A DNA stretch of 39,045 bases from Gammaproteobacteria bacterium (GCA_026196545.1 JAPHSZ010000190.1:1-39045), one strand, 5' to 3'. Shown: positions 1 to 39,045, numbered from the stretch's first letter. The notes: a model not told the origin generated them from the letters alone. A program made the numbers and translations.

Positions 1-595
1 AAATGTAAGGCACGCCTTTTTTCGCCAGTTTGGCCAGCACAGCACTGGTCTTGGCCATTTGCATCAGTGAATTCAACGCTTCCTGCATACGCGCACCGCC
101 CGAAGCAGAAAAACAGATCAACGGGATGTTCTGTTCGAGGGCCACGGTTGCTGCCCTGAGGAATTTCTCACCAACCACTGAGCCCATAGAACCACCCATG
201 AAGCGGAAATCAAAAGCAGCAGCAACCACATCAACACCCTTGACCTTGCCCTTGATGGTGATCAAGGCATCTTTCTCGCCGGTATTTTTCTGCGCAATGG
301 TAAGGCGGTCTTTGTATTTCTTTGAATCCTTGAACTTGTATTTATCAACGGGCATCAGGTTATCTGCAATCTCTTCGCGCTGATCAGCATCCAGGAACAG
401 GTCCAGACGGCGGCGGCCAAAAACACGCATATGATGGTTGCACTTGGGGCAAACATCCTGATTACGTTCAAGTTCAGCACGATAAAGTACGGCGCTGCAT
501 GAAGTACACTTGGTCCACAGGCCTTCGGGTACGGCACCCTTGCTCGTCGCATCCGTACGAATTCGTGTTGGCATTAATTTTTCAAACCAGCTCAT
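1..595 (-). CDS. accD: Acetyl-CoA carboxylase carboxyltransferase subunit beta (partial, 3' end outside window)
   Basis: AccD is the beta half of the carboxyltransferase that moves the carboxyl group from biotin to acetyl-CoA, the first committed step of fatty acid synthesis, in the cytoplasm. I translated it by eye from the ATG at 595; 198 codons are present before the window edge. The N-terminus starts MSWFEKLMP and carries the typical AccD zinc ribbon, with Cys30, Cys33, Cys49 and Cys52 as two CxxC pairs. Further on are the crotonase-fold motifs [10 protein letters not shown] and [10 protein letters not shown]. The family is about 280-300 residues, so roughly a third is missing. It is the last gene of the truA-trpF-trpB-trpA-accD run, 59 bases after trpA. 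A GAGAGGG stretch lies upstream of the start as a likely ribosome binding site. Confidence 0.96.
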
Positions 596-625
596 GATCT
601 GGGCCCTCTCATCGTCACCCGATTC

Positions 626-641
626 AAGCCCCTGCGGGCTT
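626..641 (-). other. Short stem-loop between trpA and accD
   Basis: AAGCCC (626-631) pairs with GGGCTT (636-641) around the four-base loop CTGC. No T-run follows on the minus strand, so it is not a standard terminator for trpA. It may stabilise or process the trpA-accD transcript; the role is a guess. Confidence 0.3.
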
Positions 642-654
642 TGGTTGCTCTATT

Positions 655-1473
655 CTATTCTGAATCCATAGCTTTGCGCATAGAATCCAGTAATTCTGTT
701 ACATCTCTGACAATTATAGTGGTTTGTTCCGACTTTGTATCTTTTTGTGCGGCCATTCTATTCACGATCGCCGAACCCACCACTACCGCATCGGCACAAC
801 CAGATACACTGGCCGCTGCTTGCGCATTACTGATGCCAAAACCGACACCAATGGGCAAATCTATATATTTACGAATAAGACTGACACGCTCAACCACTCC
901 CGCCACATCCAGCGTTGCTGCACCTGTCACGCCCTTGAGCGAAACATAGTAGACAAAACCACTGGCAACAGCAGCGATCTTCTGCATGCGTTCCTCGGTG
1001 GTGGTTGGCGCAATCAGAAATATGGGGTCAATCTGATATTGCTTCAAAGCCGCAATATAGTCTTCCGCCTCTTCCGGCGGCATGTCCACAGTGATCACGC
1101 CGTCAATACCGCTTTCTACTGCCTGTTTGGCAAAGGCTTCATAACCCATCACTTCGATGGGATTCAGGTATCCCATTAACACAATGGGCGTCTGATCATC
1201 TTTTTGACGAAATTTTCTGGCCACATCGAATACATCGTGCAGGCTGGTGTGGTGCTCTAACGAACGCTCAGCTGCAGCCTGTATCACCGGGCCATCGGCC
1301 ATCGGGTCGGAAAAAGGCGCGCCCAGTTCGATGATAGTAGCGCCAGATTCGACCATGGCGTGCATCAAGGGCAACGTCACCTCAGGTTGAGGGTCACCGG
1401 TCATTACATATGGAATCAGGGCTTTTTTAGATTCCGCACTCAGGCGCTCAAAACAGGCTTTCAGGCGGCTCAT
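655..1473 (-). CDS. trpA: Tryptophan synthase alpha chain
   Basis: TrpA cleaves indole-3-glycerol phosphate to indole and glyceraldehyde 3-phosphate and passes the indole to TrpB through the tunnel of the alpha2-beta2 complex. The 272-residue protein has the usual length. The two catalytic acids fall at the numbering used for the enzobacterial enzyme: Glu49 in [11 protein letters not shown] and Asp60 in MADGP. The phosphate-binding GVGFGIS loop lies near the C-terminus. Its ATG (1471-1473) overlaps the trpB stop by four bases (ATGA), a sign of translational coupling that fits the 1:1 complex. Together with trpB and trpF it covers the last steps of tryptophan synthesis; trpE, trpG, trpD and trpC are not in the window. 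Confidence 0.98.
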
Positions 1474-2693
1474 AATTCAATACCTTCGATCCTGGCGATG
1501 GTGTTAATGTCCTTGTCACCACGTCCTGATAAATTAATGATCATATTTTGATCAGGAGACATCTGCGCCGCCTGCTTGACGCCATAGGCAATCGCGTGGC
1601 TGGACTCCAGCGCAGGAATAATGCCTTCAACACGGGTTAACTGGTGAAAGGCTTTCAGGGCTTGCTCATCGGTGGCCGCAACATAATTCACCCGGCCGAT
1701 GTCTTTCAGCCAAGCGTGCTCAGGGCCGACACCGGGATAATCCAGGCCGGCTGAAACAGAATGGGTTTCGATTATCTGTCCGTCCCTGTCTTCCATCAAA
1801 TAGGTACGATTGCCGTGCAACACACCCGGCCGACCAGCGCATAACGGTGCAGCATGGTTGCCCGTTTCCAGTCCTTCGCCTGCGGCTTCAACGCCGTACA
1901 TTTCAACCGACTCATCGGCAAGGAAAGGATGAAACAGGCCAATCGCATTGGAACCGCCGCCGATACAGGCGACCAACGCATCGGGCAGGCGACCGGTTTG
2001 TTCCTGCATCTGTCGGCGTGCTTCGCGACCAATAACAGACTGAAAATCGCGCACCATTGCAGGATAAGGATGTGGCCCGGCTACTGTGCCAATAATGTAG
2101 AAGGTATCATCAACATTGGTCACCCAGTCGCGCATGGCTTCGTTGAGGGCATCTTTCAGTGTCTTCGAACCCGAGGTCACGGGAATCACTTCGGCACCGA
2201 GCAATTTCATGCGGTAAACATTGGGCGCCTGGCGAATAATGTCCTCCTGGCCCATGTAAACCACGCACTCCATACCAAAGCGTGCGGCCACCGTCGCCGT
2301 TGCCACCCCATGTTGACCAGCACCGGTTTCAGCGATCACCCGCTTCTTGCCCATGGCCCTGGCCAACAGCGCCTGACCAATGGTGTTATTCACCTTATGC
2401 GCACCGGTATGATTGAGATCTTCACGCTTCAGGTAAATCTGCGCACCACCGACTTCCCGGCTCAAACGCTCTGCGTAGTAAAGCGGGCTGGGGCGACCGA
2501 CATAATGCGCCAGATCAGCATCAAACTCGGCCTGAAAAGCCTTATCGTTGATCGATTTTTCATAGGCGGTCTTCAATTCGTCGAGCGCCTGCATCAGGGT
2601 TTCAGAAGCAAAAATGCCACCGTAAACACCAAAGTGCCCGCGCTCATCGGGCATCACCGAATAATCAATTTTATCTTTAACTTCGCTCATCAT
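1470..2693 (-). CDS. trpB: Tryptophan synthase beta chain
   Basis: TrpB is the PLP enzyme that joins indole to serine to give tryptophan. The 407-residue protein contains the PLP lysine Lys100 in [11 protein letters not shown], the phosphate-binding GGGSNA motif and the C-terminal SGRGDKD signature. It is about ten residues longer than the Escherichia coli protein, mainly at the N-terminus ([22 protein letters not shown]). The reading frame overlaps the end of trpF by 17 bases, so the second Met at 2690 is an equally possible start. The downstream end overlaps trpA by four bases. The overlaps on both sides support one trpF-trpB-trpA transcription unit. Confidence 0.98.
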
Positions 2694-3312
2694 CTGCCTG
2701 TCTTACATTGTTCATAAAAGCCGTCACTAAGGCGGCATCCTTGATCCCTTTCTTACTTTCCACACCACTGCTGACATCAACCGCATAGGGTTTCACTGTT
2801 TGAATCGCCTCGGCCACATTATCCACACCCAGGCCACCGGCCAGTATCAACGGATATTCCAGATCATCGGGAATCATATTCCATTCAAAGCTTTGACCGG
2901 TACCGCCAGCGGCACCCGGTGCATGGCCATCTAACAACAGGCCACGCGCATCGAAATATTCTTCAACCCGCTTTGGTGCTACAGATTCACCCACCATGCC
3001 CAGTGCCTTGATGTAGGGCCTGCCAAACTGACGGCAAAACTCGGCGCTCTCGCTACCATGGAACTGCAATAAATCAATCGATACTTTGGCCAGTACCCGG
3101 CGAACCTCGTCGGCATCAGCATCTTTAAACAGGGCAACTGAGGTAACGAAAGCAGGCAGTTTCCTGCTGATTTCTGCCGCCTGAGATGATGTCACAAAAC
3201 GCGGACTTTTCTCATAAAAGACCAGCCCAATCGCATCAACACCTTCAGCGGCCGCATTCAGGGCGTCTTCTACTCTTGTAATCCCGCATATTTTAACACG
3301 CGTAATTGTCAT
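2677..3312 (-). CDS. trpF: Phosphoribosylanthranilate isomerase
   Basis: TrpF performs the Amadori rearrangement of N-(5'-phosphoribosyl)anthranilate to CdRP in tryptophan synthesis. The 211-residue TIM-barrel protein starts with a strand ending in KICG, in which the Cys is the catalytic base of the family, followed by [11 protein letters not shown]. Late in the protein are LILAGGL and [14 protein letters not shown], the phosphate-binding loops that close the barrel. A strong GGAG lies five bases before the ATG at 3312. It is a stand-alone TrpF and not the TrpC-TrpF fusion found in enterobacteria. It follows truA by nine bases and overlaps trpB. Confidence 0.98.
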
Positions 3313-3321
3313 AGTACTCCG

Positions 3322-4116
3322 TCAGTCACTAAATCGTGGCAAAAAACCTGTTGAAGGCAAACCATATTGTTCCGGGTATTCTACAGCAACCAGATATAAA
3401 CCTGCGGCAGCGGCTGTTGGCCCGGCCCTGGTCCGATCCTTCAGCGCCAGCAAATCTACCATCCATGTCACCGGCTGCTCTCCTCGACCAATCATCAAAA
3501 GGGAACCGACTATATTGCGCACCATGTGGTGCAGGAACGCATTCGCACAAATATCCAGGAAAATATAATCGCCATCACGAAACACATTGATTGAATGCAT
3601 AATACGAATGGCATTACTAGCCTGGCATTTTGAAGAACGAAATGATGAAAAATCCTGCTTACCAAGCATGGCCTGTGCCGCTTCGTGCATGGTTTCAACA
3701 TTCAGGTTGTCATATATCCAGGTTACCTGTTTATTATGAATTGCACTTCTCGCCCTGCGGTTCAGGATGACATATCGATAACTGCGTTTAATCGCACTAA
3801 AACGCGCACTAAATTCTTCATCAACTTTTTTCGCCCAGACAATACTGACATCATCAGGCAGGTGAATATTGCCACCCATCACCCAGGCTTTAAGCTCACG
3901 CTCTACCGTGGTATCAAAATGCGCCACCTGCGCGGTTGCATGCACTCCGGTATCGGTTCTACCTGCACAGATCAGGCTTATAGGATGAATGGCTATTTTT
4001 TCCAGCGCCTGTTGCACTTTTTCCTGAACCGTACGGGCATCCTGTGACTGTATCTGCCAGCCATTAAAATGGCTACCATTGTATTCAATACCAATTGCGA
4101 TGCGTGATGTATTCAT
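3322..4116 (-). CDS. truA: tRNA pseudouridine(38-40) synthase TruA
   Basis: TruA converts uridines 38, 39 and 40 in the tRNA anticodon arm to pseudouridine. The 264-residue protein has the catalytic Asp55 inside GRTDTGVHA and the early motif IEYNGSHFNGWQ. Length is normal for the family. It is the first gene downstream of the fimV terminator: only 14 bases separate its start from the terminator T-run, so there is no room for a promoter between them. Expression must come from read-through or from a promoter inside the fimV end. The start at 4116 is preceded by AACAGGTATTA, a modest ribosome binding site. Confidence 0.97.
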   Translation of the reverse strand: MNTSRIAIGIEYNGSHFNGWQIQSQDARTVQEKVQQALEKIAIHPISLICAGRTDTGVHATAQVAHFDTTVERELKAWVMGGNIHLPDDVSIVWAKKVDEEFSARFSAIKRSYRYVILNRRARSAIHNKQVTWIYDNLNVETMHEAAQAMLGKQDFSSFRSSKCQASNAIRIMHSINVFRDGDYIFLDICANAFLHHMVRNIVGSLLMIGRGEQPVTWMVDLLALKDRTRAGPTAAAAGLYLVAVEYPEQYGLPSTGFLPRFSD

Positions 4117-4130
4117 TAATACCTGTTAAT

Positions 4131-4160
4131 AAAAAAACGGCACCTGAAAGATGCCGTTTC
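4131..4160 (-). terminator. Rho-independent terminator after fimV
   Basis: On the minus strand the arms AAACGGCA (from plus 4152-4159) and TGCCGTTT (from 4135-4142) form an 8 bp stem around a nine-base loop. The second arm runs directly into a T-tract of seven. This is a clear intrinsic terminator placed 60 bases after the fimV stop and just before truA. Confidence 0.85.
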
Positions 4161-4220
4161 ATTATTTTAAACGATATGCTGGTTTTTTCGTAGCCTTAAA
4201 CAATAAGACCAAGCCCCAGA

Positions 4221-7184
4221 CTAGCCTGCCTGCGCCATTAATTCTGTCGCTTCCTTCTTCTGGTCTGCATTACCACCAGCAAGCACCTCATCAAGAATAT
4301 CTCGAGCCCCTTCATGGTCACCCATATCCAGATAAGCCCTGGCCAGATCCAGCTTGGTATTTATCTCATCAACATCCACCGGTTCTGACAGATCTACATC
4401 ACTGAGGTCATCATCCATGGACATATCAAGACCAGCATCAGCGCTTATATCAACTTCAGCAACCTCTTCTAATGGCTCTTCTACAGCAATATCCTCCATG
4501 GATAAATCAAGATCGGCATCCATCTCTTCTACTGCTTCTTCCATTTCCATAGATAAATCAAGATCAGCATCATCTGAAGGCACCTCAGGCTCAGCCTCTG
4601 TGTCCATGGACATATCCAGATCCATTTCTAACGCTACGTCATCTGATGCTGCCTCAGGTTCTGCTTCGGTATCCATCGACATATCAAAATCCATATCCAG
4701 ACCAGCATCATCAGCAGCTTCTTCTGTAACCTCACCTGCAGTTTCCAGATCAAGCTCGGATGCTTCGATATCTAATGAGAATTCTTCTTCCTCTGCCGGC
4801 GTTTCTTCTATGGCACCTGTTTCACCAAGATCGAATTCAAGTTCATCAGAAGACTCGGTCTCGGTTGACAAGATAGCTGTTTCATCCGGAGAAATAACTG
4901 CTGTTTCATCCATTGACGGTAATTCGAACCCAGCCTCAGCAACTGAATCATCTGCTGGAGAATCAAAATCAAGATCAAGTTCGCCAACACTATCAGCGGA
5001 ATCATCACCAAGATCAAGATCCATTGGCTCAGGTGATTTCGGCATCATGTCGTCAAGATCAAGACTGGCATCTGCACCGGCCTGCTGGAATATTTCAACA
5101 TCTGGACACAGCTCCTTGCCCATAGCTGCCACCTTGGCCCAGGCAGGTGTTTCTTCATCACCCAGCCTTTGTTTCATTTCAGCGCCCAGTTTTTCAAAGG
5201 CTTCTGCATTTTTACCTGCAAAATAGGTTTCCGCCAACTTGACACGGTATATGTCCTTATCAGGATTTTCCTTAATTGCATTTTCCAGCAGTTCTTCTGC
5301 CTGCTGATAAATACCGTAAGCCAGATAAACATCTGCTTCGGCCGTCACATCATCCTGCTCCTGCTCTTCCTCAGCTTGCAGACTCGCTGCTGGCGTCACC
5401 ACTGTATCAGTTCCGGAAGGCAGAATCATGGTGGCTTCGGCATCAAACTCTTCTTCTGCCTCGGCTTCAGCTTCAGCCATCGAAGTCTCAACTTCTTCAT
5501 CAGTCACAACTTCTTCGACTGATTCATCATCAACCATATCGGCCACATCTTCCAGGATATCTTCTTCGATGGTGCCGAATGGCTCAGATGAGGCTTCTTC
5601 TGCACCAGCTGCTGCACCATCACGACGGCGTTTGATCAGGTAACCAACAGCTCCGAGAATCAACAGGGCAACGAGTAAACCACCCAGAATCAATCTATTA
5701 TTGAGCAGGATATCAATCAGACCGGGTTCCGGCTGCGGTGTATGAACTGGCGCTACCTCATCCATTACTTCCTGTCCGGCAACATCTTCCACTTCTTCAT
5801 CCGTACCGGTTTCATCTACAAATAATTCTTCTGTACCAACCTCTAAATTCTCTTCTGTCTCCGATTCTTCCGTTAACGCATCCAGGGCATCTATCGCCTG
5901 CTGTTCGTCAGCCAGCTCAGCAACCGTCTCTTCAACCATGGTCTGGTCGCCGGAATCATCGATAACCAAGGCTTCTTCATCAGCAGGTGTTGCTGCATCC
6001 TGAATTTCAGCCATAGCCTCATCTTCGATGGTCAACAGTCCCTTCATCTTGTCGACCTGTGTTGTCAAAGAGCCCACCTGCTCCTGAAGCACTTCTTTTT
6101 CTACTCGCTCTGTCTCCTCACGTTCACGCGACAATGCAAGTTGCTCACGTAATTCGTCAGCCGTCATTTCAGATGGATCCCTCATCTCACCAGAGGCAGA
6201 AGAACCTCCGCCGGCACTCACGATCGACAAACGTGATTCATCACCTATTGCAACTTCAGAACTATATTCGCTCTCTTCATAACCATCATCAATCGCTGAA
6301 GCGGGCATCTCGCTGGATAAAGTCTGCTGATACTCACGCCACAATGCATTTTGCTGAATCACCATTGCCCTGGCCTCTTCATGGCTCATTGCAGTCATCT
6401 CATCATACTCGGGGGTACGCAAGATATAGCCTCGCTTGAGGCCGTTCACATTACCTTCAATAAACACTTCGGGATTGGCACGCAACATAGCCATCATCAT
6501 TTGTTGCGTGGAGATTGAGTCATCCGGCTTCATGCTATTAGCAAGACTCCAGGCCGTATCGCCCTCCTGAATACGGTGTTCAGATGCTGCAACACTGGTC
6601 TGCTGCACTGGTTCTGGTGCATACATTTCTGCTACGGCGGCAGGCGCATCTGACTCAACTGATTCAAGAGGTGCCACGGCAGAAGACATCGCACTCACTT
6701 CTGATGAAGACTGTGCGGCGACTGGCGCGTCGCTTGTCGATTCCTGCATAGCTGGACGGCCCGAATCAGCAGCGACTACCTGCTTTTGCCTCATAAACAC
6801 AGGTGGATCCAGTAAAATAGTGTATTCGCGTATCAAATGTCCCTTGGGCCAGTCAACTTCTACCAGAAAATTCAGGAAGGGTTCACGGATCGGTTTGGGT
6901 GACAGGACATCGATATAAACCTGACCATCTTCCACTGACGTCCTGAATTTCAATGAACTCAGCATCAATGGGCGGTCCAGGCCTGCACGGGTGAATTCTT
7001 CGCGTGATGCCAACTTAACAATCAGTGATTCAGCATCCTCAGGGGCTGCTGACAACAAAGCAATACGAGCTGTAAGTTTTTGATTTAGCGACGAATTAAC
7101 TTCAATATCGCCCAGCCCCAAAGTAAATCCATGGTTGGGAACTAGTATCACCCCGAGCGCCAAGGCAAAGATCAATTTACGCAC
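4221..7184 (-). CDS. fimV: FimV/HubP-type polar hub protein
   Basis: FimV is an inner-membrane, peptidoglycan-binding scaffold needed for type IV pilus assembly and polar organisation. The 987-residue protein starts at GTG 7184 with AAGGGG at proper spacing; the nearby ATG at 7189 is out of frame. Order of parts: signal peptide (1-20), the conserved FimV N-terminal domain with LGLGDIEVNSSLNQKL, a LysM domain (about 203-257), a coiled coil (about 340-385), one membrane helix (about 497-517) followed by KRRRDG, a very acidic cytoplasmic region (520-930), and a C-terminal TPR-like FimV domain with KLDLARAYLDMGDHEGARDIL. The acidic region holds imperfect repeats of DMSMDTEAEPE. The gene lies after asd, as in Pseudomonas. 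With the FimX-like gene at the other end of the window it points to twitching motility. Confidence 0.95.
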   Translation of the reverse strand: MRKLIFALALGVILVPNHGFTLGLGDIEVNSSLNQKLTARIALLSAAPEDAESLIVKLASREEFTRAGLDRPLMLSSLKFRTSVEDGQVYIDVLSPKPIREPFLNFLVEVDWPKGHLIREYTILLDPPVFMRQKQVVAADSGRPAMQESTSDAPVAAQSSSEVSAMSSAVAPLESVESDAPAAVAEMYAPEPVQQTSVAASEHRIQEGDTAWSLANSMKPDDSISTQQMMMAMLRANPEVFIEGNVNGLKRGYILRTPEYDEMTAMSHEEARAMVIQQNALWREYQQTLSSEMPASAIDDGYEESEYSSEVAIGDESRLSIVSAGGGSSASGEMRDPSEMTADELREQLALSREREETERVEKEVLQEQVGSLTTQVDKMKGLLTIEDEAMAEIQDAATPADEEALVIDDSGDQTMVEETVAELADEQQAIDALDALTEESETEENLEVGTEELFVDETGTDEEVEDVAGQEVMDEVAPVHTPQPEPGLIDILLNNRLILGGLLVALLILGAVGYLIKRRRDGAAAGAEEASSEPFGTIEEDILEDVADMVDDESVEEVVTDEEVETSMAEAEAEAEEEFDAEATMILPSGTDTVVTPAASLQAEEEQEQDDVTAEADVYLAYGIYQQAEELLENAIKENPDKDIYRVKLAETYFAGKNAEAFEKLGAEMKQRLGDEETPAWAKVAAMGKELCPDVEIFQQAGADASLDLDDMMPKSPEPMDLDLGDDSADSVGELDLDFDSPADDSVAEAGFELPSMDETAVISPDETAILSTETESSDELEFDLGETGAIEETPAEEEEFSLDIEASELDLETAGEVTEEAADDAGLDMDFDMSMDTEAEPEAASDDVALEMDLDMSMDTEAEPEVPSDDADLDLSMEMEEAVEEMDADLDLSMEDIAVEEPLEEVAEVDISADAGLDMSMDDDLSDVDLSEPVDVDEINTKLDLARAYLDMGDHEGARDILDEVLAGGNADQKKEATELMAQAG
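4578..4700 (-). repeat. Imperfect tandem repeat inside the acidic FimV region
   Basis: Two neighbouring copies of about 23 codons encode DMSMDTEAEPE followed by a short linker ending in SDD. Related shorter units (DLSMEMEE, DLSMEDI, DMSMDDDLSD) continue towards the C-terminus. The repeat keeps reading frame and is acidic with a regular hydrophobic Leu/Met spacing. Copy number may vary between strains. Confidence 0.6.
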
Positions 7185-7293
7185 TGCATTTCCCCTTTAT
7201 ATGTTCTCTTTATACAGAAACTGACCGTATTCATTCCCTGATCAGCTCCTGTTAAATAGCCCGTTTATCGGCTTTTTCTTGTTATCTTAATAA

Positions 7294-7321
7294 CATACCT
7301 TAAGAAGGTACATTAAGTATG
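7294..7321. other. Inverted repeat between asd and fimV
   Basis: CATACCTTAA (7294-7303) and TTAAGTATG (7313-7321) pair over nine bases with one bulge. It sits 17 bases past the asd stop. It lacks a clear T-run on the minus strand, so a weak terminator, an RNA processing site or an operator for fimV are all possible. The rest of the asd-fimV gap (7185-7337) shows no other clear signal. Confidence 0.3.
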
Positions 7322-7337
7322 CTGGTCTAACTATAGG

Positions 7338-8360
7338 TTATAAATACTGTTTTATCAAAATTTCTGCAATTTGTACGCTATTTAATGCAGCACCCTTTCT
7401 GACGTTATCGGCAACCACCCACATATCGATGCCCTTTTCATGAGAAATATCCTCTCGAATACGCCCCACATAGACCGGGTCATGATTGGCACCCTCGGTG
7501 ACCGCTGTCGGATAACCACCATCTTTACGCTCATCCAGCACGATCACACCATCGGCCGCTGACAGTAATTCAGTAACTTTTTCAGCTGAAATCTTTTCTT
7601 TTGTTTCAATATGCACCGCTTCTGAATGACCGAAGAATACCGGCACACGAACCGCAGTCGGGTTCACCATGATCGATTCATCTTCAAAAATCTTGCGTGT
7701 CTCCCAGACCATTTTCATTTCTTCCTTGGTGTAACCGTTTTCGAGGAAGACATCAATTTGTGGCAGGACATTAAACGCGATCTGTTTTGGATAGACTTCG
7801 CACTTCATCGGTTTTGCATTTAACAGGCTCGCCGTCTGACCCGCCAGCTCTTCAATCGCTTCCTTGCCGGTACCGGAAACAGCCTGATAAGTGGCGACAT
7901 TAATACGCGTGATACCGACGGCATCGTAAACAGGCTTCAATGCCACCAGCATCTGAATAGTTGAACAGTTTGGATTAGCGATGATGCCATGTCTTTTATG
8001 ATCGGCAATCGCGTGTGGATTCACTTCAGGCACAACCAGCGGAATCTCATCATCATAACGAAACTGTGAAGTGTTATCGATAACCACACAACCAGCGGCG
8101 GCGGCCTTAGGCGCAAACTCTTCAGAGATAGAAGCACCCGCAGAAAACAGGCCGATCTGAACTTTGGAAAAATCAAATTCTGCGAGATCCTGTACCACAA
8201 TATTTTTATCACCAAACTCAACTCGCTTACCGGCTGAACGACTACTGGCTAATGCATAAACTTCACCGACAGGAAAATTACGTTCCGCCAGAATCGATAG
8301 CATGGTTTCACCCACTGCACCGGTGGCACCGACTACTGCAACATCATATGTTTTACTCAT
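7338..8360 (-). CDS. asd: Aspartate-semialdehyde dehydrogenase
   Basis: Asd reduces aspartyl phosphate to aspartate semialdehyde with NADPH, the branch point towards lysine/diaminopimelate, threonine and methionine. The 340-residue protein has the NADP loop GATGAVGE at 11-18 and the catalytic Cys132 in ANPNCSTIQ. The short length and sequence fit the Asd form found in Pseudomonas, Vibrio and Gram-positive bacteria. It follows leuB by 22 bases and is probably cotranscribed from the leuB promoter at 9504-9532. AGAAG precedes the ATG at 8360. Confidence 0.97.
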   Translation of the reverse strand: MSKTYDVAVVGATGAVGETMLSILAERNFPVGEVYALASSRSAGKRVEFGDKNIVVQDLAEFDFSKVQIGLFSAGASISEEFAPKAAAAGCVVIDNTSQFRYDDEIPLVVPEVNPHAIADHKRHGIIANPNCSTIQMLVALKPVYDAVGITRINVATYQAVSGTGKEAIEELAGQTASLLNAKPMKCEVYPKQIAFNVLPQIDVFLENGYTKEEMKMVWETRKIFEDESIMVNPTAVRVPVFFGHSEAVHIETKEKISAEKVTELLSAADGVIVLDERKDGGYPTAVTEGANHDPVYVGRIREDISHEKGIDMWVVADNVRKGAALNSVQIAEILIKQYL

Positions 8361-8382
8361 TATCTTCTTTCCAATTTCTAAA

Positions 8383-9456
8383 TTAAGCTAACTCGACTAA
8401 AACAGCATCACCCATTTCAGCGGTACCAATTTCTTTACAGCCTTCTGCCATGATATCGGGCGTGCGCAGGCCTTTATCAAGCACGCGACCCACAGCAGCA
8501 TCAATCTTGTCGGCCAGTGCCGGCTCATCCAGGCTGTAACGCAACATCATGGCGACCGACAGAATCGTCGCCAGTGGATTAGCCACACCCTTGCCCGCGA
8601 TGTCAGGCGCAGAACCGTGAATCGGCTCGTACATACCTTTACTATTTGCATCTAATGAAGCCGAAGGCAGCATACCAATTGAACCGGTCAGCATCGCCGC
8701 TGCATCAGATAAAATATCACCAAACATATTCTTGGTCACCATCACGTCAAACTGCTTCGGCCATTTCACCAGCTGCATAGCCGCATTATCAACGTACATG
8801 TGACTCAGCTCTACGTCTTTATATTCTTCACCGACTTTCTCGACCACTTCACGCCAGAGCTCAGACACTTCCAGCACATTGGCCTTATCGACCGAGCATA
8901 ATTTTTTGCCACGTTTCATCGCAATATCAAATGCTACGCGTGAAATGCGATCCACTTCCGACTCACTATAGACCAGCGTGTTATAACCTTCGCGCTCACC
9001 GTTATCTTTTTCACGAATACCACGGGGCTCACCAAAATAAATACCGCCAGTGAGTTCGCGCACGATCATAATATCCAGGCCGGCAACCACTTCGGGTTTC
9101 AGCGAAGACGCATCAGCCAGTTGCGGGTACAGAATTGCAGGCCGCAAATTGGCAAACAGACCCAACTCAGAACGCAGACCCAAAAGGCCACGCTCAGGAC
9201 GTAATTCTCTGGGCAGGGTTTCATACTGCGGGCCACCAACAGCGCCTAATAAAATTGAATCGGATGCTTTGACCAGCGCCAGCGTTTCATCCGGCAACGG
9301 CTTGCCCGCGACATCATAACCCGCACCACCAACAGGTGCCTCGGTCAATTCCAGGTCAAGTCCTCCGCTACTAAGATGCTCCAGAACTTTAACCGCCTCA
9401 GCAACAATCTCAATACCAATACCGTCACCCGGCAAAATTGCAATTTTTTTACTCAT
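8383..9456 (-). CDS. leuB: 3-Isopropylmalate dehydrogenase
   Basis: LeuB oxidises and decarboxylates 3-isopropylmalate to 2-oxoisocaproate with NAD, the third step of leucine synthesis. The 357-residue protein begins [14 protein letters not shown], contains the LeuB-specific loop [30 protein letters not shown], the metal-binding [11 protein letters not shown] and [15 protein letters not shown]. Length is normal. It has its own upstream gap of 113 bases with a good promoter, unlike the tightly packed leuC-leuD part of the cluster, so leuB-asd may be expressed separately from leuCD. Confidence 0.98.
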
Positions 9457-9482
9457 ATTAATCCAGTACTTTTATATAAATA

Positions 9483-9496
9483 CCCCAGCGCTGGGG
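9483..9496. promoter_or_regulatory. Perfect palindrome at the leuB transcript start
   Basis: CCCCAGCGCTGGGG is a perfect 14-base palindrome. It begins about where transcription from the promoter at 9504-9532 should start, and lies 27 bases before the leuB ATG. It could be a protein-binding site or a 5' hairpin protecting the mRNA. A terminator for the upstream lipoprotein gene is less likely because the following bases (TATTTATAT) are not a pure T-run. Confidence 0.45.
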
Positions 9497-9503
9497 GCAG
9501 TGA

Positions 9504-9532
9504 ATTATAGGTGATTAACTATTAAATGTCTG
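9504..9532 (-). promoter_or_regulatory. Putative sigma70 promoter for leuB-asd
   Basis: On the minus strand CAGACA (plus 9527-9532) is separated by exactly 17 bases from a perfect TATAAT (plus 9504-9509). The inverted repeat GGTGATTAAC (9510-9519) / GTTAACACC (9532-9540) straddles the spacer and -35 element, which is where an operator would act. Assignment is by eye. Confidence 0.55.
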
Positions 9533-9569
9533 TTAACACCGTTTATTAAAACCATCCAACAAAGACCTG

Positions 9570-10178
9570 TTAATGCGAGAATGGATTCTGTGTTTTATCT
9601 ACTGAAAAACTTGCGTCATCCTTCTTTTCGGCTTTGCCCCCAGGTTTTTTCTTCTCGACAACATCTGCCTCTGCACAGGCTGATATTTCAGACCTCGCCT
9701 GTTTTGCCGGCACATCTGTTAACTCAAATCTACGTTGATAAGGCTGATAGGTTTGCCCCACTTCAAATTTCATCGAAGCATCAACCCGCAAATAACTGGC
9801 TTTACCCTTAACCACCTTCAGCTCATGTTCAACCGCTTCGGTATTGCCCTTAATTGCCTGCAGCCTTACCGCATAGGTTCCTGGTGGCAGGTAAACTTTT
9901 CTACAGCTGCCATTTCCCATAACCATTTTTTCAACACCGGCGATATTTAAATCCGGCACCAGCATGACGTTAGCCACTCTGGCAGGGCGATAAACATAAA
10001 CTACTGACTTTTTTTTATTCATGGCTTTTTTAACGGCCAATTTATTAGCTGACCTGTTTTTAACAGCCCGCTCAGATTCAACCGATTCAACTGGCACAGA
10101 TATTTTTTTTCCAACATCACAGGCAACAACAAAACCTGCCAGCAATATCAAAAATAAAAATCTCTTCCAGTTAACCAT
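9570..10178 (-). CDS. Predicted lipoprotein, DUF2846-like
   Basis: I chose the ATG at 10178, not the longer frame reaching 10232, because GAGG precedes it at about eight bases and the protein then begins with a clean lipoprotein signal: MVNWKR, a hydrophobic stretch and the lipobox VVAC with Cys20. The longer version would overlap leuD and bury the signal peptide. The mature part has a basic region, then a beta-rich segment (VVYVYRPARVAN ... VYLPPGTYAVRLQA) that resembles the DUF2846 family of lipoproteins, and a Lys-rich, disordered tail. It starts 13 bases after leuD and is probably cotranscribed. Function is unknown; nothing ties it to leucine synthesis except position. Confidence 0.75.
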   Translation of the reverse strand: MVNWKRFLFLILLAGFVVACDVGKKISVPVESVESERAVKNRSANKLAVKKAMNKKKSVVYVYRPARVANVMLVPDLNIAGVEKMVMGNGSCRKVYLPPGTYAVRLQAIKGNTEAVEHELKVVKGKASYLRVDASMKFEVGQTYQPYQRRFELTDVPAKQARSEISACAEADVVEKKKPGGKAEKKDDASFSVDKTQNPFSH

Positions 10179-10191
10179 CAACACTACCTCA

Positions 10192-10827
10192 TTAGAACAG
10201 CCATGGCGCCTGCTGGCTACGTTTCTGCTCATAGGCTTTTATGTCATCTGCATGTTGCAAGGTCAGGCCAATATCATCCAGTCCATTCAACAAACAGTGT
10301 TTTTTAAACTCATCCACTTCAAAAGTGATCGGCGCCTGCCCTTCCATCTCTATGGTCTGCGATTCCAGGTCAATCGCTAGTTCAAAACCCGGCTTCTGTT
10401 CCACTGCCTTAAAAATCGAATCGATAATTTTGGCATCCAGCACAATCGGCAATAAACCATTTTTAAAACTGTTATTAAAAAAGATATCGGCAAAACTCGG
10501 TGCCAGCACCGCACGAAAACCAAAATCATCCAGTGCCCAGACTGCGTGTTCACGTGATGAGCCACAACCAAAATTTTCTCTGGCAACCAGAATCGTTGCC
10601 TTATCAAACGGCGATTGATTCAAGATAAAATCAGGATTGACCCGACGAGTATCGTTATCAATATCCGGCCCACCGGCATCAAGGTAGCGCCAGTCATCAA
10701 ATGCATTCGGTCCGAAACCGGAACGCTTAATCGATTTCAGAAACTGTTTTGGAATAATCGCGTCGGTATCAACATTGGGTCGATCCATCGGCGCAACAAT
10801 ACCCTTATGCTGTTTAAATGCCTGCAT
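10192..10827 (-). CDS. leuD: 3-Isopropylmalate dehydratase small subunit
   Basis: LeuD pairs with LeuC to isomerise 2-isopropylmalate to 3-isopropylmalate. The 211-residue protein shows the swivel-domain motifs [14 protein letters not shown] and [15 protein letters not shown], the substrate-contacting loop of the family, and the C-terminal DDIGLTLQH. Length is normal. Its ATG overlaps the stop of the small lipoprotein gene by one base (TAATG), with GAGGATG upstream as ribosome binding site, so it is probably translationally coupled to that gene and through it to leuC. Confidence 0.98.
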
Positions 10828-11018
10828 TACTCATCCTCTTCCTTCTTTTTCTTGTCTTCATCATCACTCAAAGCACCACTGATTTTTTTACCCAGATGAT
10901 TACCCGCATCACCCATTGAACGCGTAATAGTTTTAGAATCTTTCTTCACGCCTTTCCATGTCTCCTGGCAGGCAACTAAACCAACAGCAGTCAGCAGAAC
11001 AATAATAACTTTATGCAT
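10827..11018 (-). CDS. Small entericidin-like lipoprotein
   Basis: A 63-residue protein from the ATG at 11018; a GTG directly before it (11021) could also serve and overlaps the leuC stop. GAGGTGAG lies a few bases upstream. The sequence is a lipoprotein signal with lipobox LVAC, then a short amphipathic stretch ([26 protein letters not shown]) and a charged [12 protein letters not shown] tail. Size and the GNHLGKKI-type helix resemble entericidin A/B envelope lipoproteins; the match is weak and the antidote/toxin role should not be assumed. It is wedged between leuC and leuD with one-base junctions on both sides, so it is certainly in their transcript. Confidence 0.8.
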
Positions 11019-11020
11019 CA

Positions 11021-12427
11021 CTAGCTCACCTCTTTCGCATCTGCAAAATGGCCGGCAATTGCAGCCGCTGCCGCCATCGCTGGACTCACCAGATGGGTAC
11101 GACCACCGGCACCCTGACGGCCTTCAAAATTTCGATTTGAAGTTGAGGCGCAACGCTCGCCCGGCTCCAGCCGATCAGCATTCATCGCCAGACACATGGA
11201 ACAGCCCGGTTCACGCCATTCAAAACCGGCTGCAATGAAAATTTTATCCAGGCCTTCTGCTTCAGCCTGCTGCTTCACCAGGCCGGAGCCCGGCACCACC
11301 AGCGCCAACTTCACATTGCCCGCAACCTGTTTGCCTTCAGCCACTTTTGCCGCAGCCCGTAAATCTTCGATGCGCGAATTGGTGCACGAACCAATGAACA
11401 CTTTATCTATCGACACCTCATTGATCGGCGTACCCGCTTTTAAATCCATATAAGCCAGTGCCTTACGCATACCGTCGGCTTTAACACTGTCAGTTTCTTT
11501 ATCCGGATCGGGTACAACAGCATCAATCGCCACCACCATTTCCGGTGACGTACCCCAGGTCACCTGCGGTTTGATCGAAGCCGCGTTGATGTGAATTTCT
11601 TCATCAAATTTTGCATCGGCATCAGAATGCAATTCTTTCCATTCTGCAATAGCCCGATCCCAGTCATTAGCCGCTGGCGAATAAGGTCGGCCTTTAACAT
11701 ATTCAATCGTGGTCGCATCAACCGCAACCATACCGGCACGGGCACCGGCTTCAATCGCCATATTGCACACCGTCATGCGGCCTTCCATGCTGAGCGCACG
11801 AATCGCCTCACCGCCAAACTCAATCGCATAGCCGGTGCCGCCGGCGGTGCCCAACTTACCGATAATCGCCAGCACAATGTCTTTCGCGGTAACGCCGTCG
11901 GCAACATCACCATCGACACTGACCAGCATGTTCTTGCTCTTCTTCTGCAACAGGCACTGGGTTGCCAGCACGTGCTCGACTTCAGAGGTACCAATACCAA
12001 AAGCCAGTGCACCAAAAGCACCGTGCGTGGAAGTATGTGAATCACCACAAACCACGGTCATGCCCGGCAGTGTCGCGCCCTGCTCAGGGCCAATCACGTG
12101 CACGATGCCCTGACGGATATCAGACATGACAAATTCGTTCAGGCCAAATTCCTGGCAGTTGCTATCCAGCGTCTCCACCTGCAGGCGCGCCACCGGATCT
12201 TCAATACCGGCACTACGGTCGGTGGTCGGCACATTATGGTCGGGCACCGCAACAATTGAATTCACCCGCCATGGCTTACGCCCCGCCATGCGCAGGCCTT
12301 CAAACGCCTGTGGCGAAGTCACCTCATGCACCAGATGGCGGTCGATATAAAGCAAAGCCGTACCATCATTTTCACTGCGCACTACGTGCATATCCCACAA
12401 TTTGTCGTATAAAGTTCTGGCCGTCAT
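11021..12427 (-). CDS. leuC: 3-Isopropylmalate dehydratase large subunit
   Basis: LeuC is the aconitase-family subunit that holds the [4Fe-4S] cluster. The 468-residue protein has the three cluster cysteines: Cys348 in [13 protein letters not shown], and Cys409 and Cys412 in GCSMC. Other signatures are VPDHNVPT near residue 61 and [28 protein letters not shown] at 126-153. Length is typical. It is the first gene of the minus-strand leu run and diverges from a LysR regulator with 115 bases between them. The ribosome binding site is weak (GAG). Confidence 0.98.
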
Positions 12428-12456
12428 TGGGTATTACTCATTCTCATATTTTCTTA

Positions 12457-12485
12457 GTGATACGAAGAATAGACCTGAATCACAA
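12457..12485 (-). promoter_or_regulatory. Putative leuC promoter
   Basis: Minus-strand TTGTGA (plus 12480-12485), 17 bases, then TATCAC (plus 12457-12462); each hexamer matches four of six consensus bases. The predicted start near 12450 puts the LysR-type box at 12517-12531 at about -74, the usual distance for a LysR activator recognition site. Confidence 0.4.
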
Positions 12486-12506
12486 ATAACACAAATTCAT
12501 TATTTT

Positions 12507-12512
12507 TATAAT
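12507..12512 (+). promoter_or_regulatory. Putative -10 element of the LysR gene
   Basis: A perfect TATAAT in the AT-rich divergent region; no good -35 hexamer is seen. Transcription would start near 12519, inside the LysR-type box, which fits the negative autoregulation common in this family. Confidence 0.4.
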
Positions 12513-12516
12513 ATTC

Positions 12517-12531
12517 ATTCCTTTATGGAAT
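12517..12531. promoter_or_regulatory. Putative LysR-type binding box
   Basis: ATTCC-TTTAT-GGAAT is a perfect interrupted palindrome that contains T-N11-A, the core pattern of LysR-family sites. It lies between divergent leuC and its LysR neighbour, the standard location for such a box. Outer bases extend the symmetry loosely (ATATTC ... GAATAT). Confidence 0.5.
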
Positions 12532-12542
12532 ATAATAAGATA

Positions 12543-13406
12543 ATGGATATCCAGAATATAAAAGCCTTTCTCGCGGTCAGCGAAACCGAGTCATTCTCAC
12601 GCGCCGCCGAGGCCCTGCACCTGACCCAGCCCGCAATCAGCAAACGCATCCAGAGCATGGAGCAACATCTTGATATCCACCTGTTCGACCGCATCGGTAA
12701 AAGCGTACAACTTACCGAAGCAGGCCGGGCACTGATCCCAGCCTACCAGCGCATCCTCGGTGAACTCGAAGAAAGCGAACGCATCATCAGCAACCTGCGC
12801 GAGACCACCCGCGGCCATCTGCGTTTCGCCACCAGCCACCACGTCGGCCTGCACCGTCTGCCCGCCATACTGGGAAAATATGCAAAAAACTATCCCGATG
12901 TCGATCTAGAATTGCAGTTCATGGATTCGGAACAGGCCTGCCAGCAAGTGCTATACGGCGACATCGAACTTGGCATCGTCACCCTGCCCAGCCAGCCGGA
13001 TGAACGCCTCAGCCTGCAAACCGTGTGGAATGACCCGATGCACTGCGTCGTCGCCGCCGACCACCCGCTGGCCACGGGCAAAGTCACGCGTAAACAACTA
13101 CTACAAGCACCGTCGATCCTGCCCAGCCACGGCACCTACACCCGCGCGCTGATCGACCACGCCCTGCAACTCGATGACAGCATCAACATCCTGATCGAAA
13201 CCAACTACCTGGAAACCATCAAGGCCATGGTTGAAACAGGACTCGGCTGGGGCGTAATCCCCGACTCGATGATCGATGATTCGTTAAAGGTCATTGATAT
13301 CAAGACAGTAAAAATGCAACGTGAACTGGGCGTGGTGTTTCATAAATCGAGAACCCGTTCTGGGCCGGCGAATGCGCTGTTACAATTACTCGGCAATAAA
13401 AACTAA
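12543..13406 (+). CDS. LysR-family transcriptional regulator, probable leuC/leu regulator
   Basis: The open frame reaches back to a TTG at 12402, but that would overlap leuC; the ATG at 12543 gives the usual LysR N-terminus MDIQNIKAFLAVSETESFSRAAEAL and 287 residues. An ATG at 12525 is a second option. Residues 1-60 form the winged helix-turn-helix (ALHLTQPAISKRIQSME); about 90-287 form the periplasmic-binding-protein-like effector domain. It diverges from leuC, as in Pseudomonas, so control of leuC-leuD in response to a leucine pathway intermediate is likely by analogy. Its 3' end overlaps the convergent deacetylase gene by four bases. Confidence 0.9.
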   Translation: MDIQNIKAFLAVSETESFSRAAEALHLTQPAISKRIQSMEQHLDIHLFDRIGKSVQLTEAGRALIPAYQRILGELEESERIISNLRETTRGHLRFATSHHVGLHRLPAILGKYAKNYPDVDLELQFMDSEQACQQVLYGDIELGIVTLPSQPDERLSLQTVWNDPMHCVVAADHPLATGKVTRKQLLQAPSILPSHGTYTRALIDHALQLDDSINILIETNYLETIKAMVETGLGWGVIPDSMIDDSLKVIDIKTVKMQRELGVVFHKSRTRSGPANALLQLLGNKN

Positions 13407-14347
13407 AGCATCGCACGCACAACCACCGGCCACGCCAGCGATATATTTTCCTTGTTATAGCCACCGCCACCCAGGGCAATCATTCTGCCATCACAAACTT
13501 CATCGGCAATGTGAGATAACCTTTCCGCCGCCAGCTGGTAGGATTTTTGTGAAAACTCCAGATGCGTAATCGGATCACCTTTCATTGCATCAGCACCACA
13601 CTGCAAAATAATGAACTCCGGTTTTACCAATTTTATGAAGGCTTCTGCCTCAGGCCATAAGCGGGAAAAATCCGCATCATTCGCCTGCATGGGCATAGGA
13701 AAATTCAGCATTGTGCCTTTGGCGGGGCCACAGCCGGTTTCATCCACATCACCCGTGCCGGGGTACAGAAAGTGCCCATCTTCGTGAAAATCGACCATAA
13801 ACAGATTGCTATCACTATCGTAGTTATAAAACACGCCGTCACCATGGTGAGCATCAATATCAACGTATAAAATTTTCTGCAAGCCATGCTGCCTGCGCAA
13901 GTGCTCAATGGCGATAGCACAATCATTGAACACGCAGAACCCGCTGCAGTGGTCCCGGTAGCCATGGTGAAGCCCGGCAATCGGCACAAAGCCACGGCGA
14001 AACTGTTTATCCATGATCTTATCGATCATTTCAAGCACCGAGCCCACTACTGTTGATGCCGCTTCGAAAATACCTTTTCGGGCGGGCGTATCACCGCTAT
14101 CGAGAAACCCAGTCCCCTCATCTGATCGCTGCCTCACCATTTCAACAAATTCATTCTTATGAAAACTTTGCAGGCTTTGAATATCACACTGAACCGGCTC
14201 CAGCCATTCAACCTGTGAGCTCAAACCCAGCCTGTCCATGCCATCAAGAAAGGCCTGGTGCCGGTACGGGCCAAACGGATGATCCTCACCAAAGTGGTAA
14301 TCCGCCAGTTGTGAACCGGCAACTACGGCTACAGATGGTTTTGTCAT
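13403..14347 (-). CDS. Histone deacetylase-family (AcuC/HDAC-fold) hydrolase
   Basis: A zinc amidohydrolase of the arginase/deacetylase fold; bacterial members remove acetyl groups from protein lysines, acetylpolyamines or other amides. The 314-residue protein keeps the active site: His127-His128 in GLHHGYRD, Asp165 and His167 in DIDAHHGDG as zinc ligands, Asp253 in CGADAMKGDP as the third, and Tyr297 in GGGGY as the transition-state tyrosine. So it should be catalytically active. The substrate cannot be told from sequence. It is divergent from a GNAT acetyltransferase gene across 132 bases, which suggests, without proving, opposed acetylation chemistry. Confidence 0.9.
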   Translation of the reverse strand: MTKPSVAVVAGSQLADYHFGEDHPFGPYRHQAFLDGMDRLGLSSQVEWLEPVQCDIQSLQSFHKNEFVEMVRQRSDEGTGFLDSGDTPARKGIFEAASTVVGSVLEMIDKIMDKQFRRGFVPIAGLHHGYRDHCSGFCVFNDCAIAIEHLRRQHGLQKILYVDIDAHHGDGVFYNYDSDSNLFMVDFHEDGHFLYPGTGDVDETGCGPAKGTMLNFPMPMQANDADFSRLWPEAEAFIKLVKPEFIILQCGADAMKGDPITHLEFSQKSYQLAAERLSHIADEVCDGRMIALGGGGYNKENISLAWPVVVRAML

Positions 14348-14479
14348 AAGGCAATATTTAGAAAGTTAGTTAATTGAGCTACCTCAACACTACACCATCT
14401 AATGCATTATTGACTTGATTTTTAACAGCTTTGACCGCATATTAGAAACAACTCATATACCGACGATGGCACAGATATA

Positions 14480-15112
14480 ATGCAATCAGACCTTCTATCA
14501 GATTTAGAATTTGAGTTCTCCATCAAACCTTCAGATATGGAAGAATTCAACCATCTGCTGCTCGATTTTCAGGGCAAGGCCATTCTCTGGGATGATGATA
14601 CCGCCGAGGATAAGGTGGTCGCCACTATCAAGGGACAACGGATCGATATTTCACTGGCCCGCAAATCATTCGACAACTTACAGGAGCTGTTTGACTCCAT
14701 TTCACCCGAAATTTCTGATCTTGGTACCCATATCCTTTCAAACAATAACTGCTTTCTTGAATCCTTCAGCAAGGACGAATCAGAAGAAACCCCCTGTAGC
14801 GGCCTGGTCTACATCGCTGAACTCATGGTCGAACCTGAATACAGGAATCACGGTCTCGGAACAGAAATGATGAAACGTATGAGTCAGGTGGTAGACATGA
14901 ACAACGCACTGGTCGCACTGAAAGCCGTACCCATCGTTGATGAAGAATCTGAACAACGCACCCCCGAACTCAAAAACCAGCTCAAACGCTTCTATACAAA
15001 AATAGGCTTCCGTCACTCAGGTGAACATTATATGGTAAAAGATGCGCGTGATTGCCATGCGCAGCGCATGCGTGCACTGGCAGAAGCGGGCATCAAACCA
15101 CCTACAACATGA
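14480..15112 (+). CDS. GNAT-family N-acetyltransferase
   Basis: The C-terminal half (about 108-190) has the GNAT fold signature: the beta4 strand YIAELMVEPEYRNHGLGTEMMKRM with the acetyl-CoA pyrophosphate loop R122-N-H-G-L-G127, and the late KRFYTKIGFRHSGEHYMVKD strand. The N-terminal 105 residues are acidic and do not look like a standard GNAT N-terminus. Substrate is unknown. It diverges from the deacetylase-family gene. The ATG at 14480 has no clear ribosome binding site. Promoter assignment in the 14348-14479 gap is not possible with confidence. Confidence 0.8.
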   Translation: MQSDLLSDLEFEFSIKPSDMEEFNHLLLDFQGKAILWDDDTAEDKVVATIKGQRIDISLARKSFDNLQELFDSISPEISDLGTHILSNNNCFLESFSKDESEETPCSGLVYIAELMVEPEYRNHGLGTEMMKRMSQVVDMNNALVALKAVPIVDEESEQRTPELKNQLKRFYTKIGFRHSGEHYMVKDARDCHAQRMRALAEAGIKPPTT

Positions 15113-15139
15113 AAACAGGCACACGTCTCGGCCATTTTT

Positions 15140-15197
15140 GAAGCAAAAGGTTTAACATCAGGAATTTTCAGATTAGTATACTGGAAACTTTTGCTTC
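15140..15197. repeat. Long-armed inverted repeat
   Basis: GAAGCAAAAG (15140-15149) and CTTTTGCTTC (15188-15197) are perfect complements; the pairing continues inward for about three more bases (TTT/AAA) with one bulge, around a loop of about 35 bases. It lies 28 bases after the GNAT stop and 65 before the thioredoxin-fold gene. It may be a terminator-like or mRNA-stability structure; no flanking target duplication is seen. Confidence 0.5.
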
Positions 15198-15261
15198 GGC
15201 TCCAGCTCTCAGTCCTCGATGAGCGCAAACAAGTAAAAATAAAAACTGCACAGGTGTCATA

Positions 15262-15771
15262 GTGAGAAATATTAAAGTATTGTTAATGGCGTTGCTGCTA
15301 AGCCTGTCGAATCACGCAGGAGCGGCTGATTTTTTTGACCTAAATTTTGGTGACTTTGAAGAAGACCTGATCGCAGCGAGTGATGACGGCAAAAAAGGTG
15401 TATTTGTCTTCTTTGAAATGGATGACTGCCCGTTCTGCCAACGCATGCAGGAGACCATCCTGAGGGAAGACGATGTCATTGCGTATTTTCGCGAGCACTT
15501 TAAAACCTACCGTTTTAATATTTTAGGCGGCAATAGTGTTATCGACTTTGACGGCACTGAATATGACACCGGCAAGGAAATGGCTGAAAAAAAATACCGG
15601 GTTCGAGCCACACCGGTGATGATTTTCTTTGACCTTGAAGGCAAACCGGTAGTGCGCTATACCGGTCCGACCAAAGACAAAAAAGAGTTTATGCTGTTAG
15701 GTGAATTCGTCGTCAATGGCCACTATAAAGACATGCCGTTTACCCGTTACAAACGCTCGAAGTCTCAATAA
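15262..15771 (+). CDS. Secreted thioredoxin-fold protein (CPFC)
   Basis: A 169-residue periplasmic thioredoxin-like protein. It has a signal peptide ending near AGA-ADF (residue 21-22), the redox motif Cys56-Pro-Phe-Cys59 in MDDCPFCQRM, and the cis-proline Pro118 in RATPVM. It resembles SoxW-like and related periplasmic thioredoxins with the insertion around YDTGKEMAEKKYRV; the exact family is uncertain. GTG start at 15262 with AGGTG five bases upstream. It is followed after 17 bases by the TolC-type gene and is probably cotranscribed with it and the adaptor gene. Confidence 0.85.
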   Translation: MRNIKVLLMALLLSLSNHAGAADFFDLNFGDFEEDLIAASDDGKKGVFVFFEMDDCPFCQRMQETILREDDVIAYFREHFKTYRFNILGGNSVIDFDGTEYDTGKEMAEKKYRVRATPVMIFFDLEGKPVVRYTGPTKDKKEFMLLGEFVVNGHYKDMPFTRYKRSKSQ

Positions 15772-15788
15772 TAAAAAATGAAGCATTC

Positions 15789-17084
15789 ATGATGAAACGA
15801 CTTAGCCTGATCGGCCTGGCCTGCCTGATGAACGCTATCAGTGTGCAGGCACAACAGCCCGAACCCCTGCCAACGCCACTGACTTTGGACTATGTGCTGG
15901 AACTGTCCTCACACATGAACCCGGACTTCATGCGTCAGCAGGCGCACCTGTTGCAGGCGCAGGCGCAGCAGACAGAAGCCGACGCACAGGACAGCATCAA
16001 CTTTGACCTGGAGGGTCGCCTGGGCAAACGCGAATTCTTCAATGAGGAACAGGATTACAACCGTGCCGCACTACACATGGGGCTACCGCTGTACGATTTT
16101 GGGCGCACCACCTCCGACAACCAGGCCTGGTTGCACGACAGCAAGGCCAGTGAATACCGGCTTCAATCGATTGAAAAACAGTTTCGCCTGGACCTGATGC
16201 GTGCCTATTTTGATGTACTGCTCGCCGATGCCCGCTACCGCATAGAAAACGAGGCCATGGCCATTGCCTATGTCACGCTGGACAAAATTCGTGATGCACA
16301 TGAACTGGGGCTGGCCTCCGATACCGAACTGTATCAGTCGGAAGAGAACTACCAGAAGGCACTGCTCAAACGCCAGCGCGCACAGGCCGACCTCCGCCGC
16401 CTGCCGATGCTACTGGCAAATGCCATGGGACAACCGGGTATCGTAGTCCCGGACCTGGAACTGCCGGAGCTATCCGGCCCGCCCGAGTCTTTATTAGAGC
16501 TCGAACATTATCTAAACCTCGCGCTGAACAATAACCCCGAGATTCTCGCCGCCAGGCAGGCCTACGATGCCAGCCAGTATCGCATCGCCAGCGCCCAGGC
16601 CGAACATGGCCCGGCGATCCGCGCCGATGCCTGGCTGGGCCAGTTATCGAGTTACCCGGAGACGCGTGAAGGCAACTGGCACGCCGAGGTCTCGATTAAC
16701 ATCCCGTTATACGATGGCGGCCTGGGCAAATCCAGGATCGATCGTGAACGCGCACAAAGCCTGCAGACCCGGGCCGAGGTATTTGACATTGAACAACAGG
16801 TTCGTGAACAGGTCATGAACCTGTATTTTCAGCTAAAGCTACTCGCGGTGGAAAGAAAGGCAGTGACAGCCGGCCAGGACGCGGCAGATTTCAACCTGGA
16901 TTACAAACGGGCACTGTATGAAAATGAACAACAGACCGATTTGGGTGATGCCATGGTGCGCATTTCGCAGACACATTATGATGCCCTCGAGTTTGACCTG
17001 AAAAGTGCCCTGCTCTGGGCAAAAATGCAGGCACTCACCGGAGTAAAAAATTTAACCGAACAACCAAAGCAGGAATCGGAGTAG
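15789..17084 (+). CDS. TolC-family outer membrane channel protein
   Basis: A 431-residue outer-membrane efflux protein (OEP family). It has a signal peptide ending ISVQA, then two internally related halves rich in long helices (LLQAQAQQTEADAQDS, RLDLMRAYFDVLLADARYRIENEA in the first; NNPEILAARQAYDASQYRIASAQ and EQVMNLYFQLKLLAVERKAV in the second), the usual TolC layout, with INIPLYDGG as the typical second-half beta motif. Tandem ATG codons at 15789 and 15792. It is three bases from the adaptor gene 17088. No inner-membrane transporter gene is next to it. Confidence 0.93.
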   Translation: MMKRLSLIGLACLMNAISVQAQQPEPLPTPLTLDYVLELSSHMNPDFMRQQAHLLQAQAQQTEADAQDSINFDLEGRLGKREFFNEEQDYNRAALHMGLPLYDFGRTTSDNQAWLHDSKASEYRLQSIEKQFRLDLMRAYFDVLLADARYRIENEAMAIAYVTLDKIRDAHELGLASDTELYQSEENYQKALLKRQRAQADLRRLPMLLANAMGQPGIVVPDLELPELSGPPESLLELEHYLNLALNNNPEILAARQAYDASQYRIASAQAEHGPAIRADAWLGQLSSYPETREGNWHAEVSINIPLYDGGLGKSRIDRERAQSLQTRAEVFDIEQQVREQVMNLYFQLKLLAVERKAVTAGQDAADFNLDYKRALYENEQQTDLGDAMVRISQTHYDALEFDLKSALLWAKMQALTGVKNLTEQPKQESE

Positions 17085-17087
17085 GCC

Positions 17088-17585
17088 ATGATGAAAACAA
17101 TAATACTGTTAGCAGCGGTACTCATGCTCGCCTTCAACGCGCACGCCGATGAAGTCAAAGTGGGCGCACTGGTGACCGGCCAGGTTACACAGGTACGGGT
17201 AACAGCCGGGCAGCAGGTCAAGGCCGGTGAGCTGGTATTGAAAATTGACGACCGCTATTACCAGGCCAGACTAAAAGCGCTAACCGCGGAAATCGCCTAT
17301 CGTAAAGCCGCGCTGGCAGACACCCGGATCGAATTTGAGCAGACCCAGGACATGTACGATCGCACCGTGATTGCACGCCGCCCGCTAGAACGCGCACAAC
17401 GCGACCTGGACATGGCACAGCAGGCCCTGATTAAGGCTGAGGGTGAACTGGAAATGCATAAGGCCTGGCTGGATTATTACCACGTAAAGGCACCGGTCAA
17501 CGGCCAGATAAAATCATTGGCAGTGACACAAGGCTCAACCGTATTCAAGGAAAATGACGCCTTATTTACCATTGAGACGCCATAG
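17088..17585 (+). CDS. Short HlyD/RND-type periplasmic adaptor
   Basis: A 165-residue secreted protein (signal MMKTIILLAAVLMLAFNAHA). The first lipoyl half (about 23-55, GQVTQVRVTAGQQVKAGELVLKID), an alpha-helical hairpin (about 56-125) and the second lipoyl half (about 130-163, VKAPVNGQIKSLAVTQGSTV) are all present. The beta-barrel and membrane-proximal domains that normally follow are missing: the frame ends at TIETP with tandem stops TAG TAA. The usual adaptor length is over 300 residues. GGAG precedes the ATG. Because the core is intact and the end is clean, this looks like a true short form, not a frameshift. The TolC-type partner is directly upstream. Confidence 0.88.
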   Translation: MMKTIILLAAVLMLAFNAHADEVKVGALVTGQVTQVRVTAGQQVKAGELVLKIDDRYYQARLKALTAEIAYRKAALADTRIEFEQTQDMYDRTVIARRPLERAQRDLDMAQQALIKAEGELEMHKAWLDYYHVKAPVNGQIKSLAVTQGSTVFKENDALFTIETP

Positions 17586-17668
17586 TAACTATGCTAAAAA
17601 CACGTGGGTAACGATCCAGCACCATGTAATGTCAACTACAACAATCATACACACCCCAGGAGTGAACC

Positions 17669-18025
17669 TTGATAAAACTAAAGCATATTCTTAATCGCGT
17701 TGTTATTTCTGAAATTGATATGACTGAGGGGGATTACACCATAGGCCGCAACCCTGGCAATAGCTTACAACTGGACGACAGCGTAATAAGTGGCGAGCAT
17801 GCACAGATAAAATTCGAGCCCAACGACTGCATCCCCGAAATGTTCGATATCACCATTACCGACCTGGGTAGCACCAATGGAACTTACGTCAACAATGAGC
17901 CGATCAAAGAGCAAAAACTCAAACATGGTGATTCAATTCGCATAGGCACGCATGAATTTAAGGTATTTGATGACCAGTCACATACAGGCACACAAACTGA
18001 GTACTATATTGCTGAGGATGAGTAG
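17669..18025 (+). CDS. FHA-domain protein
   Basis: A 118-residue protein made almost wholly of one FHA domain, which binds phosphothreonine peptides. Key positions are Gly26-Arg27 (TIGRNPGN), Ser41 and His44 (SGEHAQI), and Thr69-Asn70-Gly71-Thr72 with Asn75. The start is TTG 17669, supported by AGGAG six bases upstream. No kinase or phosphatase gene is nearby. It lies 83 bases after the adaptor gene, so membership in that operon is uncertain. It ends seven bases from the convergent dehydrogenase gene. Confidence 0.9.
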   Translation: MIKLKHILNRVVISEIDMTEGDYTIGRNPGNSLQLDDSVISGEHAQIKFEPNDCIPEMFDITITDLGSTNGTYVNNEPIKEQKLKHGDSIRIGTHEFKVFDDQSHTGTQTEYYIAEDE

Positions 18026-18032
18026 GTTTTAA

Positions 18033-19139
18033 TCACCGAGGCTCAAGCCGCAATAAACGGCCGTCAGCCTCATCGGTCAGCAAATAAATATAACCATCAG
18101 GGCCATTACGCACATCACGTATTCGGCCATATTCCCCAGCTAACAAACGCGTTTCTTTAATCACTTTATTGTTTTTGATTTCTAACCGTACCAGCAACTG
18201 GAACTTGAGCGAGCCAACAAACAAATGGCCTTTCCACTGCGAAAACTTGTCACCATCATAAAAAGCCATGCCGGAGGGCGCGATAGAAGGGTCCCAGTAG
18301 TAAAGCGGCTGTTCCATACCGGGCCTGTGAGAACCTTCACCAATCTTCGTACCCCAAACATAATTAACACCGTAGGTGATGACTGGCCAGCCGTAGTTTT
18401 TTCCTGACTGAATAATATTGATTTCATCACCGCCCTGAGGCCCGTGTTCATGCGTCCAGACCTCACCCGTTTCCGGGTGCAAAGTCATGCCCTGCGGATT
18501 ACGGTGGCCATAACTGTAGATCTCAGCTTTGGCATTGCGCTGGCCGGCAAAGGGGTTATCTTTGGGCACACGGCCATCATCGTGCAATCGAATGATAGAA
18601 CCGGCGTGATCATTGATATCCTGCGCTCGCGGCCGGTCTCCCCGTTCACCCACACTAATGTAAAGATAGTTTTCACGGTCGAACACCAGCCGTGAACCAA
18701 AGTGACGGCCACCCCCACTTTTTTTCTCAACCCGAAACAGTATTTCCAAATCAGTTAATTTCATTCCTTCAAGACGGGCACGTGCCACTTCTGTACCAAT
18801 GCCCTGCTCATTCTCGGCACTAAAAGAAAAATAAATCCAGCCATTACTCCGGTAATCAGGATGCAACACTACATCGAGCAAACCACCCTGACCCTCAGCT
18901 TCAATTTCAGGCAGCCCGCTTATCGCCTGCGGATGCAAACGTCCCTTTTCCATCAGCCGCAACCTGCCCGGCCGTTCGGTGATGAGTATTCGATTATCCG
19001 GCAGAAAGGCCATGCCCCAGGGATGCTCTAATCCTTCGACGAGGGTGGTTACTATCAAGCTGGGGTTTTCTTTGGCGACTATGGGAGAAATATGCAGCTG
19101 GAATAGAAAACAAAATATAATCAGGGTGTTTGTTTTCAT
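18033..19139 (-). CDS. Secreted PQQ-dependent sugar dehydrogenase-like protein (GSDH family)
   Basis: The 368-residue protein is a six-bladed beta-propeller of the glucose/sorbosone dehydrogenase family. It has a signal peptide ending VAKE, LEHPWGMAFLPDNRILITERPGRL, EGQGGLLDVVLHPDY, GGRHFGSRLVFD with the catalytic-type His, YGHRNPQGM, HEHGPQGGDEIN and NYGWPVITYG, all family signatures. It resembles YliI/Asd (aldose sugar dehydrogenase). No pqq biosynthesis gene is in the window. TGGAGA before the ATG is a good ribosome binding site. The gap 19140-19278 holds nothing I can identify. Confidence 0.92.
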   Translation of the reverse strand: MKTNTLIIFCFLFQLHISPIVAKENPSLIVTTLVEGLEHPWGMAFLPDNRILITERPGRLRLMEKGRLHPQAISGLPEIEAEGQGGLLDVVLHPDYRSNGWIYFSFSAENEQGIGTEVARARLEGMKLTDLEILFRVEKKSGGGRHFGSRLVFDRENYLYISVGERGDRPRAQDINDHAGSIIRLHDDGRVPKDNPFAGQRNAKAEIYSYGHRNPQGMTLHPETGEVWTHEHGPQGGDEINIIQSGKNYGWPVITYGVNYVWGTKIGEGSHRPGMEQPLYYWDPSIAPSGMAFYDGDKFSQWKGHLFVGSLKFQLLVRLEIKNNKVIKETRLLAGEYGRIRDVRNGPDGYIYLLTDEADGRLLRLEPR

Positions 19140-19278
19140 TTTGTTTTCTCCAGTCGAATGCCTTTGAGAGATCTTAACTTTTCCTTCTGGTTTTAATAAC
19201 CTGATATTTTTGTGGTAGTGAGTGGTATGCGGCGAGGCGCTATATTTTTATACTCTGGCCCGAGTGGCACTCAAAAAA

Positions 19279-21903
19279 TCAACCGTTGCTATAAATAAGG
19301 CCACAGCGCACCAGCCACTTTTCAATCTCGACCGCGACCAGCACCAGTGAAGACAGTAGCAGGCACAGGACCAGTTCGAACATCGGCAATGCCTGGGTAT
19401 GGAAGATGTCATTCAGTACAGGCAGATATATCACCGCCAGTTGCAACAGCAGGGTCAATAGCACTGCGCCTAACATCGGCAGATTACTGAACAAACCAAT
19501 ACTGAACAGCGATGCCCTTTCGCTGCGAACAGCAAGTGAATGAAACAGTTGCGAGACAGTGAGCACGGTAAACACCATGGTCTGCCAGTAGGTTGCATTT
19601 CGTGAAATCGCCCAGGCCATGGCAGCAATCGACAGACCACCAATAAACAAGCCAACCCAGATAATGTGCTGCCACATGCCATGGGCAAAGATATTTTCCT
19701 GCGGTGGCCGCGGCGGGCGGGACATGATGTCCGGCTCGGCGGGTTCGGCGGTAAGTGCCAGCCCCGGCAGGCCGTCGGTGACCAGGTTGATCCAGAGAAT
19801 ATGAATCGGTAACAGCGGTATCGGCAGGCCGAGAAAGGGGGCGAGAAACAGTGTCAGGATTTCGCCCGAATTCGAGCTCATAGTGTATTTAATAAACTTG
19901 CGAATGTTGTCGAAGATGCGGCGACCGGCTCGCACTGCATGCACAATGGTGGTGAAGTCATCATCCAGCAACACCATGTCGGCGGCTTCACGTGCGACAT
20001 CGGTTCCCTGCAGGCCCATAGCAACACCGATGCCGGCTCGTTTTAACGCAGGGGCGTCATTGACACCATCGCCGGTCATGGCGACAAATTCACCGTTCTC
20101 CTGCAGGGCTTTGACGATGCGTATTTTCTGCTCGGGGCTAACGCGGGCATACACCCGGATAGATTCGACCCGCCGGGCAAACATTTCATCGGAGAGTTCT
20201 GCCAGCTCCTCTCCGCTCAAAATTTCCTGATCATGCCTGGCGATACCCAGGCGTCCTGCGATAGCCATGGCTGTGCCAACATGGTCACCGGTAATCATCA
20301 CCGGGGTTATGCCGGCACTTAAACAGTCGGCGATGGCCTGCGGCACTTCGAGTCGCGGTGGGTCAATCAGTGCGACCAGCCCGAGAAAGGTCAGATCCTG
20401 TTCAATTTTTTCCGGTTCAAGAGGCCCCGGTAAACTGGCAAATTCGCGCATGGCAAATGCCAGCACCCGGTAACCTTCACTGGCCAGGCGTTCCGCTTCC
20501 AGCAGCAGTATCTTGTCATCCAAAGCCATCGGGGCATCAATACCCGAGGCTTTGGTAGACTGCGCCAACAACCGCTCCGGTGCACCCTTGACGTAGGCAA
20601 GTACGGCCTCTGTTGACTGGTGCAGGGTGGTCATCTGTTTACGTTCGCTGCTAAAGGCAATCGCCGCCAGACGCGGATAACTCTGTTCCAGCGCGACCTT
20701 GTCAAAACCTGCTTTGGCCGCCGCTTCGAATAACGCCAGTTCGGTCGGCTCACCGGCAGGCTGACCATCTTTATCGGCAATATCGTTATTTAATGCCATG
20801 GCCTGCCCCAGCTGCGCAGCAACAACACTGGCGGCGGCATCCGGCAAGACATCACGCCACTCACCATCGACATAAAAGCGCTCAGCATTCATGCGGTTCT
20901 GGGTAAGCGTGCCGGTCTTGTCGGTGCAGATATAGGTAACCGAACCAAGGGTCTCCACCGCCGGTAGATTACGCACCAGCGCGTTATACCGGATTAGCTT
21001 ATGCGCCCCGAGGGTCAGCGAGATAGTTACCACCGCAGGCAGTGCTTCCGGTATCGCCGCCACCGCCAGGCTGATGGCAGTGAGGAACATCAGCATGACC
21101 GGCTGGCCCTGCAACAATCCGGCAGTAAAGACGATGGCGCAAATAGCCAGTACAGACAGTGCCAGGTAACGACCAAAGCGAGTCAGTCGAACCTGTAGCG
21201 GGGTTTTTACTCCGGCCTCAGCCTGCAATAGTCCGGCGATGCGGCCAATCTCGGTATTCAGGCCGGTCGCCACCACCACACCCACTCCGTGCCCGCGGGT
21301 AATCAGGCTGCTCTTGAAAGCCATATTCTGCCGATCACCGATGGCAAGATCCGCCCTGTTTAAGCCTGCTATTTGTTTTTCCACCGAATGTGATTCTCCG
21401 GTCAGCGCCGATTCATCAGCCTGCATTTCTTCGACTTCAAGCAGCCTCAGATCAGCGGGCACCACACTGCCCGCTTCCAGCACCACGACATCGCCCGGCA
21501 CCAGCTCTGCCGAAACCAGTGTCACCACCTGATCATCACGATAAACATGTGCTTCCGGCGCGGCCATTTCACGCAATGCGGCGACCGCACGTTCTGCCCT
21601 GAATTCCTGTACCGCTCCGATGATGGCATTGAGCAGAACGATGACCAGAATGGCGATGGTGTCCTGTGGCTCGCCGACAAAACCGGAGATCAACGCGGCG
21701 GCCAGCAGCACCATGATCATAAAATCGGCAAACTGGCCGAGCAATATGGCCAGCAGCGAACGTTGTTGTTTTTCAGGAATAACATTTTGGCCATGTTCGG
21801 CCAGACGTTTTTTTGCTTCGCTGGAAGTCAGCCCCGTTGCTGAAGATTCGAGGTACTGCAAAACCTCATCAGACTCCACACCGTGCCAGATGGGCGAGGC
21901 CAT
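19279..21903 (-). CDS. Ca2+-type P-type ATPase (PIIA family)
   Basis: An inner-membrane cation pump. I start it at ATG 21903 (874 residues), one base after the stop of the upstream membrane protein (TAAAATG), not at 21951. Key residues: TGES at 168-171, phosphorylated Asp328 in DKTGTLT, TGDGVNDAP hinge. The ion-binding residues of SERCA-type pumps are kept: Glu in PEALP (285-289), Asn678 and Glu681 in NSGE (M5), and Asn706, Thr709 and Asp710 in NLVTDG (M6). This supports Ca2+ transport, though Mn2+ or a broader range cannot be excluded. The start coupling ties it to the VIT1-like and DUF211 genes. Confidence 0.93.
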   Translation of the reverse strand: MASPIWHGVESDEVLQYLESSATGLTSSEAKKRLAEHGQNVIPEKQQRSLLAILLGQFADFMIMVLLAAALISGFVGEPQDTIAILVIVLLNAIIGAVQEFRAERAVAALREMAAPEAHVYRDDQVVTLVSAELVPGDVVVLEAGSVVPADLRLLEVEEMQADESALTGESHSVEKQIAGLNRADLAIGDRQNMAFKSSLITRGHGVGVVVATGLNTEIGRIAGLLQAEAGVKTPLQVRLTRFGRYLALSVLAICAIVFTAGLLQGQPVMLMFLTAISLAVAAIPEALPAVVTISLTLGAHKLIRYNALVRNLPAVETLGSVTYICTDKTGTLTQNRMNAERFYVDGEWRDVLPDAAASVVAAQLGQAMALNNDIADKDGQPAGEPTELALFEAAAKAGFDKVALEQSYPRLAAIAFSSERKQMTTLHQSTEAVLAYVKGAPERLLAQSTKASGIDAPMALDDKILLLEAERLASEGYRVLAFAMREFASLPGPLEPEKIEQDLTFLGLVALIDPPRLEVPQAIADCLSAGITPVMITGDHVGTAMAIAGRLGIARHDQEILSGEELAELSDEMFARRVESIRVYARVSPEQKIRIVKALQENGEFVAMTGDGVNDAPALKRAGIGVAMGLQGTDVAREAADMVLLDDDFTTIVHAVRAGRRIFDNIRKFIKYTMSSNSGEILTLFLAPFLGLPIPLLPIHILWINLVTDGLPGLALTAEPAEPDIMSRPPRPPQENIFAHGMWQHIIWVGLFIGGLSIAAMAWAISRNATYWQTMVFTVLTVSQLFHSLAVRSERASLFSIGLFSNLPMLGAVLLTLLLQLAVIYLPVLNDIFHTQALPMFELVLCLLLSSLVLVAVEIEKWLVRCGLIYSNG

Positions 21904-21904
21904 T

Positions 21905-22489
21905 TTAACGACCTGCAAACAGATAAATAAGCACGACGGTGACCACGGCAACTAACAAAGTCTGCAGGCCACTGCGTAGCCAGGAAATACCGGCGATGCT
22001 TCCCAGAAACATACCCAGTAGAAAGATCAATAATAAGGCGACAATGATGGCAGCGTAAAGCGGCGATAGCGGCAACACAATACCGGAAATGGATAGCCAT
22101 ATCGGCAACAGAATCAGAAATGAGATCAGTAGTGGTGCCAGACCATTCACCAGCGCGACCAACAACGGCACCCAGCGTGAGGCCTCACCGTGTGCACTAT
22201 CACCGAGGTCGCTGATCATCGCCTGCTCCAGTTTATCCAGCGCGTGCTTACGTTCGGCCGATTCACTGATGTAAGCGCTGCTCAAACCACTCATACCCAG
22301 TGCAATCGCCGCACCCAGGCAGACATTTATAATCACCGCTAAATCGTCAGATTCACTGACAATAAAACCGATGATCAAACCCAGCATGGTGAGTGCACCG
22401 TCAAAACCATTAACCACAAAATAGCGCCGAACAATATCCCGGCTGCGGCTGATATCAAGCAGAAATTTTACCTGGCCCAACATGTCCAT
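21905..22489 (-). CDS. VIT1/CCC1-like membrane protein (TIGR00267-like)
   Basis: A 194-residue membrane protein with about five helices. The N-terminal segment YFVVNGFDGALTMLGLIIGF matches the first helix of the VIT1/CCC1 (DUF125) iron/manganese transporter family, closest by memory to the TIGR00267 group. A cytoplasmic loop (ISESAERKHALDKLEQAMI) has the acidic/His character seen in the family. The ATG at 22489 is preferred to the TTG at 22492. Its stop is one base from the ATPase start and its start is six bases after the DUF211 stop. It may move divalent metal or act as an accessory subunit; substrate is inferred only. Confidence 0.82.
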   Translation of the reverse strand: MDMLGQVKFLLDISRSRDIVRRYFVVNGFDGALTMLGLIIGFIVSESDDLAVIINVCLGAAIALGMSGLSSAYISESAERKHALDKLEQAMISDLGDSAHGEASRWVPLLVALVNGLAPLLISFLILLPIWLSISGIVLPLSPLYAAIIVALLLIFLLGMFLGSIAGISWLRSGLQTLLVAVVTVVLIYLFAGR

Positions 22490-22495
22490 CAATCT

Positions 22496-22765
22496 CTAAG
22501 CAGGATCGGTTTCGCTTTGCACTTCGACCTCATCAATACTATGCAGTGAACCACCTAGATCTTTGATCACCACCTGAATGGCTTCAAAATCAATCGCGCT
22601 TCCCGTTACCTCTATTTGAATGGTTTCAGTATTTTCATCCACTTCGAGCACGATCAGGTGCACACAATAATCGATGCCAACTTTGGCAATGGCCTGTGAA
22701 AATTCCAGCGCATTCGGCTGATGCGGTTTAAGCACATCCAAAACAATCCGTTTGACATAAACCAT
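22496..22765 (-). CDS. DUF211 protein
   Basis: An 89-residue, soluble, beta-alpha-beta protein beginning MVYVKRIVLDVLKPHQPNAL and ending in GGSLHSIDEVEVQ, which are the signature ends of DUF211. This family is known mostly from archaea (for example MTH889) and has a ferredoxin-like fold. Its biochemical role is not established. First gene of the DUF211-VIT-ATPase run; GGGGG lies about nine bases before its ATG. A regulatory or ion-sensing role for the pump is plausible but is inference from position. Confidence 0.85.
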   Translation of the reverse strand: MVYVKRIVLDVLKPHQPNALEFSQAIAKVGIDYCVHLIVLEVDENTETIQIEVTGSAIDFEAIQVVIKDLGGSLHSIDEVEVQSETDPA

Positions 22766-23065
22766 AACTTTTAGCCCCCGTTATTTTTTTAATTTAACTC
22801 AAGCGTAACAGCCAACGTACCCTGTTAGTAGTATATATGCTTCCACATCCTGATACACAGAAATCCGATTCTGATTCGAGACAATAATCTCAAACAGAAA
22901 AATCTTTCACTTAACTATCAGGCACCAGCAACTCTTTGGTACAAATCACGTGTAAAATTGTCATGCAGTGCAGACTGCCGATTGAATCTTTGAATAGAAA
23001 AATTAAGACTGATTGAACATCTGTTATTAATTTACCCCGGTAAAAAAAAGACAATTAAAACACAC
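22766..23065. promoter_or_regulatory. Divergent regulatory region between the DUF211 operon and mgtE
   Basis: These 300 bases hold no gene. The inverted repeat TAACAG (22806-22811) / CTGTTA (22822-22827), with a ten-base loop, sits about 40 bases before the DUF211 start and may be an operator or leader hairpin. The stretch before mgtE is AT-rich with several TTGAA hexamers but no well spaced -10. I could not fold it into a known Mg2+ or Mn2+ riboswitch. It has the right place for control of both cation operons. Confidence 0.4.
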
Positions 23066-24433
23066 ATGAACCCAGTAACTGCTAACATCGAACAGGAAGA
23101 GGAACCACATCAGGTTGATTTCATCATCGGTCTTTTAAAAGCCGAAGATGACATCGCCGTCAGCACATACCTTGAGCATCAGCATGCGGCTGAAATCGCC
23201 GGTCTACTGGAATCACTGCCGCCTGAATTACGTCAACAACTGTGGAAGTTACTGCCACAGAGCGTAGAGGGCGAGACTCTTACTTACCTCGGCGATGAAG
23301 TCCGAAATAGCATCATTGGTGAAATGGAACATGCCGATGTAATCACCGCCACCGAAAGCATGGAAGTGGAAGACCTCGCCGATGTCATGGATGAACTGCC
23401 AGAAGACATCAGCGAAGCAGTGCTGGAATCACTGGACGAGGATCGTCGGCAACGCCTGGAAAACACGCTTTCCTTTGCCGATAACAGTGCGGGTCGACTG
23501 ATGAGTTCAGACGTTATCAGCGTACGCCAGGACGTCTCATTAGCCGTAGTACTGCGTTATTTGCGACGCCTGAAACCGCTGCCACATCATACTGATGCCC
23601 TGATGGTGATTGACGAACACGGCACTTATCTGGGCAAATTAACCCTCGCTGACACCGTGACTGAAAACCCTGATGCTCAGGTTTCTGAAATCATGCAGAC
23701 TACCACCGTTTCAGTTCAGGCTAGCGCCAACGAACATGACGTTGCGGTGCTATTCGAACGACGAGACCTTATCTCGGTGGCTGTTGTCGATGAACAGAAT
23801 AAACTGCTGGGACGTATCACTGTTGATAACGTCGTCGACATCATTCTGGCTGAAGCAGATAAAGCCTTACTCGCCAGTGCTGGACTAGTTGAAGATGAAG
23901 ACCTTTTTGCCGCAGTATTACCCAGTGCAAAACGTCGCGCCATCTGGCTGGGCATCAACCTCATTACCGTCTTTATGGCCGCCTGGGTGATAGGTCGCTT
24001 TGAACTGGTATTAGACAAATTCGTCGCCCTGGCTGTATTGATGCCCGTAGTCGCCAGCATGGGTGGCATCGCGGGTAGCCAGACCTTGACCCTGACCATT
24101 CGTGGTCTTGCACTGAACCAGGTAAGTAGCGCCAACCTGCGCTGGCTGAGCAACAAGGAACTGGCCGTGGGTTTATTGAATGGCTTTGCCTGGGCCATGG
24201 TGGTGGCAATAGTGACCTACTTCTGGTTTCAGGAGGCAGGCATTGCGCTGATTATTGCAGCTGCCATGATGCTTAACCTGATTGCGGCCGCCTTTTCCGG
24301 TGTTTTGATTCCAATCGTATTAACCCGTATGGGCATAGACCCGGCACTCTCCGGTGCAGTGGTTTTGACCACGGTCACTGACATCGTCGGCTTCCTGAGT
24401 TTTCTCGGACTGGCGACGCTGTTTCTTCTATGA
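23066..24433 (+). CDS. mgtE: Magnesium channel/transporter MgtE
   Basis: MgtE is a Mg2+-gated Mg2+ channel of the inner membrane. The 455-residue protein has the N-domain of acidic helices (about 20-135; DDIAVSTYLEHQHAAEIAGLLESLPP), the CBS pair (about 145-260; GRLMSSDVISVRQDVSLAVVLRYLRR), a plug helix, and five membrane helices from about 290. The pore Asp is Asp439 in TVTDIVGF, and PVVASMGGIAGSQTLTLTIRG is the TM2 signature. Length is standard. The ribosome binding site is not evident. It diverges from the DUF211-VIT-ATPase genes. Confidence 0.96.
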   Translation: MNPVTANIEQEEEPHQVDFIIGLLKAEDDIAVSTYLEHQHAAEIAGLLESLPPELRQQLWKLLPQSVEGETLTYLGDEVRNSIIGEMEHADVITATESMEVEDLADVMDELPEDISEAVLESLDEDRRQRLENTLSFADNSAGRLMSSDVISVRQDVSLAVVLRYLRRLKPLPHHTDALMVIDEHGTYLGKLTLADTVTENPDAQVSEIMQTTTVSVQASANEHDVAVLFERRDLISVAVVDEQNKLLGRITVDNVVDIILAEADKALLASAGLVEDEDLFAAVLPSAKRRAIWLGINLITVFMAAWVIGRFELVLDKFVALAVLMPVVASMGGIAGSQTLTLTIRGLALNQVSSANLRWLSNKELAVGLLNGFAWAMVVAIVTYFWFQEAGIALIIAAAMMLNLIAAAFSGVLIPIVLTRMGIDPALSGAVVLTTVTDIVGFLSFLGLATLFLL

Positions 24434-24447
24434 GAAGGATCACCAAT

Positions 24448-25596
24448 CTACTTAATCTCCACCCGCATAAACCGCCAGACTATCCCCCACGCCAGCAACG
24501 CGGCCAAAGCCGCCAAGGCAAACAGGCTCGAATAATCAATCCGATCCCAAAGCACACCGCTTACCAGACTACCCACAGCGCCGCCCACACCAAAACTCAA
24601 ACTGGCATATAAAGCCTGCCCCCTGCCCTGATGTTTGCCGGTGAAAAACTGGTGTACCAGCATAATCCCAACCGCATGAAACACGCCAAAACTAAAGGCA
24701 TGGAACAGCTGGGCAAAAAACAGCACCGGCGTGTTATCGGGAAAGAAACCTATCAATAGCCAACGCAGCGCGGTAAGTGCGAGTGTAATCAATAATAATA
24801 CGCGCACGCCCACCACTGGAATGATGCGATGCATTAATAAAAAGATGACCACTTCTGCAATAACCCCGACCGCCCAGAAGATGCCGATGAAGCGACGGCT
24901 ATAACCGTGGTCTTCGAGATAGATACTGTAGAAGGTGTAATAAGGCCCGTGACTGAGTACGATTAAAAAACATACGGCAAGGAATGCCAGCACCACCGGC
25001 TGGCGTACCACGCTCATGATGTGCGCCTGCTCCTCGTGTTCTGCATGCAGGCGTTCCGGCACCATCAGGCTGACAAAAAATATCGCAGCGAGCAGTACAA
25101 AAACCACCACCGGCAACCAGCCGATGCTGTAACGCTGGAAAAACTCACCGAGGCCGATGACCATAAAAATAAAACCCAGCGAACCCCAGAGACGGATATT
25201 GCTGTAACGATGGATTTTATTTTCGAGGTGATTCAGCGTGGTCGCTTCAAACTGCGGCAGCGAGGAGTTCCAGAAAAAACTGAACAGGAACATCACCAGC
25301 GCCAGCCACCAGTAGCTGTCACCGATAAAGACACCGGCAAAGGCAACCACGGCCAGCAGGTTGGCGATGCGAATAATGGTCAGCGACTTTTGGGTATGGT
25401 CGGCCAGCCAGCCCCAGATATAGGGTGCAAAAATCTTGGTTGCGGGCAGGAACGCGATCAGGGTGCCAATGGCCTGGGCATCAAAACCCAGGTCTTTCAG
25501 GTACAGGCTCCAGTAAGGCACCAGCGAACCGAGCGAGGCGAAGTAGAAAAAATAAAAACTACTCAGTCTCCAATAAGGAATCGGCGCATTACTCAT
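24448..25596 (-). CDS. MFS transporter (HcaT/LacY-like MFS_1-like group)
   Basis: A 382-residue, 12-helix membrane protein. SSFYFFYFASLGSLVPYWSLYLKDLGF, GWLADHTQKS between helices 2 and 3, and the GRGQALYASLSFGVGGAVGSLVSG segment match the phenylpropionate-permease-like MFS group. It follows aroC by 18 bases on the same strand. A neighbouring MFS gene next to aroC is common in gammaproteobacteria; export or uptake of an aromatic compound is possible but unproven. It converges on mgtE with 14 bases between stops. Confidence 0.88.
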   Translation of the reverse strand: MSNAPIPYWRLSSFYFFYFASLGSLVPYWSLYLKDLGFDAQAIGTLIAFLPATKIFAPYIWGWLADHTQKSLTIIRIANLLAVVAFAGVFIGDSYWWLALVMFLFSFFWNSSLPQFEATTLNHLENKIHRYSNIRLWGSLGFIFMVIGLGEFFQRYSIGWLPVVVFVLLAAIFFVSLMVPERLHAEHEEQAHIMSVVRQPVVLAFLAVCFLIVLSHGPYYTFYSIYLEDHGYSRRFIGIFWAVGVIAEVVIFLLMHRIIPVVGVRVLLLITLALTALRWLLIGFFPDNTPVLFFAQLFHAFSFGVFHAVGIMLVHQFFTGKHQGRGQALYASLSFGVGGAVGSLVSGVLWDRIDYSSLFALAALAALLAWGIVWRFMRVEIK

Positions 25597-25614
25597 CTTT
25601 AATCGACAAAGCGA

Positions 25615-26712
25615 TCAGGCTTGTGACGGAATAACCGGCGTGTTCGACTCAACATCACCACACTGTGCATTAAAACGCATCATGTGGTCGAGCAGGGTGA
25701 TCGCCAGCATGGCTTCACAGATCGGCGTCGCGCGGATGCCAACACAGGGGTCGTGGCGACCCTTGGTGACGACCTCAGTGGGCTCACCGTTGATATCGAC
25801 CGAGCGGCCCGGCAGGCGCATGCTTGAGGTTGGTTTGAACGCAGTGTGCACGACAATATCCTGGCCGGATGAAATACCACCGAGGACGCCGCCCATGTGA
25901 TTGCTGAGGAAACCGTCAGGGGTGATCTCATCACGGAACTCGGTGCCTTTGGCGGCGACACAACCAAAGCCGTCACCGATCTCGACGCCCTTGGCGGCAT
26001 TGATGCCCATCATTGACTGTGCGATGTCGGCATCGAGGCGGTCGAATACTGGTTCACCCAGACCCGGTGGTACGCCTTCGGCCACAGTAGTAATTTTTGC
26101 ACCAACCGAATTGCCTTCTTTGCGCAGGGCATCCATATAGGCCTCCATCTCTTCAACCTTGCTGGCGTCGGGACAGAAGAATGGATTGTTGCGCACTTCA
26201 TCGAGATTGATGTTTTCGATTTCGATCGGCCCGAGCTGCGAGAGGTAACCATAGATTTTGATACCGTAACGATCCGCCAGGTACTTTTTAGCAATCGCGC
26301 CGGCAGCAACCCGCATCGCGGTCTCACGCGCCGAGGAACGGCCACCACCGCGGTAATCGCGGAAACCGTATTTCTGCTGATAGGTGTAATCGGCGTGACC
26401 GGGGCGGAAGGTGTTCATGATGTCGCCGTAGTCTTTCGAGCGCTGGTCGACGTTTTCGATCATCAGGCCGATGCTGCAACCGGTGGTCCTGCCTTCGAAC
26501 ACGCCGGAGAGAATTCTGACCTCATCCGGCTCGCGGCGCTGCGTGGTGTGGCGTGAGGTGCCAGGCTTGCGGCGATCCAGTTCCAGCTGCAGGTCAGCCT
26601 CACTGATTTCCAGCCCCGGTGGGCAGCCATCGACGATACCCAGCAAGGCAGGGCCGTGAGATTCGCCACTGGTGGTGACGGTGAAGAGTTTTCCGATGGT
26701 GTTTCCAGACAT
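25615..26712 (-). CDS. aroC: Chorismate synthase
   Basis: AroC makes chorismate from EPSP, using reduced FMN, at the end of the shikimate pathway. The 365-residue protein begins with [27 protein letters not shown], carries [44 protein letters not shown] and [14 protein letters not shown], all signatures. Length is normal. There is no clear Shine-Dalgarno before the ATG at 26712, so translation may depend on coupling or a leader start. Downstream of prmB by 45 bases. Confidence 0.98.
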
Positions 26713-26757
26713 AATTAGACTAAATCGTTATTGTTATGAGTTGACGAATATTACCAC

Positions 26758-27690
26758 TCAAAGCGCCTCTATATCATCCCGATGTCTGTCGAGTTGCTCG
26801 GCGGTGAGCATAAACACGCCTTCACCACCGTATTCAAAATCCAGCCACAGCAGTGGCACGTTGGGCAGCGCGGCTTCCAGTGCCGGCCATGAATAACCGA
26901 CTTCGACCACCAGTATGCCGCTATCCGAGAGAAATTCACGCGCCCATTTCAGCATCGGGATGACTACATCCAGCCCCAGCTCACCAGCAGCCAGCCCCAG
27001 CGCGGGTTCAAGTTTGAGCTCATCGCTGAGCCCGGCCATTTCCTGCTCGGAAACATAAGGCGGGTTACTGACAATCAGGTCGTACTTCCGGTTGGGCACA
27101 TTCTCGAACAGGTCAGACTGCACCAGCTCCAGCCGGTCTTCGAGGCCGTAGTTGTGACGATTGATTTCAGCCACTGCCAGCGCATCCGCAGAGATATCAC
27201 TGGCAACCACATTGGCATGTTCAAAGGCATGGGCACAGGCAATGGCGATACAACCGCTACCGGTACACAGCTCCAGGATATTGTGCACTTCATCAGCCAT
27301 AACCCAGGGCTGGAAATGTGACTCAATCAGCTCGGCAAACGGTGAACGCGGGATCAGCACGCGCTCATCAACATAAAAACTCAGACCGGCAAACCAGGCC
27401 TCATTGGTGATGTAGGCGGCGGGCTTTTTCTGCTCAATACGCTGCCGGTAATAGCCCAACACTGCCCTGCGTTCGGCCTGGGTCAGCCTGCAGTCAAAAT
27501 AGTCCTCGCTGAAGTCCGGTGGCAGATGCAGCGCGGCCAGGCAGAGATACACAGCCTCATCCAGCGCACTGGGCATGCCCTGCACGAAGCTGAGCTCGGC
27601 AGCGTTGAACGCGCTCACCCCCCAGCGGATGCAGTCGCGCAGGCTAATCAGCTCTTCAGCCAGTTCATCGATATTGATCTTTGTCATCAT
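26758..27690 (-). CDS. prmB: Ribosomal protein uL3 glutamine N5-methyltransferase
   Basis: PrmB methylates a glutamine of ribosomal protein uL3, using S-adenosylmethionine. The 310-residue protein has the SAM loop LCTGSGCIAIA (141-151), acidic ASDIS, and the catalytic NPPY at 209-212 followed by VSEQEM. The N-terminal segment with CIRWGVSAFNAAELSFVQG points to PrmB, not PrmC. ATG at 27690; a second ATG at 27687. No strong ribosome binding site. First gene of prmB-aroC-MFS and divergent from the copper chaperone gene. Gene order prmB-aroC is common. Confidence 0.96.
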   Translation of the reverse strand: MMTKINIDELAEELISLRDCIRWGVSAFNAAELSFVQGMPSALDEAVYLCLAALHLPPDFSEDYFDCRLTQAERRAVLGYYRQRIEQKKPAAYITNEAWFAGLSFYVDERVLIPRSPFAELIESHFQPWVMADEVHNILELCTGSGCIAIACAHAFEHANVVASDISADALAVAEINRHNYGLEDRLELVQSDLFENVPNRKYDLIVSNPPYVSEQEMAGLSDELKLEPALGLAAGELGLDVVIPMLKWAREFLSDSGILVVEVGYSWPALEAALPNVPLLWLDFEYGGEGVFMLTAEQLDRHRDDIEAL

Positions 27691-27769
27691 AAACGCGAAT
27701 TTTAGCTGTTATCAGCCCTGCCTGCACAAATCTCAACCCGGAGTACTTTCCTGATGGCCGGCCAGCCCC

Positions 27770-27775
27770 TATAAT
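27770..27775 (+). promoter_or_regulatory. Putative -10 element of the copper chaperone/psd operon
   Basis: A perfect TATAAT 29 bases before the ATG at 27804, in the divergent prmB gap. The -35 position is poor (TTTCCT), and the palindrome TGGCCGGCCA sits in the spacer, suggesting control by a regulator. Confidence 0.4.
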
Positions 27776-27803
27776 CTGCACCTCAATAATGAGGACTTGA
27801 TAC

Positions 27804-28265
27804 ATGAAACTACATTCACTTATATCTCTGCTGTTTGCAGCACTCTTTTTCAGCCATAGCGCTGCAGCCGGATCGTCACTTTCCTTTGACGGCGCATGGA
27901 TCGCTGAAGCACCACCATCCAGCAAAGTCATGGCGGCCTATATGGAAATCAACAACTCAAGTGACCAGACCGTCAAAGTCGTTTCAGCTACCTCTGAGAG
28001 TTTCAAGCGCATCTCATTTCACCAGACCAAAAATGAAGGTGACATGGCCAAAATGGAACACATGAGCACCTTGACCATCCCTGCCAAAGGCAAGCTGGTA
28101 TTAAAAGCCGGCAGTCATCACATCATGCTGTTCAACCCTGTAAAAAGATTAAAAGCCGGTGATCAGGCAACACTTGATTTAAAACTTGAAAATGGTGACA
28201 GCATCAAACTTGAGGTGCCGGTGAAAAAGCAGATGATGGATCATAGCCACCACATGCATCACTAA
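27804..28265 (+). CDS. Periplasmic copper chaperone PCu(A)C
   Basis: A 153-residue secreted protein with a signal peptide ending SAAA. It keeps the Cu(I) site H-x10-M-x21-H-x-M exactly: His73, Met84, His106 and Met108. The family delivers copper to the CuA centre of cytochrome c oxidase. The C-terminal tail KKQMMDHSHHMHH adds a second His/Met metal-binding stretch, usual in the Cu-binding tail variants. GAGGA precedes the ATG. It is one base from psd (stop 28265, psd ATG 28267). Confidence 0.93.
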   Translation: MKLHSLISLLFAALFFSHSAAAGSSLSFDGAWIAEAPPSSKVMAAYMEINNSSDQTVKVVSATSESFKRISFHQTKNEGDMAKMEHMSTLTIPAKGKLVLKAGSHHIMLFNPVKRLKAGDQATLDLKLENGDSIKLEVPVKKQMMDHSHHMHH

Positions 28266-28266
28266 T

Positions 28267-29124
28267 ATGAAGGCATCGTTACGGGACTATATTTTATCCA
28301 CGCCTTTTTATGTCTTACCTCATCATGGTATTTCATGGTGCATATTCAAGCTGGCGCGAATTAAATCCCGCCCCTTAAAAGACTTTTTTATTCGAATATA
28401 CACAAAATTCAACGCGGTCAATATGGAAGAGGCCGCGATTGAAGATAAGTATGCTTATGAAAGTCTCAATGCATTTTTTACCCGCGCCCTGAAACCCGAG
28501 TGTCGCCCTTTTGACGACACTGAAAACTCATGGCTGTGTCCGGTCGATGGCACTGTCAGTCAGGCAGGAAAAATAGAAAACGGCCGCGTGTTTCAGGCCA
28601 AAGGCCACGATTACAGCTTACTGGAACTGGTCGGCGGTGATGAAAATCTGACGGCCCCTTTCCAGAACGGCAACTTCGCGACTATCTATCTTTCACCCAG
28701 AGATTACCACCGCATCCACATGCCCGTTGCTGGTGAACTGACCAACATGAGCTACATTCCCGGGCGTTTGTTCAGCGTTGCCGGCCACACGGTAAAGACC
28801 GTGCCCAGATTATTTGCCCGCAATGAACGCGTCGTCTGTTTTTTCGATACTGAACATGGCCCGATGGTGATGATTCTAGTTGGTGCTATCAACGTCTCTG
28901 CGACCGAAACCGTCTGGCACGGACTGGTGACGCCAAAAAACAAAAAAGTCAGCCACTTTGATTATAAAAAAGGCGAGGTCTCACTGGAGCGCGGTGCTGA
29001 AATGGGCCGCTTTAATCTGGGCTCGACGGTAATCGTTTTAAGCACCGAACAGTTCGAACTGGACGCGCTCATGACTCCGGGCAATAAAGTGAAATTGGGA
29101 CAGCGTTTAGGATATTTTCTTTAA
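28267..29124 (+). CDS. psd: Phosphatidylserine decarboxylase proenzyme
   Basis: Psd makes phosphatidylethanolamine at the inner membrane. The 285-residue proenzyme has FFTRALKPECRP, the catalytic VDGTVSQ, YLSPRDYHRIHMPVAG and the self-cleavage LGST motif; cleavage would fall between Gly252 and Ser253, giving the pyruvoyl group on the small chain. Length is normal. It follows the copper chaperone with one base between and precedes a DUF1456 gene by 13 bases. Confidence 0.97.
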   Translation: MKASLRDYILSTPFYVLPHHGISWCIFKLARIKSRPLKDFFIRIYTKFNAVNMEEAAIEDKYAYESLNAFFTRALKPECRPFDDTENSWLCPVDGTVSQAGKIENGRVFQAKGHDYSLLELVGGDENLTAPFQNGNFATIYLSPRDYHRIHMPVAGELTNMSYIPGRLFSVAGHTVKTVPRLFARNERVVCFFDTEHGPMVMILVGAINVSATETVWHGLVTPKNKKVSHFDYKKGEVSLERGAEMGRFNLGSTVIVLSTEQFELDALMTPGNKVKLGQRLGYFL

Positions 29125-29137
29125 ACAAGAGCACACA

Positions 29138-29629
29138 GTGACCAACAACGACATCCTGCGCCGTATCCGCTACACCTTCGACCTGAGCGACTCAAAAATG
29201 ATCGCCATTTTTGGCCTGGCCGATTGCGAGGTGACTCGCGCCCAGATTAGTGACTGGCTGAAAAAAGACGATGATCCTGCATACCAGAATTGCAGCGACA
29301 CCCAGCTGGCCACTTTCCTGAATGGTTTCATTATTGAAAAGCGCGGCAAAAAAGACGGTGACCAGCCCGTGCCGGAAAAACGTTTGAGCAATAACATCAT
29401 TTTCCGGAAACTGAGGATCGCACTAAACCTGAAAGATGAAGATATATTCAAAATCATGGATCTGGCTGACTTCAGCATCAGCAAGCCCGAGTTGAGCGCC
29501 CTGTTCCGTAAAGCGGGACACAAGCACTATCGTAAATGCAAGGACCAGATTTTGCGTAAATTTCTGAAAGGCATGCAGCTCAAATATCGCGATAATGTTG
29601 AAAAAAGAAAAGAATTTGAATGGCAGTAA
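29138..29629 (+). CDS. DUF1456 (YehS-like) protein
   Basis: A 163-residue cytoplasmic protein with two copies of a helical repeat: NNDILRRIRYTFDLSDSKMIAIFGLAD at 2-28 and NNIIFRKLRIALNLKDEDIFKIMDLAD in the second half, each followed by a small acidic/basic segment ending in a QLATFLNG or QILRKFLKG helix. The layout matches DUF1456 (YehS), whose function is unknown. GTG start at 29138 with AAGAG upstream. Its end overlaps the region before lrgA. Confidence 0.9.
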   Translation: MTNNDILRRIRYTFDLSDSKMIAIFGLADCEVTRAQISDWLKKDDDPAYQNCSDTQLATFLNGFIIEKRGKKDGDQPVPEKRLSNNIIFRKLRIALNLKDEDIFKIMDLADFSISKPELSALFRKAGHKHYRKCKDQILRKFLKGMQLKYRDNVEKRKEFEWQ

Positions 29630-29645
29630 TTCGGGATTTAATCCG

Positions 29646-30014
29646 ATGAATTTCCTGCCAGGCATAAGCCTGCTTTTAATCTACCAGCTGGCTGGCGAAC
29701 TCTGTGTCAAGCTGCTTGACATTCCCGTGCCCGGCCCGGTCGTAGGTATGCTCATGCTTTTTTTAACGCTGGTCATCCGGGGGCAATCAGGCAAGGCACT
29801 GGACTCATCATCAGGCGCATTGTTGAGCCATCTGTCACTGCTTTTTGTACCCGCGGGCGTTGGCATCATGGTTCATTTTGACCGTATTGTTAACGAATGG
29901 CAGGCTATTAGTATCGCCTTAATACTAAGCACAATAATTACTATAGTGATGACTGCTTTGATTATGCTGGGCGTCAATCAGCTGCTTTCAGGCAAGGGAC
30001 AGAACGATGCCTGA
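29646..30014 (+). CDS. LrgA/CidA-family membrane protein
   Basis: A holin-like protein of about 122 residues with four membrane helices. I start it at ATG 29646; the frame from 29595 would add 17 polar residues that overlap the DUF1456 gene. The segment LDIPVPGPVVGMLMLFLTLV and SHLSLLFVPAGVGIMVH match the CidA/LrgA family. Members act with LrgB in envelope stress, autolysis or export of small metabolites. Its end overlaps lrgB by eight bases. Confidence 0.93.
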   Translation: MNFLPGISLLLIYQLAGELCVKLLDIPVPGPVVGMLMLFLTLVIRGQSGKALDSSSGALLSHLSLLFVPAGVGIMVHFDRIVNEWQAISIALILSTIITIVMTALIMLGVNQLLSGKGQNDA

Positions 30015-30738
30015 ATCTGATTTTTTCAGCATCTGGGTTTATTTATCGAGCTCACCATTATTGGGCCTGAGCATGACCGTGCTCACCTACAGCCTGGCTT
30101 ACCGGCTTTATATTTATGCGAACTCAAACTCTCTCCTGAACCCGGTGCTGACCAGCGTTAGCCTGTTAATTGTTTTTCTTTCGGTAACCGACATTTCCTA
30201 CGAGGCCTATTTTGAAGGCGGCCAGTTCATCCACTTTTTACTCGGCCCGGCAACCGTGGCGCTGGCAATACCTTTGTACCAGCAATTAGCCAAACTAAAA
30301 AAAGCCTGGCTACCGATACTCATCACCGTTGTTTCCGGCGTTATGATTGGCGCTTTCAGCTCAATCAGTATTGCCTGGCTTTTAGGGGCCAGCACAGAAA
30401 CACAATTGTCACTTGCGCCCAAGTCGGTGACCACACCTGTGGCCATGGGCATTTCAGAATTGATCGGTGGCCTGCCCTCACTCACCGCCATTTTAGTCGT
30501 GATTACCGGCATCATCGGCGCAGTCATTGGTACAAAAATATTTGCACTGATGCGCATAAAAGATGACAGCATAAAGGGCATGGCCATGGGCATTACCGCG
30601 CACGGTATCGGCACTGCCCGCGCCTTTCAGGTCAGTTCGGAAATGGGCGCATTTTCAGGCCTGGCGATGGCACTGTCCGCCTTTGCCAGTGCGGTGACCT
30701 TACCGTGGTTGCTCAATTTAGTCGGGCTAATAAATTAG
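30007..30738 (+). CDS. LrgB/CidB-family membrane protein
   Basis: A 243-residue inner-membrane protein of the LrgB family, which pairs with LrgA. FLLGPATVALAIPLYQQ, LAPKSVTTPVAMGISELIGGLPSLTA and GMAMGITAHGIGTARAFQ are family signatures. It overlaps the lrgA-like gene by eight bases, so the two are coupled. AAGGG precedes the ATG. A small Cys-rich protein gene follows two bases after its stop. Confidence 0.95.
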   Translation: MPESDFFSIWVYLSSSPLLGLSMTVLTYSLAYRLYIYANSNSLLNPVLTSVSLLIVFLSVTDISYEAYFEGGQFIHFLLGPATVALAIPLYQQLAKLKKAWLPILITVVSGVMIGAFSSISIAWLLGASTETQLSLAPKSVTTPVAMGISELIGGLPSLTAILVVITGIIGAVIGTKIFALMRIKDDSIKGMAMGITAHGIGTARAFQVSSEMGAFSGLAMALSAFASAVTLPWLLNLVGLIN

Positions 30739-30740
30739 CC

Positions 30741-30926
30741 ATGACCAATATCCTGCCTTTTAAACGACCCAGGCCTTCTGAAAAACACAGGGGGAAATTT
30801 CTCTGCCAGAACGGTCACCACAAATGGGTGATTGATCAGGAGAAAAAGTTTGACGTCAAACAGGGTCGGTTAGTCACCCTGTTTAAATGCGCTCGTTGCA
30901 AGGCAACAAAAACCAGGGCGCTGTAA
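30741..30926 (+). CDS. Small zinc-ribbon-like protein
   Basis: A 61-residue basic protein from ATG 30741; the longer frame to 30705 would overlap lrgB. It has CQNGHH and CARC, spaced about 32 residues apart, so Cys/His pairs that could bind one zinc ion. The C-terminus is KATKTRAL, with many Lys and Arg. No recognised family. Two bases after lrgB and convergent with the DUF748 gene, so it is cotranscribed with lrgAB. Confidence 0.7.
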   Translation: MTNILPFKRPRPSEKHRGKFLCQNGHHKWVIDQEKKFDVKQGRLVTLFKCARCKATKTRAL

Positions 30927-30945
30927 TCCTGCTGTTCATTTATCA

Positions 30946-33033
30946 CTAAATACTAATTTCCACGCCTGCAATTTTGTCTTCCCTGTATTCTGGGGAACAT
31001 TCAATCAGCCGACCGGCTTTAACCGCTTTTTCGTTAACCAGGTAATTTTTGGTATTCGCACTTCTCAATCCTGCGAGCTGTTTTAAAGAAGCGATATTTT
31101 CTTTTGATAAAGGGATAGTCTGCTTCTGTTCTGAAGTGGCCGCTTTGTCTGACACAGGAAAGAGCCTGTCTTTATCTGCACGGTTGCTTATCCCACAAAG
31201 CGTCAGATGAATACCCGGACGTTCAAGCATCAGAGCAGCAAGCCTATCCAGCTGCTCTTTGTCTGTTGCATTCAACACTGTCTCACCAGCATCAAACAGA
31301 ACAGGGTCAAAATTAAGGGTCGTTGCCAAATCAAACAGAGATTCGGCCGCAAAGACCAGACCAAAAGGCGTGTAATATTGAATCACGGCTGCGGTTATTG
31401 CTGTAGAAGTGGCCTGAACAATCGCATCTTTTGGATCGAACTCAGGGCTCTCAATATCACCGCTAACGGGAATTTCGAGACGGATAGTATTGTCCCGATC
31501 ACGAAGCAGGGACAGGGAGCTATTTAATGGAAAACCAAACTCACTATTGAGTTCTTCTGCTTCTTTCTTATCCAGCATTTCCAGCACAAAATGGTGCAGC
31601 GATAGATCCATATTGCTATTAATAATACCCTTATCAACATCAAGCCTCAGATCGACATCAAGCTGACCACTTTTGACGTTGTGACCTATATACTGCCTGG
31701 TCATGGGTGCAACCATTCTTAAATCCAGGCCGGCAACCTCACCCCTGCCCTTAACACTGGGCCGATCTGACAACGGCGTAAGATCAGCATCCAGTTTAAA
31801 ACTACCATGTTCACCAATAGATAGAAACAACACAATATATGAGTTCTGCTCAGGGGCTTTACTGTCAAGTTGTGTCAGCCTGAAATCTATATTATGAACA
31901 TCCACAGTAAAGGTCTCCTTCAGGCTTTCATCAGTGAAGGTAAAATGTTGTTTGCTTACGAAAACAAATTTATCAAAAGAAAAATCAAAAGGTTTGGTTT
32001 GCTGCTCTTCATTTTGTACGGCAGGTGCCGCTTCCTGTTTTTCCGGCAACCATTGCGCAAACTCCATACGGCCATCCCTGTTGACAAGCAAATAAGCGCT
32101 GGCACCGGCAAGTTCGATAGTACCCAGACTCAAATCACTAAACTTTGATAGCGTTAACGGCCCAACATTCAACTGGTCAAACGCAATCACCTGCGCATCA
32201 CCGGGTGATGTTTTAACGGCACGTTGCAGTGCAGAAAATCTTGAAATATTTATGTTATCAATATTGATGCTTTCTGGTGTCTCGATATTGATATGCTCAA
32301 CATCAATAGATCCAATCTCAAGCAAAGACAGCGCGAGCTGATTATTCAGCAGCACAATGCCATTAATGCTCAACTTTCCCTGAACATAAACCGGAAGAGC
32401 ATCAGGTATTTTTGTTTGCATTGACGACTTAAAACCAGCATCACCATTCCAGTCAAGCGCTGCTAATTTTATGCAATAATCCAGTCTGAGTTTATTACTA
32501 TCATAAAATTGCTTCGCACATAATTCAACATCGGTAATAGCAATTTTTTTAACGATCACATCCCATGGGATGCCTGCTGCTTTATCCTGTACTGGCTTGT
32601 CCTCTATCTTAACTTCAGCATCAGTTGGTTTTATTTCAAGACCAGCAATACTCATCTCCCCATTATCAAAAAACTCAGCATCAACGCCCAGCGACCTGAT
32701 TTTGATCTGATCAACAATAAGCTGACGATCAAATAATGACTTCCACCGCCAGACAACACCAAAATGGCCAAGGGAAAAACCTTTGCCCGCTTTGTTTTTT
32801 CCGGATACATCATTGAGAGAAAATTTGCCATTGAACAGTGAAATTTCCACGTCACCAACGCTGGCTTCTACATTCCAGGATTCAAACCAGTAGGTTGCAG
32901 CCTGCTTAATAACAAAAGGGAGTGAAACCCTGAGGACTGATAACAAAATGATAATAGTTAACGCGGTTAACAAAAACCTTGCAGTCCACGGCCTGCTTTG
33001 TGAAAAAGACTTGTAATGATTTAACCAGGACAT
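30946..33033 (-). CDS. DUF748/AsmA-like envelope protein
   Basis: A 695-residue protein from ATG 33033, chosen over the TTG at 33048 because TGGAAG then forms the ribosome binding site. It has one N-terminal membrane helix (about 17-40), then a large beta-rich periplasmic part typical of DUF748: LKIRSLGVDAEFFDNGEM, DVDLRLDVDKGIINSNMDL and SLSLLRDRDNTIRLEIPVSGDIESPEFD, ending with LLFDAGETVLNATDKEQLDRLAALM, an OmpA-like strand. AsmA-like proteins bridge inner and outer membrane lipid transport; a similar role is likely but unproven. Last gene of efp-epmA-DUF748. Confidence 0.85.
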   Translation of the reverse strand: MSWLNHYKSFSQSRPWTARFLLTALTIIILLSVLRVSLPFVIKQAATYWFESWNVEASVGDVEISLFNGKFSLNDVSGKNKAGKGFSLGHFGVVWRWKSLFDRQLIVDQIKIRSLGVDAEFFDNGEMSIAGLEIKPTDAEVKIEDKPVQDKAAGIPWDVIVKKIAITDVELCAKQFYDSNKLRLDYCIKLAALDWNGDAGFKSSMQTKIPDALPVYVQGKLSINGIVLLNNQLALSLLEIGSIDVEHINIETPESINIDNINISRFSALQRAVKTSPGDAQVIAFDQLNVGPLTLSKFSDLSLGTIELAGASAYLLVNRDGRMEFAQWLPEKQEAAPAVQNEEQQTKPFDFSFDKFVFVSKQHFTFTDESLKETFTVDVHNIDFRLTQLDSKAPEQNSYIVLFLSIGEHGSFKLDADLTPLSDRPSVKGRGEVAGLDLRMVAPMTRQYIGHNVKSGQLDVDLRLDVDKGIINSNMDLSLHHFVLEMLDKKEAEELNSEFGFPLNSSLSLLRDRDNTIRLEIPVSGDIESPEFDPKDAIVQATSTAITAAVIQYYTPFGLVFAAESLFDLATTLNFDPVLFDAGETVLNATDKEQLDRLAALMLERPGIHLTLCGISNRADKDRLFPVSDKAATSEQKQTIPLSKENIASLKQLAGLRSANTKNYLVNEKAVKAGRLIECSPEYREDKIAGVEISI

Positions 33034-33053
33034 GAATTTATCTTCCAAAAATA

Positions 33054-34022
33054 CTAGGTACGCGACCAGGAAAATGATAACACTTCATCAATTAAAAAAT
33101 CCCCCATCAAAACCATCAATAAACGATCCAGGCCCAGGGCCACACCCGAACAGTCCGGCAAACCATGTTCCAGTGCAGACAATAAATGTTCGTCTATTTT
33201 TATTGCTGGTTTATTTCCTGATAATCGGCTTTTATTTTCAGCTTCAAAACGTTGTCGTTGTTCACCAGCATCCATCAACTCATGAAAGCCATTCGCCAGT
33301 TCAATTTCACCATAAAGCAGTTCAAAGCGGCTGGCGACCTGCACACCTTGTGCATTCATCCGCAAACGCGCCAGGGCACATTGTGAAGCCGGATAATCAT
33401 AAACAAAAGCAAAGCGGTCAGCAGGCAATGCCGGCAGAACCAGCTGGGTCAGCAGCCAGTCCAGCCACTGATCTTTTTCATCGTCCAGGCCGACGGGCTG
33501 TTCAATGCCATATTTCAACGCGCACTGGCGGCAATCCTCAGCCGTGGCGTGGTGTGGGTCCAGCCCCGCATATTCCTCGAAGAGCTGCGCATAGCTGATA
33601 CGAGCAAACACCTCCTGGTTGCCATCGACCAGCGCCAGCACCAGTGCCTCTACTTCATCCATCAGCTGGTACATATCAAAACCGGGACGATACCATTCCA
33701 GCATGGTGAACTCGGGGTTGTGCATCGGCCCCAGTTCTTCATCACGGAAGGCTTTGCAGATTTGATAAACAGGTTCACCATAAGCGGCGAGCAGGCGCTT
33801 CATGGCAAATTCGGGCGAGGTATTCAGGTAACAGGGCTGTTCACGAAAAAGTGTCTGCAAACTTTCAATGTGCGGCTCGGTATTTCCGGTTGAGGCCAGC
33901 AACGGGGTTTCGACCTCCAGTACATCCCGGTCATCAAAAAAGGCCCGTATGCTTTTCAACATCCGGGCCCTTCGTTTGATTGTTTTCAGACTGGCCGATG
34001 GTTGCCAGTTATTTTTTTCCAT
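33054..34022 (-). CDS. epmA: EF-P beta-lysylation ligase EpmA (GenX/PoxA)
   Basis: EpmA is a lysyl-tRNA-synthetase paralogue that attaches (R)-beta-lysine to Lys34 of EF-P. I start it at ATG 34022 (322 residues), giving MEKNNWQPSASL, which fits the family N-terminus; the frame from 34073 is a TTG inside efp. Class II synthetase motifs are IRAFFDDRDVLEVETPLL, TSPEFAMKRLLAAYG, ICKAFRDEELG, HNPEFTMLEWY and GVALGLDRLLMVL. The anticodon-binding domain is absent, as in EpmA. Ribosome binding site is weak. It lies 13 bases after efp, its substrate protein. Confidence 0.95.
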   Translation of the reverse strand: MEKNNWQPSASLKTIKRRARMLKSIRAFFDDRDVLEVETPLLASTGNTEPHIESLQTLFREQPCYLNTSPEFAMKRLLAAYGEPVYQICKAFRDEELGPMHNPEFTMLEWYRPGFDMYQLMDEVEALVLALVDGNQEVFARISYAQLFEEYAGLDPHHATAEDCRQCALKYGIEQPVGLDDEKDQWLDWLLTQLVLPALPADRFAFVYDYPASQCALARLRMNAQGVQVASRFELLYGEIELANGFHELMDAGEQRQRFEAENKSRLSGNKPAIKIDEHLLSALEHGLPDCSGVALGLDRLLMVLMGDFLIDEVLSFSWSRT

Positions 34023-34035
34023 TGCAAACTGATGA

Positions 34036-34599
34036 TTATGCTCTGGAAACGTACTCACCGGTACGCGTATCAATTTTCAGTATATTGCCTTCCTCGATAA
34101 ACAGGGGAACTTTCACTTCCGCCCCGGTTTCCAGCGTGGCTGGCTTGGTGCCACCCTGCGCGGTATCACCTTTCAGACCGGGGTCGGTCTGGGCGACGGC
34201 CAGTTCGACAAAATTGGGTGGGGTAATCGATAACGGCGCATCATTCCACAAAGTCATAATGCACGGCTCCTGCCCCTTGAGCCATTTAACCGCATCACCT
34301 ACAGCCACACTATCTGCGGCGTGCTGCTCAAAGGTATCTGGCTCCATGAAGTGCCAGCTTTCACCATCGGCGTAAAGATATTCAACGTTGCGCTCATCAA
34401 CATCAGCCGCTTCCACCGATTCTGTCGACTTAAATGTGCGTTCCAGTGTGCGCCCATTTTTCAGGTTTTTCACTTTGACACGATTAAATGCCTGCCCCTT
34501 GCCCGGCTTTACAATAATATTTTCTGTGATAGAACAAGGGTCACCGTCGAGAATAATCTTTAAACCGTTTTTGAATTGATTTGTACTGTATGTTGCCAT
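34036..34599 (-). CDS. efp: Elongation factor P
   Basis: EF-P relieves ribosome stalling at polyproline. The 187-residue protein has the three beta-barrel domains; the modified Lys34 is in VKPGKGQAF, and the domain 3 signature [22 protein letters not shown] is present. The Lys34 loop fits EpmA/EpmB-type beta-lysylation, and both enzymes are encoded next to it. Divergent from epmB across 86 bases. Confidence 0.98.
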
Positions 34600-34659
34600 G
34601 TTGTTAAGCTGCCGCTGAATGGTTGATAATCTGGTTAATCATTAAATCGGCTCCATATT

Positions 34660-34673
34660 AACCTGAATAGGTT
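34660..34673. promoter_or_regulatory. Palindrome upstream of epmB
   Basis: AACCT-GAAT-AGGTT is a perfect interrupted palindrome 12 bases before the epmB ATG in the efp-epmB gap. It could be an operator or a small hairpin overlapping the only AGG near the epmB start. Confidence 0.35.
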
Positions 34674-34685
34674 CAGTTTTCACTT

Positions 34686-35702
34686 ATGCCAGTCCTACCC
34701 GTATCTACTATTTACCCCCCATTGATAAAAAATGACTGGAAAAGGCAGCTGGCCGAAGCCATTTCATCGCCCGCTGAGCTACTGCAACAGCTCGAACTCG
34801 AGCACTTGCTGGATGAGCACATTGATATAGACCCTGCATTTCCACTGCGCGTACCACAGGCTTATGTGCAAAAAATCAGCAAAGCGGATCCCAATGATCC
34901 GCTGTTGCTACAAATTCTACCCAGCCTGGCTGAGAACGCACAAACCGGTGAGGTTGATCCGGTTGGCGACCTCAATGCCATGCCCTCTTCGGGGCTGTTG
35001 CATAAATACCACGGACGCGCCCTGATCATCAGCACCGCCGCCTGCGCCATTCACTGCCGTTATTGCTTCCGCCGCCACTTTCCCTATTCAGATGCCCGGG
35101 CCCTGTCGTCACAGTGGCCCACCACACTGGAATATTTGAAACAACACCCTGACATCAGGGAGGTGATTTTAAGCGGAGGCGACCCGCTGGTACTGGAAGA
35201 CAGCAAACTCGCCGCCTTATGCCGCGACCTGGAAACCATCCCCCACATCAAGTGGCTACGTATACACACCCGCCTGCCCGTGGTGCTGCCGGCACGCATT
35301 ACCCCCCGGCTGCTCGAATGGATGCAGCACACCCGCTTTCGCATCACCATGGTCATCCATGCCAATCACGCCAATGAACTGGACACTGATGAAATGATCG
35401 CCCTGCAGACACTACAGGATGCCAACATTACCCTGCTTAACCAGAGTGTTTTACTCAAAAATGTTAACGATAATGCATCAACGCTAATCGACCTGAGCCA
35501 TCGGCTGCACGACTGCGCCGTTACACCCTACTATCTGCATATGCTCGACCGGGTAAAAGGTGGCCTGCATTTTGAAGTGAACCGTGAAAAAGCCTGCAAT
35601 ATCATTGATAATATGCGCTCAAAGCTTCCTGGATACCTGATTCCCAGGCTGGTTATTGAAGAAAAGGGCAAAGACTCAAAAACAGCAATTTCTAATATAT
35701 GA
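34686..35702 (+). CDS. epmB: EF-P lysine 2,3-aminomutase EpmB
   Basis: EpmB is a radical-SAM, PLP-dependent enzyme that makes (R)-beta-lysine for EF-P. The 338-residue protein has the radical-SAM motif Cys120-x3-Cys124-x2-Cys127 (CAIHCRYCFRRHFPY), EVILSGGDPLVL, and RIHTRLPVVLPARIT. Near the end is the PLP region with YYLHMLDRVKGGLHFEV, in which the Lys anchors PLP. Length matches the family. It diverges from efp, and the efp/epmA/epmB set is all here; the third gene epmC is not seen in the window. Ribosome binding site is weak. Confidence 0.96.
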   Translation: MPVLPVSTIYPPLIKNDWKRQLAEAISSPAELLQQLELEHLLDEHIDIDPAFPLRVPQAYVQKISKADPNDPLLLQILPSLAENAQTGEVDPVGDLNAMPSSGLLHKYHGRALIISTAACAIHCRYCFRRHFPYSDARALSSQWPTTLEYLKQHPDIREVILSGGDPLVLEDSKLAALCRDLETIPHIKWLRIHTRLPVVLPARITPRLLEWMQHTRFRITMVIHANHANELDTDEMIALQTLQDANITLLNQSVLLKNVNDNASTLIDLSHRLHDCAVTPYYLHMLDRVKGGLHFEVNREKACNIIDNMRSKLPGYLIPRLVIEEKGKDSKTAISNI

Positions 35703-35737
35703 GCTAGACTTAATTAAGTAGTGATATATAAGAAATA

Positions 35738-37567
35738 ATGACCAAAACGATGAAATTACATATACCAGAACAATCTGACAGCAAGGACAGCCTTTTCCCT
35801 GCCCACCCTCGTAAGGTCAGGAAATGGCTGGCTGATTTACCACAGGCCAATATGGGTGAAATCACCCGACAGATTTTCGCTGCTGTTCGTAAAATTAATC
35901 GCAGAAAAATACCTGCCAGGCATCGTCTGGAAATCATGGAAATGCTGCGTATACCTGGCCGGAGCATTTTTGATAACCTGAAAAAATATTTCATCAACAG
36001 AACATTCCCCCTGCCAGACAAAAGCAAAAAAATTGTTAACCTCAACCAGGCTCTACTACAGGAAATGGCGCTGGGCTATAAGATTATTGTCCAGCAGGCT
36101 GCCAATAAAGAAGAAAAAGTTGATAACAAAAGCCAGGCTATAGCGATTGCACGCGCTATACAATATCAGTCAGAACTTTTTTTGAGAGCCAGTGAAATTT
36201 ACGATTCTATGCCAGCTAATATCTGGTATGACAGCCACCAGATATTTTCCTATGCCGTTGATAACAAACTACATAAAAATGTTGTTGACGATAACGAAAA
36301 TCCAAATAAAAAAACCACTATCGAAAACATATATAAACAAATGCTATTGTTTTCCTTATCAAGGCCAACGGCGATGCGCCAAAGCGATAGTGAGCGCGTC
36401 TATAAGAAACTATATAACTGGGCAGGGCAATCCAGATTAAATGATAAGGCCGAGGATAACCAGATCAACCGGTTCTTTTGTGTGCGCGTTGAACAGGACC
36501 ACCCCCCTTCATATCTACACCAGGGTGACTGTGACGGTGATAATAAGCTTTATACCCTGGAGACCACTGAGCTGGTCGACAATATACGTAAAAAAATAAA
36601 TGCATCCTCACAACAGCAGGATTCAATTACCGTTGGTGAAGAACTGTCAGTAGAAGCGCTGACAGCACTCGCCATGTCATGGGGAGTCATGCCCAAACGC
36701 CGTTTCTCCAGGGCAGGCAGTCAGGGACACATTGCTGTCGCTATCGGTCTTGCACGTGCCGCAAAAAAAATCAGTGAGGGCAATGTACCAGAATCACTCG
36801 AATCTGTACCCCATTCCTTTGACAATGACAGCTTTACATTAGAATCTATACCCGATGAATTAAGGTCAATAGATGATAAGCAATCTGGCTATATAACCCA
36901 TACTGAAATCGGCAGCACAGAGAACAATGCCTGGGATATGGTTGCCAAAGGTAAAGCCCTAACCGATGCCTATGATCGCCAGCGTCAGTTACTGGAAGCA
37001 GAACAACTCACCCTCAACCGTGAAGATGACGACTTGCACTGGGAAATCGTCAACATCAGCGCTGGCGGTTACTGCCTGCGCTGGAACTCAGAGACCACCT
37101 CTAAAGCCCAGATTGGCGAACTGATCGCCATTCACGAACGTGAAGCCAGTGGACAGTATGAATGGCGGATTGGCTGTATACGCTGGATGCAGTTTACCTC
37201 CGCAAATGGACTGGAAATTGGTGTACAGGTGCTATCACCCAAAGTCATTGCCGCCCAGGTACAACGGGCTAACCGCCTGAAAGAAAAGCCATTTGACGCA
37301 CTCATGATACCGGGCATCAGGCCATTAAACCTGCCAGCCACAATCATATTACCCGCGCACGCATTTAAAACAGATGATAAACTTAAGGTTCAGGTGTTCG
37401 AGCAGAACATAGCTATACAGCTTAGCAAAAAGAAAGAGCACACTGGTTCCTTCACACAGTTCCAGTTTATACATTTAGACCCAAAGACCCAGAAGAAGAG
37501 CATTAAGAAAAAGAAAGAAGAAATCAAGAAGAAAGATGATTTCGACGAAATCTGGTCTTCACTATAA
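35738..37567 (+). CDS. Large PilZ-like protein upstream of the FimX-like gene
   Basis: A 609-residue soluble protein, no signal peptide. Residues 1-130 are basic and helical (PARHRLEIMEMLRIPGRSIFDNLKKYF); 150-400 are helical with no known domain. From about 425 to 545 it looks PilZ-like: NISAGGYCLRW at 439-449 contains NxSxxG (N439, S441, G444), but no RxxxR c-di-GMP motif is evident just before it, only R414/R416. The C-terminus is Lys-rich (KKKKEEIKKKDDFDEIW). The ATG at 35738 has AAGAA upstream. It lies 65 bases before the FimX-like gene and is probably cotranscribed with it. The function is inferred; the PilZ assignment is moderate. Confidence 0.7.
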   Translation: MTKTMKLHIPEQSDSKDSLFPAHPRKVRKWLADLPQANMGEITRQIFAAVRKINRRKIPARHRLEIMEMLRIPGRSIFDNLKKYFINRTFPLPDKSKKIVNLNQALLQEMALGYKIIVQQAANKEEKVDNKSQAIAIARAIQYQSELFLRASEIYDSMPANIWYDSHQIFSYAVDNKLHKNVVDDNENPNKKTTIENIYKQMLLFSLSRPTAMRQSDSERVYKKLYNWAGQSRLNDKAEDNQINRFFCVRVEQDHPPSYLHQGDCDGDNKLYTLETTELVDNIRKKINASSQQQDSITVGEELSVEALTALAMSWGVMPKRRFSRAGSQGHIAVAIGLARAAKKISEGNVPESLESVPHSFDNDSFTLESIPDELRSIDDKQSGYITHTEIGSTENNAWDMVAKGKALTDAYDRQRQLLEAEQLTLNREDDDLHWEIVNISAGGYCLRWNSETTSKAQIGELIAIHEREASGQYEWRIGCIRWMQFTSANGLEIGVQVLSPKVIAAQVQRANRLKEKPFDALMIPGIRPLNLPATIILPAHAFKTDDKLKVQVFEQNIAIQLSKKKEHTGSFTQFQFIHLDPKTQKKSIKKKKEEIKKKDDFDEIWSSL

Positions 37568-37632
37568 CAAAAACAACGAGTTGCATGCGAAAAAGTTTGC
37601 CTGCACGGATATTTTACGGATCCTTATAAACG

Positions 37633-39045
37633 ATGGCTGAAAAAACCATTAACCTGATAATTGTTGATGACTCCTTCGATACAGAAGAAAAGGTCAAAAG
37701 TACACTAAGAACACTGGGTTTTGCGACCCGGTCATCACGAGCAGAAGATGATGAGGACTTAATTGATGCCATAAAAACGCATCAGCCCGATCTGGTGCTC
37801 TATACACAGGGCATGGAGTTAATAACACTCAAAAAAACGTGTCAGGTTCTTAAGGAAAATACTGATAACGCCCCTGTTCCAGTCATTGCCATTGATAAAA
37901 ATGGGTCACACTCCGTCGTCGATGAGGTAATCAGCTCAGGTGCCATGGATCTATCATCCTATGAGAACATGAAACATCTCACGCAGGTGATCAACCGCGA
38001 AGTTCACGCTTATCGAAACTGGAAACAAAACCAGGAAATGCAAAAGGCACTGGATGAATCTGAGCGGCGTTGTAATTCACTGCTGGATAGCTCACGTGAT
38101 GCTATTGCCTACGTTCATGAAGGCATGCACGTCTACTCCAATGACTCCTATCTGGAATTATTTGAGATTGACCAGTCCGATGACCTTGAAGGCATACCCA
38201 TTCTTGACATGGTTGCACCTGACAGTCGTGATGATTTCAAAACCTTCCTCCGTGATTACATGAAAGAAGAGGATGGCCTTAAAAAACTGGAAACCCGCTT
38301 GCGCAAACCCAATGGCATAGAATTTGAGGGTGAAATGGAATTCTCAGCGGCGCGTATTGAAGGTGAGCCATGTATTCAGGTTGTTATCCGCAAAGAAGAT
38401 GTTAACACTGAAGAGCTTGAGCGCCAGCTAAAATTACTCAGCCAGAAAGACCAGCTGACCGGCCTGTTCAATCGCCAGCATTGTCTTGAAGAAGTTGAGG
38501 CAGTGGTCTCGGAATGTGAAGAAGGCAAAAAAATCGCAGCCATCATGGAAATACGGCTTGATAACTTTGAAAATGTTAAAAATGAAGTGGGTGTTGTTGG
38601 CGCCGACCAATACATTGTCGCCGTTGCCAAAGAACTTCAGGAAGCAACTAACGAAGATGATGTCTTATCCCGTTATACCCATGCCAGTTTTACTGTTATT
38701 GCTAATGGTCATGACAAAGACTCTATAGAAGACTACGCCCGGAAAATTCAGGACAAAATTAGCGATTTTGAAGTTAACATCGGTGATGAAGCCATTAACA
38801 CGACCTGTAGCGTAGGCATTGCGCTCATAGATAAACACTCACCAGAATGCAACGAAGTCCTGGCTCGTGTAGAAAGAGCTTCTGATGAGGCGACCGAAAA
38901 CGGTACAAATCAAATCAGTATTTACACTCCTAAAGAGGGCGAACTGACCCGGCATGAGGCTGATTCAAAATTCAGGAGTCAACTCACCGATGCCATATCA
39001 AACAACAAATTCCTGCTTCACTACCAGCCGATTGTCAGCCTTCAC
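37633..39045 (+). CDS. fimX: FimX-like REC-PAS-GGDEF-EAL protein (partial, 3' end outside window)
   Basis: Translated by eye from ATG 37633; exactly 471 codons to the window edge. Order: a response-regulator-like domain (1-125; LIIVDDSFDTEE) that lacks the phospho-acceptor Asp, with Thr58 in PDLVLYTQG; a PAS domain (about 140-255); a GGDEF domain (about 260-425) with KDQLTGLFNRQ but THASF (349-353) in place of GGDEF, so no cyclase activity; and the first strand of an EAL domain, LLHYQPIVSLH, at the edge. This is the layout of FimX, a c-di-GMP receptor needed for type IV pilus assembly. Whether the EAL signature is kept cannot be seen. Together with FimV it suggests twitching motility. Confidence 0.85.
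   Translation, partial: MAEKTINLIIVDDSFDTEEKVKSTLRTLGFATRSSRAEDDEDLIDAIKTHQPDLVLYTQGMELITLKKTCQVLKENTDNAPVPVIAIDKNGSHSVVDEVISSGAMDLSSYENMKHLTQVINREVHAYRNWKQNQEMQKALDESERRCNSLLDSSRDAIAYVHEGMHVYSNDSYLELFEIDQSDDLEGIPILDMVAPDSRDDFKTFLRDYMKEEDGLKKLETRLRKPNGIEFEGEMEFSAARIEGEPCIQVVIRKEDVNTEELERQLKLLSQKDQLTGLFNRQHCLEEVEAVVSECEEGKKIAAIMEIRLDNFENVKNEVGVVGADQYIVAVAKELQEATNEDDVLSRYTHASFTVIANGHDKDSIEDYARKIQDKISDFEVNIGDEAINTTCSVGIALIDKHSPECNEVLARVERASDEATENGTNQISIYTPKEGELTRHEADSKFRSQLTDAISNNKFLLHYQPIVSLH

Follow-up and report, generated by a model that had tools for sequence, protein, structure and literature searches.

Vacuolar iron transporters of the VIT1/CCC1 family, represented structurally by EgVIT1 (6iu3/6iu4), have a five-helix fold, an aspartate in the pore and a cytosolic metal-binding domain formed by helices H1–H3. 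The metal site of EgVIT1 comprises E102, E105, E113, E116, M149 and E153 (PMC8247066). MbfA and plant VTL proteins lack the VIT1 loop, and in MbfA the membrane part is fused to a soluble metal-handling domain, which is ferritin-like (PMC7540006). Short VIT proteins of bacteria and archaea are best matched among curated models by TIGR00267, a hypothetical equivalog of NCBIfam with no assigned function, and all tested members score below its cut-off. A separate soluble family, DUF211 (COG1888), is conserved throughout several archaeal lineages, and solved structures of it have been available since 2007. As late as 2022 the family counted as uncharacterised (PMC9425974). The open-access literature yielded no publication on TIGR00267 or on the DUF211 proteins MTH889 and SSO6206, and none that links DUF211, COG1888 or arCOG04140 with VIT or CCC1. 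Export of Ca2+, Mn2+ and Fe2+ by archaea is likewise poorly known. The near-strict tie to one class of transporter described below provides a first concrete, testable role for DUF211.

The window, by which we mean the whole 39,045-nucleotide stretch analysed here, comes from a gammaproteobacterial genome of 2.67 Mb in 237 contigs and carries the following features:

22765–22496, minus strand: DUF211 gene, 89 aa (PF02680/COG1888)
22489–21905, minus strand: short VIT-family gene, 194 aa (PF01988, TIGR00267-like)
22196..22219, minus strand: codons 91–98 of the short VIT gene, encoding the 8-residue linker that joins predicted helix 2 to helix 3
21903–19279, minus strand: P2A-type ATPase gene, 874 aa, Ca2+-ATPase-like pump
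23066–24433, divergent from the trio: mgtE (TIGR00400, 299 bits against a cut-off of 232.75)

The preliminary description of this DNA had noted the tight packing of the DUF211, VIT-family and P-type ATPase genes, which we confirmed: all three lie on the minus strand, with gaps of 6 bases (22490–22495) and 1 base (21904). Because the surroundings are ordinary gammaproteobacterial genes and the GC content of the trio (0.44–0.56) is within the range of the window, the trio is by composition not archaeal contamination and not newly inserted, and recent transfer was rejected on this ground. Nor is the observation due to chance, since the DUF211–VIT neighbourhood recurs in two domains of life. The idea that the set faces mgtE as a rule had to be given up: no MgtE gene adjoins DUF211 in the other 29 loci searched, and MgtE was rejected as a member of the module. 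Riboswitch control was rejected as well, as a search of the upstream regions of the window's set and of 20 related loci found no element (e.g. Mn2+ yybP-ykoY or Mg2+ elements). Promoter scans gave no match above background, and terminator scans gave nothing decisive.

The second gene product had been called VIT1/CCC1-like. Its place in the VIT family stands, but it lacks the TM2–TM3 loop that holds most of the VIT1 metal ligands. It scored 35.3 bits against PF01988 (cut-off 28.1), matching only profile positions 127–212 in the C-terminal half, and 65.9 bits against TIGR00267, below the cut-off of 156.95. The AlphaFold2 model, built from only 4 sequences (pLDDT 79), shows five helices, with a linker of 8 residues between TM2 and TM3, and 6iu3/6iu4 were its sole confident fold matches (TM 0.64–0.68). 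Alignment of a short VIT profile with EgVIT1 (6iu3, chain numbering offset 21) covered chain residues 17–96 and 146–216 and skipped 97–145, and the 8-residue linker takes the place of helices H1–H3 of the EgVIT1 metal-binding domain. Among the EgVIT1 metal ligands, M149 and E153 are missing in this alignment, and E102 alone is matched by a conserved residue (E88). Conserved residues of the short VITs include an FDG motif (D30), E76 and E79. The EgVIT1 pore aspartate, which we take to be D43, aligns with the invariant D30, and the pore methionine, presumably M80, aligns with G68, so that the substrate and chemistry of the short VIT may differ. Unlike VIT1/CCC1 proteins, the short VIT of about 194 aa is tied to a separate DUF211 protein; unlike MbfA, it has no fused ferritin-like domain (Pfam finds VIT only), and its partner has a ferredoxin fold with no ferritin feature. 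VIT proteins may gain a cytosolic metal-handling part in three ways: as a built-in loop, as a fused ferritin-like domain or as separate DUF211. No natural DUF211–VIT fusion was found. A long DUF211 frame at locus L278 was considered as a candidate and rejected, as it starts, judged by eye, with a glutamine-amidotransferase-like stretch and not with VIT.

The DUF211 protein matches PF02680 with 93.3 bits (cut-off 22.1), and its model (37 sequences, pLDDT 92) shows a ferredoxin-like fold with strands 2–14, 34–42, 46–54 and 73–84 and helices 19–27 and 60–69. It shares family and fold with 3bpd, 2raq (MTH889) and 2x3d (SSO6206), the first two at TM 0.86–0.88, but lacks the C-terminal tail AGxxxVEEVxTxQD of archaeal DUF211. 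The residues retained in 84 or more of 89 DUF211 sequences paired with VIT include R6, D10, K13, H15, E41, D43, H75, S76 and D78, and the acidic and His members of this set could bind a cation. The PDB entries of the family hold 7, 14 and 8 chains; as a counter-point to a subunit model, a ring of 7 or 8 has no obvious fit to the twofold VIT dimer.

To describe how the two genes are distributed, we searched species-representative genomes, many of them MAGs, with a profile made from an alignment of the short VIT. Among 274 Gammaproteobacteria, 30 carry DUF211, and a strong match (>200 bits) to the profile was present in 27 of these 30 and in none of the 244 DUF211-negative genomes. In the three remaining genomes, DUF211 lies at a contig end (G215), is truncated (G273) or has a 175-aa VIT1-like neighbour that scores 24 bits, below the cut-off (G267). 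Weak matches to the profile occurred in 16 genomes, all without DUF211, and the three examined were longer proteins matching the whole VIT1 profile. At the level of loci, VIT is directly downstream of DUF211 on the same strand in 32 of 37 proteobacterial loci (window included, five from another class); of the rest, L032 has a divergent VIT downstream, L054 has one cut by the contig end, and in L040, L059 and L148 a VIT beside DUF211 is absent or cannot be judged. The set is patchy in Proteobacteria, since genomes of two other genera of the window's own family (G137 and G250) lack DUF211.

The same association was found in archaea. In the phylum of Halobellus (G575; 158 genomes, 69 with DUF211), short VIT at E < 1e-15 was present in 68 of the 69 DUF211-positive and none of the 89 DUF211-negative genomes. 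The two genes are adjacent in at least 15 of these pairs and apart in the remaining ones, which are the majority, so physical linkage does not explain their co-occurrence. Haloferax volcanii, a laboratory haloarchaeon, has DUF211 along with a TIGR00267 match. Among the 151 genomes of the G568 phylum, a strong match was found in 52 of 76 DUF211-positive genomes as against 1 of 75 DUF211-negative ones. The 24 misses were inspected further: 4 have a weak VIT match; in 12 more, DUF211 is immediately followed by a divergent short VIT of 156–175 aa, in most cases with a one-base overlap; 3 have a membrane protein of 161–165 aa in that slot; 4 have a different neighbour (weakly Bud32-like in L351); and in G737 the sole VIT-like match is a weaker one elsewhere in the genome. 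With a divergent short VIT or a same-size membrane protein beside DUF211 in about 19 of the 24, the absence of VIT from many genomes of this phylum was rejected as mostly an artefact of search sensitivity. Gene order varies within the phylum (DUF211 before VIT in 19, VIT before DUF211 in 13, opposite strands in 2), suggesting that the linkage arose more than once. Fisher p-values for co-occurrence were 1e-44, 3e-34 and 2e-20, which ignore shared ancestry and are descriptive.

A short VIT is almost always accompanied by DUF211, and DUF211 only mostly by a short VIT. The converse case was limited to G745, of the G568 phylum, in which a short VIT without DUF211 lies on a contig of 13.8 kb. The concern raised beforehand, that DUF211 might be scattered without the other two genes, was as regards VIT for the most part not borne out, the main exception being the Thermococci. 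DUF211 was present without a detected short VIT in all 5 Thermococci genomes, in both DHVE2 genomes, in two Hadesarchaea-type MAGs and in one Methanobacteriaceae MAG, although very divergent VITs elsewhere in these genomes could escape the search. In the Thermococci examined, DUF211 is flanked by two ArsR-type regulators and its neighbours are not membrane proteins, in line with a DUF211/ArsR link noted earlier (PMC9425974); from this arrangement, DUF211 can work without the short VIT transporter. A Thermococcus genome with DUF211 and no short VIT has a rubrerythrin–VIT fusion instead.

The pump encoded by the third gene has the Cation_ATPase_N, E1-E2_ATPase, hydrolase and Cation_ATPase_C domains and the DKTGT site, which it shares with the P2A Ca2+-ATPases (LMCA1, SPCA1/PMR1, SERCA). 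Its nearest solved structure is the Listeria Ca2+-ATPase LMCA1 (lmo0841; E 1.6e-182), and it falls below the cut-offs of both the SERCA-type model TIGR01116 (628.5 against 703.4) and the PMR1-type model TIGR01522 (713 against 798.3). The ion-binding residues named in the preliminary description, PEALP (E286), N678, E681, N706, T709 and D710, were all found; they are the equivalents of SERCA residues that we take to be E309, N768, E771, N796, T799 and D800. The pump differs from the known P2A enzymes in having PEALP for PEGLP, in Q785 in TM8 and in belonging to a separate clade. The ATPases of the proteobacterial trios group in a single clade (SH-aLRT 100) that excludes both the other P2A ATPases of the same genomes and the haloarchaeal partners. 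All trio ATPases keep PE(A/G)LP together with the N, E, N, T and D residues, some of which are lacking in the other P2A groups.

Agreement of the three gene trees had been proposed as a check on the module, and they do agree on the window's closest kin: each holds one proteobacterial clade, seen in the DUF211 and VIT trees as well as for the ATPase, and all place the window closest to G132, G184 and genomes of f191, which belong to another class. Tree distances of DUF211 and VIT correlate at 0.77 in Proteobacteria and at 0.45 for non-adjacent archaeal pairs, with none of 2000 permutations as high, a correlation to which common species descent contributes in part. The VIT tree nests the proteobacterial clade among archaeal sequences at moderate support (80–88), consistent with one old transfer from archaea to Proteobacteria. 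On the question of transfer raised by the archaeal flavour of the locus, DUF211 and VIT plausibly have an old archaeal origin, at moderate support, and a recent insertion is not seen in composition.

Taken together, the genomic evidence gives good support to DUF211 and the loop-less VIT being one functional unit in archaea and bacteria. The presence of DUF211 almost wherever a short VIT occurs points to a single metal-export device made up of the two, in some cases with a calcium-type pump, and we consider it probable that the locus specifies a divalent-cation exporter of two components with the pump as an optional addition, DUF211 capturing or gating the metal in trans. The short VIT would be a five-helix antiporter that exports a divalent cation from the cytosol, with the conserved D30 serving as the counterpart of the VIT1 pore aspartate. 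DUF211, on the cytosolic face, would capture or gate the metal and so perform in trans the task of the built-in VIT1 loop, perhaps also that of the fused ferritin-like domain of MbfA. Where present, the SERCA-like ATPase would export the same metal with ATP. A more specific version is offered tentatively, namely that DUF211 is a detachable, ring-forming, metal-binding subunit replacing the VIT loop, that loop-less VITs are widespread two-component exporters of a divalent cation (probably Ca2+) with an archaeal origin, and that the SERCA-like pump joined them independently in haloarchaea and Proteobacteria.

The main rival to this trans-loop model is a regulatory role like that of PII proteins, in which DUF211 would sense a metal or metabolite and open or plug the short VIT much as GlnK acts on AmtB, but would have no part in transport itself. 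The ferredoxin-like fold and the proximity to ArsR-type regulators in Thermococci would fit, and the NikR nickel-sensing domain and the PII-like CPII are among the structural matches of DUF211 outside its own family; however, these matches are weak (E no better than about 2e-3), acidic residues and His predominate among the invariant positions, and no nucleotide-binding motif was seen, and we regard such a role as unlikely. Co-inheritance without interaction, as a neutral operon or through presence in the same lineages, would be consistent with the patchiness of the set in Proteobacteria, its movement between classes (the window's kin in f191) and Fisher values that carry no phylogenetic correction. 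It is made very improbable by both gene orders, the opposite-strand pairs and co-occurrence even where the genes are far apart, and the longer VIT genes show no tie to DUF211.

The preliminary description had gone further and proposed a complete trio. The genes do form a real set, but its core is DUF211 plus VIT, and the ATPase is an optional third part. A strict Ca2+ homeostasis module requiring pump, transporter and soluble partner would draw on the 14 of 32 proteobacterial pairs in which VIT is followed immediately by the ATPase (intact in 12), on the occurrence of its clade in 18 of 28 DUF211-positive (a count that includes a pseudogene, a relic and a genome with only fragments) as against 1 of 16 DUF211-negative Gammaproteobacteria (Fisher p 2e-4), and on a SERCA-like ATPase adjoining or near the pair in 5 of 6 haloarchaeal loci, in differing positions (upstream, downstream or convergent). 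Against it, the ATPase clade was not found in 10 of the 28 DUF211-positive Gammaproteobacteria, the gene is broken in L041 and L053 and reduced to a 42-residue relic in L034 with DUF211 and VIT intact in all three, and no ATPase was detected beside the other pairs examined in archaea, so that strict dependence appears quite improbable.

As for the transported metal, the ATPase favours Ca2+ and the VIT family Fe2+ or Mn2+. With a SERCA-like ATPase as partner, Ca2+ would be the first candidate, followed by Mn2+ or Fe2+. Under the mechanism that we infer for DUF211–VIT, Ca2+ is favoured by the SERCA-type residues, which all trio ATPases keep and which are incomplete in the remaining P2A ATPases of these genomes, and by the SERCA-like ATPase close to the pair in haloarchaea. 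Alternatively, and compatibly with a two-component exporter, the substrate may be Fe2+ (or Mn2+), with DUF211 an iron chaperone like the ferritin-like domain of MbfA and the ATPase link secondary. Iron transport predominates among VIT/CCC1 and MbfA proteins (PMC7540006), and the rubrerythrin–VIT fusion of the Thermococcus genome points the same way. This substrate is nevertheless rather unlikely, since a SERCA-like ATPase accompanies the pair in archaea and bacteria alike and the short VIT does not keep the EgVIT1 pore methionine. The partner pumps themselves differ in TM8: near the place of the SERCA residue presumed to be E908, the window ATPase has Q785, and the haloarchaeal partner ATPases carry Glu in this segment.

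At three loci (L041, L053 and L034), an intact DUF211–VIT pair is followed by pieces of an ATPase pseudogene or by a 42-aa relic; since these remnants lie behind a complete pair, the pump was lost there while the pair was kept. Directly after DUF211, a protein of 244–259 aa occupies the place of the VIT at L351, L356, L363 and L365, in four archaeal genomes from the phylum of G568, and the protein at L351 weakly matches Bud32 kinase.

The following loci around DUF211 were found in Thermococci:

L107, L105, L085 and L124

At those that were read (L107 and L085, and L124 on its downstream side), DUF211 is flanked by two ArsR-type HTH proteins, separated from it by small gaps. The short VIT was not found in the genomes of these loci, and the ArsR-flanked arrangement gives DUF211 a second context, which is probably regulatory. 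The Thermococcus genome G566, in which DUF211 is present, encodes an MbfA-like rubrerythrin–VIT fusion (L156; PF02915 + PF01988).

Among the DUF211 sequences, a 345-aa reading frame (L278:4464-5498) ends in DUF211, in frame, and its N-terminal part resembles glutamine amidotransferase. This long frame is either a fusion or a DUF211 starting in frame at an internal Met. Alignment A3 revealed a C-terminal tail, AGxxxVEEVxTxQD, common to archaeal DUF211s and absent from the DUF211 of the window.

The genome of the window encodes a second P2A-type ATPase (G000:C40:5548-8202, locus L324), which is 40% identical and belongs to a different group; several SERCA-type ion-site residues are missing from it. 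Within the window, two neighbouring membrane genes at 29595-30738 are, judged by eye, a candidate LrgA/LrgB (CidA/CidB) pair.
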